A stretch of 60,902 nt of DNA from Desulfobulbus sp. (lineage in GTDB: Bacteria > Desulfobacterota > Desulfobulbia > Desulfobulbales > Desulfobulbaceae): the NCBI GenBank assembly GCA_028684915.1, contig JAQUEZ010000016.1, positions 1-60,902 on the forward strand, written 5' to 3'. How positions within the stretch are numbered: the stretch's first letter is position 1; the number at the start of each line of letters is the position of its first letter. Under the pieces are notes generated by a model that saw only the letters and a program-made list of their open reading frames with translations, had not been told where the DNA came from and did not search any database. Of this stretch, positions 1 through 60,902 are shown piece by piece. The position numbers and the translations under genes are program-made.

Positions 1-125
1 CATAATAATCAATATGTTACATCAATACTCCGCTATCCTTATTGCCTGCGATCAAATTTTCTTCACCTACGGCCGTTATAATAACACTCTGATTTATCGA
101 TATTTTTTAATTCTCGTTCAGGCAC

Positions 126-247
126 TAGGTAAAAACACAGGTATACAGGGAGCAGCGATTTTACCGACTCGAAGGCATACATAAAGTATGTCGAGCGTCG
201 GGGAAAACGCTGCGACGCAGGAGATCGAAGTTTTTACGACGTCATCA
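126..247. repeat. Dispersed repeat family A, copy 1
   Basis: This copy shares long near-identical blocks with 46859-47020 (copy 3): the AGGTAAAAACA block, the CATAC/GTATG mini-hairpin, the GCGTC/GACGC hairpin and the TTTTTACGA end. It encodes no convincing protein and is rich in short inverted repeats, so it looks like a structured non-coding element. I see no gene in 1-474: the flanks 1-125 and 248-474 are AT-rich and hold only short shadow reading frames. The left end of the element (GGATGGACTCG in copies 2 and 3) is not recognisable here. Confidence 0.75.
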
Positions 248-474
248 TTCTTTTCTTTGCGTCTACCCCGGCCTCACCTATAATAAGCCATCCTCGATCA
301 TAACGATCTTGTAAAAATCAGAAAATCGAAAAGATACGCACCTCAAAAATAGCAGCTGACAAAGATTGACCCGTCGTTCTTGTGATCTTGTTTTTGTGAC
401 CGGTTGCGAGAACGAACACAATCTCATGGCCTCGGCCCCCTGTTGTTCAATGCTCTGCGGAGAGGATAACCTCC

Positions 475-951
475 ATGGACCCAAACAATTCCATAAAATC
501 ACCTGCCGGTCTGCTCAACAAAATGCAGCGACGGGTCCAGCGAATGCGATCAAGCCTGGGGTCGATAGTCTCTGCTCTTCCCGCCCATGTCCTTGCCCCA
601 AAAAGACAAGATGCCCAACTGCCGGAGACCAGTGACAAGCGTCGACATCCTCGGGTTACCCTCCGCAATACCACGGTCCAAGTCACCGACGGTTGCCTCT
701 ATGCCACTGCCATGCTGGGAAATATCTCTCCTACCGGGATCTGCCTGTGCGACCTTCCGGAACAGCTCTATAAAAATGCCGGCAAGCTGACCGTTTTTTC
801 CAGTGACAATCCAGGACTGCCGGTTTTGCAAATAGAACCGCGTTGGCAGAAAACCGGATGGCACGGCAAAACCATCGGCGCAGCCATTGTCAACACCACC
901 GACGCCTGGCGCCTGTTTTTTGTCCATACTGCCGGAGAAGTCAGCCTATAA
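475..951 (+). CDS. PilZ domain protein
   Basis: The product is 158 aa and probably cytosolic. Residues 1-50 are basic and not conserved to my eye. From about residue 54 there is a PilZ domain. The two c-di-GMP contact motifs are visible: RRHPR (residues 56-60, the RxxxR arginine motif) and NISPTG (83-88, the [D/N]xSxxG motif). PilZ proteins bind cyclic di-GMP and pass the signal to motility, secretion or polysaccharide machinery; the partner cannot be read from this sequence. No transmembrane segment or fused output domain is present. The next gene, 117 bp downstream, encodes a UspA protein and has its own strong ribosome site, so the two need not be co-transcribed. The ATG at 475 gives the whole domain. 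Confidence 0.8.
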   Translation: MDPNNSIKSPAGLLNKMQRRVQRMRSSLGSIVSALPAHVLAPKRQDAQLPETSDKRRHPRVTLRNTTVQVTDGCLYATAMLGNISPTGICLCDLPEQLYKNAGKLTVFSSDNPGLPVLQIEPRWQKTGWHGKTIGAAIVNTTDAWRLFFVHTAGEVSL

Positions 952-979
952 TCTCCCGGCCACAAACACTTACCCTTTC

Positions 980-998
980 CCCGGATTGAGTTTCCGGG
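980..998 (+). terminator. Small hairpin after the PilZ gene
   Basis: A perfect 6-bp stem, CCCGGA and TCCGGG, encloses a 7-nt loop 28 bp after the PilZ stop codon. There is no T run immediately after it, so it is at best a weak terminator. Its loop (TTGAGT) could also serve as a -35 box with TATCTT at 1008-1013 (16-bp spacing) in front of the uspA gene. I cannot decide between these roles. Confidence 0.3.
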
Positions 999-1068
999 TG
1001 AAATGATTATCTTTTGATATCTATGATCTGTGAGCCCAAGTTACCCCTCTTCCCTAAGGAGGTGCTGT

Positions 1069-1524
1069 ATGAGTGACTGGAAACGAATGATCATCGCCAT
1101 CGACGAATCCCACCGCTCCACCAATGCCGTTGAATATGTCGGCAGCATCGCCGGACACCTCGCCGACATCCACCTCTGCCTACTCCACATCTACCCCGAA
1201 CCAGCGCCCGGCTACTATCAATCCGGCGCATCGCTTGATGATTACCGCACTGAACAGGAGGAACGGGCCAAGATGCTTTTCGGCCAGGCCAAGAAAATTC
1301 TCCAGGGGCGCGGAGTTGCCCCTCATGCCGTCACATCCCGTTGCCAAATGGCCGGCGGCCAGTCCATCAGCGAGGCCATCCTCGAACTCCAAACCAAGGA
1401 AGGCTACGGTACTATTGTGGTGGGAAAACGGGGCATTTCCAAGGCCGAGGAGTTTCTCTTTGGCTCGATCTCCAATGCCCTGATTCATAACGGCCGCGAC
1501 ATTGCGGTCTGGGTCATTGGCTGA
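1069..1524 (+). CDS. Universal stress protein, UspA family
   Basis: A single-domain Usp of 151 aa, the usual length. The start at 1069 is chosen over an upstream ATG at 1030 because a near-perfect Shine-Dalgarno AAGGAGGT (1056-1063) sits six bases ahead and the product then begins MSDWKRMIIAID, a typical Usp beta-1 strand. The ATP-binding signature G-2x-G-9x-G-S is intact near the C-terminus (GKRGISKAEEFLFGS), so this is the nucleotide-binding class. Usp proteins help cells survive starvation and stress; the molecular target varies. The stop codon overlaps the start of the following kinase-like gene (TGATG at 1522-1526), implying translational coupling and a functional link. Confidence 0.9.
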   Translation: MSDWKRMIIAIDESHRSTNAVEYVGSIAGHLADIHLCLLHIYPEPAPGYYQSGASLDDYRTEQEERAKMLFGQAKKILQGRGVAPHAVTSRCQMAGGQSISEAILELQTKEGYGTIVVGKRGISKAEEFLFGSISNALIHNGRDIAVWVIG

Positions 1525-2516
1525 TGGTCGCCTATACGGGAGTGACCGCCCTTCCCGAGCAGGCGGCCAGGAACCTTGCCAACCATCGGGTGACTCGTAG
1601 TTTGCGCAGGCCTTCGCGGGTCTATACGGATACCACCGATTTCACCTCCATAGATTATGGCGATGTGATCAGCGTTGAAGGCCGCCATTTTCTCATCACC
1701 TCTTACACCAAGGAAGGCCGCTTTGGCGTCGACGAACAGATCAAGCCCTGGGTGCCCAAGGTTGTGGACCTGGATTCAATGGAACACTATATCCTCAAAC
1801 TGGAGTTCCAGGAAACCTTTGCCATACGCCTGGGCCAATTTGCGGTCACCTGTTACCGGAGCCCACAGAAGGAGGCACGCGTCCTGGAATTGGTACGGGG
1901 CCGTGCACACTTCATGCAAGGCAGAACCCTGGTCGACACAGTAGGCAATCTGGTGCGGGTACTGGAACCGGTGAGCGGCAATCGTCTTGACAAGGTCATC
2001 CATACCGATAGCAGCCATGAGCAATATTTTACCCATGAATTGCCAGATATTCTCAGCCAATTTATCGGCTGCCTCCAGGGTATTGCCTTTTTGCACGAGC
2101 ACGGCTTTCGGCATGGGGATATCCGCCGTGATCATGTTTTTGTCGACCGCAACACCGGACTCTATTACTGGATTGACTTTGACTACGATTTTTATCTGCC
2201 GGAAAAACCTTTTGCCCTGGATCTGTATGAACTGGGGAACATCTTGATCTATCTCGTTGGTCGAGGTGATTATCATCTTCGCGAAATTCTAGCAGATCCG
2301 TCATTCGGCTCTCCGGTTGCCGAGTCGCTGAATGCTGGGGATTTTTCCCTGCTCTCGAAACATCGGGTGGTTAATCTACACAAACTTTTCCCCTATATCC
2401 CTGATACGCTCAATAATATCCTGCTCCACTTCTCGTCCGGAGCAGATATCTTCTACGAGAGCGTGGAGGAGATTCAAAACGACTTGGAAATCGCCCTCAA
2501 GCACTGGGGGCGGTGA
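1524..2516 (+). CDS. Divergent protein-kinase-fold protein coupled to UspA
   Basis: The product is 330 aa with no membrane segment. The C-terminal half carries a kinase-like catalytic core: HGDIRRDHV at residues 197-205 corresponds to the HxDxxxxN loop, with Asp199 kept and the usual Asn replaced by His, and IDFD (Asp218) stands where DFG would be. A candidate beta-3 lysine lies in YILKLEF. The glycine loop is not recognisable. This resembles the atypical HGD kinases (Rio/Bud32/lipopolysaccharide-kinase-like) more than Hanks kinases. Activity is therefore plausible but unproven. The gene overlaps uspA by one base, so a role in phosphorylating or sensing with the Usp is my inference. The 202-bp gap to pheA contains only a weak CGCCG/CGGCG hairpin near 2605-2632. 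Confidence 0.6.
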   Translation: MVAYTGVTALPEQAARNLANHRVTRSLRRPSRVYTDTTDFTSIDYGDVISVEGRHFLITSYTKEGRFGVDEQIKPWVPKVVDLDSMEHYILKLEFQETFAIRLGQFAVTCYRSPQKEARVLELVRGRAHFMQGRTLVDTVGNLVRVLEPVSGNRLDKVIHTDSSHEQYFTHELPDILSQFIGCLQGIAFLHEHGFRHGDIRRDHVFVDRNTGLYYWIDFDYDFYLPEKPFALDLYELGNILIYLVGRGDYHLREILADPSFGSPVAESLNAGDFSLLSKHRVVNLHKLFPYIPDTLNNILLHFSSGADIFYESVEEIQNDLEIALKHWGR

Positions 2517-2718
2517 GTCCCCTGTGCTCCATCTCACGGCCCGTACCTGATAAAGGTTTCCATAATTTCGCATCAATGCTATAGTGGCTGGCTAACCATT
2601 AAATCGCCGTGTTACGCCCCAACCAACCGGCGTTTATTCCTTCTTTTTTCATTTCTCATCCAACCGGTTTCCGCAGGAATCTTTCCGGCAACCCGTAGAG
2701 GTGGACAACGCAGGCACT

Positions 2719-3822
2719 ATGGAAGACAAACTCGACATTCCCAAGGTACGGCAAAGAATTGACCAAATCGACGACACCATTCTGGAGCTTTTGAAAGAGC
2801 GTCTTGATTGTGCCAAAAACATCGGCTTGCTGAAGAGCGAGACTAACCGGGCCAAATGGGACCCGCAACGCGAACTGGAGATCTACGACCGGCTGCGCGA
2901 GAACAATAACGATATATTTCCCTACAAAGCCCTGCGCTCCATCTTCCACGAGATTATTACCACCTGCCGCCTGTCGCAGCGTAAGGCCACCGTGGCGTAC
3001 CTCGGACCGGAGGCCACCTTTACCCATCTGGCCGGTGTCAAGTATTTTGGCCAAAGCGCCGAATACAAGCCCATGGAGTCCATTGCCGAGGTGTTCGAGG
3101 AGGTGGAAAAGGAGCGGGTCCAGTACGGCATCGTTCCGGTGGAGAATTCCATCGAAGGTGCGGTCACCTATTCTCTTGATGCCTTCCTCCGCTACAAGGT
3201 GCAGATCTGCGGTGAAATCCAGCTGGCCATCACCCATAACCTGGTCTGCCGCTCGGGCAATATCGAGGATATCCAAACCGTCGCCTCCCATTCCCAACCC
3301 CTGGCCCAGTGCCGCAACTGGCTGCGCAAAAATCTGCCCAAGACACCGACCCTGGAGGTTTTCTCCACCGGTGCCGCCGCCCAGATGGCTGCCAACAACC
3401 CCAATATTGGCGCCATTGCCAGCAGTCTAGCCATCTCCACCTATGGGCTGCAGGTCGTGGTTCGGGGTATCGAGGATTACCAGGGCAACACCACCCGCTT
3501 TTTGGTTATCGGCCGCAAATCGCCCAAGAAGAGTGGACGCGACAAGACTTCAGTCCTGCTCGGCCTGATCAACCGTCCCGGTGCGCTCAACGAGATTCTC
3601 ACCATCCTCTCGGCCAAAAACATCGACCTCGCCAAGATCGAATCCCGACCGACCAAAGACAAGCAGTGGAAATACTTGTTCTTCCTCGACATGATCGGCC
3701 ATATTGACGATCCAGTCATCCACGAGGCCTGCAATATCCTCAAACAGATCTGTGCCTACTACGAACGGCTTGGTTCCTATCCACGGGCCGATGACATCGA
3801 TCTGAACGGGACCTCGTCCTGA
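2719..3822 (+). CDS. pheA: Bifunctional chorismate mutase / prephenate dehydratase
   Basis: This enzyme converts chorismate to prephenate and then to phenylpyruvate, the last committed steps of phenylalanine synthesis. There are 367 aa from ATG 2719. An AroQ chorismate mutase helical domain covers about residues 1-85, prephenate dehydratase about 93-275 with the TRF motif at 259-261, and a C-terminal ACT domain with the ESRP phenylalanine-sensing motif at 308-311. The domain order and length are standard for P-proteins, and the ACT motif implies feedback inhibition by Phe. A GTG at 2701 would add six residues. I prefer the ATG, with GAGGTGG at 2698-2704 as a somewhat distant ribosome site. 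The gene is followed after 29 bp by the ABC-F gene on the same strand. Confidence 0.92.
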   Translation: MEDKLDIPKVRQRIDQIDDTILELLKERLDCAKNIGLLKSETNRAKWDPQRELEIYDRLRENNNDIFPYKALRSIFHEIITTCRLSQRKATVAYLGPEATFTHLAGVKYFGQSAEYKPMESIAEVFEEVEKERVQYGIVPVENSIEGAVTYSLDAFLRYKVQICGEIQLAITHNLVCRSGNIEDIQTVASHSQPLAQCRNWLRKNLPKTPTLEVFSTGAAAQMAANNPNIGAIASSLAISTYGLQVVVRGIEDYQGNTTRFLVIGRKSPKKSGRDKTSVLLGLINRPGALNEILTILSAKNIDLAKIESRPTKDKQWKYLFFLDMIGHIDDPVIHEACNILKQICAYYERLGSYPRADDIDLNGTSS

Positions 3823-3851
3823 CCAACAACTCGTAGTCAATCACTTTTATT

Positions 3852-5705
3852 ATGTGTGCTCTTCTCAGTTGCCAGGGGCTTGCCAAAGCCTTTGGCGCCC
3901 AAAGTCTTTTTTCCGGCGTCACCCTCATGGTTGACGCCGGCGATCGTGTCGGCCTGATCGGTCCCAACGGGTCGGGAAAATCGACCCTACTCAAGATCTT
4001 CTGCGGCTTGGAACAGCCGGACAGCGGCAGCGTGTTCACCCAGAAGCTGATGCGGATCAGCTACGTCACCCAGGACGACAGCTTTGACGAAGAGGCCAGC
4101 TGTGTGGACAACCTCACCCTGGCGGTCAGCGATCTGGATATCGACGCAGCCGAGCAATACAACCGGGTGCATGCCCTGTTGAGCCGGGGCGGGTTTGTTG
4201 ATCCTGAGCAGAAGGTCAGCCTGCTCTCTGGAGGCTGGCGCAAGCGGCTCTCCATCTGTCGGGCCCTGGTTACCCGGCCTGAAGTCCTGATCATGGACGA
4301 GCCGACCAACCATTTGGACATTGAAGGCATTCTCTGGCTGGAAAAACTGTTGGCAGCCAACCTTCCGGAAAGCCCGAGCGCCTTTCTTCTTGTCAGCCAT
4401 GACCGCCGTTTTTTAGAAAACACCGTCAACCGGGTGATTGAACTGGCCCCGGTCTACCCGGAAGGCTCGTTCCAGATTCGCGGGACCTACAGCGATTTCC
4501 TCGAGAAAAAATCCGATTACCTGCTCCAACGACAAACCATGGAGGAACGGCTGGCCAACAAGGTGCGCCGGGAAACCGAATGGTTACGGCGCGGCCCCAA
4601 GGCCCGAACGACCAAGGCTCGTTTCCGCATTGAGGAAGCCGGACGGCTCCAGGACGAGCTGGGCGAGGTCCGAACCAGAAACCGTAGCGTCGGCCAGGTC
4701 GGCCAGGTCGGCATCGCCTTTGAGGGCACCCAGCGAAAAACCAAAAAGTTACTGACAGCCTCCGGGATCAGTAAAGGGTTCCAGGAAACACCCCTGTTTT
4801 CCGATCTTGACATCACTCTCACGCCCGGAACCCGGCTCGGTTTGCTCGGCCGAAATGGCAGCGGCAAATCCACCTTAATGCAGATCCTGGCCGCTGCCAT
4901 GGATGAGGCTGGCCCCAAGCCCGATAAAGGCTCCGTCACCACTGCAGAGGGAGTGCGCATCGTTAATTTTGATCAACGCCGGGAACAACTCGATACCGAC
5001 ACCACGCTACGCCGGGCTTTGGCTCCGGAGGGCGACAGTGTTCTCTACCAGGGACGGAGCCTGCACGTTGTTTCCTGGGCCAAACAGTTTCTCTTTCGCG
5101 CCGACCAACTGGAAACTCCGGTCAACCGCCTTTCCGGCGGCGAACAGGCACGGATCCTCATCGCCCGTCTGATGCTGCAACCAGCGGACATCCTTCTGCT
5201 CGACGAACCGACCAACGACTTGGATATCCCTTCCCTGGATGTGCTTGAAGAGAGTTTGAGCGAATTCCCTGGTGCCCTGGTGCTGGTCACCCATGACCGC
5301 TTCCTCCTTGACCGGGTCTGCAATCGGGTACTTGGTTTCGATGGTCGGGGTAAGGCCGAATACTTTGCCGATTACGAACAGTGGCTCGAGATGCTCCAGG
5401 AGTTTGAGCGCAAGGAAATCGCCGCTGCCAAGACCGCGCCCATCAATCAGGATAAAGCTGCAGCCAAGACCAAGCCCGGCAAACTCTCCTACATGGATCA
5501 GCGCGAATACGATCAGATGGAGGAGAAAATCCTGACGCGTGAAGAACGATTGGAAGAACTCCAGCAACTGATGGTTGATCCCGAGGTGATAGCCAATCCG
5601 GATCAACTCCAGCGCTACTGGCAGGAACAGCAGAATCTCCAGGCTGAAACCGATTGCCTCTACGACCGCTGGAACGAACTCGAACAGCGCAAGCAAGGCG
5701 GCTGA
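3852..5705 (+). CDS. uup: ABC-F family ATPase, Uup type
   Basis: A 617-aa cytosolic protein with two ABC ATPase domains and no membrane part. Walker A motifs are GPNGSGKST (37-45) and GRNGSGKST (333-341). Signature motifs are LSGGWRKRL and LSGGEQARI. Walker B motifs are followed by EPTNHLD and EPTNDLD, the ABC-F hallmark. A charged linker lies between the domains, and the last 75 or so residues form the coiled-coil C-terminal domain typical of Uup. ABC-F proteins act on ribosomes or, for Uup, on branched DNA intermediates and ribosome assembly. The first domain's LSGGW is a mild departure from LSGGE. The Uup assignment rests on the C-terminal coiled coil; another ABC-F subtype is possible. 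Confidence 0.88.
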   Translation: MCALLSCQGLAKAFGAQSLFSGVTLMVDAGDRVGLIGPNGSGKSTLLKIFCGLEQPDSGSVFTQKLMRISYVTQDDSFDEEASCVDNLTLAVSDLDIDAAEQYNRVHALLSRGGFVDPEQKVSLLSGGWRKRLSICRALVTRPEVLIMDEPTNHLDIEGILWLEKLLAANLPESPSAFLLVSHDRRFLENTVNRVIELAPVYPEGSFQIRGTYSDFLEKKSDYLLQRQTMEERLANKVRRETEWLRRGPKARTTKARFRIEEAGRLQDELGEVRTRNRSVGQVGQVGIAFEGTQRKTKKLLTASGISKGFQETPLFSDLDITLTPGTRLGLLGRNGSGKSTLMQILAAAMDEAGPKPDKGSVTTAEGVRIVNFDQRREQLDTDTTLRRALAPEGDSVLYQGRSLHVVSWAKQFLFRADQLETPVNRLSGGEQARILIARLMLQPADILLLDEPTNDLDIPSLDVLEESLSEFPGALVLVTHDRFLLDRVCNRVLGFDGRGKAEYFADYEQWLEMLQEFERKEIAAAKTAPINQDKAAAKTKPGKLSYMDQREYDQMEEKILTREERLEELQQLMVDPEVIANPDQLQRYWQEQQNLQAETDCLYDRWNELEQRKQGG

Positions 5706-5790
5706 AATCCCGCCAGCCCGCCTTGAACCCTTTCACCCCACACGCTCTCCTTTCCCTCTTCCCCCCTTTTTGAGCTGAGCCAAGCTTTGG

Positions 5791-5820
5791 TTGCCCCTCT
5801 CCCTTTTTTTAGCGTATACT
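5791..5820 (+). promoter_or_regulatory. Candidate sigma-70 promoter for the sensor operon
   Basis: TTGCCC (5791-5796) and TATACT (5815-5820) are separated by 18 bp, mostly a pyrimidine tract. The predicted start near 5827 would give a leader of about 60 nt before the lipoprotein gene. The -10 box is good and the -35 box fair. Confidence 0.45.
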
Positions 5821-5888
5821 AGAAAAAATTCGGCAGAAGCTTTTTTTTTTGCCAATTTCTCCGTCTTCTTGCCAGAAAGGAGTCCACC

Positions 5889-7178
5889 ATGCCCAGGGCC
5901 CGGTGTACCACTGTTGCGACGCTTTGTTGTTTTCTCCTGCTCTTCTCCTGTCATCGGGATGATGCTCCGATTACCTGCGACGACCCCTTGGGGTGCGTGA
6001 TTCTCGAGACACAAGAGCCGATCAAAATCGGTGTATTGCAGTCGCTCTCCGGGAAAACTGCCCCCTTGGGCGAGGAACAGCTCCGCGGCCTGCAACTGGC
6101 CCTCAACGAACGGCAACAAAAACTCCTTGGCCACTCTATCCAGCTTCAGATCGAGGATACCGGCTGCACCTCCGAAGGTGGAGCCAATGCCGCCCTCAAG
6201 GTCTTGGCCGATCCCCAGATCGTGGCCATCTTTGGCACCACCTGTTCCAGCGCCGCAGCTTCCGCCTCAAAAGCCATGTCCGATGCAGGTCTAACCATGA
6301 TCTCCGGCAACAACAGCGCCCCCTTCCTCACTTCCATCGGGGACAAACGGGCTGCAAACTGGCAACCAGGGTATTTCCGCACCGCGCCCAATGAAGAGTA
6401 CTCCGGCCAGGCTGCTGCCTACTTTGCCTATCACCGACTGGGAATTCGCCGAGTAGCCACCATCAATGACGGTGATATCTACACCCGCGGCCTGACCGAA
6501 GGATTTACGCGAATGTTCACCGAACTTGGTGGCACCATTGTTCTTAATGGGGCCATCGACAAAGGCGACCGGGAGATGGGGCCGGTCCTTGAAGCTGTGG
6601 TCTCGGCCAAGGCTGAACTACTCTTCTTCCCACTGTTTCAGCCCGAAGGCAATTATCTCCTCAAAAAAGCGCGCCAGTCTCCATTGCTCAGCAAAACCGT
6701 ACTCATGAGCGATGGCGCACTGATTGAAAACTCGTTCATCGCGGACATGGGGGAACTCGCTCAAGGCATGTATTTTGTTGGCCCCAGCTCTGCCAAAACC
6801 GAAAAAAGCATCAAACTGACCCAAACCTATCTAGCCACTTTCTCCACTGCACCGGCCGCAAAATATTATCAAAATGCCTTTGATGCCGCCCAGCTGCTCC
6901 TTTCGGCAATCGAACGCACCGCCTGCCTCCTCCCGGATGGGGGGCTTTTCATCGGGCGAAAAAAACTCCGCCAAGCCCTGTATGCCAGCCATGGGATGGA
7001 AGGTGTGACCGGGTCTATTGATTGCAATGCCTTTGGCGACTGTGCATCTCCTCAATTCAACATCGTACGCCTCAGTGACCCCGAACTCGGGGTCACTGGA
7101 TTACTTGCCAACGTTCAATTTACCTACACGCCCCAACGCCATCAAAATCCCCCAAGAACCGCCCGGGAGAAGCAATGA
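5889..7178 (+). CDS. Periplasmic binding lipoprotein, branched-chain amino acid receptor type
   Basis: The product is 429 aa. It has a lipoprotein signal peptide ending LLLFSC with the lipidated cysteine at residue 21, then a type 1 periplasmic binding fold (LivJ-like) starting IKIGVLQSLSG. It continues with segments typical of the family (VLADPQIVAIFGTTCSS, PGYFRTAP, YYQNAFDAAQLL). Extra cysteines at about residues 29, 35, 62 and near the C-terminus could form disulfides. AGAAAGGAG just upstream is a strong ribosome site. No permease or ATPase genes adjoin; instead the stop overlaps the start of a membrane histidine kinase (ATGA at 7175-7178). The likely role is to bind a small ligand and present it to that kinase rather than feed an importer; this is inference from context. 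Confidence 0.8.
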   Translation: MPRARCTTVATLCCFLLLFSCHRDDAPITCDDPLGCVILETQEPIKIGVLQSLSGKTAPLGEEQLRGLQLALNERQQKLLGHSIQLQIEDTGCTSEGGANAALKVLADPQIVAIFGTTCSSAAASASKAMSDAGLTMISGNNSAPFLTSIGDKRAANWQPGYFRTAPNEEYSGQAAAYFAYHRLGIRRVATINDGDIYTRGLTEGFTRMFTELGGTIVLNGAIDKGDREMGPVLEAVVSAKAELLFFPLFQPEGNYLLKKARQSPLLSKTVLMSDGALIENSFIADMGELAQGMYFVGPSSAKTEKSIKLTQTYLATFSTAPAAKYYQNAFDAAQLLLSAIERTACLLPDGGLFIGRKKLRQALYASHGMEGVTGSIDCNAFGDCASPQFNIVRLSDPELGVTGLLANVQFTYTPQRHQNPPRTAREKQ

Positions 7179-10100
7179 AACTCTGTAGACTCCGGCATCC
7201 TCCAACCATTGCCGGTAAGCTCCGTCTCGGTTTTGGGCTCATATTTCTCCTGGTCAGCTTCATCATGACCACCTGGGTGTTGAGCCTGCACAAATTCAAT
7301 CAAACCCGCCATACCATCAGCGACTGCATCGCCATTGAGCGGACCGTGCTCAACATGGATCGACTTTTGGAAAAAGCGCGACGGCTCCACGGAGACTTCT
7401 GCCTCCAGTATGATCGAATCGGCTTAGGCGTGGCCCATGTCCAATTTGCCCAGCCTTCGATCCGCCTGGTGGCCCAGGCAGTGTCTGCAAGCAGCGAACT
7501 CAAAAAAATGATTGCCCAAACCGGCGTCGGCAAACGGTTGCACGCGCATCAGGTCGATATCAACCTCTACCTGGCCTCGGCCAAACGTTTTGCCGATACG
7601 TCCATCCAATCAATCGAGCTGATTACCCGTCTGGCCGCACCCGACCACGGCCTGGAGGACGACTTTGAGCAACAACTCGTCCTCTTGCAGCAGGCCACAT
7701 CACCCTCCCTTTCCATGGCTCAACTGATCCCCAAAGCGCAACTTCTCTACCAGCAATACCGCGTCAATCGACAACGGCCTCTAATGCAGTCGATTTTTAA
7801 CATCCTCAGCCACGTTAACGAACGTCTTGAGACGGCACAACCTCTCGCGGGGATCTCCAAAGATAATTTGCAGGCCTTGACCATCCGGCTGCAGACGACC
7901 GGGGAGGAGATCTTGGTCGTTGATGCGGAAATTAAAAATAAATTTAACGATTTTAACCTCCAGACCAACACGTCTCAGCCCATTGCCCGAATGTTGGTTG
8001 ACGAGGCGGCCAAGGAGGTCGCCGCGGCCAAGGAGGCCTCTAACCAGACCATTAGCGGTGCACTTCTCGCCCTAGCTTTCTGTTTGCTGGCAGCCTGTGC
8101 CACCGGCCTTTTTATCAGTCGCTTCATCTCGCAAACCATCACCCGACGTATCGAAGCCCTCACCCAATGCGCCGCCGATTTCCAACAGGGAGGGCTTAAC
8201 CTCAACGCCTCGGAACAGCCCGCCGATGAGCTCGGTCAACTTGGGCAAACCTTCAACCTCATGAGTGCCCGCATCCGCACCACGGTCGACCAGCTGGAGC
8301 AAACCATTGCCGAGCGCACCGGCCAGCTGCGTGTCTCCGAACATCGTTTTCGTTCAATTGCCGATCAGTTGCCCCATGTCGGCATTATCGGCATAGACCA
8401 GCACGGAAAGATCTTTTTCTGGAACCGAGCCTGTCATCAGCTTTACGGTGCCAGTGACACCCAGGCCTGTGGACAACGGCTTGAAGAACTTATCATCGAT
8501 AAAGGTGGACGGACGCTTTTTGCTGAACAGCTCGCAGCCTGGATGCATTTGTCCCAGACCATCGAAGGCGAGAGGACCTTTTGTCATCAAAACGGTACGC
8601 CGGTGCCGGTGTATGTGGCCTCTTTTGATCTTGATACTCCAGATGGCAGCAAAGAATTTTACAGCATCCATCTGGATCTCAGCGAACTCAAACAGGCAGA
8701 AGAGCAGCGGGCCCTGCAGACTTCGATTTATCGCAGCCTTTTTGAACACATCAGTAGTGGCGTTGGCCTGCTTGAGGCGATTGAGGAGGGGCGGGATTTT
8801 ATCATCAAGGATGCCAATCCCGCAGTTGAACGTATTGAGGGGTACAAGCTTGATGAAATCAAAGGCCAGAGTCTCATTGCCTGTTTTCCCGGAGTAGAAC
8901 CCAGCGGTTTATTGGCCCTGGCGCAGGAGGTCTGGCGCAGCGGTCAGCCTGCGATTCTCCATCCGTTTTATTACGCCCGTCAAAACCGACATCGCTGGCG
9001 CGAGGGACATCTCTACAAGATTCCCTCCGGTGAAGTAGTGATCGTCTATGACGATATAACCGAACTCAAGCAAGGTGAGCAGCAACGGGAGGTGATCGAG
9101 GCGCAGCTGCAACGATCGCGCAAAATGGAGGCCATCGGCCTGCTCGCCGGCGGAGTTGCCCATGACCTCAACAATATTCTTTCTGGAATCGTCAGTTATC
9201 CGGATCTGCTGTTAATGCAACTGGCCCCGGACAGCAAACTGCGTAAGCCCATACTGGCCATCCAGGAGTCAGGGCAGCGGGCAGCGGCGGTGGTGGCCGA
9301 CCTGTTGACCGTGGCGCGGGGTGTGAGCAGCGAAAAAAAACTCTGTTCCCTCAACCAGTTGGTGAACCAATATCTGAACTCGCCCGAGCATGAGGCGTTG
9401 CTCAAAAGGCATCCAGGCGTTGAGTGCCAAAGTGAGTGTTCCAAACAGATCTGGCCCCTACCCTGCTCGCCGATCCACATCAAGAAAAGCCTGATGAACC
9501 TGATGACCAACGCTGCCGAGGCAATCGACCACAGTGGTCTGATCTCCATCCGCACCCGCAAGCAGGAGCTGCCGGAGACTGAGGCCCAGGCGCTTGGTGT
9601 CAAACCCGGAGTCTATGTTCTCCTTGAGGTGGCGGATTCCGGATCCGGAATAGCCAAGGAAGACCTTGACCATATCTTCGAACCCTTTTATACCAGAAAA
9701 GTCATGGGCCGAAGCGGCACCGGCCTGGGCTTAGCGGTGGTCTGGAACACCATTCAGGATCACCAGGGTGGCATTGCAGTGTCCAGCTCGAAACAAGGCA
9801 CCGTTTTTACCCTATATTTTCCCGCAACCGCGCAGGAGGCTTTATTGATGGAGGACGACTTGGATAACGATATCCGTCAGGGAAACGGCGAGACCGTTCT
9901 AGTGGTTGACGACGAACCGCTGCAGCGAGAAATAGCGACCCAGATCCTTGACACCCTCGGTTATAGTTCTCTGGCCATAGCCTCCGGAGAGGCGGCAGTG
10001 GACTACCTCCAGGACCATGAGGTGGATCTGGTTCTGCTGGACATGCTCATGGGTACCGGTATCAATGGCCGGGAGACGTATTCCCGGATTGCCCACCGTC

Positions 10101-10255
10101 ATCCCGGCCAGAAGGCCCTGATCGTCAGTGGGTTTTCTGAAAACGAGGAAGTGCGCGAAGCCCTGCGGCTCGGTGTGTCCGCCTACCTGCAAAAGCCCTA
10201 TGCCATCTCCAGCTTGAGCCGGGCGGTGGCCACGGCACTACAGCCCGCAGCCTGA
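7175..10255 (+). CDS. Hybrid sensor histidine kinase with HAMP, two PAS and a receiver domain
   Basis: A 1026-aa inner-membrane protein. TM1 spans about residues 18-38, a periplasmic helical sensor about 39-290 follows, and TM2 lies at about 295-316. Then come HAMP (about 317-370), PAS (about 386-500), a second PAS (about 510-635), HisKA with phosphoacceptor His663 in VAHDLNNIL, and an HATPase domain with the DSGSGI and GTGLGL boxes. A C-terminal receiver domain has phospho-acceptor Asp956 in LLDMLMG. No DNA-binding partner is encoded nearby, so the phosphate probably leaves through another receiver or stays in the hybrid. Translational coupling to the binding lipoprotein suggests that protein is the ligand sensor. 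The H-box sequence groups it with the PAS-rich hybrid kinases common in Desulfobacterota. Confidence 0.9.
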   Translation: MKLCRLRHPPTIAGKLRLGFGLIFLLVSFIMTTWVLSLHKFNQTRHTISDCIAIERTVLNMDRLLEKARRLHGDFCLQYDRIGLGVAHVQFAQPSIRLVAQAVSASSELKKMIAQTGVGKRLHAHQVDINLYLASAKRFADTSIQSIELITRLAAPDHGLEDDFEQQLVLLQQATSPSLSMAQLIPKAQLLYQQYRVNRQRPLMQSIFNILSHVNERLETAQPLAGISKDNLQALTIRLQTTGEEILVVDAEIKNKFNDFNLQTNTSQPIARMLVDEAAKEVAAAKEASNQTISGALLALAFCLLAACATGLFISRFISQTITRRIEALTQCAADFQQGGLNLNASEQPADELGQLGQTFNLMSARIRTTVDQLEQTIAERTGQLRVSEHRFRSIADQLPHVGIIGIDQHGKIFFWNRACHQLYGASDTQACGQRLEELIIDKGGRTLFAEQLAAWMHLSQTIEGERTFCHQNGTPVPVYVASFDLDTPDGSKEFYSIHLDLSELKQAEEQRALQTSIYRSLFEHISSGVGLLEAIEEGRDFIIKDANPAVERIEGYKLDEIKGQSLIACFPGVEPSGLLALAQEVWRSGQPAILHPFYYARQNRHRWREGHLYKIPSGEVVIVYDDITELKQGEQQREVIEAQLQRSRKMEAIGLLAGGVAHDLNNILSGIVSYPDLLLMQLAPDSKLRKPILAIQESGQRAAAVVADLLTVARGVSSEKKLCSLNQLVNQYLNSPEHEALLKRHPGVECQSECSKQIWPLPCSPIHIKKSLMNLMTNAAEAIDHSGLISIRTRKQELPETEAQALGVKPGVYVLLEVADSGSGIAKEDLDHIFEPFYTRKVMGRSGTGLGLAVVWNTIQDHQGGIAVSSSKQGTVFTLYFPATAQEALLMEDDLDNDIRQGNGETVLVVDDEPLQREIATQILDTLGYSSLAIASGEAAVDYLQDHEVDLVLLDMLMGTGINGRETYSRIAHRHPGQKALIVSGFSENEEVREALRLGVSAYLQKPYAISSLSRAVATALQPAA

Positions 10256-10301
10256 CCTCCGCGTTACCAGGCTGTCGCAGCGATCATCTCGGGAAATCCC
10301 G

Positions 10302-10330
10302 TTGACACCCCGGGGTATTTTCACTATAGA
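10302..10330 (+). promoter_or_regulatory. Strong sigma-70 promoter of the amino acid ABC operon
   Basis: TTGACA (10302-10307) and TATAGA (10325-10330) are separated by exactly 17 bp. The spacer opens with the palindrome CCCCGGGG (10308-10315), and a small hairpin CGGG-AAAT-CCCG (10290-10301) lies just upstream. The predicted transcript start near 10337 gives a leader of about 90 nt. Confidence 0.75.
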
Positions 10331-10428
10331 CACGGCCATTGATTGTAACCACGCCAAGTTCCAGACAACCGACTTGGTGCTCTCGCCCGATTTCCATCCG
10401 GGAAATACATTTTATCAAGGATTATGCC

Positions 10429-11175
10429 ATGCTTCGCAAACAACTGCTGCTGCTGTTAAGCGCCCTGTTCCTGCTCAGCACTCCGCTCCTGGCCGCCGAG
10501 AAACTGATCAACGGTATCGACGCCAATTTCCCGCCCTTTGCCTTTATTGACAAAACCGGTACTCCCAGCGGCTTTGATGTTGAGGCCATGAATTGGATCG
10601 CCAAGGATATGGGTGTTGAGGTGGTCCATGAACCGATCGAGTGGGATGGCATCATCACCAGCCTGGTCACCAAGAAAATCGACATCATCGCCTCCGGTAT
10701 GAGCATCACCGCCGATCGAGCCAAACAGGTCAATTTCACCATCCCCTACTGGGTGATCAAACAGGTGCTGGTCACCAAGAAAAGCTCCGGCTTAAGCGTG
10801 AACGATATCCTCACCGGCAAGAAAATCCTCGGTGTCCAACAGGGTACCTCCGAGGCCAAATGGCTCAAGGAGCAGGCTAAAACCAAAGGCTATAACTACC
10901 AGCTGCGTTACTACAACTCTTCGCCCCTGGCGATAGAGGATATCCTCAACGGACGTATCGATGCAGCGGCCATGGATGATGCCCCGGCACACGATGCTGC
11001 CACCAAAAAAGATGTTCAGATTCTCGGCACCTTCGGTATGGATGACGAAGAATTTGGCTATGCCCTGCGCAAAGGGGACACCGAGCTGCTGACCAAGGTG
11101 AACACTAGCTTGAAAAAACTGATGGTATCCCCGGATTGGGAGATGCTGAAAAAGAAATACGAGCCGGGAAAATAA
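10429..11175 (+). CDS. Polar amino acid ABC transporter, periplasmic binding protein
   Basis: The product is 248 aa from the ATG at 10429, which has AAGGA upstream (10414-10419) and starts a clean Sec signal peptide (MLRKQLLLLLSALFLL, cleavage after LLAA). The mature part is a type 2 periplasmic binding fold of the SBP_bac_3 family: INGIDANFPPFAFID, GFDVEAMNWIA, WDGIITSLVTKKIDIIASGMS and PYWVIKQVLVTKKSS are all characteristic. It delivers a polar amino acid or opine-like substrate to the permease pair downstream. The exact ligand cannot be read from sequence. It is the first gene of a transporter operon and is separated from the permease by a hairpin that could protect its mRNA. Confidence 0.9.
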   Translation: MLRKQLLLLLSALFLLSTPLLAAEKLINGIDANFPPFAFIDKTGTPSGFDVEAMNWIAKDMGVEVVHEPIEWDGIITSLVTKKIDIIASGMSITADRAKQVNFTIPYWVIKQVLVTKKSSGLSVNDILTGKKILGVQQGTSEAKWLKEQAKTKGYNYQLRYYNSSPLAIEDILNGRIDAAAMDDAPAHDAATKKDVQILGTFGMDDEEFGYALRKGDTELLTKVNTSLKKLMVSPDWEMLKKKYEPGK

Positions 11176-11183
11176 GCAGTCCA

Positions 11184-11210
11184 GCGGGCGGGGTCATCGA
11201 CTCCGCCCGC
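11184..11210 (+). promoter_or_regulatory. Intercistronic hairpin after the binding-protein gene
   Basis: A perfect GC-rich 8-bp stem, GCGGGCGG (11184-11191) and CCGCCCGC (11203-11210), begins nine bases after the binding-protein stop. There is no T run, so it is not a classical terminator. Such hairpins between binding protein and permease genes usually stabilise the upstream mRNA and lower downstream expression; that role is inferred here. Confidence 0.6.
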
Positions 11211-11289
11211 AATGTTTGTAACCGTTGCCCCCGAAGCTTACCTGTCATCGAGCCTTACAGCCCGACCACTGCCCTGTTCTGAATTCGTC

Positions 11290-11970
11290 ATGCCCGCCTC
11301 CTTTACCGTTATCATCGATTCCCTGCCCTACCTCCTCTGGGGTTCTATCAACACCGTCGGTATTGTGGTGGCGGCGATGCTTTTGGGGCTGGTACTGGGT
11401 ATCTGTATTGCGGTGGGCCTGGTCTACGGCAGTCAACCGGTACGCTGGCTGCTGGGACTCTATGTCTGGTTTTTCCGCGGCGTCCCGGTATTGGTGCTCC
11501 TTTTTCTCTTTTATTTCGGCTTGTTCACCTTCTTAGGCCTCCACATCAACGCTTTTTTCTCCATGGCCCTGATCCTGGGCATGACCACCGGCGCTTACCA
11601 GGCCAACATCTTCAAAGGCGCGATGCTTTCCCTGCCGCGCGGCCAGTTCAAGGCTGCCAGTGCACTTGGCATGAGCGACCTGGAGACGATCCGCTGGATC
11701 ATCCTGCCGCAAATCCTGCGTATTTCGATTCCGGCCTGGTCCAATGAGTATTCGATCATCCTCAAGGATTCGGCCCTGGCCTTTGTCATCGGAGCCCCGG
11801 AAATCATGGCCCGGACCCATTTTGTGGCGTCCCGTACCTACCAGCACCTGCCGCTCTATATCACCGCCGGCCTGCTCTACTTTCTCCTCACCTGGCTGGG
11901 GGTTTGGGGCCTGCGCAAACTGGAACAACGGGTTCGCATTCCCGGCTACACCCAACATGGTATGCAATGA
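11290..11970 (+). CDS. Polar amino acid ABC transporter permease 1
   Basis: An inner-membrane protein of 226 aa from the ATG at 11290. I prefer this start because the 26 extra residues from 11212 are not membrane-like, while MPASFTVIIDSLPYLLWG opens like other HisM/GlnP permeases. About five hydrophobic segments are visible. The cytoplasmic coupling EAA-like loop is present (GAMLSLPRGQFKAASALGMSDLETIRWIILPQ in two blocks). The FRGVPVLVLLF segment is a hallmark of the HisMQ/GlnP family. It forms the membrane channel together with the second permease at 12734. Its stop overlaps the start of the ATPase gene (ATGA at 11967-11970). Confidence 0.88.
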   Translation: MPASFTVIIDSLPYLLWGSINTVGIVVAAMLLGLVLGICIAVGLVYGSQPVRWLLGLYVWFFRGVPVLVLLFLFYFGLFTFLGLHINAFFSMALILGMTTGAYQANIFKGAMLSLPRGQFKAASALGMSDLETIRWIILPQILRISIPAWSNEYSIILKDSALAFVIGAPEIMARTHFVASRTYQHLPLYITAGLLYFLLTWLGVWGLRKLEQRVRIPGYTQHGMQ

Positions 11971-12734
11971 GTACAAATACCTCGCCCATTCTCCGAGTCG
12001 ACAATATCAGCAAAAGTTTCGGCGCAGCCTGCATCCTCAAGGGGGCCAGTCTCAGCTTGAACAAGGGAGAGATCAAGGTCCTGATTGGGCCTTCAGGCGG
12101 CGGTAAATCAACCCTGCTGCAATGCATCAACTGTCTGGTCCAGCCTGATGGGGGGGACATCTACCTCGATGGCGCCCTTATCGATCGCACCCGCAAGACC
12201 GACCTCTACCGGCTGCGCCAGGAGGTGGGCATGATCTTTCAAGATTTTAATCTTTTTGACCATTTATGCGCTATGGACAACATCACTATTGCCCTGCGCA
12301 AGGTCAAGCAGATCAGCAAGAAAGGCGCGGTGGAGCGGGCCCGCTTTGAACTCGAGCAGGTGGGACTCTCGGACAAGGGCGATCTCTATCCGGCCCAGCT
12401 TTCCGGTGGTCAAAAGCAGCGGGTGGCCATTGCCCGGGCCCTGGCTATGGACCCGAAAGCATTGCTCCTGGACGAGCCAACCTCCGCCCTGGATCCGGAG
12501 CTCATCGGCGAAGTGATCGCGGTTATCCGCCAACTGGCGGCCAAGGGCATGACCATGATCATGGCCACCCATCAGATCAGCCTTATCTCTACCCTTGCCG
12601 ACGATATTCTGTTCATGGAACAAGGCACCATCGTCGAACAAGGCTCGCCGGCCCAGTTACTGGCAACAGGCAGTGATTCCAAGAGCCAGGGATTTTGCGA
12701 CCGACTCAACGACCTGGCCGAGGGTGGGTGCTGA
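11967..12734 (+). CDS. Polar amino acid ABC transporter ATPase
   Basis: The product is 255 aa. Walker A is GPSGGGKST, the Q-loop sits in MIFQDFNLFDHL, the signature is LSGGQKQR, Walker B is LLLDEPTSALDPE and the switch His is in MATHQISL. It powers uptake through the two permeases and belongs to the GlnQ/HisP group. The ATG at 11967 overlaps the preceding stop; an upstream frame from 11904 is only readthrough of the permease region. The stop overlaps the second permease start (TGATG). Confidence 0.92.
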   Translation: MSTNTSPILRVDNISKSFGAACILKGASLSLNKGEIKVLIGPSGGGKSTLLQCINCLVQPDGGDIYLDGALIDRTRKTDLYRLRQEVGMIFQDFNLFDHLCAMDNITIALRKVKQISKKGAVERARFELEQVGLSDKGDLYPAQLSGGQKQRVAIARALAMDPKALLLDEPTSALDPELIGEVIAVIRQLAAKGMTMIMATHQISLISTLADDILFMEQGTIVEQGSPAQLLATGSDSKSQGFCDRLNDLAEGGC

Positions 12735-13402
12735 TGTTCGAATTCTCCCCCTTTTACCAGGAGCTGCTCACCGCACTTAATCGTGGCCTGGTGATGAGCC
12801 TGGCCTTGATCGTCCCCTCAGCAATCGGCGGAGTGTTGATCGGCATCTCCACCGGTGCCCTGCGAGTCTTCGGCACCCCTTGGGTGCGAAAATTTGCAGA
12901 CGGCTATGCGGCCCTCTTTCGTGGTACGCCTCTGGTGGTGCAGCTGTTTGTGCTCTACTTCGGCCTGCCCAACCTGGGACTGTACCTCAGCCCCTACGCG
13001 GCGGCGGTGATCGGCTTCATGCTCTGCAGCGGCGCCTACCAATCAGAATATGTGCGCGGCGCCTTACTCTCGATCAAGCAGGGCCAGTATCTCGGTGCCC
13101 AGGCCCTGGGTTTTACCAGCTGGCAGACCGTGTTCCACATCATCGTGCCCCAGGCGATTCGCCGCGCCATCCACGGCTGCGGCAACGAGATCATCTACCT
13201 GATCAAGTATTCCTCACTGGCCTATGTGGTCACCTGCATGGAGTTGACCGGTGAGGGCAAGACTATTGCCACCGAATATTTCCGCTTCACCGAAGTCTTT
13301 GCCATCATTGGCCTCTACTATCTGGCCCTGGTCACCCTGGCTCTTTTCCTCCTCAAAAGAATCGAGCACCGGCTGTTTATCCCCGGATTCGGCCACCAGT
13401 AA
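12734..13402 (+). CDS. Polar amino acid ABC transporter permease 2
   Basis: A 222-aa inner-membrane permease of the HisM/GlnP family with about five hydrophobic segments and the FRGTPLVVQLFVLYFGLPN signature. The coupling loop is visible in two blocks, GALLSIKQGQYLGAQALGFT and WQTVFHIIVPQAIRRA. Having two different permease genes flanking the ATPase gene implies a heterodimeric channel. The ATG at 12734 overlaps the ATPase stop. The dehydrogenase gene starts 45 bp downstream with no terminator in between, so the operon probably continues. Confidence 0.88.
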   Translation: MFEFSPFYQELLTALNRGLVMSLALIVPSAIGGVLIGISTGALRVFGTPWVRKFADGYAALFRGTPLVVQLFVLYFGLPNLGLYLSPYAAAVIGFMLCSGAYQSEYVRGALLSIKQGQYLGAQALGFTSWQTVFHIIVPQAIRRAIHGCGNEIIYLIKYSSLAYVVTCMELTGEGKTIATEYFRFTEVFAIIGLYYLALVTLALFLLKRIEHRLFIPGFGHQ

Positions 13403-13447
13403 ATTCAACGCTGTTTTTCGCGCTGTCCTCCTTCCCATGGTGAAACC

Positions 13448-14833
13448 GTGCCTCCGTATAATCCCATAACCCCTGCGATCCGCGCTCTTATTGAGCAGCA
13501 ATTAAGCCCCGGTGCACTCGTCAGCGACGCCCAGGCAATTGCCGAATCCGCCTCCGATGCCTCCAAGCTCTTCTATCCTCCGGAATTATTGGTGCAGGCA
13601 CAGACGGTTGCCGATGTGCAGCGCCTGCTGCAACTGGCCAACCAGTATCGTTTTCCAGTGATTCCCCGGGGCGGCGGTTCCGGCTTGGCCGGGGCCTGTC
13701 TGGCTGAACAGGGTGGCGTGGTTCTTTCCACTCGAGGACTCAATGCTCTGCGCAACATTGATCACGCCAACTTCACCATGGAGGTCGAGGCCGGCGTAAT
13801 CAGCAGTCGGGTGCGCGAGGTGGCAGCACGCCACAACCTCTTCTATCCACCCGATCCTGCGGGCATGGACCTGAGTACCATCGGTGGTAACGCGGCCACC
13901 GATGCCGGTGGCCCGGCCTGTGTCAAATATGGAACCACCCGCGATTATATTCTGGGACTGGAGGCCGTCCTGCCAAGCGGCGAGTTGATCAGTACCGGTG
14001 TTCGCACCCGCAAAGGGGTGGTGGGCTACGATCTGACCAACCTTCTAGTGGGTTCAGAGGGGACCTTGGGGGTGATCACCGCCCTGACCCTCAAACTGAT
14101 CCCCCGCCCACCGGCCACAGTCAGTGCGCTTTGTGCCTTTGCCTCCATGGGCGATGCCATGCGGGCCGTGGCTCGGATCATGGCCGAGGGCCACCTGCCC
14201 AGTGCGATTGAATTTCTTGATCACCGCTGCCTGGAACTGGTCGGTGAAATGCTCCCCTTTGCTCTGCCAGGGGGCAAACCCTCACTGCTCCTAATCGAAC
14301 TTGACGGCCCCGAAGCACAAATATCCCCTGAGCTTGCAACGGTCCTTGCGTTGGCAACGACAGAGGGTGCCTTTGAAACCCTACGCGCCGCCAACGAAAA
14401 AGAGCGGCAGCAGGTCTGGGATGTTCGCCGTCAGGTCAGTCTGCGTATCCACGATTACGCCGCCCTGTACCTCTCCGAGGATGTCGCCGTGCCCCTGAGC
14501 GCCATTGCCCATCTGGTCGACGCGCTGCCCGAGTATGAACAAACTTACGCGCTCGAGATCTTTGCCTTTGGCCATGCCGGCGACGGCAATATCCACCTCA
14601 ATATCACCACTCAAAATCCACAACAAAAACCACGGGCCATGGAAGGTGTCCGTGCGTTGTTACAACTGGTTCTCTCCCTGGGCGGCACCATCTCCGGCGA
14701 ACACGGTATTGGTCTTGCTAAGCGCGAGTTCCTGGCCATGGAACTGAGCCTCCTCTCCATCGACCTGCAAAAAAGGATCAAACAGCTCTTTGACCCCAAC
14801 CAGATCCTCAACCCCGGCAAGATTTTTCCATGA
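13448..14833 (+). CDS. FAD-linked 2-hydroxyacid dehydrogenase, GlcD/D-lactate dehydrogenase family
   Basis: The product is 461 aa with a GTG start. The N-terminal PCMH-type FAD-binding domain has PRGGGSGLAGA (73-83) and the later TIGGNAATDAGG stretch. The C-terminal half is the FAD-oxidase cap domain with FGHAGDGNIHLN and SGEHGIGLAK, the substrate and flavin contacts of glycolate/D-lactate dehydrogenases. It oxidises a 2-hydroxy acid to the 2-oxo acid. There is no separate GlcE or GlcF gene and no iron-sulfur domain, so the electron acceptor is unknown. Sitting between an amino acid importer and an aminotransferase, it may act on a 2-hydroxy acid that is then transaminated; this is inference. 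Confidence 0.85.
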   Translation: MPPYNPITPAIRALIEQQLSPGALVSDAQAIAESASDASKLFYPPELLVQAQTVADVQRLLQLANQYRFPVIPRGGGSGLAGACLAEQGGVVLSTRGLNALRNIDHANFTMEVEAGVISSRVREVAARHNLFYPPDPAGMDLSTIGGNAATDAGGPACVKYGTTRDYILGLEAVLPSGELISTGVRTRKGVVGYDLTNLLVGSEGTLGVITALTLKLIPRPPATVSALCAFASMGDAMRAVARIMAEGHLPSAIEFLDHRCLELVGEMLPFALPGGKPSLLLIELDGPEAQISPELATVLALATTEGAFETLRAANEKERQQVWDVRRQVSLRIHDYAALYLSEDVAVPLSAIAHLVDALPEYEQTYALEIFAFGHAGDGNIHLNITTQNPQQKPRAMEGVRALLQLVLSLGGTISGEHGIGLAKREFLAMELSLLSIDLQKRIKQLFDPNQILNPGKIFP

Positions 14834-16017
14834 ATTCACCCCTCCCTTTTCTCAGTCAACGGGTCAACAATATCGCGGTCTCCGCCACCAAGGCTATGGC
14901 GGAAAAAGCCGCTCGCATCGGTGGTTGCGTCAGCCTCGGCCAAGGCGTGCCATCCTTTGCCACCCCGGATGGGGTCATAGCCCGTATCACCGAGATCCTC
15001 AAAACCGACCCGGCCTGCGGCAAGTACACCCTGCAGACCGGCATGCCCAGGCTGCGAGAGCGCATTGCCCACATGCTTTTGCAGGAACAGGGTATCCGCA
15101 TTGATCCGCAACGGGAACTCTGTCTCACCGTCGGCGCCATGGAGGGACTTTTAGCCACCCTGATGAGCCTGGTCGATCCTGGCGATGAAGTCATCCTCCC
15201 CACCCCGACCTATGCCTCCTACATCGAACAGATCCACCTGACCGGAGGCGTCCCGGTATATGCACCGCTGGCACCCGACTGGAGTTTGGACCTGGAGGCA
15301 ATCACCAAGGCAATCAGCCCGAAAACCCGCGCCCTGATGCTCTGCAATCCGGGTAATCCCACCGGCAATGTCATCAAGGATGCGGCGGTATTGGCGCTGT
15401 GCGACCTGGCAGTTCAATACCGTTTCGTGCTCGTGGTCGATGCCACCTACGATTACCTGGTCTATGGCGGCAAAGCCCCGCTCAATCCGCTGAGCCTGCC
15501 CCAGTACCAGGGCCATGTGGTCAGCGTTTCCTCGCTTTCCAAGAAATACGCCCTCACCGGCTGGCGTATTGGTTGGGTTACGGCAGCGAACCCGCTGATG
15601 GCCGGGATCATGAAGGTCCATGACGCCACCACCATCTGCGCCCCTACCCCTTCGCAGTTTGCAGCGTTGGCTGCGCTTGAGCTGGAGCCGGATTGGCTGC
15701 AGGATTGCCGGAAAAAACTAGAGCGCCGGCGCAACCTCTGCTGTCAGAGACTCGATGAACTGAAAGAATTTTTCAGTTATGTGGCCCCGCAGGGAGCCTT
15801 TTACGTGATGGCGCGCACCCTGTTCAGCGACCGGCCCTCCCATGAGGTGGCCGATCTGCTGCTCCAAGGCGCCCGGGTGATCACCATCCCCGGCGAATCT
15901 TACGGACCGGGGGGTGAGGGACATCTGCGGCTCTCTTTTGGCGGTGAAGAGGCGGAGATCAATGTGGCCTTTGATCGAATCGAGGCCTGGTTGAAGACGG
16001 GAAAAGTGGGCGGGTAA
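14830..16017 (+). CDS. Class I/II PLP-dependent aminotransferase
   Basis: The product is 395 aa, overlapping the dehydrogenase stop by four bases (ATGA). Fold-type I features include NPGNPTGNV for substrate/PLP binding, the DATYDYL aspartate that contacts the pyridine nitrogen, the Schiff-base Lys238 in SLSKKYALTGWRIG, and an Arg in LRLSFGG for the substrate carboxylate. It resembles aspartate/aromatic/alanine aminotransferases of subgroup I-gamma. Substrate specificity cannot be called from sequence. Co-translation with a 2-hydroxyacid dehydrogenase suggests a hydroxyacid to oxoacid to amino acid route, or the reverse catabolic direction. The gene converges on moaA with only 14 bp between stop codons. 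Confidence 0.88.
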   Translation: MNSPLPFLSQRVNNIAVSATKAMAEKAARIGGCVSLGQGVPSFATPDGVIARITEILKTDPACGKYTLQTGMPRLRERIAHMLLQEQGIRIDPQRELCLTVGAMEGLLATLMSLVDPGDEVILPTPTYASYIEQIHLTGGVPVYAPLAPDWSLDLEAITKAISPKTRALMLCNPGNPTGNVIKDAAVLALCDLAVQYRFVLVVDATYDYLVYGGKAPLNPLSLPQYQGHVVSVSSLSKKYALTGWRIGWVTAANPLMAGIMKVHDATTICAPTPSQFAALAALELEPDWLQDCRKKLERRRNLCCQRLDELKEFFSYVAPQGAFYVMARTLFSDRPSHEVADLLLQGARVITIPGESYGPGGEGHLRLSFGGEEAEINVAFDRIEAWLKTGKVGG

Positions 16018-16031
16018 AACCCCCTATAAGA

Positions 16032-17078
16032 TCAGCCGCCGATGCGGGACATGCGCCCGTGGCAGTCGGAGCCGGAGCGTTGCAGTCGTTCCTCCAGCTG
16101 ATGACCACGCGGCTTATTGCGGATGGCCTCGATCATGGCCGCCCGGATAGTCTCATCGCTGGGCTGGTTGCGCAAGACCGCCCGCAGATCGACCTCGCTG
16201 TCGTGCAGCAGGCAGGAACGGAGGGCACCGGCGGAGGTCAGCCGCAACCGGTTGCAGCGGTCACAAAAATGATGACTCAAAGGACTGATGAAGCCAAGGG
16301 AACCGGCCGAATCATTGCCCAAACGAAAAACCTTGGCCGGGCCGTCGTTGCGCCCCTTTTGCAGCGGGATCAATTCGCCAAGCGTGGAGATCCGTTCCAT
16401 GATTTCATCAGTGCTGATGTACGTATCGGCGTTCCAGCGGCTGGACGCACCGATGGGCATGAACTCAATAAAACGGATCTGTAGCGGCAGTCGCTGTGAC
16501 AACCGGGCAAATTCGAGAATTTCGTCGTCGTTGATATGACGCATGGCCACCATGTTGAGCTTGACTGGGGCAAAGCCCAGTGCGAGCACGGTTTCAATCG
16601 CCTTCCACACCGCGTCAAAGCAATCCACCCCGGTGATATCCTGCACCCGCGCAGGCTGAAGCGAATCCAGGCTGATGTTGACCTTGCTCACTCCGGCATC
16701 GAGCAACTCTTTTGCCTGTGCAGCCAAGAGCACGCCATTGGTGGTGATGCGCACATCTTCCAACCCCTCGATACTCATCAACTCACGGATAAAACCCAGC
16801 ACTCCGCGCCGGACCAGGGGTTCCCCACCGGTGAGCCGGACCTTGGTAATGCCCATGCCCACCGCCACCCGCACCACCCAGAGCAGTTCCTCATAGGTGA
16901 GTAGCTCTTCCTGGTTGAGCTTGGATAAACAGCCTGAAGACTCATCCTCGGTGACACAGTACATACACCTCAGGTTGCAGCGATCAGTAAGGCTTAAGCG
17001 CAAATAGGAGATGGATCGAGAAAATAAATCGGTCAAGCCAATTCCATTGGACGGAAAACTGGAAGTTTTATCTATCAT
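16032..17078 (-). CDS. moaA: GTP 3',8-cyclase of molybdenum cofactor synthesis
   Basis: A radical SAM enzyme, 348 aa from the ATG at 17078; an upstream start at 17147 would add 23 residues that do not look conserved. The N-terminal 4Fe-4S motif CNLRCMYC uses Cys34, Cys38 and Cys41. The second cluster motif near the C-terminus is CDRCNRLRLTSAG followed by a distal Cys. The chain ends in GG, the di-glycine tail required for MoaA catalysis. It converts GTP to 3',8-cyclo-GTP with MoaC, which is not in this window. It stands alone on the minus strand and is divergent from tsaD across a 216-bp spacer. Confidence 0.95.
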   Translation of the reverse strand: MIDKTSSFPSNGIGLTDLFSRSISYLRLSLTDRCNLRCMYCVTEDESSGCLSKLNQEELLTYEELLWVVRVAVGMGITKVRLTGGEPLVRRGVLGFIRELMSIEGLEDVRITTNGVLLAAQAKELLDAGVSKVNISLDSLQPARVQDITGVDCFDAVWKAIETVLALGFAPVKLNMVAMRHINDDEILEFARLSQRLPLQIRFIEFMPIGASSRWNADTYISTDEIMERISTLGELIPLQKGRNDGPAKVFRLGNDSAGSLGFISPLSHHFCDRCNRLRLTSAGALRSCLLHDSEVDLRAVLRNQPSDETIRAAMIEAIRNKPRGHQLEERLQRSGSDCHGRMSRIGG

Positions 17079-17294
17079 TGTGTATGTTACTCGCGACAAA
17101 AAAAAGCCGTCTCGATCATCGTGCTCGTAAAAAAACCAGGGGTACAAGACTGCTTACCTCGCTCGTCACTGTTTTTTAATGCAGGACTTGCTGTATTCTG
17201 GTTTTTTTACAAAGCGAGCTGAATTCGGACTACGGCACCGGCGACTCTTGCCTACTGATACCACTGAAGAGGACTGATTGCAACCTGCTGGCCT

Positions 17295-18299
17295 ATGTTA
17301 ATCCTTGCTATTGAAAGCTCCTGTGACGATACGGCGGCAGCCGTGCTTGAATCCGAACACCGGGTACTCTCTTCGATCATCAGCAGCCAAAACGAAATTC
17401 ACGCCCGCTTTGGCGGCATTGTCCCGGAGCTGGCCTCTCGCCGCCATATTGAGATGATCCGTCCCGTGGTGGATGCGGCCCTGTCGCAGGCCGACGTCAC
17501 CCTGGATGAGATCGACCTTATTGCCGCTACCCAAGGGCCGGGTCTGGTCGGCTCGCTCCTGGTGGGGTTCACCTTTGCCAAGGGGCTGGCCTTGGTGCGC
17601 GATCTGCCCTGTGTCGGGGTCGATCACATGGCGGGCCACCTGCTCTCCTGCCTGCTGGAAGAATGCCAGCCCGAATTCCCCTACACTGCGCTGATCGTAT
17701 CCGGCGGCAACACCTCGCTCTTTGCGGCCAACTCGCCGCTGAGCTTTACCCGCCTTGGCCGAACCCGCGATGACGCTGCCGGTGAGGCCTTTGACAAGGT
17801 GGCCAAACTCCTTGATTTAGGCTACCCGGGAGGACCGGTCATCAGCAGGCTTGCCACAGAGGGCGATCCCGCGGCGATCCGTTTCCCCCGCGCCCGCCTG
17901 GGTGAGCACAGCCTCGATTTCAGCTTCAGCGGCCTCAAGACCTCGGTGGCTTCCTTTGTGGAAAACCAGCGCCGCAACGATCTGCCTTTGGCGATCAACG
18001 ACATCTGTGCCTCCTTCCAGGAGGCAGTGGTCGAGGTTCTGGTCGATAAAACCCTGGATGCAGCCCGCCAAACCGGCCACAAACGAATTGTGATCGGGGG
18101 CGGCGTGGCTGCCAATCCCCGTCTGCGGGAAATGCTTACCACTCGCTGTAACGCCCAGGGTTTGAAACTGTTCATGCCCTCTATTGGCTACTGTACCGAC
18201 AACGCCGCGATGATTGGAGTTGCCGGATATTACCGCTTCCTCGCAGGCCAGACGGTTGATGCCGACAGCGACGCCTATTCCCGTTCACCGCTTAACTAA
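17295..18299 (+). CDS. tsaD: tRNA N6-threonylcarbamoyladenosine transferase
   Basis: The product is 334 aa and belongs to the ASKHA-fold Kae1/YgjD family. It transfers the threonylcarbamoyl group to A37 of ANN-decoding tRNAs with TsaB and TsaE, neither of which is in the window. The start MLILAIESSCDDTAAAV is the family N-terminus. The metal-binding HxxxH is His111-His115 (HMAGH). VSGGNTSL and the C-terminal GGVAANPRLR and YCTDNAAMI blocks are intact. It opens a run of same-strand genes with short gaps (7, 24, 14, 90 and 3 bp) reaching the alcohol dehydrogenase. Confidence 0.96.
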   Translation: MLILAIESSCDDTAAAVLESEHRVLSSIISSQNEIHARFGGIVPELASRRHIEMIRPVVDAALSQADVTLDEIDLIAATQGPGLVGSLLVGFTFAKGLALVRDLPCVGVDHMAGHLLSCLLEECQPEFPYTALIVSGGNTSLFAANSPLSFTRLGRTRDDAAGEAFDKVAKLLDLGYPGGPVISRLATEGDPAAIRFPRARLGEHSLDFSFSGLKTSVASFVENQRRNDLPLAINDICASFQEAVVEVLVDKTLDAARQTGHKRIVIGGGVAANPRLREMLTTRCNAQGLKLFMPSIGYCTDNAAMIGVAGYYRFLAGQTVDADSDAYSRSPLN

Positions 18300-18306
18300 A
18301 GAAAAT

Positions 18307-19173
18307 ATGGTCCATCAACCTACCAAACATCTGCTCAAACGCCAGGGACTGGCCCCGCAAAAAAAACTGGGGCAAAATTTCCTTATCCACGAACGCACGC
18401 CGCGCCGAATTGTTGATCTGGCAGGTCTCCAGCCCGACGACCAGGTGATTGAAGTCGGCGTCGGTTTAGGCGCGCTGACCCGACCGCTGGCCGAGGCAGC
18501 CGCCAAGGTAATCGGGCTTGAAGCAGACTCCGGCATTATCCGCATGCACGAAGAGCAGCAAGATCTGCCCGCCAATGTCGAGCTGATCCATGCCGATGTG
18601 CTCAAGGTGGATTTCGCCCAATTGATGGAGCCGGGCAAACGGCTCAAGATCGTCGCCAATCTACCCTATTCCATCTCCAGCCCTTTTCTCTTTCGCCTGA
18701 TTGATCATGCCGACCTGATGGACTTTGCAGTGGTCATGCTGCAAAAAGAGGTCGCCCAACGCCTGGTAGCCCAGCCCGGAACCAAGGATTATGGGGCGCC
18801 CACAGTCCTGCTGGCCGCGTGTGCGACAGTGAAATCCGTGCTTGCGGTGCATCCGGCAGAGTTTCATCCCCAACCCAAGGTCGACTCCCTTGTGGTTCGT
18901 ATCACCTTTCATCCCCAGCCTAGTCATGTGCAAGCGTTGGGTGCGTTTAATCGTCCCCTGTTCACCCGTATCGTCCACGCGGCCTTTGGCCAGCGCCGCA
19001 AGACCCTGCTCAACGGCCTGGCAAGCGGCCAGTTACTGGAGGATAAGGTACAACTAACTAGGGCTATTGAAGCCGCCGGACTCAACCCTTCGGTGCGGGC
19101 GGAAACTCTTGATCTGCAAAAATTTGTCCATCTGACACGATCCATTGACAATGCCCTGCTAACCACCCCGTAA
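18307..19173 (+). CDS. rsmA: 16S rRNA dimethyladenosine transferase
   Basis: The product is 288 aa from the ATG at 18307, seven bases after tsaD; an in-frame upstream ATG lies inside tsaD and is ignored. It dimethylates two adjacent adenosines in helix 45 of 16S rRNA late in small-subunit assembly. Visible motifs are LGQNFL (21-26), the SAM-binding EVGVGLGALT and LEAD, and the catalytic NLPYSISSP. The C-terminal helical domain (FGQRRKTLLNGL) is complete. The length is normal for KsgA. Confidence 0.96.
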   Translation: MVHQPTKHLLKRQGLAPQKKLGQNFLIHERTPRRIVDLAGLQPDDQVIEVGVGLGALTRPLAEAAAKVIGLEADSGIIRMHEEQQDLPANVELIHADVLKVDFAQLMEPGKRLKIVANLPYSISSPFLFRLIDHADLMDFAVVMLQKEVAQRLVAQPGTKDYGAPTVLLAACATVKSVLAVHPAEFHPQPKVDSLVVRITFHPQPSHVQALGAFNRPLFTRIVHAAFGQRRKTLLNGLASGQLLEDKVQLTRAIEAAGLNPSVRAETLDLQKFVHLTRSIDNALLTTP

Positions 19174-19197
19174 ATCCTTAGCTCCCAAGAGGCCATC

Positions 19198-19452
19198 ATG
19201 AGCGACAACAAACCCGCGCCACCGCAAATCAGTCCCTATGTTTTTCCCATTTTACTGATCGGTTTCGGACTTTGGTGCGGTTATGATGGATGGTTGACCA
19301 ACGACCCGGAGATGCTCAAGCACCAGATGTTTAACCGGATAGCTAATGGGGTTTTGCTGTTGTGGGGTGCCGTTGATCTTTACCGCACGCACAAACGGGA
19401 AAAGGCGGAAAAAGACCTGGTCCAGGCATCCTCCGAGCCACCGACGACCTGA
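19198..19452 (+). CDS. Small two-helix membrane protein of unknown function
   Basis: An 84-aa product with two hydrophobic stretches (about residues 13-32 and 47-61) separated by an acidic, tryptophan-containing loop, and a charged C-terminal tail (HKREKAEKD). AGAGG seven bases ahead of the ATG is a fair ribosome site. I do not recognise a family. It lies between rsmA and a CPBP-type protease with gaps of 24 and 14 bp and may act with the latter. Confidence 0.65.
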   Translation: MSDNKPAPPQISPYVFPILLIGFGLWCGYDGWLTNDPEMLKHQMFNRIANGVLLLWGAVDLYRTHKREKAEKDLVQASSEPPTT

Positions 19453-19466
19453 GCCGGCGGTCCACC

Positions 19467-20153
19467 ATGATCACCAACCGGCAGTTGATCCTGCCTTATG
19501 CCGCGCCCTATCTGGCCTATGTGGGCATCGCCTCCATTCCGGAGGATATCCTACCGATGGAGATCAGTTACCCACTGCGGCTCATTGCGATCCCTTTACT
19601 GCTTGCCTGGGGATGGCGCTGGTACTGCCCAATCACAGGTCCTCGTTCAACACTCGGCTCGATTGCCATCGGCATGGCCGCAGGTGTGTTGGGTCTGGTT
19701 GTATGGATAGCTCTCCTTGCGCCTTTCACCTCACCTGGTGACAGCCAGCCCTGGTCAATTTCCGCCTTCATCTTCCGCCTCCTCAGCGCCGGCCTGGTGG
19801 TGCCCCTGTTTGAAGAGTTGATGATGCGCGGCTTTGTCTTTCGCCTCGCCCTACAATGGGATGATCTCCGCAAGAAAGGGGTGGACGCACCGCTACACCG
19901 AGCCCTGGATGAACACTCGGTCAACACGGTCGCCCCCGGAGCCTGGTCCTGGGCAGCAGTCCTCATTTCCACCCTGGCGTTCACCTCTGGCCATGCCGCC
20001 CAGGAATGGCCGGCAGCCGTGGCCTACGGCCTGCTCATGGCCCTGTTGTGGATCATGCGCCGCGACCTGCTGACCTGCATCATTGCCCACGCGGTGACCA
20101 ACATCACCCTGGCCTGGTTTGTCTTTGCAACCGGCTCTTGGCAATACTGGTGA
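19467..20153 (+). CDS. CPBP-family intramembrane metalloprotease-like protein
   Basis: A 228-aa polytopic membrane protein with six or more hydrophobic segments. The three CPBP (Abi/CAAX protease) motifs are visible in order: FEELMMRGFVFR (the EExxxR pair), FTSGHAAQEW (first histidine) and HAVTN (second histidine). These residues form the metal site of Rce1-like proteases. The N-terminal portion resembles the CAAX-protease-related proteins linked to exosortase systems, but no exosortase or PEP-CTERM protein is seen here. Substrate unknown. Confidence 0.75.
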   Translation: MITNRQLILPYAAPYLAYVGIASIPEDILPMEISYPLRLIAIPLLLAWGWRWYCPITGPRSTLGSIAIGMAAGVLGLVVWIALLAPFTSPGDSQPWSISAFIFRLLSAGLVVPLFEELMMRGFVFRLALQWDDLRKKGVDAPLHRALDEHSVNTVAPGAWSWAAVLISTLAFTSGHAAQEWPAAVAYGLLMALLWIMRRDLLTCIIAHAVTNITLAWFVFATGSWQYW

Positions 20154-20243
20154 AATAGCGTACAAGGGAATACCTTGTGTTGTCTGGAGGCCCCCAGGTC
20201 TCCTATTCTGCGTCTCCCTTTGAGCCTCTTTTTTGCCAAGATC

Positions 20244-20744
20244 ATGCGCCTGAAACGTACTGCTCGCTTTTATTATTTCCGCTTTAAGCGGCTGCAGGGA
20301 TCAACCCACTCTCTCGCCTTGGGCTCAGCCATCGGGGCGGCAGTGGGAGCCACACCGACTCTCCCCTTGCACAATATTCTTATTCTTGCCCTGACATTGC
20401 CCCTGCGGGCAAATCCCATTGCCGGCATTTTGGCAGCCAATGTGGTCAGCAATCCTCTCACCTTTGGCCCCCAGTACTTCCTGGCCTGGAAAATCGGTAA
20501 TTTTTTCCTCCCAGGTCGACTCAGCTGGGAAAAAATCCAATACACCCTGAACTTAATCAAATCCCAAGGCCTCATGGATAGCCTGGGAATCCTGCGCACC
20601 ATGGGCTGGGACACCGTGCTGGTCATGCTCACCGGCGGCTTGGTGCTTGCCATTCCCTGCGGCCTGCTCACCTACTTTTTTGTATTTCGTTTTTTTGCCA
20701 AGATTCGGGATAAAAAACGGCGAAAGCATCTGCTCAACGACTAG
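20244..20744 (+). CDS. DUF2062 membrane protein
   Basis: The product is 166 aa from the ATG at 20244. A TTG at 20175 would extend it, but family members begin close to the LKR-type basic helix seen here. The sequence SLALGSAIGAAVGATPT followed by two or three hydrophobic helices, with PLTFGPQYFLAWKIG, matches DUF2062 proteins. The function of the family is unknown. The gap to the next gene is three bases. Confidence 0.75.
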   Translation: MRLKRTARFYYFRFKRLQGSTHSLALGSAIGAAVGATPTLPLHNILILALTLPLRANPIAGILAANVVSNPLTFGPQYFLAWKIGNFFLPGRLSWEKIQYTLNLIKSQGLMDSLGILRTMGWDTVLVMLTGGLVLAIPCGLLTYFFVFRFFAKIRDKKRRKHLLND

Positions 20745-20747
20745 CGC

Positions 20748-21917
20748 ATGCACAATTTCGTTTTCCACAACCCGACCAAGATTCTCTTCGGCCGTGGAAC
20801 CCTAGCCGCCTTGGGTCCGGAGACTGCAGCCTGGGGTAAGAAGGCACTGCTGGTCTACGGGCAAAACAGCCTAAAAAAAAGCGGACTCTTTGAACAGATT
20901 GTTCGGAATTTACAGGAGGCCGGCGTTGAGTTGATCGAACATGACGGCGTGCAGTCCAACCCCCTGCTCTCCCACGCCCGAGAGGGTATCCTCAAGGCCA
21001 AGGCCGAAAGGGTCGACGTAATTGTTGCTGCGGGCGGTGGCTCGGTTCTCGACACGGCCAAAGCCATCGGTGCCGGAGCCATGGTTGAGCATGATCTGTG
21101 GAAGTTTTTCATCGGCAAAAAGGGGATCAAGGGGACGCTTCCGGTCTTGACCGTGCCGACCCTGGCAGCTTCCGGTTCGGAGCTCAATTCGGGCATGGTG
21201 CTGACCAACGATCTCACCAGGGAAAAATTCGGTTTCGGTCACCGGCTGCTCTTCCCCAAGGTCTCGATCCTCGATCCGGAGACCACCTTTACCGTGCCCC
21301 CCACGTACACCGCCTACGGGGCCGTGGATGCGCTCAGCCATGTGCTGGAATTCTACCTCACCACGCAAGAACCCGAAACCAGCGTTCAGGACCGGTTGAT
21401 GGAAGGTTTGATCGAAAATGCCATGGCCGCCTGCAACCGCTGCCTCGCTGACCCCAGGGATTACAATGCCCGGGCGGATCTGATGTGGACTGCCGCTCTG
21501 GCTCTGAGCGGACTGAGTGCAGCAGGACTCGGCCGGGTCGGCTTTCCCATGCATCTGATCGAACATTCGCTCAGTGCCCTGTTTGACATTCCCCATGGAG
21601 CCGGACTGGCAGTGGTCATGCTCGGTTGGCTTAAAGCCCACAGGTGGACCCACGGTCCGCGTATAGCCCAACTGGGCAGACGGGTTTTTGCGCTTCATGC
21701 ACCAACAGAGGAGCAAACCGCTTTGCAGACCATCCAGACACTACAGCAGTGGCTCGTCTCGGTGCAAGCACCGACCACCTTAAAAGAACTCGATATTCTC
21801 CCTGAGGATATCCCCCGCATCAGCGAAAATACCCGCGGCCTTGCCCGTGTGTGGCGCCTCCAGGAGTACAGCCCGGAACGGGTGAGTACCATTCTTCAGG
21901 GATGTTTGGATGAATAA
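20748..21917 (+). CDS. Iron-containing alcohol dehydrogenase, YqhD/BDH group
   Basis: The product is 389 aa and cytosolic. The NAD(P)-binding GGGS (AAGGGSVLDTAKAIGAGA) and the four metal ligands are present: Asp194 and His198 in DALSH, and His269 and His283 spaced 14 residues apart. The opening FVFHNPTKILFGRG is typical of YqhD/butanol-dehydrogenase-type enzymes. It reduces aldehydes or ketones to alcohols with NAD(P)H. This group is mostly NADPH-dependent and acts in aldehyde detoxification or fermentation; the substrate here is unknown. It ends the tsaD-led gene run. Confidence 0.9.
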   Translation: MHNFVFHNPTKILFGRGTLAALGPETAAWGKKALLVYGQNSLKKSGLFEQIVRNLQEAGVELIEHDGVQSNPLLSHAREGILKAKAERVDVIVAAGGGSVLDTAKAIGAGAMVEHDLWKFFIGKKGIKGTLPVLTVPTLAASGSELNSGMVLTNDLTREKFGFGHRLLFPKVSILDPETTFTVPPTYTAYGAVDALSHVLEFYLTTQEPETSVQDRLMEGLIENAMAACNRCLADPRDYNARADLMWTAALALSGLSAAGLGRVGFPMHLIEHSLSALFDIPHGAGLAVVMLGWLKAHRWTHGPRIAQLGRRVFALHAPTEEQTALQTIQTLQQWLVSVQAPTTLKELDILPEDIPRISENTRGLARVWRLQEYSPERVSTILQGCLDE

Positions 21918-22278
21918 GGGTCCCGGCAATTTCCAAATGAAAAAGCACCGGGCCCCAGACATGGGGTTTATTTCCCACAGATAAAAATCCCCCCCAGCGA
22001 GACTGGCGAAGACGCAGGAATATTGGCGAATACAGCAATTATTCCAGTACCCAGACACGCTCCAACCGCATTTGCTCCGAACTACACTGTGGGCAGAAAG
22101 TTCTCTTTCTCCATGACATTCAGCGGTTCTTACGGTACATTGGCATTGTTTTGTACCGTGATTGCCAGATTTGGCCAGAACATCAACAACGGCCGCTTGC
22201 ATCTTATAACTCTTTGTTTTACTTACCAGAAGTCAACGAATCTGTCTTGATTGACCCTACCATAGGCTAAACCAGACG
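21918..22278. other. Intergenic region before glgB
   Basis: This 361-bp region has no credible gene. An imperfect hairpin, GGGTCCCGG (21918-21926) with CCGGGCCCC (about 21949-21957), follows the alcohol dehydrogenase stop directly but has no T run. A second inverted repeat, ACGGTACA (22132-22139) and TGTACCGT (22152-22159), is a perfect 8-bp arm pair with a 12-bp spacer and could be an operator or an RNA hairpin upstream of glgB. No convincing sigma-70 promoter was identified. Confidence 0.5.
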
Positions 22279-24225
22279 ATGAAACATGATATTCCTGCCG
22301 GACAGGCTGTACCGGCGGATTGGCTGAGCAATTTTGACCGATACCTGATCAGCGAAGGGACCCACGAACGAGCTTATGAGAAGCTTGGAGCCCATCTGAT
22401 CCGTTTCGGCAAAGAGACCGGGGTGGTCTTCGCAGTGTGGGCACCCAATGCCCGCCAAATTGCGGTGGTCGGAGATTTCAACCATTGGGATGGTACACGT
22501 CATCCCATGAACTCCTCCGACACTGGAATCTGGACCCTGTTCATCCCCGGACTCAGCGAATTCACCGTCTACAAATACCGTATCACCGCCCAAAACGGCG
22601 AAGAACTCGACAAAGCCGATCCTTATGGTTTTGCCATGGAGGAACGGCCTCGAACCGGATCCGTGGTTGCAAACCTTGATCACTACCAGTGGCAGGATCA
22701 GGCCTGGATCGCCGGACGCAAAGACCGGCAGGCCCTCAATGCTCCGATCGCCATCTATGAAGTCCATCTCGGCTCCTGGCGTATGGTTCCGGATGAGCAA
22801 TGGGGCCGACGTTATCTTTCTTACCGGGAACTGGCCGCCACTCTCATCCCCTACGTAGCGGAAATGGGCTACACCCATATCGAGTTACTGCCCATTACCG
22901 AGCATCCCTTTGACGGTTCCTGGGGATATCAGGTGCTGGGCTTCTATGCGCCCACCTCCCGCTTCGGCACGCCTGAAGATTTCATGTATTTCATCGACCA
23001 GTGTCATGCCGCCGGTCTGGGGGTGATCCTTGATTGGGTCCCTGCCCACTTCCCCAAGGACGGCGCAGGATTAAACCTGTTTGACGGCACGCAGCTGTAT
23101 GCCCATGCCAACCCCCTGCAGGGCGAGCATCAGGATTGGGGGACGATGATCTTCAACTACAGCCGTAATGAAGTTCGCTCGTTTCTCATCTCCAACGCCC
23201 TCTTCTGGATCGAACAATACCATATTGACGGATTGCGGGTCGACGCAGTGGCCTCCATGCTCTACCTCGACTACTCCCGTGAAGCAGGGCAATGGATTCC
23301 CAACGAATACGGCGGTCGAGAAAACCTGGCGGCAATCACCTTCCTGCAGAAGGTCAACGAGGTCGTCCACGGCCTTTTCCCCGGCGTCCTCACCATTGCC
23401 GAAGAATCGACCTCCTGGCCCATGGTCAGTCGCCCCACCTACCTAGGTGGTCTGGGGTTCAGTCTCAAGTGGAACATGGGCTGGATGCACGACACCTTAA
23501 GCTACATGAGCAAGGACCCGCTCTTTCGCCGCTTCCATCACCACCAGATAACCTTTGGCATGCTCTATGCCTTCCACGAAAACTTTGTTCTACCCATCAG
23601 CCACGATGAGGTGGTCCATGGCAAGGGATCGCTCCTGGGAAAAATGAATGGTGATGAGTGGCAAAAATTTGCCAACCTCCGCACCTATCTCGGGTTCATG
23701 TGGGGGTATTCGGGTAAAAAACTACTCTTCATGGGCTGTGAATTCGGCCAGTGGCAGGAGTGGGACCACGACAGCGGCCTGGAATGGCAGGCGTTAAACG
23801 CCCCCAACCATCAGGGCGTGCAGCGACTGGTTCGTGACCTGAATCAGGTCTACCGGCATGAACCGGCCCTCTACCAGGTCGACTTCGACTGGAGCGGGTT
23901 TCAGTGGATCGATGCCAATGATTCCGACAACTCGGTCCTCTCCTTTATCCGCTACTCGGAAAACCGCCAGCAGTGCATCGTTGTCGTCTGCAATCTGACT
24001 CCGGTGGTACGCCATGGATATCGTATCGGTGTCCCTGAGGGCGGCAGATATCGGGAGCTGATCAATTCGGATCAGGAAATATACGGTGGCAGTGGCGTGA
24101 GTAACCCTCCGGATCTCCACACCGATGCCGTGCCATGCCACACTTTTAGCCAAAGCCTATCCCTTACCTTACCACCGCTGGCAACGCTTATGTTGCAGCC
24201 ATGCCCTTCTTCATTGTTTGCTTAG
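22279..24225 (+). CDS. glgB: 1,4-alpha-glucan branching enzyme
   Basis: A GH13 enzyme of 648 aa that makes alpha-1,6 branches in glycogen. A single CBM48 domain (about residues 45-125, [19 protein letters not shown]) precedes the TIM barrel, so this is the shorter form lacking the extra N1 module. The catalytic nucleophile is Asp322 in [11 protein letters not shown], the acid/base Glu375 in TIAEES, and the stabilising Asp is in [10 protein letters not shown]. The C-terminal beta-sandwich is complete. No other glycogen genes (glgA, glgC, glgP, glgX) are in the window. The next gene starts 42 bp downstream on the same strand, which may be accidental. Confidence 0.95.
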
Positions 24226-24267
24226 GTATTCTTTTATTCATATGACCTCAACCCCACCACACAAACT

Positions 24268-27200
24268 ATGAAAACCCGTCTTATAATCGTCTCCATCGCA
24301 GGTGTTGCCGCATACGTTGTGCTCGCCAACTTTAATTCTAAGCTCATCAAGGAATCCTCCTTGCCCAAGGGTAATCCACCCGTGATTGCCCACTTGCAAA
24401 CGCCGACCCCGCCAGCGCCGATTTCGTCCCAGGTAGAACCAGCGCTCCCGGCTCAGGAGCCGCCTTCGGCCAAGAAACCGGCTGCTGCGGTAGAAGAGTC
24501 GCAACCGCAAAAAGTGGTGGTCGAGGGGGAAAAGCAACTCTCGGCACCTACCGAAGTGATTATTGCAGCGGTGGACAATAGTGCCGAAATGAAAAAACTT
24601 GCGCAGGAGTTGGTCACCAAGGAACAACAGATCAGCCAACTGCTCGATGCACAGGAAGCAATCAAAACCAAGTACGAGGAGATGCTGTCCAAAGCGCTAC
24701 AGGAAAGTAAAGTCGACGATAGCCTTGAAGCGACCCTCGCGGCAAAAACAAATGAAATTGAATCCCTCATCACCGACAACAAACGGCTCAACGATGAGCT
24801 GGGTGTCGCCAAGACCGCCATGGGTGAACTCAACAAGACCCTGGACGAGTTCAAGGCTGCCGCTACATCAGCCAAAAAGTCGCTGGTAGAAAAGATAGCG
24901 CTTCTTGGTCAGTCCGATCTGCAGAAATCTCAACAGGAAGCGCAGATCGAGGAGCTGAAAACACAAATTACCACCCTGCAGCAATCCGGTCAGCAGACCG
25001 AGGAGAAGATGCAGGCCATGAGCCAGGAAAACCAGGTACTTTCCGCCAAGCTTGAAGAGATGCGCCAGCAACACAAGCAAAGCGAAGATGCCCTCAAGGC
25101 CGAATTGGAAGCTGCAGCAGCCAAACAAGTGGAGATCACTCAATCGTTGACCACCATCCAGGAGACCCTGACCCAGAAAGAGGCCCAGATCAGTCAACTT
25201 AGCGAGGAAAAACACGCCAAAGAGCTGGCCTATAAAGAAAAGGCCGAAGCGCTCGACAAAACCCTCTATTCCATGCAGGCCCTGCGCCAAGAGATTTCCG
25301 CCCAACCCCAAGCGGTAGCGACTGTGCAGCAGATGCTTGACGCCCGCAATGAGGAGTTGGCTGCATTGAAGGAGAGCACCGCTGCCCAGGTGACCGCTAC
25401 CCAGCAGCAGCTGAGTGAACTCCAGACAACCAGCGCTGAACAGATCAAGGTTTTAACTGAGGAAAAGCAAAGTTTAGGCGATGAATTGGCCAACCTCAAG
25501 CAAAACATCGGCAACAATGAGGAGGAAGTCGCAGGGCTGAAAGCCCTGGCCGATGCCGCGCAAAAGGCCCTTAAGGACAAAGAGGTTCAAGTCGGCCAGC
25601 TTGATCAGCAGCTCAAAGAACGTGTGGCTGAACTTGAAGCCCTAAAAGCAGACGTAGCCAACACGAGTGGGCAAATCAAGCAGAGCCAGGAATCCCAGGA
25701 AAAAAACCTGGCCCTAATCAAGGAACAGGAGAACCGTATTGCCGCGTTCGAGCACCAGTTGCAGGAGCAGCAAAAAGCAAAGGAAACGCTCCAGGCTGAA
25801 CTGAAAAACGTCAACGACCAGTTGCAGGCCGCTAATGCAAAGCAAGCCGAGAGCGACAATGCAGCGAACGCCATCAAACAGGTAGTTGCCAACAAAGAAC
25901 AGCAGATTGCTGAAATGACCAAGGCAACCGAAGAGCTGCACACTGAACTAAAAAACATCAACGTTCAGCTGCAGGCCGCAAATGCAAAAGAAACCGTAAA
26001 CGATAACGCGATCAGTACCTTCAAGCAAACAGTTGCTGACAAAGAACAACAAATCGTTGAATTGAATAAAGCTAAAGAAGCACTCCAAGCTGAGATCAAC
26101 GCTGCAAACGATCAGCTCCAGGCAGTCAACGCAAAACAGACCGAGTCCGACAACACGGTGACCAGCCTCAAACAGGGGTTAAGCGAAAAAGAGCTGCAAA
26201 TCGGCGAGATGAGTAAGGCTACCGAGGCGCTCCAGACTGAGCTTAAAAATGCCGGTGACCAACTGCAGGCCGCAAATACAAAACAGGCGGAAGCAGACAG
26301 CACTGTTACCAACCTCAAACAGACGCTTACCGAAAATGAGCAGCAGATTGCAGCAATGACCCAGGCGGCCGGGGCGCTCCAGACCGAACTCAAAAATGCC
26401 GTTGACCAGTTGCAGGCCGCAAATGCAAAACAGGCGGAAACAGACAACACCGTTACCGACCTCAAACAAGTCCTAACTACCAAAGAACAGCAGATTGCTG
26501 AGATGAGCAAGGCCACCGAAGCGCTCCAGACTGAGCTTAAAAATGCCGGTGACCAGTTACAGGCCGCAAATGCAAAACAGGCAGAAACAGACAACACCGT
26601 TACCGACCTCAAACAAGTCGTAACCGCCAAAGAGCAGCAAATTGCTGAGATGAGCAAGGCCACCGAAGCGCTCCAGACTGAGCTTAAAAACGCCGGTGAC
26701 CAGTTACAGGCCGCAAATGCAAAACAGGCAGAAACAGACAACACCGTTGCCGACCTCAAACAAGTCGTAACCGCCAAAGAGCAGCAAATTGCTGAGATGA
26801 GCAAGGCCACCGAAGCGCTCCAAACTGAGCTTAAAAATGCCGGTGACCAGTTACAGGCCGCAAATGCAAAACAGGCAGAAACAGACAACACTGTTACCAA
26901 CCTCAAACAAGTCCTAACTACCAAAGAACAGCAGATTGCTGAGATGAGCAAGGCCACCGAAGCGCTCCAAACTGAGCTTAAAAATGCCGGTGACCAGTTA
27001 CAGGCCGCAAATGCAAAACAGGCAGAAACAGACAACACCGTTGCCGACCTCAAACAAGTCGTAACCGACAAAGAGCAGCAAATTGCATCAATGACCCAGG
27101 CCGCTGAGGCCCTGCAACAGTCGGTTGCAGAAAAAGAAGGGCAGATTGCGGCTATAAGCAAAACCGGAGAAACACTGCAAGCCGAGTTGAACACCGTCAA

Positions 27201-29139
27201 AGAACAACTCCAGGCGGCCACAGACACGCAGTCTGAGACGCAAAACAACCTGAATACGCTCCAGCAGACTGTAAGCGAGAAAGATCAACTCATCAGCCAA
27301 TTGACCGAGCAGAAATCGGCCAAAGAAAAAGAGCTGGAGGAAAAAGCAGACGCATTGAAAAACGCCATGCTCTCCGTGCAACAGCTGCGCCAAGAGGTTG
27401 AGACACATCCACAGGCTATGGCCAATATGCAACAGATGGTTGAGAGCAAGTCAATTGAACTGCAACAGCTGCAACAGCAATCTGCGGTTAATATCGATGA
27501 ACTCAAAGCGCAACTTGCGACACTGACCAAGACTAGCGAAGAGCAACAAAAAAGCCTAAGCGAATCCCAGGCTGCGGCAACAAATGCCCAGAGCGAGGTC
27601 GAAAAATTGCAGGCTTCCCTGCAAGAGACCCTGGAGAAACTGGCAGCCGCACTCTCTGATAAAGAGCGAGCTAAAGAGATGGCGGCCCAACTCACGGCAG
27701 CGAAGGATGAAAAAATCGGCTTAAGCAGTCAGCTGCAGGCACTTCGTGATGAGAATAAACGTCTTTTGACGATCAAGGCCACTTTTGACGAGCATGAGCA
27801 GGTTGTGGCCGAGGCAAAGGCGCAAATGGCCACTTTTGCCGCCATCCAAGCACAGAACGCAGATCTGACCAAGCAGTTGACAGAAAAAGACACCGCCCTG
27901 GACCAGGCTGCCAAGAAAGCCGAAGAACTGGCGGCTCTCCAGGCGCAACTCGCGGAGTTGACCTCTCAGGTAGAGGCCAGCGCCAGTGGACTCAAACAGA
28001 TGGAAGCAGCAAAGGCCGAGGCTGACATCCAGCTGGCCGCAATCCAAGCCAAGGCTCAGGAGAGTGTAAACCTGAAAAAAGCGCTTGATGAAAAAACTGC
28101 TGCACTTGCCGCGGCCGAGGGCAAGCTGCAGTCCGTGGGGATTTCCACCGAGCAGATTGAGGCGTTGAAGGCCACCTTGGCTCAGAGCGAGCAGGCTAAA
28201 GAACTGGCTGAGAAAAAAGCTGCCGATACCGCATCCGCACTCACCCAACTGAACCACGCCTTAGCTGCAAACAACGACAAGCTTAAAACCGTGGAAAACG
28301 AGCTGACGGCAGCTCAAGAAAAAATCAAGGAACTCAGCGATAAACGGGCCAGCCAGGCCCAAGCTGACCGGGCGGCCGACCTCGAACAGCAGATTGCTAC
28401 CCTCCGCGACCAAATCGCCCAACTGGACAAGAGTGCCACCCAATTGAAGACCGACCTGGATGCGGCGAATGCTACTGCGCAGGCCAAAAGCGATGCTGCA
28501 CAAAACGCAGCCCAGAAGGCAGAAGAACTGCTAGCAGAGAATGAAAACTTACGCAAACAGTTGGAACAGGGCAAGGTTGAAGAGGCCAAGCCACAGCCAG
28601 AGGCTGAAGCAGTGACCCAACCAGAACAACCAGCCTTGGTTGAAGCGAAACCGGTTGAAGCTCCTGCAGCGACTGAGCCGGAAAAACCGACCCTGGTTCT
28701 TGCCGATAAGGACAAAGATGGCGTCGCCGATAACGCTGATCTCTGCGACAACTCCAAGGCCGGAGCCGCAGTAAACGCCCTTGGTTGCCCTGCCGGCAAG
28801 GGGATTGTTATTGAGGGCGTCAACTTTAAATCGGGAACCGCAGTCTTTACCCCGGAATCAGAAAAGCCTCTCAAACAGGTCATTGCAGCCCTCAAAGAAC
28901 AACCCAGTCTGAAGGTCGAAGTGGCTGGGTATACCGACTCGGCCGGTAATGCCCAGTATAATCTGGCCCTGAGTAAACAACGTTCCCAGGCCGTTGCTAC
29001 CTATTTCGGCAACAAGGGGATCGACAAAAATCGTCTGGTCGTCACCGGATACGGGCAGGACAATCCGATTGCCGATAATGGGACCGCCGCTGGACGGCAA
29101 AAGAACCGCAGGGTTGAACTGCATCCGCTGAAGCCCTGA
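24268..29139 (+). CDS. Giant coiled-coil protein with C-terminal OmpA peptidoglycan-binding domain
   Basis: The product is 1623 aa. A hydrophobic N-terminal segment (residues 4-20) acts as an uncleaved anchor or signal. A proline-rich linker (about 30-80) follows, then some 1350 residues of almost pure coiled coil rich in Gln, Lys, Glu and Ala. Near the end a thrombospondin-3-like calcium motif (DKDKDGVADNADLCDN) leads into an OmpA/Pal domain from about residue 1512, with TDSAGNAQYNLALSKQRS and NGTAAGRQKNRRVEL, the peptidoglycan diaminopimelate site. It probably tethers membrane to cell wall over a long distance. Residues about 544-935 are eight near-identical 49-residue repeats (see 25897-27072). 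Function beyond wall binding is unknown; it could be a structural spacer or a cell-shape protein. A strong terminator follows. Confidence 0.85.
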   Translation: MKTRLIIVSIAGVAAYVVLANFNSKLIKESSLPKGNPPVIAHLQTPTPPAPISSQVEPALPAQEPPSAKKPAAAVEESQPQKVVVEGEKQLSAPTEVIIAAVDNSAEMKKLAQELVTKEQQISQLLDAQEAIKTKYEEMLSKALQESKVDDSLEATLAAKTNEIESLITDNKRLNDELGVAKTAMGELNKTLDEFKAAATSAKKSLVEKIALLGQSDLQKSQQEAQIEELKTQITTLQQSGQQTEEKMQAMSQENQVLSAKLEEMRQQHKQSEDALKAELEAAAAKQVEITQSLTTIQETLTQKEAQISQLSEEKHAKELAYKEKAEALDKTLYSMQALRQEISAQPQAVATVQQMLDARNEELAALKESTAAQVTATQQQLSELQTTSAEQIKVLTEEKQSLGDELANLKQNIGNNEEEVAGLKALADAAQKALKDKEVQVGQLDQQLKERVAELEALKADVANTSGQIKQSQESQEKNLALIKEQENRIAAFEHQLQEQQKAKETLQAELKNVNDQLQAANAKQAESDNAANAIKQVVANKEQQIAEMTKATEELHTELKNINVQLQAANAKETVNDNAISTFKQTVADKEQQIVELNKAKEALQAEINAANDQLQAVNAKQTESDNTVTSLKQGLSEKELQIGEMSKATEALQTELKNAGDQLQAANTKQAEADSTVTNLKQTLTENEQQIAAMTQAAGALQTELKNAVDQLQAANAKQAETDNTVTDLKQVLTTKEQQIAEMSKATEALQTELKNAGDQLQAANAKQAETDNTVTDLKQVVTAKEQQIAEMSKATEALQTELKNAGDQLQAANAKQAETDNTVADLKQVVTAKEQQIAEMSKATEALQTELKNAGDQLQAANAKQAETDNTVTNLKQVLTTKEQQIAEMSKATEALQTELKNAGDQLQAANAKQAETDNTVADLKQVVTDKEQQIASMTQAAEALQQSVAEKEGQIAAISKTGETLQAELNTVKEQLQAATDTQSETQNNLNTLQQTVSEKDQLISQLTEQKSAKEKELEEKADALKNAMLSVQQLRQEVETHPQAMANMQQMVESKSIELQQLQQQSAVNIDELKAQLATLTKTSEEQQKSLSESQAAATNAQSEVEKLQASLQETLEKLAAALSDKERAKEMAAQLTAAKDEKIGLSSQLQALRDENKRLLTIKATFDEHEQVVAEAKAQMATFAAIQAQNADLTKQLTEKDTALDQAAKKAEELAALQAQLAELTSQVEASASGLKQMEAAKAEADIQLAAIQAKAQESVNLKKALDEKTAALAAAEGKLQSVGISTEQIEALKATLAQSEQAKELAEKKAADTASALTQLNHALAANNDKLKTVENELTAAQEKIKELSDKRASQAQADRAADLEQQIATLRDQIAQLDKSATQLKTDLDAANATAQAKSDAAQNAAQKAEELLAENENLRKQLEQGKVEEAKPQPEAEAVTQPEQPALVEAKPVEAPAATEPEKPTLVLADKDKDGVADNADLCDNSKAGAAVNALGCPAGKGIVIEGVNFKSGTAVFTPESEKPLKQVIAALKEQPSLKVEVAGYTDSAGNAQYNLALSKQRSQAVATYFGNKGIDKNRLVVTGYGQDNPIADNGTAAGRQKNRRVELHPLKP
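25897..27072 (+). repeat. Tandem array of eight 147-bp units inside the coiled-coil gene
   Basis: Units start at 25897, 26044, 26191, 26338, 26485, 26632, 26779 and 26926, each exactly 147 bp (49 codons, seven heptads). A degenerate 168-bp unit of eight heptads (25729-25896) precedes them and a partial unit follows at 27073. The last four full units are nearly identical even at silent sites. Their joints come in two types (GTCCTAACTACCAAAGAAC before 26485 and 26926; GTCGTAACCGMCAAAGAGC before 26632, 26779 and 27073), suggesting a three-unit, 441-bp block duplication. Confidence 0.92.
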
Positions 29140-29167
29140 AAAAATCAGGTCCGTACCCAATAAAAAA

Positions 29168-29201
29168 AAGCCCGTACTCTAAAGAGTACGGGCTTTTTTT
29201 T
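29168..29201 (+). terminator. Intrinsic terminator of the coiled-coil gene
   Basis: An 11-bp perfect stem, GCCCGTACTCT (29170-29180) and AGAGTACGGGC (29183-29193), with a two-base AA gap, is followed by eight T and preceded by eight A. It is strong on the plus strand and, because of the A tract, nearly symmetric. Confidence 0.95.
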
Positions 29202-29218
29202 CGCCACATAAACAAGAC

Positions 29219-29441
29219 TCATTTCATTTGAAATGAATGAGCGAAAAATAGAATTTTTCAACACGAATACAACCCCTTATCCCAAAGGCAATACGCCGTT
29301 ATCGATACGTATTATGCAACCAATCCCAAACAGCGAAAGAAACGTTCGGCTCACCGCCGCATAGACTCGCTTTTTTTTTCGTAACTTTTTCTTTTTTCCC
29401 ACGTTGTGATTAAAGGGCATCGTTAACTCGAAACTTTAACG
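29219..29441 (+). promoter_or_regulatory. Inverted repeats upstream of the cytochrome c peroxidase gene
   Basis: Two inverted repeats stand in the 275-bp spacer. TCATTT-G-AAATGA (29224-29236) lies inside a larger near-palindrome from 29219. CGTTAA (29421-29426) pairs with TTAACG (29436-29441). A third imperfect one, ATTGACTGA with TCAGTTCAAT, abuts the ribosome site. They are candidate operators for stress or redox control of the peroxidase gene. I did not find a convincing -35/-10 pair. Confidence 0.35.
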
Positions 29442-29475
29442 GTGCATTGACTGAATCAGTTCAATGGAGGGAAAT

Positions 29476-30576
29476 ATGAAAAAATGTCTGTTGGCCAGTT
29501 GTCTCTGCCTGTTGACCGTTGTTTCGATATCCCCACTCTTGGCGGCCGGATTGAACCAGAAGGAGCAATTGGGGAAAATCATGTACCAAGACAAAGATTT
29601 TTCCTGGAACAGGACCCAATCCTGCCAAACTTGCCATCATCACATTTCCGGTTTTGCCGATCCAACCAATATGCGAGATCCGGAAAATACCGTGGTTTCT
29701 TTAGGTGATGATGGCACAAGCAAGGGCGGAAGAAATGCCCCGTCGTCTGCTTATGCGGGATTTAGCCCTCCTTTAACCAAAGATGATCAAGGCTATTTGG
29801 GAGGGATGTTTTGGGACGGTCGGGCTACAGGTTTAAGTGCCACACTTGCTGACCCCTTGGCAGAACAGGCTCAGGGGCCGCCGCTCAATCCAGTGGAAAT
29901 GAATATGCCCAACAAAGAGGCTGTGGTGGAAGTGGTTCGAGACTCCAACTACGCCCAACTATTTCGCCAGGTATATGGCCCAGACGCCCTTATCGATACA
30001 GAGCATGCCTTTGACGACATCGCTCGAGCCATCGCCGTCTACGAACGGTCCCCTGAAGTGCAGAAGTTTTCCTCAAAATTTGACAAAGGGACGTTGAGTA
30101 CGCAGGAAAATGAAGGATTAACGGTTTTTAGGGACCGCTGTGCTAGCTGTCACTCTATCGCCCCAGTGACTGAGGCTAAAGGACCTCTTTTTACCAATTA
30201 CCGATATTACAATATTGGCCTACCAGCGAACACCCAGGATGACGTACCAGAGGACGATTACGGACTAGGTGGGTTCCTTGCCTCAAAGGATGCACCGCCA
30301 GAGTTTGCGGATGAGGCATACCAAGAAAACGGAAAATTTAAGGTTCCGACTCTGCGTAACGTCGCCTTTACAGCTCCGTACGGTCACAACGGTATTTTCG
30401 CAACGCTGGAAGAAATGGTCCAATTTAAAAATAACAGGCAGGCAGTCTGGGATTTGGTCGGCACCCCTGACGTTGACGAAAATATCTATGACGAAAATGG
30501 ATTTGGTGCTATGGGACTGCAGGATGGGGAAATCGAGGCGGTCGTGGCCTTTCTCAAGACGCTGACAGATAAATAA
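29476..30576 (+). CDS. Di-heme cytochrome c peroxidase / MauG family
   Basis: The product is 366 aa from the ATG at 29476, which sits seven bases after GGAGGG; an in-frame ATG at 29464 overlaps that site. A Sec signal peptide (cleavage after SPLLAA) exports it. Two c-type heme motifs are present, CQTCH (Cys50, Cys53, His54) and CASCH (Cys222, Cys225, His226), with the family segments GGRNAPSSAYAGF and FWDGRA. The C-terminal FKVPTLRNVAFTAPYGHNG is standard. It reduces hydrogen peroxide in the periplasm using cytochrome electrons. No partner cytochrome or SoxR/OxyR-type regulator is adjacent. It is flanked by a repeat-rich 448-bp gap. Confidence 0.92.
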   Translation: MKKCLLASCLCLLTVVSISPLLAAGLNQKEQLGKIMYQDKDFSWNRTQSCQTCHHHISGFADPTNMRDPENTVVSLGDDGTSKGGRNAPSSAYAGFSPPLTKDDQGYLGGMFWDGRATGLSATLADPLAEQAQGPPLNPVEMNMPNKEAVVEVVRDSNYAQLFRQVYGPDALIDTEHAFDDIARAIAVYERSPEVQKFSSKFDKGTLSTQENEGLTVFRDRCASCHSIAPVTEAKGPLFTNYRYYNIGLPANTQDDVPEDDYGLGGFLASKDAPPEFADEAYQENGKFKVPTLRNVAFTAPYGHNGIFATLEEMVQFKNNRQAVWDLVGTPDVDENIYDENGFGAMGLQDGEIEAVVAFLKTLTDK

Positions 30577-30655
30577 AGAAAAAAGCGAGAATCAGCCATC
30601 GCAAAAGAGTACACGCGACACGAGAAACATTATTTTTGTATTTTTTCACAAGAAG

Positions 30656-30755
30656 GATGGACTCGTAAAAAGGCCATCATATTCTGAAAGATGGCGAAGT
30701 AAAAACACAGATATACGAAGAGCAGCGTTTTTTTCGACGCCATCTTCGTTGACAT
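30656..30755. repeat. Dispersed repeat family A, copy 2 (left half)
   Basis: The left half of the element is kept: GGATGGACTCGTAAAAAGG, a GTAAAAACACAGATATACGA block and GCAGCGTTTTTTTCG, each closely matching copy 3 at 46859. The central CATAC/GTATG and GCGTC/GACGC hairpins and the right end are missing. Instead AAGATGGCG (30688-30696) pairs with CGCCATCTT (30738-30746), so this shortened copy still closes into one hairpin. The surrounding 30577-31024 gap holds no gene. Confidence 0.75.
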
Positions 30756-30861
30756 TGAGAATTTATCAGCCTGCATCCCCGCTAAAACCAGCAGACGGTC
30801 GCGCGCTCTCATTGTTGCCCATAAGCAGCACCGGATATTGAGTAGCCCACGGCCATCTCCT

Positions 30862-31027
30862 TAAGGGCCGCAGGAAAAAATAATTATCCAATTCTGCTTG
30901 TCTTTCGGCCCGGCTACCGCGTTGCCTTAACTGGTGAATATGCTTGATATTCACCAGTTAAGGCGCCTTGTATCCGAACCGAAATCCGGCGCATTATTCG
31001 AATACTCTTTTCTTTCCCCGACCCTTA
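30862..31027 (-). repeat. Structured repeat family B, copy 1
   Basis: This is an inverted copy of 45616-45781, both about 166 bp. Read on the minus strand it begins with the TAA stop codon of the DUF445 gene and the block TAAGGGTCGGGGAAAGAAAA. It contains an 18-bp hairpin, GCCTTAACTGGTGAATAT (30924-30941) with its partner 30947-30964 around loop CAAGC (minus-strand reading), and ends in CCCTTAA. The two outer thirds are themselves imperfect inverted repeats, so the whole unit can fold as one long hairpin. Confidence 0.85.
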
Positions 31028-32629
31028 CAAAAACTCCACCAGGACCAGATTGATCAGGCCAAGCAAGAACCCCAGAAAGGCGCCGAATAGATTGATATAC
31101 TTGAACTGTTCTTCCATAATGGAGAGCAGTAACCGCTCAAGCTGCAAGAGATCCAGGCTATCGACTTTCTCGGTCACCAATCGTTTAAGATTCAACGATT
31201 CGACCACCCCCGGGACTTCCTGCAAGAGCATCCGGTTGACCATAAGCGTGAGTGCAGTATTTAAGGCTCGGCGCACACCATGGGGCACAAGGTTATACAG
31301 CAGACCAATCGGTCGATTAAGCAGACCGTCAACCATAGAGGTCAGCATGGAATTGACCAACCGCTCTGTTTTATGGGAACGGAGCAAGGTGACCACCTCA
31401 CGGATGAATACTTCGCGAAGCTCTCCCCCCTGTTCATCGGCAAAGAATTTTTGCCCCAAGGCGGCAAAGCTCAACTGCCCGCCATCAATGAGATCCTCCA
31501 TGCCGACATGGACCAGGGCACTGATCCCGTTGAGGGCTCCTTCCTCCTGAAGTAGCCCCAAAAGATGGCCAGCGCCCTCACGGCTCAACCTCGTGAGGTC
31601 CTCATCCGTTACCTTGGCAAGCAACTCGGCAACCGGCCTGGCAAGGAGATCATCGATGGCCTTATCCATCACCGCCTGCATCCGTACCTGGATTTCCGGG
31701 CTGGAAAACCAGGCGACAAGATCAGCCTCTTTCTCCCCGAGGTATTCGCCGATCTTCTGTTCCAGGGTATTCTTCTCGAGAAATCCCCGCGCCATAGCCC
31801 CCATGGGGCCTAAGGAATCGAGGAAATGATCCACTCCGCCCAAAACTCCGGAAATCACCTGGGCCCGGATCAGAGGGTCTGCCACCTGGCGCCCCATGCC
31901 CTCCAGGATCTGGGTGGAATGCTCCCGGACAAAAGCCTTGATCAGCGGCACCATTGCTTGCGGAACCAGATCAGCAAGCGTTGTTCCCTGAGCCGCTGAT
32001 GTACGCAAACCCTGGGCCAAGGCATCGCCCAACCACACCCCCACCTGTTCTCCCTGCAGTAGATCCCGGATGATTTCATCGAGAAAAAGATACAAACCAC
32101 GACGGTTTTCCGGGGCCAAGATTGCATTGATCTCCAGCTCCGCCAGGGTATCGAAACGGTTGTTGATCGAGGCCCGTAGTTGCTCTTCAAACTCTGCACC
32201 GGCCAGATAGTTGTTCACCCCATCACTGAGCCGGTATTTCAGCGTTTTTACCCCAACCTTGAAGTAGGCTTTGAACTTTCGCGGAATCTCCTCACCAATG
32301 GGGCCAAGATCTCGCAGCATGATTTCACGAATCCGCCGCTCGATCAAATTGGCCAGATGTTCCTGAAAAGGTTCCTCGGAAATGGCCGCACCGATGTCCC
32401 TGCTGGTCAACAGATGGCGCCCCACCATTTCGCCGATATTCTCCGCCAGGACATGCCGTTTTGAGGGAATGACCCCGGGGGTCATCGGCAGCTGAAGCCC
32501 GAAAACGAACCAGGGTTCAAGGGGACGAAACAGCATACGGATGGCCACTTTGTTGGTTAGATAGCCGATAGAGGCGCCGATACAGGGATGGGCCAAGGTG
32601 ATCAACAGGGAGGTATCAAGGGCAAACAC
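31025..32629 (-). CDS. DUF445 family membrane protein
   Basis: The product is 534 aa from a GTG at 32629 with AGGT upstream; a TTG at 32674 would add 15 residues and overlap the gph stop. The N-terminal helix and GYLTNKVAIRMLFRPLEP, followed by GVIPSKRHVLAENIGEMVG, are the DUF445 (YjiN/YheB-like) signature. A long amphipathic helical middle contains repeated EHLANLIERRIRE-type blocks, and a C-terminal hydrophobic helix ends LGLINLVLVEFL. Predicted topology is N- and C-terminal membrane anchors around a large soluble helical part. The function of the family is unknown. The stop codon coincides with the edge of repeat B. Confidence 0.85.
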   Translation of the reverse strand: MFALDTSLLITLAHPCIGASIGYLTNKVAIRMLFRPLEPWFVFGLQLPMTPGVIPSKRHVLAENIGEMVGRHLLTSRDIGAAISEEPFQEHLANLIERRIREIMLRDLGPIGEEIPRKFKAYFKVGVKTLKYRLSDGVNNYLAGAEFEEQLRASINNRFDTLAELEINAILAPENRRGLYLFLDEIIRDLLQGEQVGVWLGDALAQGLRTSAAQGTTLADLVPQAMVPLIKAFVREHSTQILEGMGRQVADPLIRAQVISGVLGGVDHFLDSLGPMGAMARGFLEKNTLEQKIGEYLGEKEADLVAWFSSPEIQVRMQAVMDKAIDDLLARPVAELLAKVTDEDLTRLSREGAGHLLGLLQEEGALNGISALVHVGMEDLIDGGQLSFAALGQKFFADEQGGELREVFIREVVTLLRSHKTERLVNSMLTSMVDGLLNRPIGLLYNLVPHGVRRALNTALTLMVNRMLLQEVPGVVESLNLKRLVTEKVDSLDLLQLERLLLSIMEEQFKYINLFGAFLGFLLGLINLVLVEFL

Positions 32630-32651
32630 GGTGGTGTACCTACAATTGAGG

Positions 32652-33317
32652 TTAACAGGGAGTGGACAAAGCAATGGTGGGCAGTTCCCGGGGATGGCTA
32701 ATCAGCCAGGCCGCACCCGCTTCTTGAAGCTCATCAGCGCCGCGGAAGCCCCACAGCACGCCGACCGGATCCATACCGGCAGAACGGGCGGTGCGCATAT
32801 CAATGGACGTATCCCCCACATAGAGAACCTCTTTGGGCCTGCAATTCAACCGCTGAGCAGCCTCTAGGGCTGCTGCAGGATCCGGTTTTTTGGCAATGCC
32901 CGGCCGTTGACCGAAAATCGGCGCAAAGGGCCACTGGGGCAGGAGTTTCTCCACGCAAAGTTGGGTGAAATCGTCGGGTTTATTGGAGAGAATAGCCAGC
33001 CGCAAACCACATGCAACCAGATGATCAAGCATTTCCGGGATGCCTGCATAGGGCGAGCTGCAATCATGCCAGTTCTCGGCATACTCGCGTTGAAAATCAG
33101 CCACGGTGGATGCAATCCGCTCCGGCTGACGATGGCTCGGGGGCAGGATCCGCTCAACCAGGGTGGCAATACCATCGCCGACAAAATAACGGTAGGCATC
33201 GACAGGGTGAGTAGGCAGGGACAGACCAGTAAGTACCCGGTTCCCAGCGTTGGCCAGATCCTCCAGGGTATCCAATAACGTCCCGTCCAGGTCAAACAGG
33301 ACCGCTTTGTAACGCAT
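32652..33317 (-). CDS. gph: HAD-superfamily phosphatase, phosphoglycolate phosphatase type
   Basis: The product is 221 aa. HAD motif I is FDLDGT (catalytic Asp9, acid/base Asp11), motif II ILSNKP, motif III lysine in AKKPDP, and motif IV VGDTSIDM. An alpha-helical cap (about residues 16-85) is of the Gph/PGMB class. It dephosphorylates phosphoglycolate or a similar small phosphate ester; specificity within HAD enzymes cannot be fixed by sequence alone. It is 22 bp upstream of the DUF445 gene on the same strand and divergent from ftsE across a 312-bp spacer. Confidence 0.85.
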   Translation of the reverse strand: MRYKAVLFDLDGTLLDTLEDLANAGNRVLTGLSLPTHPVDAYRYFVGDGIATLVERILPPSHRQPERIASTVADFQREYAENWHDCSSPYAGIPEMLDHLVACGLRLAILSNKPDDFTQLCVEKLLPQWPFAPIFGQRPGIAKKPDPAAALEAAQRLNCRPKEVLYVGDTSIDMRTARSAGMDPVGVLWGFRGADELQEAGAAWLISHPRELPTIALSTPC

Positions 33318-33526
33318 CTCTTTTTACTCCTTCTTCATTGAACAAGCGCCCCGCGATTGGGCGCATAATGGACGTAGCCAGAACTATAACCAAGAGGATT
33401 GTCGGCCGTAAACGTTTTTTCTTTCCCCTGGAACGGTGAGCAAATGTCCTCTCTGTGCACCCTTGCCCACACTAGGTCGACAAAGGGTAAGGATTTCACT
33501 GTACAAAGGATGGAAACGGGATACAC

Positions 33527-33555
33527 TTGAAAAAATGAATCTTTTAAAATATATA
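33527..33555 (+). promoter_or_regulatory. Sigma-70 promoter of the ftsEX operon
   Basis: TTGAAA (33527-33532) and TATATA (33550-33555) are 17 bp apart in an AT-rich tract, predicting a start near 33562 and a leader of about 68 nt. The rest of the gph-ftsE spacer (33318-33629) holds no gene I can support. Confidence 0.65.
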
Positions 33556-33629
33556 TCTACGAATATCCTTTGCAGCAGTTGTTTTTTTAACCATTTCTGC
33601 ACCCTTTTCAACCCTGCCACGGTGAATGC

Positions 33630-34379
33630 ATGACCACCGAAACGCCCCCGCCCGATACGATGATCGACCTGATCAAGGTCAGCAAGACCTATTCGCCCAA
33701 CGTCCAGGCGCTCACCGATATCTCGCTCAGCGTCCACCGGGGCGAAATCGTCTACCTCACGGGTATGAGCGGTGCCGGAAAAACCACCCTGCTCCGTCTG
33801 ATCAGCCGAATGGAAAAACCGAGCAAGGGCATGGTCGATGTGGCCGGATTTGATCTGGCCAAGCTGTCACAGGGCAAAATCCACCTGCTTCGTCGCAAAA
33901 TCGGCATGGCCTACCAGGACTTCAAACTCCTGCCGGATCGGACCGTGGCCGATAACATCGCCATTGCCATGGAGGTCCTCTACACCCCCAAGCTGACCAT
34001 TGAACGGCGCACCCGGGAACTCCTGGAGCAGCTCGATCTCAGCCGTAAATATGCGACCCGGGCCGGTGAACTTTCTCGCGGCGAGCAGCAACGGGTCACC
34101 ATTGCCCGGGCGGTGGCCAATGTCCCGGAGATCGTCCTGGCCGACGAGCCCACCGGTAATTTGGACGGCGAGACCACAGCCAGGGTCATTGACCTGTTCC
34201 AGCGACTTAATCGCAAGGGCTCGACGCTCCTCATCGCCACCCATGACTCCAGCCTCTATCGCCTTGGCAGAGATCGGGTGGTTGAACTGCGATACGGACG
34301 TTTGCGCGCCCAGGCACAACCCGATGCAGACTCTTTGCAACATCATTTCCCCGCCACCGATTCCGAACAGGAGCTGTAA
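33630..34379 (+). CDS. ftsE: Cell division ATPase FtsE
   Basis: The product is 249 aa. Walker A is GMSGAGKTT, the Q-loop lies in MAYQDFKLLPDRTV, Walker B is VLADEPTGNLD and the switch His is in IATHDSS. LLPDRTV and PTGNLD are characteristic of FtsE. With FtsX it forms an ABC complex at the division septum that transmits ATP hydrolysis across the membrane to activate peptidoglycan hydrolases. The signature reads LSRGEQQR instead of LSGGEQQR, replacing the second glycine's neighbour by arginine. The C-terminus has about 20 residues beyond the usual end. ftsX starts three bases after the stop. Confidence 0.92.
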   Translation: MTTETPPPDTMIDLIKVSKTYSPNVQALTDISLSVHRGEIVYLTGMSGAGKTTLLRLISRMEKPSKGMVDVAGFDLAKLSQGKIHLLRRKIGMAYQDFKLLPDRTVADNIAIAMEVLYTPKLTIERRTRELLEQLDLSRKYATRAGELSRGEQQRVTIARAVANVPEIVLADEPTGNLDGETTARVIDLFQRLNRKGSTLLIATHDSSLYRLGRDRVVELRYGRLRAQAQPDADSLQHHFPATDSEQEL

Positions 34380-34382
34380 GCA

Positions 34383-35267
34383 ATGCGTTTTCTCGCCGTC
34401 ACCTTCCGGCATACCATCCGCAACATGCTACTGACCTGGAAATCACAGTGTATGACCCTGTTTACGGTTTCCCTGTCGGTGCTGATTTTCTCTTTTTTCT
34501 ATCTTGTCTACACCAATGCCATGCAAGTGAGTGCCTCGCTCGACGATGATCTGCGTCTGATCGTCTACCTCGACGAAGAACCCTCTGCTCCCATGCAGGC
34601 CCAGTACCGCAGCAAAATCCTCAAATTCGACCAGGTAGAAAAAATCGAATTTATCAACAGTCAGGCAGCGTACAAACGGTTTGAAAAAAACCTGGGAGTC
34701 AACGCCGACGTTCTTACCGGTGTGCCCGAAGATTTTCTACCGGCCTCAATTGAAGTCTATCCGATCCGCTCGCTGGATAGCCTGTCGCGCATCAAGCGCT
34801 TCTCCGATTATCTCCAGACCCTGCCTGGCGTGCTCAAGGTCCAGTACGGCAAGGAATGGATTGATCGTTTCCACTCCTTTATCCAGCTGATTCGAGTAAT
34901 TATCTTCCTCTCCGGTGCCCTGCTGGTGATGACCACCACCTTCATGGTCGCCCATACCATCCGCTTAACCTTGGTTTCCCGCCAACAGGAACTGGAACTA
35001 CTGCGCCTGGTGGGGGCCACTAACAACTATATCCGCATGCCCTTTCTTGTCGAAGGCGCCCTCCAAGGACTGATCGGAGCCGGCAGCGGTATTGTTGCCC
35101 TGCTGCTCCTGTTCAACTGGATCAAGTTGCAGTTTGCCGGCCCGGCCACCACCAACCTGCCCTTTACCTTTTTCCCCTGGCCTTCCATCTTCCTCATCAT
35201 CGGCTTGGCCGCGCTGCTCTGCGTCATCGGCAGTTTTTCCGCCATCAGACGGTTTTTACGCCTTTAA
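34383..35267 (+). CDS. ftsX: Cell division membrane protein FtsX
   Basis: The product is 294 aa. TM1 spans about residues 21-43, a periplasmic domain about 44-170 follows (LDDDLRLIVYLDEEPS, then the GVPEDFLPASIEV stretch typical of FtsX), and three more helices lie at about 175-200, 220-245 and 262-288. The amphipathic RQQELELLRLVGATNNYIRMPF coupling region, seen here in two adjoining blocks, is the FtsX/MacB-type ATPase contact. It partners FtsE and recruits the EnvC-like protein encoded next, six bases downstream. Confidence 0.93.
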   Translation: MRFLAVTFRHTIRNMLLTWKSQCMTLFTVSLSVLIFSFFYLVYTNAMQVSASLDDDLRLIVYLDEEPSAPMQAQYRSKILKFDQVEKIEFINSQAAYKRFEKNLGVNADVLTGVPEDFLPASIEVYPIRSLDSLSRIKRFSDYLQTLPGVLKVQYGKEWIDRFHSFIQLIRVIIFLSGALLVMTTTFMVAHTIRLTLVSRQQELELLRLVGATNNYIRMPFLVEGALQGLIGAGSGIVALLLLFNWIKLQFAGPATTNLPFTFFPWPSIFLIIGLAALLCVIGSFSAIRRFLRL

Positions 35268-35273
35268 GCCCCG

Positions 35274-36425
35274 ATGAAACGAACTTTTTCCCTCATCGCC
35301 GCTTTTCTGGTGTTTAGCCAATGCGCACATGCAGAACCGCCACCGGCCCAGAAAGACACAATTTCCATTGGCAAGCTACGCTTCGGCATAAATGACCAGG
35401 AACTGCTCATTGAACAGAGTGTCCAGAAAGAACAGGGGTTACTGAGCGAATTGGCGCGGCTCAGCCGGGAGACACTTGAACATCAGCGGAAGGTCGACGA
35501 ACTCAAAGGTAAAATCAGTGAGCAACAACGAATCCTGGCCAGCAAGGAACAGGAGATGGTCAGCCTCATGCATCAAAATGAGGCATTGCGCAACAATCTC
35601 ATCAAACGGCTCAAGGCCTATTATGTCATGGGCCGCAACGGATTCTTCACCATAACCTTTTCCGGCAAGACCCTGCCTGAACTGCTGCTCTCCCAGGATG
35701 CATTCAGCTACCTGGTGACTTATGACCAGGATCTCTTCAAAGAATATCGGGAAAGTATCACCGAAATACGGCGAACAACAGCGGCAAAGGCCCTGGAAAA
35801 AACCATGCTGGAAAAATTTCTTGCCGATGCGGATCAAGAAAACGAAGCCCTGCAAAAGACGGCAAACGAAAAAAACGATCTCCTCCAGCGAGTCCAGGCA
35901 CAAAAGGGGCTGTATCAGCTGGCCCTGAAAGAGATGCGCAGGGCCGAGCGGGAACTCGCAGCCAGCATACAAAGTAATGAGCGGCCTAACCCCACCCATC
36001 CCCGGGGCACCTTTCTCGAGAACAAGGGGCAGTTACCGCCGCCTCTTTGGGGCAAGGTGATCCGGCGTTTCCAGCAGCAGGATGAAGACGGAGACACCAC
36101 CTTTACCAATGGGGTTACCATCAAAGCCCCGGCCCAGAGCGAAGTCTACAGCATCTTCAGTGGTACAATCCTCTTTGCCGGCCCCATGCGTGGGTACGGC
36201 AACATGATCATTGTGGATCACCACCAGCATTATTATTCAGTCAGTGCCCGACTCGACCAACTCCGCGTGCGTGCGGGCGAAAATATTGCCCAGGGCCAGA
36301 TAATCGGCACCACCGATGAAGGCAGCAACCGTCCCGGTGGTGAGTTTTACTTTGAAATTCGCCGCGACGCCGTGGCGGAGGACCCCTTAAACTGGCTGAG
36401 TTCGGGCAGCTTGGATCTGCGCTGA
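35274..36425 (+). CDS. envC: EnvC-like amidase activator with degenerate LytM domain
   Basis: The product is 383 aa: Sec signal peptide (cleaved after AHA), two long coiled-coil regions (about residues 45-110 and 150-235), and a C-terminal M23/LytM fold (about 265-375). The zinc ligands of active LytM enzymes are absent: the HxxxD position reads TNGVT, the HxH position reads SVSAR, and the last His-containing strand reads GEFYFEI. That is the state of E. coli EnvC, which does not cut peptidoglycan but activates AmiA/AmiB under FtsEX control. Its place right after ftsEX fits. No amidase gene is in the window. Confidence 0.88.
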   Translation: MKRTFSLIAAFLVFSQCAHAEPPPAQKDTISIGKLRFGINDQELLIEQSVQKEQGLLSELARLSRETLEHQRKVDELKGKISEQQRILASKEQEMVSLMHQNEALRNNLIKRLKAYYVMGRNGFFTITFSGKTLPELLLSQDAFSYLVTYDQDLFKEYRESITEIRRTTAAKALEKTMLEKFLADADQENEALQKTANEKNDLLQRVQAQKGLYQLALKEMRRAERELAASIQSNERPNPTHPRGTFLENKGQLPPPLWGKVIRRFQQQDEDGDTTFTNGVTIKAPAQSEVYSIFSGTILFAGPMRGYGNMIIVDHHQHYYSVSARLDQLRVRAGENIAQGQIIGTTDEGSNRPGGEFYFEIRRDAVAEDPLNWLSSGSLDLR

Positions 36426-36659
36426 ATCGGATCTGCCAGCGAAACAAAAGGTTGGTTATCGTTATCAGGCTGCAAGGACGACAAAACAAAGTCCTCGCAT
36501 CAATCATACCCGCACGGATTCAAGGGGGAATACAGGATAACCATTGCCTCACCGGGAAAATCTCGTTAAACTACCCGGAATTTGGAGCTTAAATCGGCCC
36601 AGAGACGACTTTCATCCCGAAAGCCTGCCCACAACCCGCCCCGGTGTATTGCAACTCCC

Positions 36660-38012
36660 ATGAAACGTCCACTTCTCGCCTTCTTTATCTGTTGTTTTTT
36701 CGCGGTTTCAACCGTTCATGCCGAAAATAATAAACAGGAACGGGACCTTTACCGGGACCTGGAGATTTTTGCCAATGTCCTGACGCTGATCCAACAATAC
36801 TACGTGGATGAGGTGGATTCCAACAAGGTAATTACCGGTGCCATCAACGGTATGCTCGGCTCTCTTGATCCGCATTCCGCCTACATGACTGCCGAGGATT
36901 TCAAGGCTCTGGAGGAGGAAACATCGGGAAGTTTCACCGGTATTGGGATTGAAATCTCCATCCGTGACGGCGTGCTCACCGCGGTGGCCCCGATTGAAGG
37001 CACACCGGCGGACAAACAAGGGATCAAGCCCGGTGACCAGATCGTTCGCATTAACGGCGACCTAACCAAGACCATGACCCTGATGGAGGCGGTGAAAAAA
37101 CTCCGGGGCGAAATCGGCAGCAAGGTCAGCATCACCGTCCATCGCTCGGAATGGAAGGAACCTAAGGATTTCACCCTAACCCGGGAAGCCATCCCCCTGA
37201 TTTCAGTCAACTCCATGGCACTGGAACCGGGATTCGATTATATCCGCATCTCCAACTTCCAGACCTCCACCACCAAGGATGTGCTCGAAGCACTCAGTGA
37301 TCTGCGCAAAAAACGGCCACTGCAGGGCCTGATCCTCGACCTGCGCAACAATCCCGGTGGCCTGCTCGACCAGGCAGTGAAAGTTGCCGACATTTTCCTT
37401 GATAAGGGCGTGATCGTCACCACCAGAGGACGGTACAAGGAAGAGCAGATGATCTTTGAGGCCCATCCTGATGGCAGCGCCAACGACTACTCCATGGTGG
37501 TGCTGGTCAACAGCGGCAGCGCCAGTGGTTCGGAAATCGTGGCCGGGGCCTTGCAGGACCACAAACGGGCCATCATTCTCGGCACCACCACCTTCGGCAA
37601 AGGCTCGGTCCAAACGGTGCTGCCTCTGCCTGAAGGGGCGGGCCTGCGCCTGACCACCGCCAAGTACTACACTCCCAGCGGTGACTCCATCCAGGCCACC
37701 GGGATCAAGCCGGACATGGTTGTCCCCTTGAACCCCTATATTGCCGATGCCAAGGCGAAAACCGGCAATTTGCCCGAGTCCGCCACCATCCGCGAAAAAG
37801 ACCTGCCCAATCACCTCAAAAACGAAACCCTTCGTCCGGGAAATCGCCCCAACAAAGAAAAAGAGGCGGGTAACCAGGAAGAAACGTTTCAGAAAGTCGA
37901 TGAGATCCAGCAGGTCAGCAAGCGCCTGGAACAAGACAATCAGTTACGAACCGCCCTGATTATCCTCAAAAGCCTCCATTTCGCCGCTGATCAGCGAAAA
38001 GGGAAAAAATAG
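36660..38012 (+). CDS. ctpA: Carboxy-terminal processing protease, S41 family
   Basis: The product is 450 aa from the ATG at 36660, which opens a Sec signal peptide ending VHA; the longer TTG-initiated frame from 36582 would bury it. A PDZ domain (about residues 90-175, GIGIEISIRDG) precedes the S41 catalytic core with Ser289 in SASGSEIVAG and Lys314 in FGKGSVQT, spaced 25 residues as in Tsp/CtpA. The C-terminal 100 residues are charged and helical. It degrades or trims periplasmic proteins, often murein hydrolases, and commonly follows envC. TTGCCT (36544-36549) and TAAACT (36567-36572), 17 bp apart, form a weak possible promoter. The gene converges on era with two bases between stops. Confidence 0.92.
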   Translation: MKRPLLAFFICCFFAVSTVHAENNKQERDLYRDLEIFANVLTLIQQYYVDEVDSNKVITGAINGMLGSLDPHSAYMTAEDFKALEEETSGSFTGIGIEISIRDGVLTAVAPIEGTPADKQGIKPGDQIVRINGDLTKTMTLMEAVKKLRGEIGSKVSITVHRSEWKEPKDFTLTREAIPLISVNSMALEPGFDYIRISNFQTSTTKDVLEALSDLRKKRPLQGLILDLRNNPGGLLDQAVKVADIFLDKGVIVTTRGRYKEEQMIFEAHPDGSANDYSMVVLVNSGSASGSEIVAGALQDHKRAIILGTTTFGKGSVQTVLPLPEGAGLRLTTAKYYTPSGDSIQATGIKPDMVVPLNPYIADAKAKTGNLPESATIREKDLPNHLKNETLRPGNRPNKEKEAGNQEETFQKVDEIQQVSKRLEQDNQLRTALIILKSLHFAADQRKGKK

Positions 38013-38014
38013 AC

Positions 38015-38932
38015 TTAGGCAAGCCCCAAATCCCTGAGGATATTCTGATTACCGGTCCAGTTTTTCCGGACCTTAATCCACAGATGCAGGTGAACCCGAC
38101 AACCGAGGAGATGTTCGATATCGGCGCTGGCCTGCTTGCGGATAGACGCCAGCATCTGTCCCTTCTGCCCCACCAAGATACCCTTCTGGGAATTCCGCTC
38201 CACGATGATGGTGGCATGGATGACCACTGGTTCGCCTTCCTCGAAACTATCGATGACCACCGCAGTTGAATAGGGCACCTCATCCCGGGTGAGCAAAAAC
38301 ACTTTTTCGCGGATGATCTCTGAGGCAATGAATCGTTCCGTGGAATCGGTGGGCAGATCGTCGGGATAGTACTGCGGCCCCTCGGGGAGATGACAAACCA
38401 GTTCATTCGTCAGGGTCTCAACCCCGCCCCCTCGCAGTGCAGAGATGGGGATGATGGCGGCAAAATCATGTAGCGCCCCGTACCAGGCCATCACCGGCAG
38501 GAGTTGGGTCGGTTCGAGCAGATCGACCTTGTTTAACGCCAGAACCACAGGCGTTGTCATCTTGTCCAGGTACCCTTTAAATTCCTCTGCCCGCTCTTCC
38601 AGTTTTTTGGCCGGCATGTCGGTCGCATCGACCAGAAACAAAACCACATCCGCCTCCGCCAGACTCTCAAAGGCGACCCGTACCATCTGCCGGTTCATTT
38701 CTTCCCTCGCTTTATGCAAGCCGGGGGTATCGAGGAGAATCATCTGATAATTTTCCCCGGTGACAATCCCCATGATTCGGTTTCGGGTGGTTTGCGGTTT
38801 GGGTGTCACAATGGCAATTTTTAATTGTAACAAATGGTTAAGCAGTGTTGATTTTCCGGCATTTGGCGGACCGATAATCGCGGTCACCCCGGAACGATGG
38901 ATGGTGGATTTCAAAATATATGCGTGCCTCAC
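38015..38932 (-). CDS. era: GTPase Era
   Basis: The product is 305 aa with a GTG start; no in-frame ATG lies nearby. The G1 motif is GPPNAGKST, G2 is the PQTTRN loop, G3 DTPG, G4 NKVD and G5 SAL, followed by a C-terminal KH RNA-binding domain with GQKGQML. Era binds the 3' end of 16S rRNA and helps mature the 30S subunit. G1 reads GPPNAGKS where GRPNVGKS is usual, a conservative difference. Divergent from the RNase gene across 107 bp. Confidence 0.94.
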   Translation of the reverse strand: MRHAYILKSTIHRSGVTAIIGPPNAGKSTLLNHLLQLKIAIVTPKPQTTRNRIMGIVTGENYQMILLDTPGLHKAREEMNRQMVRVAFESLAEADVVLFLVDATDMPAKKLEERAEEFKGYLDKMTTPVVLALNKVDLLEPTQLLPVMAWYGALHDFAAIIPISALRGGGVETLTNELVCHLPEGPQYYPDDLPTDSTERFIASEIIREKVFLLTRDEVPYSTAVVIDSFEEGEPVVIHATIIVERNSQKGILVGQKGQMLASIRKQASADIEHLLGCRVHLHLWIKVRKNWTGNQNILRDLGLA

Positions 38933-39039
38933 GGAGCTGTAGGGGGAATTTCCCCGAAGAAATTAAATGACAAAGAGGTGGAATCCTGCTATCCACTGTA
39001 GCTTACCATGACCTTAAGATTGAGCAAAGTAAAGTACCA

Positions 39040-41043
39040 ATGATCTCCTCCGGCAGCATTATTGAATATATTGACGGTGGCAAATTCTATTTAGGCTTCG
39101 TCACCGGCGTTGCCGAGAAAAAGTTACAGCTTGTCAGCCAGAATGGCCGCGAGATGTATCTTGCCGCCTCCCGTGTGGTCTCTGTTTCCCAGACGCCCCT
39201 TCCTCAGCCCGCAACTCGCGAGGCTCTGACCGGATTGTTGCAGCAATGCGCCTCGACAAGAGCCGCAGTTGCCCAAACAATCGATCTAGCTGAATTGTGG
39301 GAAATTGTCCACGAGGATGCCGATCAGGATTTGCCCCCCGAACTACTCACTGACCTGCTTTTCGGCAGCACTAGCAACGATGATCAACGCGCTGCTTTTC
39401 TTCGCGCTGTTTTTGCCGATCCGCTCTTCTTTAAATTCAAGAATGGCCTGATCGCCACCCACAGCCCGGAACAGGTGGAACAGCTGCAACTGCAGCGACA
39501 ACGCGAAACGCAAAAGGTGCAACTGCTCGACCAGGCCGTCAAAGGATTCCTGTCTCTTGACCAAGGTCAACGCTCAGAAAACGATGCGTGGCCCGACCAG
39601 GAACGTTGCCTTGAGTGGCTTCGCCAATCGGTTTTGCTCGCCAGCGAGGCCCCGGAAGATGAGTTTATCCGCCAGGTACTCAAAAAAGCCGGCTTGAATG
39701 CTCCCCATGCTGGCTTTGAGCTTCTGGTTAAGGCAGGTGTGTGGGAAGCAGATGAAAATCTGGCCCTTTTACGCTCCGATCAGCCGCTTGAATTTACCGA
39801 CGCCAGCCAGGAAGAGGCGCTTTCACTGCAGGAGGCCACCCTGGAGGAGTTGCTCGCCGACCCCAAACGCAAGGATTTGCGGGAGTTGAACATCCTCACC
39901 ATCGACGGTGCCTTTACCCGCGACTTTGACGATGCAGTGCACGTGATTCAAAAAGAGGGTGGATTGATTGAGGTGGGTATCCACATCACCGATGTCAGTT
40001 ATTATGTTTCACCCAAAAGCGCCCTCTTTGCCGAAGCCAGGGAACGCTCTACTTCGATTTATTTCCCCGAAGGGCAGATCCCCATGCTGCCCAAGAACCT
40101 CTCTCTTGATCTCTGCAGTCTGATCCAGGGGAAAATTCGACCGGCGATCAGCTTCCTGGTCAATTTTGATACCCAAGGCACCATTCTCCGCTCCTCGATT
40201 GTTCCCTCGATTATCGAGGTCAAGCGGCAGCTGAATTATCGTGACGCCGATGGTCTCATCGACCGCGATCCCGATCTGAAACTCCTCAATACCATCCGCC
40301 AACAGCTGCGACAGCAACGGGTCGACAAAGGCGCCCTGCTGCTCTCCCTGCCGGATGTCAATGTGGATATCCGCGATCGGCAGAACATTCAGGTCTATCT
40401 TTCCCCAGTGGACACCCCGTCGCGCAACCTGATTTCCGAATTGATGATTTTGGCCAACGGACTGGCGGCGGCCTATATGACCAATCGTGAGGCACCGGGC
40501 CTGTTCCGTTCCCAGCCGCCGCCGCGGAGAAGGATTATTTCCGGGGTGCAGAACAACCTTTCCGATATAGCCTACCAACGAAGGTTTCTCTCCCGGGGCG
40601 AACTGACCTCTCACCCCAAACCGCACAGCGGGCTTGGGCTCAACAGCTACACCACCATCACCTCACCGATTCGCCGTTTTTTGGATCTGGCCATGCAGCA
40701 TCAGCTCAGCCACATGATCCATGGCCGCGGCATTCTCTTCTCCGGGGAGGAGTGTAAGACCTTTACCGGAGTGATTCAGCAAAAACTCGGGCGGGCCAAT
40801 GCCCTGCGCCAACAGCGGCACCGATACTGGATCCTGCGCTACCTCGCTCTCAAAGAGGGACAGCGGCTCAACGCCCTCGTGGTCGGTGTCGGCCCCAAAC
40901 GGGTGAATATGCTCCTCTGCGATTGCCTCTTTGATATCGATCTGCCGCCCAACCCTGCCTTTCCGGTGGAGCCGGGGGATACCGTCCGCATCCTCCTCTC
41001 CCGGGTTCGCCCCCTGGACAATATCCTCCGGGTCGAATGGTGA
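39040..41043 (+). CDS. RNase II/RNase R-type exoribonuclease, divergent
   Basis: The product is 667 aa. The RNB catalytic domain spans about residues 275-590 with the metal-binding [16 protein letters not shown] (Asp295, Asp297, Asp298), SYYVSPKS and the SPIRRFLDL motif. The N-terminal 270 residues do not show clear cold-shock domains; they begin with a KOW/SH3-like strand set ([17 protein letters not shown]). The C-terminal S1 domain is reduced to about 60 residues. This matches the short group of RNB proteins called ribonuclease catalytic domain-containing proteins rather than canonical Rnr. It should be a 3'-5' exoribonuclease. An A-rich/T-rich hairpin (AAAAAAGC with GCTTTTTT, about 41060-41080) follows the stop. 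Confidence 0.85.
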
Positions 41044-41080
41044 GACCTCAGCAAAAGCCAAAAAAGCACAGGGCTTTTTT

Positions 41081-41305
41081 GTGGTTTTTCCTGATGGGCC
41101 CACAGCGCTGCCCCTCGTTGAAGGCGATGTTCAGTTTCCGTCTCTCCGGAGGACCAAAGGCCGCCAGTCGCTAGTCGTGGACAAATGGGGTCAGATCAGG
41201 TATATGCCTAAAGAATGTTTTTTTGATGGTTCAAACGCGCCGTTCGCCAAAAACTGGAACGACGATCCTCGCTTCGTCAATGCCTTGTTGCCCGAAGCAC
41301 AATGA
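41081..41305 (+). CDS. Possible small protein of unknown function
   Basis: A 74-aa frame from a GTG at 41081 (VVFPDGPTALPLVEGD...). Its composition is protein-like (DKWGQIRYMPKEC, NWNDDPRF) and it does not overlap another gene. It has no good ribosome site, begins inside the T run of the hairpin following the RNase gene, and matches no family I recognise. The open frame extends upstream into the RNase gene as a shadow. It could be a decayed gene. The alternative frame starting at ATG 41036 is less protein-like. Confidence 0.3.
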   Translation: MVFPDGPTALPLVEGDVQFPSLRRTKGRQSLVVDKWGQIRYMPKECFFDGSNAPFAKNWNDDPRFVNALLPEAQ

Positions 41306-41374
41306 ATGTTTTTTTGGGTATTTACGAATCCATCAGACCTTAGGACGCATTGTTCGCATCCTATTTATCATACG

Positions 41375-41950
41375 ATGAAACGACGACACCTACCACTGTT
41401 GCTCCTTTGTGGGTTTCTCCTGGCCATCCATCCCGGCATGGCTTGGTCCGCAAGGGAGATTTCCCCGGAAATCAAAGATATTATTGTCACCACCTCCGAG
41501 GTTGACCTGTTGCTGTTTGCCACGGTCAAAAATGGGTTCACTCAGGAAATGGTGGAGGAGGTCCAAGCCGGAACCCCGATTGTCTTCACCTTTAATCTGG
41601 AGTTGGTCAAAACCAGTGATCATTGGCTGGATACCTCTTTGGTGGAGACGGCGGTGACTCACACCCTCAGTTATGACCCGCAGCAACAGGAGTACCGCAT
41701 AGCTTTCTCCAATCAGGCAGATAAGATCCTTACTACCAAGGACTTGGAACAGGCAAAAAAGATGATGGCGGAGCTCAACGGGGTGCGGGTTATAGCCCTC
41801 TCACGCCTGATTCCCGATGCCCCCTATGCGATCCATTTCAAGGTCGTACTCAAGAAAGGCTCTTTGCCTCTGGGAATGCAGCAAGTCCTCCCTTTTTCCT
41901 CGCTCTGGAACTTCGAAACCGACTGGCGTACCATCGAATTCAGGTACTGA
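41375..41950 (+). CDS. DUF4390 exported protein
   Basis: The product is 191 aa from the ATG at 41375, which begins a clear Sec signal peptide (MKRRHLPLLLLCGFLLA, cleaved after WSA). The remainder is a beta-rich domain of DUF4390 type with VDLLLFATVKNGFTQEM, VVLKKGSLPLGMQQVLPF and an ending FETDWRTIEFRY. Genes of this family regularly lie just upstream of NtrY-like kinases, as here (18-bp gap). The domain may sense the periplasm for the kinase; this is inferred from conserved context. Confidence 0.78.
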   Translation: MKRRHLPLLLLCGFLLAIHPGMAWSAREISPEIKDIIVTTSEVDLLLFATVKNGFTQEMVEEVQAGTPIVFTFNLELVKTSDHWLDTSLVETAVTHTLSYDPQQQEYRIAFSNQADKILTTKDLEQAKKMMAELNGVRVIALSRLIPDAPYAIHFKVVLKKGSLPLGMQQVLPFSSLWNFETDWRTIEFRY

Positions 41951-41968
41951 CGATCTCGTTCTGAACCC

Positions 41969-44191
41969 ATGCTGACCGCAGAACAGAGGAAGAAAAAACA
42001 GCGGCTAATCCATATCGTCATTGCCTGCTGTCTACTGCTGATCCCCTTTCTCGGGTATGTCCAACGCAGTCTGCTCAATGGCGAACTGAGCTTGCCCCTT
42101 TCCAGCACGGTTCTCATCTTTGCCCTAATCAATATCAACGGTTTGCTCTTGCTGTTGATGCTCTACCTGGTGCTGCGTAACCTGGTGGAACTGATTTTTG
42201 AACGCAAGCAGCACCTGCTCGGTTCCCGCTTGCGGAGTCGGCTAGTTATCAGCTTTGTTTCGCTCTCCCTCATTCCCACTGCCATCCTCTTTCTCGTTGC
42301 CCTGCGTTTTGTGTCCACCTCCATGGACTACTGGTTCAACGCCCGGGTCGAAGAGTCACTCCAGGCATCCCTGCAACTGGCGCAAAAAACCCTGCACAGC
42401 ACCCAGGATCAGGTGCAGTATCTGGGCACACATTTTGCCGCACTCCTGGAGGGTGGCCTGGTGGATATGGGGAACCAGCAAGCCTTAGAACAATTTTTCA
42501 AGAAGACCCTGATCTCCGATCTCTCCGCAGCACCAGACAGTCTGATGCTGCTTAACAAAAAACACGAGACGATCGTTGCCATCCGTGGCCCACGGTTGCA
42601 ACAGATCGCCTTCCCGTCCTTGCCCTCCGAGGCCCTGCGCCTGACTGCCGATACCGACCATATCGAAATGGTCACCCGGCGCACCACCATCGGTGAGCTC
42701 ATCCAGGCAATCGTCCCGGTTCGGGTCCATCTCGAGGCCGATCAGACCTGGCTTCTCATTACCAGTCTGCTTATCCCCTCCGCACAACTGGAGACGATGC
42801 AGGCCATATCCGAAGGCATAACCGGCTATCAGCAAATGATCATGCTTAAGGCACCGATCAAGTTCAGCCTGATCATCATGCTGCTGATCATCACCCTGTT
42901 GATCCTGTTCGGCGCCATCTGGTTTGGCTTCTTCATTGCCCGGGGCCTGACCGGACCGATCAACAAACTGGCCGAAGCCACCAAACGGGTTGCGGACGGG
43001 GATATGGAGTTCATCGTTGAAAAAGAGACCGACGATGAGATGGGCATGCTGATTGATTCCTTCAATTCCATGACCAGTAAAATCCTTGCCTCAAACCGCC
43101 AACTGTCCCAAACCCACCGGGCCCTGGAAAACAGTAAAGAAATATCCGAACAACGGCGCCGTTACCTGGAAACGATCCTTAAAAACGTCGCTGCCGGAGT
43201 CATCGCCCTGGACGAGAACAACCGGATCACCACCATCAACCGTTTTGCCGAACAATTGCTGGCCATTCGCGCGGAATCGTTCATCGGCCGCGATTTTCAT
43301 ATCGCCCTGCCCAAACAGCACGCGCTGATTGTGGAAAGTTTTTTAAAAGAATTGTTGCGAAGCGGCAAAGCCAGCCTTGAGCGTCACCTACGCATCACCA
43401 TCCGGCGTGGGGAGAGCTTGTCGCTGCAGGTCAACGTCACCCGGATGATCGATGAACGGCAGCAGCCCATCGGCTTTGTTTTTGTGTTCGACAACCTCAC
43501 CAACCTGGAAAAAGCGCAACGGTTGGCAGCCTGGCAGGAGGTTGCCCGCCGTATTGCCCATGAGATCAAAAACCCACTCACCCCGATCCAGCTCTCGGCC
43601 CAACGGCTGCGCAAACGTTATCTGGAAACCATTCCCGATAACCGCGACATCTTTGACCAGTGTACCGCCACCATCATCAATCAGGTGGAAGAGATAAAAA
43701 ACTTGGTGAGCGAATTCTCCGATTTTGCCCGCATGCCGCAGTTGCATAAAGAACGGAAGGATTTCGGCCGTCTGATCCGGGAAATGGTGTTCCTTTACCA
43801 GGAGGCCCACAAACACCTTCAGATCAGCTGCGCTATAAGCCCGGAGCTGCCGGAGTTTCTTTTTGATGCGGTGCAGATGAAACGAGTACTGATTAATCTT
43901 TTGGATAATGCGGTCTCGGTCATGGACCATGAGGGAACGATCACGGTAAAGCTCGGCTTTGGCGAGGACGGCACCCGCGCACGACTGGAAGTTGCGGATA
44001 ACGGTCCGGGCATGAGTGACGAAGTGAAACTCCGAGTTTTCGAGCCCTATTTTTCCACCCGCAAAACCGGCACCGGACTGGGCTTGGCCATTGCCCAAAC
44101 CATTGTCCACGAACACGGCGGCATCATCCGAGTAAGCGACAACTACCCGGCGGGAGCGGTGTTTGCCGTTGAGCTGCCGCTCCAGACCTGA
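41969..44191 (+). CDS. ntrY: NtrY-like membrane sensor histidine kinase
   Basis: The product is 740 aa. Hydrophobic segments lie at about residues 13-30, 45-68 and 90-115. A periplasmic domain (about 116-295) precedes a further TM (about 300-328), HAMP (about 329-382), PAS (about 400-510), HisKA with phosphoacceptor His531 in RRIAHEIKNPLTPIQLSAQRL (split here as the NtrY H-box) and an HATPase domain with ADNGPGMSD and GTGLGLAI. The topology and the H-box NPLTPIQLSA are diagnostic of NtrY-type kinases, which respond to redox or nitrogen state. It phosphorylates the regulator encoded 59 bp downstream. Confidence 0.9.
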   Translation: MLTAEQRKKKQRLIHIVIACCLLLIPFLGYVQRSLLNGELSLPLSSTVLIFALININGLLLLLMLYLVLRNLVELIFERKQHLLGSRLRSRLVISFVSLSLIPTAILFLVALRFVSTSMDYWFNARVEESLQASLQLAQKTLHSTQDQVQYLGTHFAALLEGGLVDMGNQQALEQFFKKTLISDLSAAPDSLMLLNKKHETIVAIRGPRLQQIAFPSLPSEALRLTADTDHIEMVTRRTTIGELIQAIVPVRVHLEADQTWLLITSLLIPSAQLETMQAISEGITGYQQMIMLKAPIKFSLIIMLLIITLLILFGAIWFGFFIARGLTGPINKLAEATKRVADGDMEFIVEKETDDEMGMLIDSFNSMTSKILASNRQLSQTHRALENSKEISEQRRRYLETILKNVAAGVIALDENNRITTINRFAEQLLAIRAESFIGRDFHIALPKQHALIVESFLKELLRSGKASLERHLRITIRRGESLSLQVNVTRMIDERQQPIGFVFVFDNLTNLEKAQRLAAWQEVARRIAHEIKNPLTPIQLSAQRLRKRYLETIPDNRDIFDQCTATIINQVEEIKNLVSEFSDFARMPQLHKERKDFGRLIREMVFLYQEAHKHLQISCAISPELPEFLFDAVQMKRVLINLLDNAVSVMDHEGTITVKLGFGEDGTRARLEVADNGPGMSDEVKLRVFEPYFSTRKTGTGLGLAIAQTIVHEHGGIIRVSDNYPAGAVFAVELPLQT

Positions 44192-44250
44192 TAAGATACC
44201 CTCTCGAAGTAAACCTTTCCCAGCCTCTGCCACTGTTACAGCGTTTTCCC

Positions 44251-45618
44251 ATGCCCGAAACCATCCTTATCATAGACGACGAAAAAGCCATTTGCGAAAG
44301 CCTGGCCGGTATTCTCTCCGACGAAGGATTCAGTCCTCTGCTTGCCCATTCGGCTGAAGAGGGGCTGCAAACCCTGGATGAAAAGGATGTCCGTCTGGTT
44401 CTTTTGGATATCTGGCTTCCGGGGATGGACGGCTTGGAGGCGCTCAAACTGATCAAGCAACGCTTTACCCTGCCAGTGATCATGATTTCGGGCCACGGCA
44501 CCATTGACACCGCAGTGCAGGCCACCCGCAGCGGCGCCTTTGACTTCATCGAAAAACCGCTTTCCTACGACAAGACCATCCTCTCGATCAAAAAGGGGTT
44601 ACAGTTGGCCCAGTTGGAGCGCGATAACCAAGTGCTGCGCGAAAGCCGCCCGGTCCTCAAGCAGATCACCGGATCCAGTTCCCATGTGAGTATGCTCCGC
44701 CAGCAAATCGAACGGGTGGCGCCAACCGATGCCTGGGTTTTGATACGCGGCGGCCATGGGACAGGCAAGGAGCTGGTGGCCCAAACCATCCATCGCCATT
44801 CCCTGCGGGCCAAACATCCGATGGTTGCGGTGAACTGTGCTGCTATCCCGGAGGAACTGATCGAATCCGAGCTCTTCGGCCACGTCAAAGGAGCCTTCAC
44901 CGGAGCCACGGAAACCAAAAAAGGCAAGTTTGACCTGGCCAACGACTCGACCCTCTTTCTTGATGAAATTGGCGACATGAGCTTGAAGAGTCAGGCCAAA
45001 GTCCTACGTATTCTCCAGGAGCAGCGTTTTGAGCGGGTGGGTGGCTCACGAACCATTGAGGTCGATGTCCGCGTGCTGGCCGCGACCAACAAAAACTTGG
45101 AAGAAGAGATCGAGCGGGGCAACTTCCGAGCTGATCTCTTCTACCGGCTCAATGTGGTGCCGATCGAGGTGCCGGACTTGAATGATCGCCGTGAGGACAT
45201 CCCCCTTTTGGTCGCTGACTTTGTGCACCAATTCAGTAAAAGGGGGATCGGTCGGAAGCAGTTCGCCTCCGAATCCCTGCAACTCTTACAACAACACAAC
45301 TGGCCGGGCAATGTTCGCGAGCTGCGCAACCTAATCGAGCGGTTAGTGATTATGACTCCGGGAAATACAATTCAGGCCGAAGATGTGCGTCTTTTCCTCG
45401 GCAGCCCCCCTTCGGCCCCCCCATTACTATCCCAAGATAGGGCCGCCTCATACAATACCCTCCCCTTCAAGGAGGCCCGGCGACGTTTCGAAACCGATTA
45501 CCTCAATGCCAAGCTGGCAGAAAACGACGGCAATATCACCAAGACAGCGGAACAGATCGGGATGGAACGCAGCCATCTGCATAAAAAAGTCAAGGCCCTG
45601 GGCATAGCGGTGAAATAA
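44251..45618 (+). CDS. ntrX: NtrX-like sigma-54-dependent response regulator
   Basis: The product is 455 aa. A receiver domain has phospho-acceptor Asp53 in LLDIWLPGMDG. The AAA+ sigma-54 activator domain has Walker A GGHGTGKE (usually GESGTGKE), the GAFTGA loop that contacts sigma-54, and Walker B TLFLDEIGDM. A Fis-type HTH ends the chain (NITKTAEQIGMERSHLHKKV). It should activate sigma-54 promoters when phosphorylated by the upstream kinase. Targets are unknown. The TAA stop (45616-45618) is also the first triplet of repeat B copy 2. Confidence 0.92.
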   Translation: MPETILIIDDEKAICESLAGILSDEGFSPLLAHSAEEGLQTLDEKDVRLVLLDIWLPGMDGLEALKLIKQRFTLPVIMISGHGTIDTAVQATRSGAFDFIEKPLSYDKTILSIKKGLQLAQLERDNQVLRESRPVLKQITGSSSHVSMLRQQIERVAPTDAWVLIRGGHGTGKELVAQTIHRHSLRAKHPMVAVNCAAIPEELIESELFGHVKGAFTGATETKKGKFDLANDSTLFLDEIGDMSLKSQAKVLRILQEQRFERVGGSRTIEVDVRVLAATNKNLEEEIERGNFRADLFYRLNVVPIEVPDLNDRREDIPLLVADFVHQFSKRGIGRKQFASESLQLLQQHNWPGNVRELRNLIERLVIMTPGNTIQAEDVRLFLGSPPSAPPLLSQDRAASYNTLPFKEARRRFETDYLNAKLAENDGNITKTAEQIGMERSHLHKKVKALGIAVK

Positions 45619-45781
45619 GGGTCGGGGAAAGAAAAAAATATTCGAATAATGCGCCGGATTTCGGTTCGGGCACAAGGCGCTTTAACTGATGAATATCAAG
45701 CATATTCATCAGTTAAAGCAACGCTGTAGCCGGGCCGAAAGACAAGCAGAATTGAATAATTATTTTTTCCCGCGCCCCTAA
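45616..45781 (+). repeat. Structured repeat family B, copy 2
   Basis: About 166 bp, inverted relative to 30862-31027. It starts on the ntrX stop codon with TAAGGGTCGGGGAAAGAAAA and ends CCCCTAA. The central hairpin, GCTTTAACTGATGAATAT (45679-45696) with 45702-45719 around loop CAAGC, has an 18-bp perfect stem. Compared with copy 1 the hairpin differs at four bases that form two base pairs, both preserved. The element accounts for most of the ntrX-hemB spacer. The remaining 95 bp before hemB show nothing I can name. Confidence 0.87.
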
Positions 45782-45876
45782 CGTCCACCTTGCCCGGGTA
45801 TCGTATTGGTTGGGGAAACCGAGACTAAACCGAGTTCGCCCCCTTACTGCACATTGTCCACCACACGAGGTATCTT

Positions 45877-46860
45877 ATGGTTTTTCCTGAATATCGTCCG
45901 CGCAGAATGCGCCAAAACGAAACCTTCCGCGCCATGATCCGTGAAACCCGGTTGGCCGCCGAACAGATGATCTATCCCCTTTTTGTCCTCCCGGGAAAAG
46001 GGATCCGCGAGGAGGTATCCTCCATGCCCGGCGTGTTCCGCCTCTCAGTGGACCAATTGGCCAAGGAGGCCAAGGAATGCCTATCGCTGGGCGTACGCTC
46101 GGTGATTCTGTTTGGTCTTCCGGACAAAAAAGACGGTCTCGGCTCCGGTGCCTACGCCAAAAACGGCATCATCCAGCAGGCCATTCGCGAGCTGAAAAAC
46201 AAAGCCCCGGAAATGAGTGTGGTCACTGATGTCTGTCTCTGCGAATATACCGATCACGGCCATTGCGGCTGTCTGGTCGGAGAAACGGTGGACAACGACG
46301 CCACCTTGGAACTGCTTGCCAAAACCGCCCTGTCACATGCCCAGGCCGGTGCCGACATGGTCGCGCCTTCGGATATGATGGATGGCCGTATCAGCGAGAT
46401 CCGCTCGGTTCTGGACGAGAGCTCCTTTCACATGGTGCCGATCATGTCCTACGCGGTCAAGTATGCCTCTGCCTTTTACGGACCATTCCGCGACGCAGCC
46501 GATTGCACGCCGCAGTTCGGTGACCGGCGCTCCTATCAGATGGATCCGGCCAACAGCCGCGAGGCCCTGCGCGAGGCCACCTTGGATGTGGAAGAAGGGG
46601 CAGATATCCTCATGGTCAAACCGGCCTTGGCCTACCTGGATATCATCAGCCGACTTCACGACGAATTTGATTTGCCGGTGGCCGCCTACCAGGTAAGTGG
46701 CGAGTATGCCATGATCAAGGCCGCTGCAGAAAAAGGCTGGATCGATGAGGAGCGGGTGATGGCCGAGAGCCTGATCTCAATCCGCCGTGCCGGTGCGGAT
46801 ATGATCCTGACCTACTTTGCCAAGGAGATGGCCAAACTGCTGCGCGCTAATCGAGGATGA
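45877..46860 (+). CDS. hemB: Delta-aminolevulinic acid dehydratase (porphobilinogen synthase)
   Basis: The product is 327 aa. It condenses two 5-aminolevulinate molecules to porphobilinogen in heme, siroheme and cobamide synthesis. The two Schiff-base lysines are Lys195 ([10 protein letters not shown]) and Lys248 ([10 protein letters not shown]). The zinc-type cysteine triad is present at Cys120, Cys122 and Cys130 ([12 protein letters not shown]), so this is a zinc-dependent form. GAGGT lies just upstream of the ATG. The TGA stop overlaps the first bases of repeat A copy 3, and a terminator follows at 47060. Confidence 0.96.
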
Positions 46861-47020
46861 TGGACTCGTCAAAAGTCCATCACACTCTAAGAGATGGCTA
46901 GGTAAAAACATAGATATACAAGAAGCAGTGTTTTTTCCGGATCGAAGGCATACATAAGGTATGTCGAGCGTCGGGAAAAACGCTGCGACGCAGCAGATCG
47001 AAGTTTTTACGAGACCATCA
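46859..47020. repeat. Dispersed repeat family A, copy 3 (most complete)
   Basis: The fullest copy. Terminal inverted repeats GATGGACTCGTCAAAA and TTTTTACGAGACCATC bound a core of mini-hairpins: GTCCATC with GATGGAC-like arms, CATAC/GTATG, and GCGTC/GACGC. It overlaps the last two bases of the hemB stop codon and precedes the hemB terminator, so it is transcribed in the hemB 3' untranslated region. Confidence 0.85.
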
Positions 47021-47059
47021 AGGATAATTTCCGTAAAAATAGCTGCGGCAATGATCAGG

Positions 47060-47091
47060 GCCGGTTGTCCACAGGACAGCCGGCTCTTTTT
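47060..47091 (+). terminator. Intrinsic terminator of hemB
   Basis: An 11-bp stem with one T-G wobble, GCCGGTTGTCC (47060-47070) and GGACAGCCGGC (47074-47084), with a three-base loop ACA, is followed by TCTTTTT. It lies about 200 bp after hemB and in front of the convergent hydrolase gene. Confidence 0.85.
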
Positions 47092-47141
47092 CATATTTGG
47101 AGGCTCTGCGCCAACGGCCCCTGAAGGCATATGGATGCGGG

Positions 47142-47915
47142 TTAGTGTGCCTGGCGATTGACGAAACAGGCCATGAGATCTAAGCAGAGTTCGGGAAACT
47201 CCAAATGGGGTGCATGACCGCACTCTTCAAGCAGCAAAGGGGTAGCGGCCCCGCCACTCTGGGTGACGATGCTGTTCACCTGATCTTGTGAGCCATACTG
47301 GTCTTCGCGCCCCTGGAGCACCAGCAAAGGCGCCTCGATTGCGGGTAACAGGTAATCGATGTTCCAGGAACGAAACCAGGGACTGGTCCAGGTTTCCGCC
47401 CAGGCATGGAAAAGGGCATCGGCCTGTTCCCCATGATAGCGATGCAGGGCTGGCCGCAGTTTCCCCTGACCATAGGCAGCTTTGGCCGCTTCAATCCCTG
47501 CAATGCTGCACGGTTCGACCTGAACATGGGCAGCCATGGTGATGATACCCTTAAGTAAGGGCGATCTTTCCGCTCCGGCAATCAGGGCGATGCTGCCGCC
47601 ATCCGAGTGGCCGATGAGCAGGTAGGGCCTGCACGGAATAACGGTCTCCACAATCCGGGGGAGCTCTTCCAAGGCATGAAAATGGAGGTAGTGGAGGGTT
47701 CTCTTTTGGGTGAGCGGCGAAGAGAGCCCGTGTCCGATCCGATCATAGATCAGCCCCGGACATCCGGTGCGGCGACAGAGCTGCCCAGGAAAATCCCGCC
47801 ACTGCGCCACCGACCCCAGCCCCTCATGGAGAAAGACGAGCACGGGTCGATCCACCTTGCCGGAAACCATTTCCAGATGCACTTCCTGGTTGCGACCAAC
47901 CTCCACTCGGTTCAC
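47142..47915 (-). CDS. Alpha/beta-hydrolase
   Basis: The product is 257 aa with a GTG start, four bases after the VanZ-like gene. The nucleophile elbow is GHSDGGS, the oxyanion region FLHEGLGSVAQW, the acid is in LQGREDQYGS and the catalytic His in ECGHAPHLEFP. DRIGHGLSS after the second strand is typical of the family. It resembles the small esterases/MhpC-like hydrolases acting on esters or C-C bonds; the substrate is unknown. Co-directional with the VanZ-like and SEC-C genes in a compact three-gene set. Confidence 0.82.
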   Translation of the reverse strand: MNRVEVGRNQEVHLEMVSGKVDRPVLVFLHEGLGSVAQWRDFPGQLCRRTGCPGLIYDRIGHGLSSPLTQKRTLHYLHFHALEELPRIVETVIPCRPYLLIGHSDGGSIALIAGAERSPLLKGIITMAAHVQVEPCSIAGIEAAKAAYGQGKLRPALHRYHGEQADALFHAWAETWTSPWFRSWNIDYLLPAIEAPLLVLQGREDQYGSQDQVNSIVTQSGGAATPLLLEECGHAPHLEFPELCLDLMACFVNRQAH

Positions 47916-47919
47916 CGAC

Positions 47920-48318
47920 TCATCTCCGCGACGCCCTTAGGCGATACCATTGCCACCCTGTAAAAACGACCACCGCCACCAATCCTCCCACAACATCGGC
48001 CACCACATCGCCACCACTCACCGAACGTCCGGGGACAAATGATTGGTGGAACTCGTCGCTAACGCCGTAGAGGAAACAAAACAGCAGTACCGATACCCCG
48101 ACCAGACGGGGAGAGCGCCGCCATTGCGACGACAGAGCGACGAGATAGGCCACACCCAGGGTTGCGTAGGCCAGACAATGGAGCACCTTATCAATATTGA
48201 CGATACTGGGTAGATGCAGGCTCTTACCGGGCAGGTGCGATAAATAGAAAATCAGGCTCATGACTCCAAGCAGGGGAATCACTCGGAGCCATTTATACCG
48301 AGGCCTCACAGGCGTCAT
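47920..48318 (-). CDS. VanZ-family membrane protein
   Basis: The product is 132 aa with about four hydrophobic segments. The motif DKVLHCLAYATLG and the later GVSDEFHQSFVPGRSVSGGDVVADVVGG are the VanZ-like signature. Members of the family affect surface polymer or teicoplanin resistance in some bacteria, but their biochemistry is not settled, and no vancomycin cluster is present here. Its ATG overlaps the stop of the SEC-C gene by one base. Confidence 0.82.
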   Translation of the reverse strand: MTPVRPRYKWLRVIPLLGVMSLIFYLSHLPGKSLHLPSIVNIDKVLHCLAYATLGVAYLVALSSQWRRSPRLVGVSVLLFCFLYGVSDEFHQSFVPGRSVSGGDVVADVVGGLVAVVVFTGWQWYRLRASRR

Positions 48319-48836
48319 CAGGCTGCGTTGTCCTCGTTTTGGGAAACATGCATTTTGGCGAGCATCTCTTTGGGATACCGCTTATGCAACCTGCGGATTG
48401 CAGCGCTGATCTGCCGGGCAGGCGCCTGCTCAAGCAGGGTTTCACCACTATCGGCGTAGGCGGTCAGGGTCAGCTGGCGATTGTTCAGGGCAAAGGTATG
48501 GCTGAAATTGATTTCGATGGTTTCCGGATTCTCATCAATGGGTGCAGGTAATGGCTGCCCGCCCTGAGCAATCTGGACCGTGTCGGATTCGGTGACCTCA
48601 AGCATCCAGGCATCCCCTTCCTGGTCACTGAAAAAGAGAAAGACGCCCAGTTCGTGAAAGCTCTCTTTCTTTGCCGCTGCAAGCCCCTGCACCTTTTCGA
48701 TGGCAGCCATCAAGGAGACTTTCATCTGGTTAGTGGGGTTTGCGGGCACCCCTGCCTGTTCGGCAGGAAGACAGCAGTGCTTGTATTTCTTCCCTGAACC
48801 GCATGGACAGGGTTGATTTCTGCCAATTTTTCCCAT
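48318..48836 (-). CDS. SEC-C motif protein
   Basis: The product is 172 aa from the ATG at 48836, so that the zinc motif [13 protein letters not shown] falls at residues 10-22; an upstream start at 48920 adds 28 residues with no family likeness. The SEC-C motif is the small zinc finger known from the SecA tail that contacts SecB and ribosomes. The rest of the protein (about residues 45-172) is not recognised and ends with a helical [14 protein letters not shown]. The role may be in protein export or quality control, but this is open. Confidence 0.7.
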
Positions 48837-49147
48837 TGAGTGTGACCTCGTAATTTCGGGGTTATCTGGAATTTGAAGATGAAAACGAGTCTCTTTTCTT
48901 ACCCTGAACCACTGAAACAATTCAACAAAAACACGACTACCTTCGTCACCATCGCCTGGGAACTATACGCACCACACGTTCCTTCCGGTTCGACAAGCCG
49001 CTCTATACGCCTCGCTATCAATCAACCACGAGTAAAGAAAGGTAAAAACTCTGCAAATGAAAAGGGAATAATTTGAAGGGACTGCAGCAGGACGCTAAGC
49101 TGAAAGGAGATCCAGACACCCTACAATATATGCATACGGAGGTTTCC
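48837..49147. other. Divergent intergenic region
   Basis: These 311 bases separate the minus-strand SEC-C gene from the plus-strand gene at 49148. I see no gene, long inverted repeat or member of the two dispersed repeat families. Short open frames here lack ribosome sites. Confidence 0.5.
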
Positions 49148-49594
49148 ATGGCCCTTTCATCAATCAATGCTGTCACTACCCAAGCAATGATGCAGAACAA
49201 CACCACTTCCAAAAATTCCAATCCTCAAAACAATGAGCCAAGCCAACGAGTAGGTACCGACACCGTGGATATCTCCGAGGAGGGCTACGCGCTGTCCAGT
49301 CAGGCAAGCAGTGAGACTGGAGATGAAACAACAACAGGAGAAACCAGCGAGCAAGAGAGTACCGCAGGGACTGCAGCTGCAAGTGCATCCGCCTCTTCTT
49401 CAACAAGTTCCACCGAGGACACCATGCAAAAGCTGGAAGACCAGATTAGCGAGTTGGAAAAAGAAATTGCCGAGCTGGCAGCGAAGGCACGGACCGACGA
49501 GGCCGCCAGGGCTGAGATGAATGCCAAGCAGGAGGAATTGGCCTCTCTCAATAACGAGCTGTTACAATTACAACAAAACCAGCAAGAGGGGTAA
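49148..49594 (+). CDS. Small Ser/Thr/Glu-rich coiled-coil protein of unknown function
   Basis: The product is 148 aa from the ATG at 49148, chosen because CGGAGG lies five bases upstream; a longer frame from 49073 has no such site. The N-terminal 80 residues are low-complexity and polar, with a GTDTVDISEEGYALS block. The C-terminal 60 residues form a clear coiled coil rich in Glu, Lys and Leu. DTVxIS blocks of this kind occur in FlgM-like and other small flagellar-associated proteins of related bacteria, but that link is weak. No signal peptide or membrane segment. A lone gene, convergent with 49632-50111. Confidence 0.65.
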   Translation: MALSSINAVTTQAMMQNNTTSKNSNPQNNEPSQRVGTDTVDISEEGYALSSQASSETGDETTTGETSEQESTAGTAAASASASSSTSSTEDTMQKLEDQISELEKEIAELAAKARTDEAARAEMNAKQEELASLNNELLQLQQNQQEG

Positions 49595-49631
49595 CGACTT
49601 TCCCTTCCATATTATTCAGTAAATTGCTTAC

Positions 49632-50111
49632 TTAATCGACCGGATGGAGGACTGAATTCTCCAACATACCGGTACGCACCGGCACCAGCCAATATCCCCC
49701 CACGTGGCCACGGATAGCCTCTGACAGTTCCTCGCTGACCCAGTGGGAGTCCTCAACCAAATTATAAAATATCGAATCTATACCGATAAATCCATCAAGC
49801 AGGTGAGTCAGGGTATGGAGAATCTTGGTGGCGTATCCCTGTTTCAAGCTCAGCAGCTGATTCAGGGTCGTCACCCCCTCTTCTTTGAGATGCTCAAGCA
49901 TACGGTGGGCAAAGACATCGTTGGCCGCAAGTCCCAGCCCCAGGGTATCCCAAAATTTATCATGATCTCCGCCAAGAACCTCCTCTGGCTGAACAAAAAA
50001 TTCCGCATAGCTGATCAGCTGGTTGCCGGAGAGATAGCGCTCCACATGGCTGGCTGCCGCTTGAGAAGAGGGTGATCGTACGAGGAAGTAATGAGATATG
50101 GGATATTCCAT
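49632..50111 (-). CDS. Hypothetical protein, last gene of the kinase operon
   Basis: A 159-aa soluble product I do not recognise. It is mostly helical, with HFLVRS-like basic N-terminal residues and the stretch LEHLKEEGVTTLNQLLSLKQGYATKILHTL seen as two helices. It starts 38 bp after the kinase-DUF1566 stop on the same strand and is probably co-transcribed. A GAGAG lies upstream of the ATG. It may be a substrate or partner of the kinase; nothing in the sequence proves this. Confidence 0.65.
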   Translation of the reverse strand: MEYPISHYFLVRSPSSQAAASHVERYLSGNQLISYAEFFVQPEEVLGGDHDKFWDTLGLGLAANDVFAHRMLEHLKEEGVTTLNQLLSLKQGYATKILHTLTHLLDGFIGIDSIFYNLVEDSHWVSEELSEAIRGHVGGYWLVPVRTGMLENSVLHPVD

Positions 50112-50149
50112 GGGTGGGGTCTCACTCTCTTAAAAAGGGTTGTGGGTTC

Positions 50150-51514
50150 TCAAAGATTTTCTGGGCCGGAAGACGACTTGCCAGCACGGCCAGGCCAGGC
50201 GGGGTCCTCGGCGACCGCCCGCACATGGTTGAGGCAGTTGACATCCTGCACCCCGGCAAAGCCCATGTCTAGGTTAACATACCAACTTTCGTGTTGTCCA
50301 TGGCGGTCGCAGCTCCAGAACCAGTGTACCGGCTGTTCCTCCTCACCTGGAAAGGATGACAAATCGCCATCGGCAAGCAGGCTGAGCAGCTCATTGACCG
50401 TCGGAACCCGCCAGTAATTGAGACCATGGGCAGAGCGCTGGTTCAGTTGGGCCACATACGTCTGCGCCTCGGCAAAGCTCAAGGGAAAACGACTTGCCCG
50501 CCGATTCCAGATCAACCCGGTGGCCTGATCACAAACAAACGCATTTTGAACCTGCAACCGATTACAAACCGGCTCCAGAGGCCGAAAATGGGTGTTAACG
50601 GCGAAAAGCTCCCGGGCCCGGGAGCTGCAGACGTTGGCGGGCTCGGTACGCAACGGAATCATCCGCTTACGCTCTTGATCCATGGTACAGAGGCCTGATT
50701 GCGTGGGTGGCCCCAACTGAAGGCGGTTAAAGGCGGCCAACATCTCGGCGCTGCTCGGGAACCGTTCCTCGGGTTTCCATTTGAGCGCCTTGGTAAAAAA
50801 ATCGTCCCAGGCACGATCATAACGCGGATTCACCAGGGAAAGGGAAAAACTTTGCATCCCGGGCAGTTGTCCGGTGAGCATCCGATAAAGAAGGACTGCA
50901 GCCGAATAGAGATCGGCGCGGCCATCCACTTCCTTGGGATGTTTGCGCTGCTCCGGAGGGGTGTAATAGGGGGACCCGACCTGCATGTTATCCGGCCCAG
51001 AAAAACTCACCCCGCGCACCAGGGCCATGCCGAAATCGCAGATCTTAATTGTGTCCTCATCGGTGACCAGAATATTTTGCGGCTTGATATCCCGATGGAT
51101 GATCCCGTTATGATGAAGAAAATCCAGGGCACCCAGTATCTGGCGCCCATACTCCAGCACCTTTTCTGCCCGGATAATGCGGGAGGGCTCTTCCAGGATG
51201 TAGGTCTCGCCGATCATATCGCCCAAATTGTTGCAGATATAATCCATCACAAAGAAGGGCCGCCCCTCCTGGTCCCGATCAAAGTCGTGGGCAGTGACCA
51301 GAAAAGGCTGATGAAAGGCGGCCATGGTGCGGGCCTCAAAGAGAAAGATCTCCTCTAGCTGCTCCATACCGATGATATCCTCCAGCAACTCACCAGGCTG
51401 CAGCAGTTTGATCGCCACGACCTTGTTGATCACCGGAACCAGCCCCTTGTAGACCGCTCCCATTCCGCCGCGGCCAAGACGGCGGATAATTTCATATTTC
51501 CCAATATATTGCAT
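50150..51514 (-). CDS. Hanks-type Ser/Thr protein kinase fused to a DUF1566 (Lcl_C) domain
   Basis: The product is 454 aa from the ATG at 51514; a TTG one codon upstream is less likely. The kinase domain (about residues 5-270) is complete: glycine loop GRGGMGAVY, Lys36 in VAIK, HRDIKPQN with Asp142, DFG with Asp160, and PPEQ in the activation segment. There is no transmembrane helix or PASTA domain, so it is soluble. Residues about 310-435 are a DUF1566 domain (CDQATGLIWNRR, NYWRVPTVNELLSLL, VNLDMGFAG), usually found in exported proteins. The fusion puts this domain in the cytosol as a sensor or scaffold. The gene starts four bases after a metallophosphoesterase gene. Confidence 0.88.
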   Translation of the reverse strand: MQYIGKYEIIRRLGRGGMGAVYKGLVPVINKVVAIKLLQPGELLEDIIGMEQLEEIFLFEARTMAAFHQPFLVTAHDFDRDQEGRPFFVMDYICNNLGDMIGETYILEEPSRIIRAEKVLEYGRQILGALDFLHHNGIIHRDIKPQNILVTDEDTIKICDFGMALVRGVSFSGPDNMQVGSPYYTPPEQRKHPKEVDGRADLYSAAVLLYRMLTGQLPGMQSFSLSLVNPRYDRAWDDFFTKALKWKPEERFPSSAEMLAAFNRLQLGPPTQSGLCTMDQERKRMIPLRTEPANVCSSRARELFAVNTHFRPLEPVCNRLQVQNAFVCDQATGLIWNRRASRFPLSFAEAQTYVAQLNQRSAHGLNYWRVPTVNELLSLLADGDLSSFPGEEEQPVHWFWSCDRHGQHESWYVNLDMGFAGVQDVNCLNHVRAVAEDPAWPGRAGKSSSGPENL

Positions 51515-51518
51515 CAAA

Positions 51519-52250
51519 TTACCAGTAAAGACGTTTGGCGTTAACCGTGGGAAAACCCCGTTCCTTGATCAGGTGAATCGTGGATTGGACGTCGTACTCC
51601 ACCGCGCGGATTTCCATAATCGCGGCCGTCTGGTCCCAGAGAAGATACTTGGCCTGCCAGCCCAGTGAATCGCGCGGCTGGCCGACACTTCCCGGCAGGA
51701 TGAGATACCGGTTTTTTGCCTCCAAGGCTCTACGTTCAAGCGTAACCCTGTGCCGATGGATCTCGGCTCCAGCCAGCTCGTACCAGCCAAAGGCGTGGGT
51801 GTGTCCGGCAAAACAGAATTGCTCGTTAAACTCCGAAAACAGGCGGCACAGACGGGTATCGGTGGGATTATGCAGGTAGACGGTCATCGACTGCGGCGGG
51901 CTACCGTGGACAAAACGGGCGCCGAATTGGCAACGAACCGGCGGCAATTGCTCCAGCCAACACAGGGAGGATGGGCTGAGCAGGGAACGAGTCAACAGGA
52001 GGGATTGCTGGGCATTGGCGTGGAGCCGGTTGAAATAGCTGCGGCTGATCAGCGCCAGTTCATGGTTACCCATCACCGACAGGACTCGATACCCCTGTAA
52101 AGAACGGACAACCTCCTCTGGTTCGGGTCCGTAGCCGATATTATCGCCCAGGGCAACAATCCGGTCGACACCGTTTTGCGAGATATCGGCAAGTACCGCG
52201 TCCAATGCCCGGTAGTTGCCGTGGATGTCGGCTATGATTGCCAGGCGCAC
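51519..52250 (-). CDS. Calcineurin-like metallophosphoesterase
   Basis: The product is 243 aa with a GTG start. All metal-site motifs of the YfcE/PP2A-like fold are visible: DIH (Asp8, His10), GDNIGYG, GNHE, an HGSP histidine and GHTH. This group includes phosphodiesterases and protein phosphatases of the PrpE/ApaH type; DUF-type short members often act on unknown phosphoesters. Its placement directly before a Ser/Thr kinase, with a two-base gap, makes it a candidate opposing phosphatase. Confidence 0.85.
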   Translation of the reverse strand: MRLAIIADIHGNYRALDAVLADISQNGVDRIVALGDNIGYGPEPEEVVRSLQGYRVLSVMGNHELALISRSYFNRLHANAQQSLLLTRSLLSPSSLCWLEQLPPVRCQFGARFVHGSPPQSMTVYLHNPTDTRLCRLFSEFNEQFCFAGHTHAFGWYELAGAEIHRHRVTLERRALEAKNRYLILPGSVGQPRDSLGWQAKYLLWDQTAAIMEIRAVEYDVQSTIHLIKERGFPTVNAKRLYW

Positions 52251-52265
52251 TCTGTTTTTTTCTCC

Positions 52266-53153
52266 CTATCTATCGCGGAGAAGAGCCCTGCCCTCAAGCA
52301 GGATCGGAGAGCCGATTTCCAGCCCCGCGCCGGAAAACACCTGGTTGAGATAACGGCGAACCGTGGTGCATTTAACGATGAAAAGGAAAAAAATCGGTGC
52401 CTGTATCTCGGAGAGGCATTCAAAATTCCCCATGCCCTTACTGATGATGCAGTCAGCCTCGGCAAACCGACGACGAAAGGATTCACTGCAGGAATCAAGC
52501 GGGGTTCCCGGCACGTCGGCCCCATTATCGATCACCGGACAGAGAGCCTCCAAGCCACAGCGCCGTGCATCTTCCGGGGTGGCATCGTTGATGGTCGGTG
52601 AACGGCGGACCGCCAAGGTAACCTCGCAGCCATGGGCCAGCAGTAACTCGATCAACAGCTTATCAAAAACGATTTCGCCGCAGTTATCGGCAAGATAAAG
52701 AATCCTTGCCCGCTGATCAATAAACCGCCGCAAAGCGGTATAGTGATTGATGGCCAGTTCCTGACGGCAGGAGGCCAGGGCTGCGTCACGATCGAGCAGG
52801 ACCTGGGCCCCATAATCAAGCACATTGGCATTGATAGAAAATTGGATAGCTGCCAGCAGGGGATCCTCCTCCTGGGCGATCAGCTCGCGGGTTCGCGGCT
52901 CAAGATCCAGGGCAAAAGCATTGCTTTCCTGCTTCTCCACCCGAAAAGGATCGGCCACACCAGTGCGCTCGCTGATCAAACGGTAGTAATGTACTGCATT
53001 TTCCGGCGGCGGCAGATGGGGGTCAAAACCCGGCAACAGGCCGCCCACCTCAGTGACGATTTGCCACTGCAACGCAGGATCATCGGTGCAACGCCGAACC
53101 GTTCCCAATGCCTGGCGCATGAAGCAGACCAAACAGTCGTTTCCAGTGTGCAT
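52266..53153 (-). CDS. DUF89 / ARMT1-like metal-dependent phosphatase
   Basis: The product is 295 aa. An N-terminal CLVC pair sits within the first 12 residues, followed by a helical bundle. The conserved DUF89 active-site blocks are present: LADNCGEIVFD with the catalytic Asp, DVPGTPLD, and SKGMGNFE. Proteins of this fold hydrolyse damaged sugar or pantetheine phosphates with a divalent metal. Subgroup I members in bacteria and archaea have CxxC at the N-terminus as here. The start overlaps the stop of the TtcA-like gene (ATGA). Confidence 0.82.
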   Translation of the reverse strand: MHTGNDCLVCFMRQALGTVRRCTDDPALQWQIVTEVGGLLPGFDPHLPPPENAVHYYRLISERTGVADPFRVEKQESNAFALDLEPRTRELIAQEEDPLLAAIQFSINANVLDYGAQVLLDRDAALASCRQELAINHYTALRRFIDQRARILYLADNCGEIVFDKLLIELLLAHGCEVTLAVRRSPTINDATPEDARRCGLEALCPVIDNGADVPGTPLDSCSESFRRRFAEADCIISKGMGNFECLSEIQAPIFFLFIVKCTTVRRYLNQVFSGAGLEIGSPILLEGRALLRDR

Positions 53154-53917
53154 CAGGGCCTCCTCCCACCGGTTTGCTTCAGAAGGTAGTCTGTGCGGAC
53201 ATTGCCTAAAGCTGCAAAAATATGCGCTTTAGCTCCGGGAATTTGAGCATAGACCTGTTTGGCCAGCTGCTGGATATCACGACGACGGGTCTGCTCCGAC
53301 AGGGGGCAGGCGGATCGAACCGGATCAAAGGCAAGCGCTTGCCCAAGGGATTGGATCTCGTCTTTGTCGAGATAAGCCAAGGGTCTGATCAAAGCCAGAC
53401 GTCCGGAAAAGAGAGACTGTTTGGGGGACATGGTGCTGATATTGCCGGCGCAGGTGAGGTTGAGCAGAAAGGTTTCAATGATATCATCACGGTGGTGCCC
53501 TAGTGCCAGTTTATTATACCCCTGGTCACGAGCATAGGCAAAGAGCTGGGTCCGACGGGAACGGGCGCACTGAAAACAAAGGTCCTGCCCACCTGAGACA
53601 GCAAAGGCAATCTCCTCCCTGGTCGGATGGTACTGGGCCGGCAAAATTTGCAACGAAAGCCCAAGGTGCCGCACCTGCTCTCCGATCCGGAGTGCTGCCG
53701 CACCCGGCGTATTCGCGCCAGGCTCCATATCGACATGGATAGCCTCTACCTGGTAGCTGATCGGCGCCTTTTTCTGCCAGTGAAGCAAGATCGCCAACAG
53801 GACCTGCGAGTCCATTCCGCCGGAGACAGCCACCAATACACGGTCGGTATCGGCCAGCATACTGTAATCGTGCATGGCCCGGCCGATCCGCCGGTTCAGA
53901 CCCCGCGATAACTGCAC
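53153..53917 (-). CDS. TtcA/TilS-type PP-loop ATPase (tRNA thiolation-like)
   Basis: The product is 254 aa from a GTG at 53917; a GTG at 53968 would add 17 residues and overlap the lipoprotein stop. The PP-loop SGGMDSQVLLAILL and the second block LALGHHRDDIIETFLLN are of TtcA type. A CFQC pair lies midway and a Cys in SACPLSE follows, the usual cysteines that hold the 4Fe-4S cluster in TtcA. Such enzymes put sulfur on C32 of tRNA, but the family also has members of other function. It is the first of four tightly linked genes reaching the kinase. Confidence 0.78.
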   Translation of the reverse strand: MQLSRGLNRRIGRAMHDYSMLADTDRVLVAVSGGMDSQVLLAILLHWQKKAPISYQVEAIHVDMEPGANTPGAAALRIGEQVRHLGLSLQILPAQYHPTREEIAFAVSGGQDLCFQCARSRRTQLFAYARDQGYNKLALGHHRDDIIETFLLNLTCAGNISTMSPKQSLFSGRLALIRPLAYLDKDEIQSLGQALAFDPVRSACPLSEQTRRRDIQQLAKQVYAQIPGAKAHIFAALGNVRTDYLLKQTGGRRP

Positions 53918-53928
53918 CCGTCTTCTAA

Positions 53929-54567
53929 TTAACGACTGCCGGTGGATGGAGTTCCGATATAGGAGCACTCGCCAAATTGTTCCCGCAGTCCATCACGGGC
54001 AAGTTCCTCGGCCGTCAGCCAGGTCAAGCCGCGACTCTGGGCTTTGGGTAAGGTCAGCAGGTTTTCCATCAACGACTGCTGGCGTTCGTCAAAACGACCG
54101 TGACAGAGCACCCTTCCCTCACCGGTTTCATACAGGCGATAGGCAAAGGTCACCGCAGCCGGCTGCTTGACACCGTAGTCGCCACCAACCCGTTCGACAT
54201 AACGACTCACAGAGAGATCTAAAACTGCATTACACTGATATTGCTGTGCAAGAGCACGCGCTTTCTCCAGGGTAGGTGACCCCAGATCGACGCCCTGCTC
54301 ATCAACAAAATGGACTTTTTTCCCGGCCAGTTGTTGCTTGAGCAGACCATTGAGGACCCGGCTCCCCTCAAGCAGAATAGCCCTGCTCTGCTCGGTCGCG
54401 GGGTCGTCATAATCGGCTGCCGGTATCGCTGGCATAACCGCAATACAGGACACCGATACCGGAGCAGCGGGCTCGGTATCGGCTATCTTCTGCTGCCCGC
54501 CACAACCGGCAAAGAGAAAAAGACTACTCGCGATACATCCGAATCGTACCAATGATTGAGTGGTCAC
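53929..54567 (-). CDS. Lipoprotein of unknown function
   Basis: The product is 212 aa from a GTG at 54567, which has AGGAGG five bases upstream; the longer ATG frame from 54621 lacks this. A lipoprotein signal ends LFLFAGC. The mature part has a beta-alpha domain with AVMPAIPA, EGSRVLNGLLKQQL, ARALAQQYQCNAVLDLSVSRYVERVGGDYG and an ending KAQSRGLTWLTAEELARDG. This pattern resembles the GNA1162/DUF799-like and LpoB/TolB-N-like lipoproteins; no firm family. It may not belong to the kinase operon functionally. Confidence 0.7.
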   Translation of the reverse strand: MTTQSLVRFGCIASSLFLFAGCGGQQKIADTEPAAPVSVSCIAVMPAIPAADYDDPATEQSRAILLEGSRVLNGLLKQQLAGKKVHFVDEQGVDLGSPTLEKARALAQQYQCNAVLDLSVSRYVERVGGDYGVKQPAAVTFAYRLYETGEGRVLCHGRFDERQQSLMENLLTLPKAQSRGLTWLTAEELARDGLREQFGECSYIGTPSTGSR

Positions 54568-54676
54568 CTGATCCTCCTGTTGATGAAACAACAAACTTCC
54601 CATCTCGCCCCAAGGCAACATGGTATATTGACGGCAAAATTGCCTGTATCAGACTAAACGGCGAAATCGACAACAG

Positions 54677-55276
54677 TTAAAGCACGCCCTTGGACGAGAG
54701 TTGACCATTTACCTTGGGATGACGGGCAACAGCAATAGCCATGGCCCTTGCCATTGCTTTGAACACCGCCTCCAGTATGTGGTGTCCATTTTCCCCATGG
54801 AGCAGATCAACATGCAGGGTGAGCCCGGCATGGAGCACAAAAGCGCGGAGAAATTCCTTGGCCAGCGGAGGATCAAAGGTGCCGATCTTCGGCTCACTGA
54901 CCTGAACGTCATAATGCAGGTAAGGACGGTTGGAACAATCAACACAGACCCTGGCCAAGGTTTCATCCATGGGTACATAAGCATGACCGTAGCGGCAAAT
55001 GCCCCCTTTGTCGCCAAGCGCCTGGGCAAAGGCCATACCCAGACTGATGCCCAGATCTTCCACGGTGTGATGATCATCCACCTCAATGTCGCCGGTGGCT
55101 GAGATTTCCAGATTAAAGAACCCGTGGACGGCAAACAGGGTTAGCATATGATCCATGAAACCAACACCGGTATGCACCCTCGCCTCGCCGGCACCATCCA
55201 GGCTCAAGCTGAGGGAAATATCGGTTTCCTTGGTTGTTCGCCGTATAGTGGCGGTACGCTCTTGTGCAGCAGCCAT
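54677..55276 (-). CDS. hisB: Imidazoleglycerol-phosphate dehydratase
   Basis: The product is 199 aa from the ATG at 55276, with AAGGAG seven bases upstream; an earlier start at 55315 is rejected. It catalyses the sixth step of histidine synthesis. The two manganese-binding repeats are intact: GFMDHML and DDHHTVED in the first half, then GHHILEA near the end. This is the single-domain form without the phosphatase. No other his genes are adjacent. Confidence 0.95.
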   Translation of the reverse strand: MAAAQERTATIRRTTKETDISLSLSLDGAGEARVHTGVGFMDHMLTLFAVHGFFNLEISATGDIEVDDHHTVEDLGISLGMAFAQALGDKGGICRYGHAYVPMDETLARVCVDCSNRPYLHYDVQVSEPKIGTFDPPLAKEFLRAFVLHAGLTLHVDLLHGENGHHILEAVFKAMARAMAIAVARHPKVNGQLSSKGVL

Positions 55277-55582
55277 GGAACTCCTTCCTTGAGTTAGGCC
55301 GAATCGGCCTCGCAACCAGAATTAGTCATTTAAAGTATCTGAGAATCCCTAGAACCGAGCAAGGCCAACTGGCCATGCCGCCAATCTTGTGTGAATACCA
55401 GAGAAAAGCCCAATACTCAACCGGACAACAACCGCACCAAAACAGGCTGGAATCTAGGTAAGGATCCTCAATAAATTGAGGCGTATACTATTCCCGTTTA
55501 CGCCAATTGACAACTGTTCTCCACCAGTTGCAGCGGATTCTTTGTCCCCTTTTCAAAAAACTACTCAACAGAGTTTTTATCG
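55277..55582. other. Divergent intergenic region between hisB and tRNA-Gly
   Basis: This 306-bp region contains two short inverted repeats, CCTCAA-TAAA-TTGAGG (55466-55481) and GGCGTA/TACGCC (55480-55485 with 55499-55504). They sit next to each other ahead of the tRNA promoter and might be operator-like. No gene is supported here. Confidence 0.5.
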
Positions 55583-55611
55583 TTGACAACACACGCCAAC
55601 CTCAGTATATT
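55583..55611 (+). promoter_or_regulatory. Strong promoter of tRNA-Gly
   Basis: TTGACA (55583-55588) and TATATT (55606-55611) are exactly 17 bp apart, 25 bp before the tRNA. The predicted start is near 55618, and a GC-rich CTGCCGCCG follows the -10 box. Confidence 0.8.
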
Positions 55612-55635
55612 CTGCCGCCGTTGAACAAACAATGA

Positions 55636-55710
<75 letters not shown>

Positions 55711-55722
55711 AAAAAAGATTCC

Positions 55723-55755
55723 AAGGTTCGGACCACCGTTCGAACCTTTTTTTTT
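55723..55755 (+). terminator. Terminator/attenuator hairpin between tRNA-Gly and rplM
   Basis: An 11-bp stem with one G-U pair, AAGGTTCGGAC (55723-55733) and GTTCGAACCTT (55738-55748), has a four-base CACC loop and a run of nine T (55747-55755). It is 12 bp past the tRNA and ends 18 bp before the rplM ATG. It therefore ends the tRNA transcript or attenuates rplM-rpsI. Confidence 0.9.
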
Positions 55756-55773
55756 CCAGTGTTGAGGCGCAGA

Positions 55774-56202
55774 ATGAAAACATATTATACGCCGGTAAAT
55801 GAAATAGATCACAAGTGGTATATTGCCGATGCCGACGGCAAGGTTCTGGGGCGAATTGCTACCGAAATCGCCAATCATCTGCGGGGTAAGCACAAACCGA
55901 CCTTCTGTGATTTCCAGGATAATGGTGATTTTGTCATCGTTGTCAATGCCGAGAAGATCCACCTTACCGGTAACAAGTGGGATGACAAGAAATATCATCA
56001 TCACACCGGATTTCCAGGTGGTATCAAAACCAGTACTGCCCGTGAAGTCCTGACCAAGAAACCGGAGGAATTGATTCGGATGGCGGTCAAAGGTATGCTT
56101 CCCAGAAACAAACTTGGTCGTGCGCAACTGAAAAAGTTGAAAATTTACAGTGGCAGCACGCATCCTCATCAGGCCCAGCAGCCGGAAAATCTCGAGATTT
56201 GA
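55774..56202 (+). CDS. rplM: 50S ribosomal protein L13
   Basis: The product is 142 aa, the normal L13 length. The start is the ATG at 55774 ([19 protein letters not shown]); an open frame reaching back to 55666 runs through the tRNA and terminator and is not real. [10 protein letters not shown], the HHTGFPGG motif (about residues 70-77) and [16 protein letters not shown] are L13 signatures. A weak GAGG precedes it. It sits 17 bp upstream of rpsI in the universally conserved pair. Confidence 0.97.
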
Positions 56203-56219
56203 TTACGGAGTAGAGACAC

Positions 56220-56612
56220 ATGGCCTCAGAAAAGACATACGCTACAGGTCGACGGAAAACAGCTATCGCCCGCGTTTGGATTACCCCCGGCAACGGCACC
56301 ATGGCAATCAACAAACAGCCATTGATGGATTACTTCGGAAACATCTTCTTTGAGCCCAAGGTAGCCAAGCCTTTTGCGGTTACCGAGACACTCGAACAGT
56401 ATGATGTGATGGCAACCGTTAAAGGTGGCGGCAAGTCTGCCCAGGTTGACGCATTAGTTCATGGAATTGCTCGCGCTCTCCAGGAGCTGAACCCAGAAAT
56501 GCGTATTCCCTTAAAAAGAGCCGGTTTGTTGACCCGTGATCCGCGAGCAAAAGAGCGGAAAAAATATGGTCAACGTGGCGCCCGCGCCCGGTTTCAGTTC
56601 TCCAAACGTTAA
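56220..56612 (+). CDS. rpsI: 30S ribosomal protein S9
   Basis: The product is 130 aa. ATGRRKTAIARV at the N-terminus, GGGKSAQVDALVHGIARAL in the centre and the C-terminal GARARFQFSKR, whose final Arg reaches the tRNA in the P site, are all intact. GGAG lies upstream of the ATG. It is the last gene of the rplM-rpsI operon, followed by a terminator. Confidence 0.97.
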   Translation: MASEKTYATGRRKTAIARVWITPGNGTMAINKQPLMDYFGNIFFEPKVAKPFAVTETLEQYDVMATVKGGGKSAQVDALVHGIARALQELNPEMRIPLKRAGLLTRDPRAKERKKYGQRGARARFQFSKR

Positions 56613-56669
56613 TTACTTTCTTGGGGGTGCGAGCGGTCAGCTTGCTTACCATCTGAGAAAATGTTTTCA

Positions 56670-56704
56670 GGGAATAACGATCATTTCGTTATTCCCTTTT
56701 TTTT
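56670..56704 (+). terminator. Intrinsic terminator of rplM-rpsI
   Basis: An 11-bp perfect stem, GGGAATAACGA (56670-56680) and TCGTTATTCCC (56686-56696), with a five-base loop, is followed by eight T. From here to 57219 no gene is seen, only repeat A copy 4. Confidence 0.93.
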
Positions 56705-56959
56705 ATTTGCAGCATGTTACCTTTTGCATTGGCTGTGTGCTTGACCTACTTTTCCCTGATTACGCCACGCAGCAGTATTTTTTTTTTGTAACCGATCACG
56801 GAGTATGCCCCAAAAATTCCGGTAATCTCTGAACTTGGAAGTGATTGTGGGGGTGCTGAAGAGGCAAGGCATCGGTCTGCGCAGCGTACCCTTGTAGTAA
56901 ACAGGCCGATAACACAGCAGATTCGGTGCCCTGTGATCGCTTACCCTTTTTTCACGGTG

Positions 56960-57156
56960 TAAAGGCATGCATCAGATATGTCGAGTGTCGGGCAAAATAC
57001 TGCAACGTAGAAGATCTTTTTATATTTACAATATTTGATGGTCTCGTAAAAAGTCGAAAACTGAACGCCTATACACTACATGTAGATGTTGATCGTGCAC
57101 GAGGATCATATATATTGAGTATAAATCTTCGCACCGAGACTTTTTACGACTTCATC
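56960..57156. repeat. Dispersed repeat family A, copy 4 (degenerate, compound)
   Basis: The first part (56960-57020) is a decayed core: GGCATGCATCAGATATGTCG followed by GTGTCGGGCAAAATACTGC, matching copies 1 and 3 with many substitutions. The second part (57037-57156) has good terminal inverted repeats, GATGGTCTCGTAAAAAGTCG and CGAGACTTTTTACGACTTC, around an unrelated centre. It sits directly upstream of argC. Confidence 0.65.
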
Positions 57157-57219
57157 ATATTTATAACACCATCATTTTTTTTACCTGCGCACCCTGGTGC
57201 TGAACGAGGACACATCCCC

Positions 57220-58260
57220 ATGTTGAACGTCGGAATTGTTGGTGCCTCCGGTTATACCGGAGTTGAGCTCGCCCGAATTCTTGCTGGGCATCCCGAAGTC
57301 TGTATCACCGCTGCCACCTCCCGTCAGTACGCCGGCAAGCCACTTGCAGAGGTGTTTCCCAATCTCCGCAAACGAGTCGATATTGTCTGTGAAAACCTCG
57401 GAGTTGAGGAACTTATCGAACGGGCTGATTTCTTTTTCTGCGCGGTTCCTCATAAAACAGCGATGGATATCGTTCCCCAATTGCTGGATGCGGGTAAAAA
57501 AGTAGTCGACCTCAGCGCGGATTATCGAATCCATGACGCCGCGGTCTATGAATCCTGGTACCAACCCCATTCCAGCCCGCAGTTGCTTGCCGAGGCAGCG
57601 TATGGACTGCCGGAATTGTATCGCGACACCGTGCGCACCGCTCGGTTAACCGCCAATCCCGGCTGCTATCCGACTTCCGTCATTTTGGCTATAACGCCAC
57701 TGTTGCGCCAAGGGCTGATTGATCCGGAGACGCTGATCATCGACTCAAAATCCGGCACTTCCGGGGCCGGGCGCGGGGTGAATGTCGGTACACTTTTTTG
57801 TGAGGTCACCGATGGATTCAAAGCCTACAAGGTGGGTGGTAGCCATCGTCACATTCCCGAAATCGAGCAGGAACTCTCCCTGGCAGCCGGCCGACCGGTG
57901 ACAGTTTCCTTTACCCCGCATCTGTTGCCAATTTCGCGAGGTATCTTAAGTACAATCTACGCCACCCTAACCCAAGCAGGGCAGCAGGCCGACCTGCAGG
58001 CCATCTATGAGCAAACCTATAGCGACGAGCCCTTTGTACGCGTGCTTCCGGCCGGTAGCGTTCCGTCCACTCAGTATGTGCGGGGTTCCAACTGCTGCGA
58101 TATCGGTTTGCAAAAGGATCCGCGTACCGGACGCTTGATTGTATTGTCGGCCATCGACAACATTGTCAAAGGTGCCTCGGGCCAAGCTGTTCAGAATATG
58201 AACCTGATGAATGGTTTTGCCGAGACCACCGGCCTAATGGGAGCACCCTTCTTTCCCTGA
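57220..58260 (+). CDS. argC: N-acetyl-gamma-glutamyl-phosphate reductase
   Basis: The product is 346 aa from the ATG at 57220 with GAGGA upstream. An in-frame extension back to 56926 runs through repeat A and is rejected. It performs the NADPH-dependent third step of arginine synthesis. The Rossmann [10 protein letters not shown], catalytic Cys149 in [30 protein letters not shown] and [11 protein letters not shown] motifs are intact. This is the type 1 form. The stop overlaps the truA start (TGATG). Confidence 0.96.
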
Positions 58261-59081
58261 TGCCACGGACAATCCGGCTACTCATCGCCTATGATGGCGG
58301 CAACTACTGTGGCTGGCAGCGGCAACGGCAAGGGGAGTCCACGATCCAGGAAGAACTGGAACTTCGGCTCTCCCACCTCTGTGGCGAGCCCATAACCATC
58401 CAGGGTGCCGGTCGTACCGACACAGGAGTCCATGCTCTAGGAATGGTAGCCCACTTTCATACCCAGGCTACCATTCCTGTCGTTGCCTTTTCCAGGGGGA
58501 TCAATTCGATGTTGCCTCGGGATATTCGTATCCTGGCCGCAGAAGATGCGAAGCCTGATTTTCACAGCCGCTTTAACGCCCTTGGCAAGACCTACCGTTA
58601 CGATTTCTTTACCGGTCGGATTCAACTTCCCTGTACCCGCCTTCACCGGGCTCATCTTCCAGGTCCGTTTGATCTCAACCGAATTACGGATGGACTTGCA
58701 CACCTGGTGGGCACCCATGATTTTTCCAGTTTTGAACGCTGTGGCACGCGGGACAAATCCGTCATCGGTGGGCGTGGTGCGGTCCGAACCCTGACCGCAG
58801 TCTCCTGTACCCCTGCCCTAGGCCAACCCGATAGCTGGTCCATCCGGGTCACTGGCGATGGGTTTCTGCGCCAAATGGTACGGATTATTGCCGGCACTCT
58901 GATTGAAATCGGCCAGGGAAAAAAAGAGGTCTCCGCTCTACCCGAAATTCTCCAAGCGCATGATCGCAGCAAGGCCGGGCCCGCCGCCCCTGCCTGCGGC
59001 CTGTTTCTTGAACAGATTTATTATCCTTTTCCCGTGTTTATTCAAACCTTGAGCCCATGTTCACCTCGCGTATCCCCCTGA
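58260..59081 (+). CDS. truA: tRNA pseudouridine synthase A
   Basis: The product is 273 aa. It isomerises U38-U40 in the tRNA anticodon arm. The catalytic Asp54 is in GAGRTDTGVHALG, and the later YRYDFF and GDGFLRQMVRIIAGTL motifs are present. The C-terminal tail of about 15 residues overlaps the maf gene by 25 bp in another frame and is probably unconserved. Translation is coupled to argC. Confidence 0.95.
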   Translation: MPRTIRLLIAYDGGNYCGWQRQRQGESTIQEELELRLSHLCGEPITIQGAGRTDTGVHALGMVAHFHTQATIPVVAFSRGINSMLPRDIRILAAEDAKPDFHSRFNALGKTYRYDFFTGRIQLPCTRLHRAHLPGPFDLNRITDGLAHLVGTHDFSSFERCGTRDKSVIGGRGAVRTLTAVSCTPALGQPDSWSIRVTGDGFLRQMVRIIAGTLIEIGQGKKEVSALPEILQAHDRSKAGPAAPACGLFLEQIYYPFPVFIQTLSPCSPRVSP

Positions 59082-59647
59082 TCCTTGCCTCCAGTTCGCC
59101 CCGGCGCCGGGAATTTTTTGACCAGCTTGGCCTAAAATTTTCCGTTATGCCGGCCCATATTGACGAAACCCCACTTCCGGCAGAAGCACCGGAGGATTTT
59201 GCCCGTCGGATGGCGCTGGACAAAGCAAAAACGTTAGCCCTTCAACACCCGAAAAGTTGTGTCATAGCTGCCGATACAGTGGTGGCTTTGGGAGGCACAA
59301 TCTTTGGTAAACCCCTAGATGGCGCCGCGGCCCTCTCCTACCTTGAGCAGCTTCAGGGGAGAACCCATCGAGTCATTACCGGCATTGCCGTCGTTTGTGC
59401 GGATGCAAAGATTGAAGAGAGTCGGATCGAGACAACCTCGGTCACTTTTGATCACTTCAACACCTCTATTCTCCAGGCCTATGTCAAATCCGGGGATCCC
59501 CTGGATAAGGCCGGAGCCTATGGTATTCAGGGACAAGGCACCTTTCTCGTCCGTTCAATTACCGGCTCCTACAGTAACGTTGTCGGATTACCAGTCAACC
59601 AGCTCATAACCCTACTTTTCAAACACCAGATCATCGAACCAAACTGA
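59057..59647 (+). CDS. maf: Maf-family nucleoside triphosphate pyrophosphatase
   Basis: The product is 196 aa. The N-terminal LILASSSPRRREFFDQLG and the AADTVV motif (acidic metal ligand) followed by GKPLDGAAALSYLEQLQGRTHRVITGI are standard Maf. KAGAYGIQGQG and GSYSNVVGLP near the C-terminus are also conserved. It removes pyrophosphate from modified or canonical dTTP/UTP/CTP to keep the pool clean and is tied to septum inhibition in Bacillus. The start lies within the end of truA; the alternative ATG choices would cut the ASSSPRR loop. Confidence 0.94.
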   Translation: MFTSRIPLILASSSPRRREFFDQLGLKFSVMPAHIDETPLPAEAPEDFARRMALDKAKTLALQHPKSCVIAADTVVALGGTIFGKPLDGAAALSYLEQLQGRTHRVITGIAVVCADAKIEESRIETTSVTFDHFNTSILQAYVKSGDPLDKAGAYGIQGQGTFLVRSITGSYSNVVGLPVNQLITLLFKHQIIEPN

Positions 59648-59906
59648 TTTTCAGCTCCCCTTGCCACCGCAGAGGCAACTCCACATTGCTCCTTGCAGGC
59701 GATCTACTTAAAATCTTTAAGAACTTCACATTGATCTCAGGGCAATTTTATGCAAATGTAGTGAGGGTACCTTATGTTGGCAGCTCTTCCGAGATCAGAT
59801 CGGATACATAGGCTGCATCCTCGCTCAACACTTCTCTTCCATCATGTCCTTATCTTTTCCCGAAGTGTTGAGCGCCCTATCCCATTTCTAAGAGTAGTGA
59901 ATAACT

Positions 59907-60902
59907 ATGGTCAATTCCCCGCAACCTGTACCTTCGGACAGAAGCCAGCTTCTTCTTGACTTCCCCATCCGTTTCTACACCGCACTGCGGACGATTCGGC
60001 TTTATCCGGCGACCAATCCGCAGGTCCAACGCAGCAACGTTATGGTGCTGCAGTCTTTCCAAGAACTTCTGCACAGCGGTGATGAAGAAACGGTTGTGCT
60101 TGCCGTTTCCGACCAACGACTTTTGGTCTGTGGAGAACACCTTGGCGACAAGGATCAAACCAAGCCTCAGATACAGGGACTGATCAACCTTTTTTCCCGC
60201 TCTAAAATTCACTCGCTCTCTTTTCATCCCACCCTGAACACAGAGGAATGCATTCTCCTCACCCAAACCTTATCCGCACTCCTGGCGGAAAGAGAGGTGA
60301 GTGAAACAGTGGCCTCTATGCTCGATAGGGCAGGCATCGTTTCGGTGACAGCTGATGCCAAACGGTATGTGGCCATCCATGAGGGTGAGCAGGTCGTCCG
60401 TGATGAACTGATCGGATCCGGCTTGAATATCAGTGATGAGGAATTGGCCAACTTTGTTCTAGGCGGCAAGAACGACGGTTCCACGGTACAAGGAGTATCC
60501 CGTGAATTGGTCGAAGAATTGATTAGTCGACTTCCCGCCACCGCAGATGGTACTGACGACAGGCAGGGTTCCGAGGCAATCACTTCGACGGTGGTGGAGC
60601 TTTTACAAACATTCAGCCGTGAACAGGACAGCCAAATACTCGCCCATGAAATTACGCAGACCGGCGGGGCATTGTCGAGTCTTAATCCCGCCCTGCTCGC
60701 TCAACTGGTGGCCAATCTCCCAGAAGGCGCGAACACCGATGCGGTATTGGGTGCGACCATTGATCAACTCACGCCTCAACGGCTCAATGCCCTCATCGCC
60801 AAACTGGTATCACAGCAACCTGTGCCACCAAGCGATACCCAGGGGCCGAGGTTTAGCGACCTGCCCCCCGGGGAACTTCCCGCTGCACTGCAACGGTTGC
60901 TT
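59907..60902 (+). CDS. Partial CDS of unknown function, runs off the window
   Basis: An open frame of 332 codons from the ATG at 59907 (MVNSPQPVPSDRSQ) to the right edge without a stop. It is soluble, with FPIRFYTALRTIRLYPATNPQVQRSN near the start seen as two segments, then a beta domain, then an acidic helical region (LPEGANTDAVLGATIDQL, PQRLNALIAKLV) suggestive of a repeat or scaffold. The N-terminal part resembles the leading domain of large HEAT-repeat or HD-GYP signalling proteins in related bacteria; I cannot name it. No signal peptide. The 259-bp spacer after maf shows no clear promoter. Confidence 0.75.
   Translation, partial: MVNSPQPVPSDRSQLLLDFPIRFYTALRTIRLYPATNPQVQRSNVMVLQSFQELLHSGDEETVVLAVSDQRLLVCGEHLGDKDQTKPQIQGLINLFSRSKIHSLSFHPTLNTEECILLTQTLSALLAEREVSETVASMLDRAGIVSVTADAKRYVAIHEGEQVVRDELIGSGLNISDEELANFVLGGKNDGSTVQGVSRELVEELISRLPATADGTDDRQGSEAITSTVVELLQTFSREQDSQILAHEITQTGGALSSLNPALLAQLVANLPEGANTDAVLGATIDQLTPQRLNALIAKLVSQQPVPPSDTQGPRFSDLPPGELPAALQRLL

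Follow-up and report, generated by a model that had tools for sequence, protein, structure and literature searches.

The closest described kind of element to the one reported here is YPAL/RU-2 of Yersinia, reportedly the subject of a study by De Gregorio in 2006; the comparison was made on its description in outline. Tourist-like MITEs duplicate a TWA target, and we know of no strand-specific fold in these eukaryotic elements. REP and REPIN sequences carry a GTAG or CGTC tag and do not duplicate their target.

YPAL/RU-2 is summarized as 168 bp long, palindromic, mobile and intergenic, with both empty and filled sites (PMC2229807, PMC2267715), and its stem-loop is given as conserved, with RNAz P=1.00 (PMC2267715). 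The duplications listed for it are 3 to 26 bp, spanning or adjoining dyads (PMC2229807, PMC2267715). By the same summary, 57 of 92 stem-loop repeat families have a common predicted structure (PMC2267715); fold conservation alone is, therefore, no novelty among such repeats. The IS1031 group of the IS5 family is outlined as having a TNA preference and an exclusive 3-bp direct repeat (PMC12016507).

The hairpins studied here lie in a window of 60,902 nt, which is the whole stretch of DNA that was analysed. They are best explained as a whole as two copies of a MITE-like palindrome that is mobile but non-autonomous, and we put the probability of this reading at roughly 0.8. The element occurs in multiple copies and its core, GGG...CCC, is about 160 nt long. 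A 3-bp TWA target is duplicated at its ends, and sister genomes have orthologous sites without it.

Two inverted copies in the window

The original prediction described two inverted copies of about 166 bp, and both are real (Table 1). They align without gaps and are identical at 153 of 166 positions. Four of the 13 differing bases are in the inner stem, where they make two changed pairs, 66/102 and 74/94 (i+j=168), from T-A to C-G and from A-T to G-C. The loop CAAGC is the same in both copies. These differences had been predicted as two exchanged base pairs around a constant loop, and recomputation gave the same result. The inner stem contains none of the other nine differences, which are at element positions 21, 23, 55, 56, 110, 140, 156, 160 and 165. 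Each copy was folded by RNAfold into one long imperfect hairpin, with energies of -74.8 and -81.6 kcal/mol for the two copies; the outer arms pair too, as had been claimed, and the entire element folds, not the centre alone.

Both copies also have their left edge on the TAA stop of the upstream ORF, in agreement with the prediction. The right edge that the copies were said to share is only partly shared: both end in CCC, but the trimer that follows is TAA in copy A and TTA in copy B. For the gene names ntrX and DUF445 we follow the original prediction, and the ORFs alone were verified in this analysis.

Table 1. Coordinates of the element copies, their parts and the adjoining ORFs in the window.
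Feature	Position	Strand	Remarks
Element copy A	45616..45781	+	166 nt; imperfect palindrome over whole length; trimers TAA and TAA
Element copy B	30862..31027	-	166 nt; inverted relative to copy A; trimers TAA and TTA, not matching
Apical hairpin, copy A	45679..45719	+	18-bp stem, loop CAAGC; element positions 64-104; RNAfold
Apical hairpin, copy B	30924..30964	-	Stem of copy A with two changed pairs
Left trimer TAA, copy A	45616..45618	+	Target duplication; doubles as stop of upstream ORF
Right trimer TAA, copy A	45779..45781	+	Second half of 3-bp target duplication
ORF named ntrX	44251..45618	+	Stop is target trimer of copy A
ORF named DUF445	31025..32674	-	Stop is left trimer of copy B
AAAGACAAGCA, right-arm conserved motif	45738..45748	+	Sets element orientation; columns mostly (nearly) invariant in A1
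TGCGCCGGATTT, left-arm conserved motif	45650..45661	+	Faces the AAAGACAAGCA loop; A1 and 29 representatives

The window contains other repeats. A second family (GTAAAAACACAG..., TTTTTACGAGACCATC...) is found at 125-247, 30699-30738, 46898-47020, 47004-47044 and 57012-57052, with up to 88% identity over 123 nt. A 147-nt tandem repeat array occupies 25787-27115, within an ORF of 1,623 aa (24268-29139), and was seen as eight overlapping 300-nt register copies with a spacing of 147.

Distribution of the family

A covariance model, R1, was built from 23 copies, namely the two in the window and 21 from relatives. Copy A, itself a seed of R1, matched the model with 146.1 bits over positions 1-166 of 166, and copy B, also a seed, with 143.4 bits. 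The search of relatives for further members, which had been proposed as a check, found them: R1 matched 31 of 73 genomes of the nearest family (E<=1e-4), 84 of 257 genomes of the order (E<=1e-6) and 16 of 390 genomes of a phylum sample (E<=1e-8). Using blastn, copy A matched 11 of the 73 family genomes at E<=0.01, with strong, multi-copy matches in five (G406, G408, G410, G437 and G457) and weak matches in six. The arm pattern with up to three mismatches occurred 205 times in G437 (a 5.8-Mb genome), where a single copy may score twice, once per arm, compared to 0 for the reversed pattern. Scoring covered only part of the first-look candidates, which makes all copy numbers minimum values, and the copies used in the statistics were the better-scoring ones and not a random draw. 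The strong covariation described below, the many copies in relatives and the 205 to 0 ratio of arm-pattern matches place the repeat far beyond chance. G284, the nearest genome by its DUF445 protein (59% identity, among 395 sampled genomes of the phylum), had no R1 match.

An exact 22-mer scan of genome contigs found no match. One viral contig contained an 18-mer, for which the alignment was only 19 nt and was taken as chance; no viral contig matched a 23-mer of the hairpin tip, and plasmid and phage collections gave no match for copy A or for a relative's copy. When Rfam was searched at the gathering score, the whole window contained nothing except a tRNA, and five loci of relatives gave no match. 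At a loose threshold, six sub-threshold miRNA and snoRNA hits were obtained with copy A. No description of this repeat family was recognised among the papers listed by literature searches, judging by titles and the opening of abstracts. We file the element as a new family of a known kind of palindromic mobile repeat, with an unusual strand-specific signal. A large family of such repeats, reaching about a third of the genomes searched in one order and without an Rfam match, is thereby added.

Anatomy and subfamilies

The core starts with GGG and ends with CCC or a near form, and is 156-165 nt long in the 21 relatives. Its conserved parts are the arms and an asymmetric loop, in which TGCGCCGGATTT stands opposite AAAAGACAAGCA; AAAGACAAGCA is conserved across 29 representatives. 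A tip near GCGCATAGC...GCTATGTAAC is found in many of these but not in the window copies. A minor subfamily starts with GTGTC, and four of its copies (L133, L138, L141 and L245) have CTAG at either end, which makes a 2-bp and a 4-bp duplication indistinguishable.

Another form is found in G562 and G563 (L329-L333, L335 and L341). It has a 186-nt core with an additional 27-nt hairpin in one arm, and its trimers are identical in 5 of 7 copies, once as TGA/TGA. This sub-lineage even gained a side hairpin yet stayed mobile.

The element is also nested inside another repeat in G562 and was amplified along with it: six contigs (L274-L279) are alike in about 110 nt preceding the element and in 88 nt following it, and diverge beyond. 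Copies near contig ends in this genome were considered as an IS end, which was rejected on account of this nesting. At about 900-1080 of L276, a reading frame apparently runs at its 3' end into half an element, from which its last codons would come.

Target duplication and empty sites

The original prediction offered insertion at TA, of the Tc1/IS630 type, as one reading of the element's edges. To examine the edges, 142 copies were oriented, of which 125 of the GGG type were analysed and 17 of the GTG type were set aside. The left and right trimers were identical in 80 of the 125, compared to a mean of 39.9 and a maximum of 58 in 20,000 shuffled pairings; at least three insertions common to G406 and G408 (L127/L212, L096/L120 and L228/L222) are counted twice in these data. 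The matching trimers were 46 TAA, 31 TTA, one TCA, one TAT and one CAA. Left-right identity was 0.88, 0.75 and 0.87 at the three trimer positions, versus 0.15-0.29 at the ten flanking positions compared. Unlike trimers were seen in the other 45 copies, and copy B is unlike too.

Six genomes were searched with the joined flanks of eight G408 copies. G406 has the L110 site without an interruption (95.5% identity), and this site contains a single TAA. Empty sites with both sides covered were also found in G406 and its relatives for L210, where the trimer is TAA, and for L213 and L216, where it has drifted. The match for L123 covered essentially the right side only, and L095, L106 and L211 had no match across the junction in the six genomes.

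The concordance of the trimers and the empty site with a single TAA show that the duplicated target is 3 bp, TWA and rarely other, and that the insertion is not at TA. A TA-inserting MITE of the Tc1/IS630 kind, as described for RUP, ERIC or NEMIS, would account for the TA or near form seen at most edges, and the four CTAG-ended copies of the minor subfamily fit a 2- or 4-bp duplication. This reading is hardly credible for the family, since, in 94 of 125 copies, the left and right trimers agree at the middle base, and a single TAA is present at the L110 empty site; a 2-bp TA duplication fails in the main subfamily. The more general proposal of a MITE-like insertion was borne out. Like bacterial MITEs, the element is multi-copy and below about 200 bp, too short for a transposase gene by length alone, and it has a target-site duplication and empty sites in sister genomes. 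The element is, in short, an insertion of the MITE-like kind that duplicates a TWA target of 3 bp.

Fold conservation and strand bias across lineages

A covariance model of the family had been suggested as a check on the fold, and strong covariation was found. The 23-copy alignment had 85.6% of cells paired, versus 41-48% with slid partners. Changes on both sides were present in 34 of 71 pairs (shuffle mean 25.5; 34 was reached by 1 of 500 shuffles), and 25 of these 34 pairs are in the inner helix of 38 pairs.

The fold also favours one strand. A GACAAGCA-type motif was present on the model strand in 78 of 142 copies and solely on the other strand in 0, with no recognised form in 64. The strand defined by the motif folds better in 73 of the 78 copies, and among 30 representatives (29 genomes and copy A) it folds better in 29, the exception being G505. 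The strand test was conducted with 29 sequences (27 genomes and both window copies), which were aligned by MAFFT without structure, and pairs were called by Watson-Crick votes alone; two of the 30 representatives, L145 and L146, are longer forms and were excluded. Across genomes, 132 cells were G-T and 35 were A-C. By column, 32 had G-T only, 9 had A-C only and 13 had both (32 vs 9, p=0.0004, with counts that are less independent than the p value assumes because of shared descent). Three or four Watson-Crick types were found in 21 of 64 pairs.

G-T and A-C mirror each other between the strands and, therefore, the bias points to a folded single strand. Deamination alone is not sufficient because the C-to-T and A-to-G routes both contribute. 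Lineages seem to keep one specific strand foldable even where individual inserted copies decay.

A strand-specific fold that is maintained at the lineage level could also be produced if the element transposed as a single-stranded hairpin by a Y1/RAYT enzyme, as REP/REPIN do. We regard this as extremely unlikely since a target duplication exists, and the copy ends examined have neither the GTAG nor the CGTC tag that marks such repeats.

Possible decay of settled copies within genomes

The bias was also examined within single genomes. The largest set, 42 copies in G437, had 68 G-T and 61 A-C departures from the majority pair (p=0.6), a significantly weaker bias than that across genomes (Fisher p=2e-6). 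The G-T to A-C ratio was 23:6 in G457 (20 copies) and 26:11 in G408 (16 copies), and shared subfamily changes may contribute to this lean. Pooling the three genomes gave 117:78 (p=0.006). Individual G437 copies, thus, look near neutral in place, and those of G457 and G408 do not; neutrality in place is a statement about G437 alone because the other two genomes and the pooled set lean to G-T.

The original prediction had interpreted the paired changes as selection on the fold rather than decay. This holds for lineages, which keep the fold (132:35), and not for single G437 copies, which look neutral (68:61). Together, these data suggest that selection for a folded single strand acts while the element proliferates and not on copies in place.

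Another possible explanation is that the paired changes are mutational: by template switching, one arm of an imperfect palindrome would be copied over the other, and no selection would be needed. The 18 Watson-Crick double changes in G437, compared to about 7 doubles of any kind expected by chance, are in line with it. Template switching predicts no strand bias, however, in conflict with the 132:35 ratio across genomes, and it would erase the conserved asymmetric loop. We consider it distinctly unlikely as the source of the paired changes. The contrast of a lineage bias with unbiased decay in one genome provides a test of a long-standing question, namely whether the hairpins of bacterial MITEs serve the host or their own spread.

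Stop codons and gene context

Since both window copies begin on stop codons, a 3'-UTR RNA element had been proposed as the other reading. Here, the hairpin would be kept for stabilising or terminating the upstream transcript, as proposed for YPAL. Genes were called as longest ORFs in place of a trained gene finder, for the orientation data as well, and the stop of the incoming gene was overlapped exactly by 16 of the 65 left edges and 9 of the 54 right edges. The 78 clean copies were then compared to the target sites available to them: 44 face at least one stop, 18 face none and 16 were dropped (11 within an ORF of the empty site and 5 missing a neighbour on one side). Nine of the 44 were on the stop, versus 5.5 +/- 1.8 expected if insertions are spread evenly over the TWA sites of the gap. 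Targeting of stop codons as such was abandoned after this control.

A TAA stop is a TWA target and the duplication restores the stop; therefore, no extra rule is needed. Insertion into a TAA stop would be silent, as the duplicated trimer would regenerate it. The stop-codon edge is mostly a by-product of target choice, with a slight excess possible. This gives a simple account of such repeats on stop codons: once a TAA or TGA target is duplicated, a stop is again in place.

The 142 copies comprised 41 in tandem sense, 31 in tandem antisense, 32 between divergent genes, 23 between convergent genes, 5 inside an ORF and 10 unassigned. The near-random orientation (41:31 in tandem pairs, p=0.29) and the copies between divergent genes argue against a 3'-UTR role, as does the stop overlap, which is close to the expectation from target sites. 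The better fold of one strand and the lean to G-T in G457 and G408 would fit such a role, and the G437 copies have no such bias. Overall, we find the 3'-UTR reading highly unlikely.

The C-termini of the two upstream proteins were compared with those of relatives, which had been suggested as a check. Nine of ten DUF445 loci were aligned, with L091 left out for an internal stop. Eight of the nine orthologues end at the column of the window protein, L089 ends one residue earlier, and the GACAAGCA motif is absent from the 220 nt past the stop in all nine. The NtrX comparison was uninformative because distant relatives differ at the C-terminus by a few residues. The best NtrX relatives were at most 59% identical in the best segment (contig scan, best 80 of the matches listed), and rows L082 and L083 were left out, L083 being a repeat of L003.

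Search for an autonomous partner and a possible mechanism

No autonomous element with these ends was found at PF01609 loci in 10 genomes, at PF13359 loci in 4, or at facing and solo arms. For PF01609, 30 loci of 34 places listed were examined and had no matching ends; one had a motif-like match away from the gene, which was judged to be chance. The PF13359 search gave a single IS5-like gene, with ends that differ from those of the element. Facing arms in G437 were two separate copies with no transposase enclosed. Nine ORFs adjoin four solo arms in G562 and G563; none has a transposase domain, and two are without any Pfam domain. G410 contains an IS5-like element (L269, 97-1393) with a DDE_Tnp_1 transposase and 17-nt inverted repeats, AGGGTATCTTGAAAAAT. 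It has (A)GGG...CCC(T) ends and a TAA on its left edge, and the repeats are otherwise different.

The duplication of a 3-bp TNA target, mostly TAA and TTA, is the kind made by the IS1031 group of IS5. The element is most likely mobilised in trans, by a DDE transposase that would target TNA in this way. The G-T and A-C pattern suggests that a copy may need one particular strand to fold, whether as RNA or as single-stranded DNA, in order to found new copies. If so, lineages would keep the fold for that reason: settled copies would decay nearly freely, and lineages still producing copies would be under selection for the fold. The folded strand could be a transcript that aids spread, or single-stranded DNA that is recognised in transposition. 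The full scheme, in which the element spreads via a folded single strand (RNA or ssDNA), selection acts on the structure of that strand in proliferation alone and integration is staggered by 3 bp at TWA, is a tentative one and, in our estimate, rather unlikely as a whole.

Comparison with known systems

The element is like the REPIN/REP-RAYT system (PMC3116915, PMC2817692, PMC3733652) in being a hairpin repeat dispersed in the genome. Unlike that system, it duplicates its target, and its hairpin base bears neither a GTAG nor a CGTC tag. ERIC, RUP and Correia/NEMIS are summarized as small palindromic mobile repeats of less than 200 bp, as is the element, but they have TA at their ends, whereas a TWA trimer is duplicated here (PMC2229807). 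The 3-bp TNA-type duplication is like that given for the IS1031 group (PMC12016507). Unlike that group, the element has no transposase gene, and a search of the genomes and families covered here found no IS with these ends. The Tourist-like MITEs, mPing among them (PMC4561436), are non-autonomous, as is the element. They share with it a TWA-type 3-bp duplication. Compared to YPAL, as far as its summary extends, the element duplicates 3 bp of TWA without an orientation preference, and its stop-codon excess is slight and non-significant (9/44 vs 5.5 +/- 1.8). It is like YPAL/RU-2, by the same summary, in its length, its palindrome, its mobility and its conserved fold.
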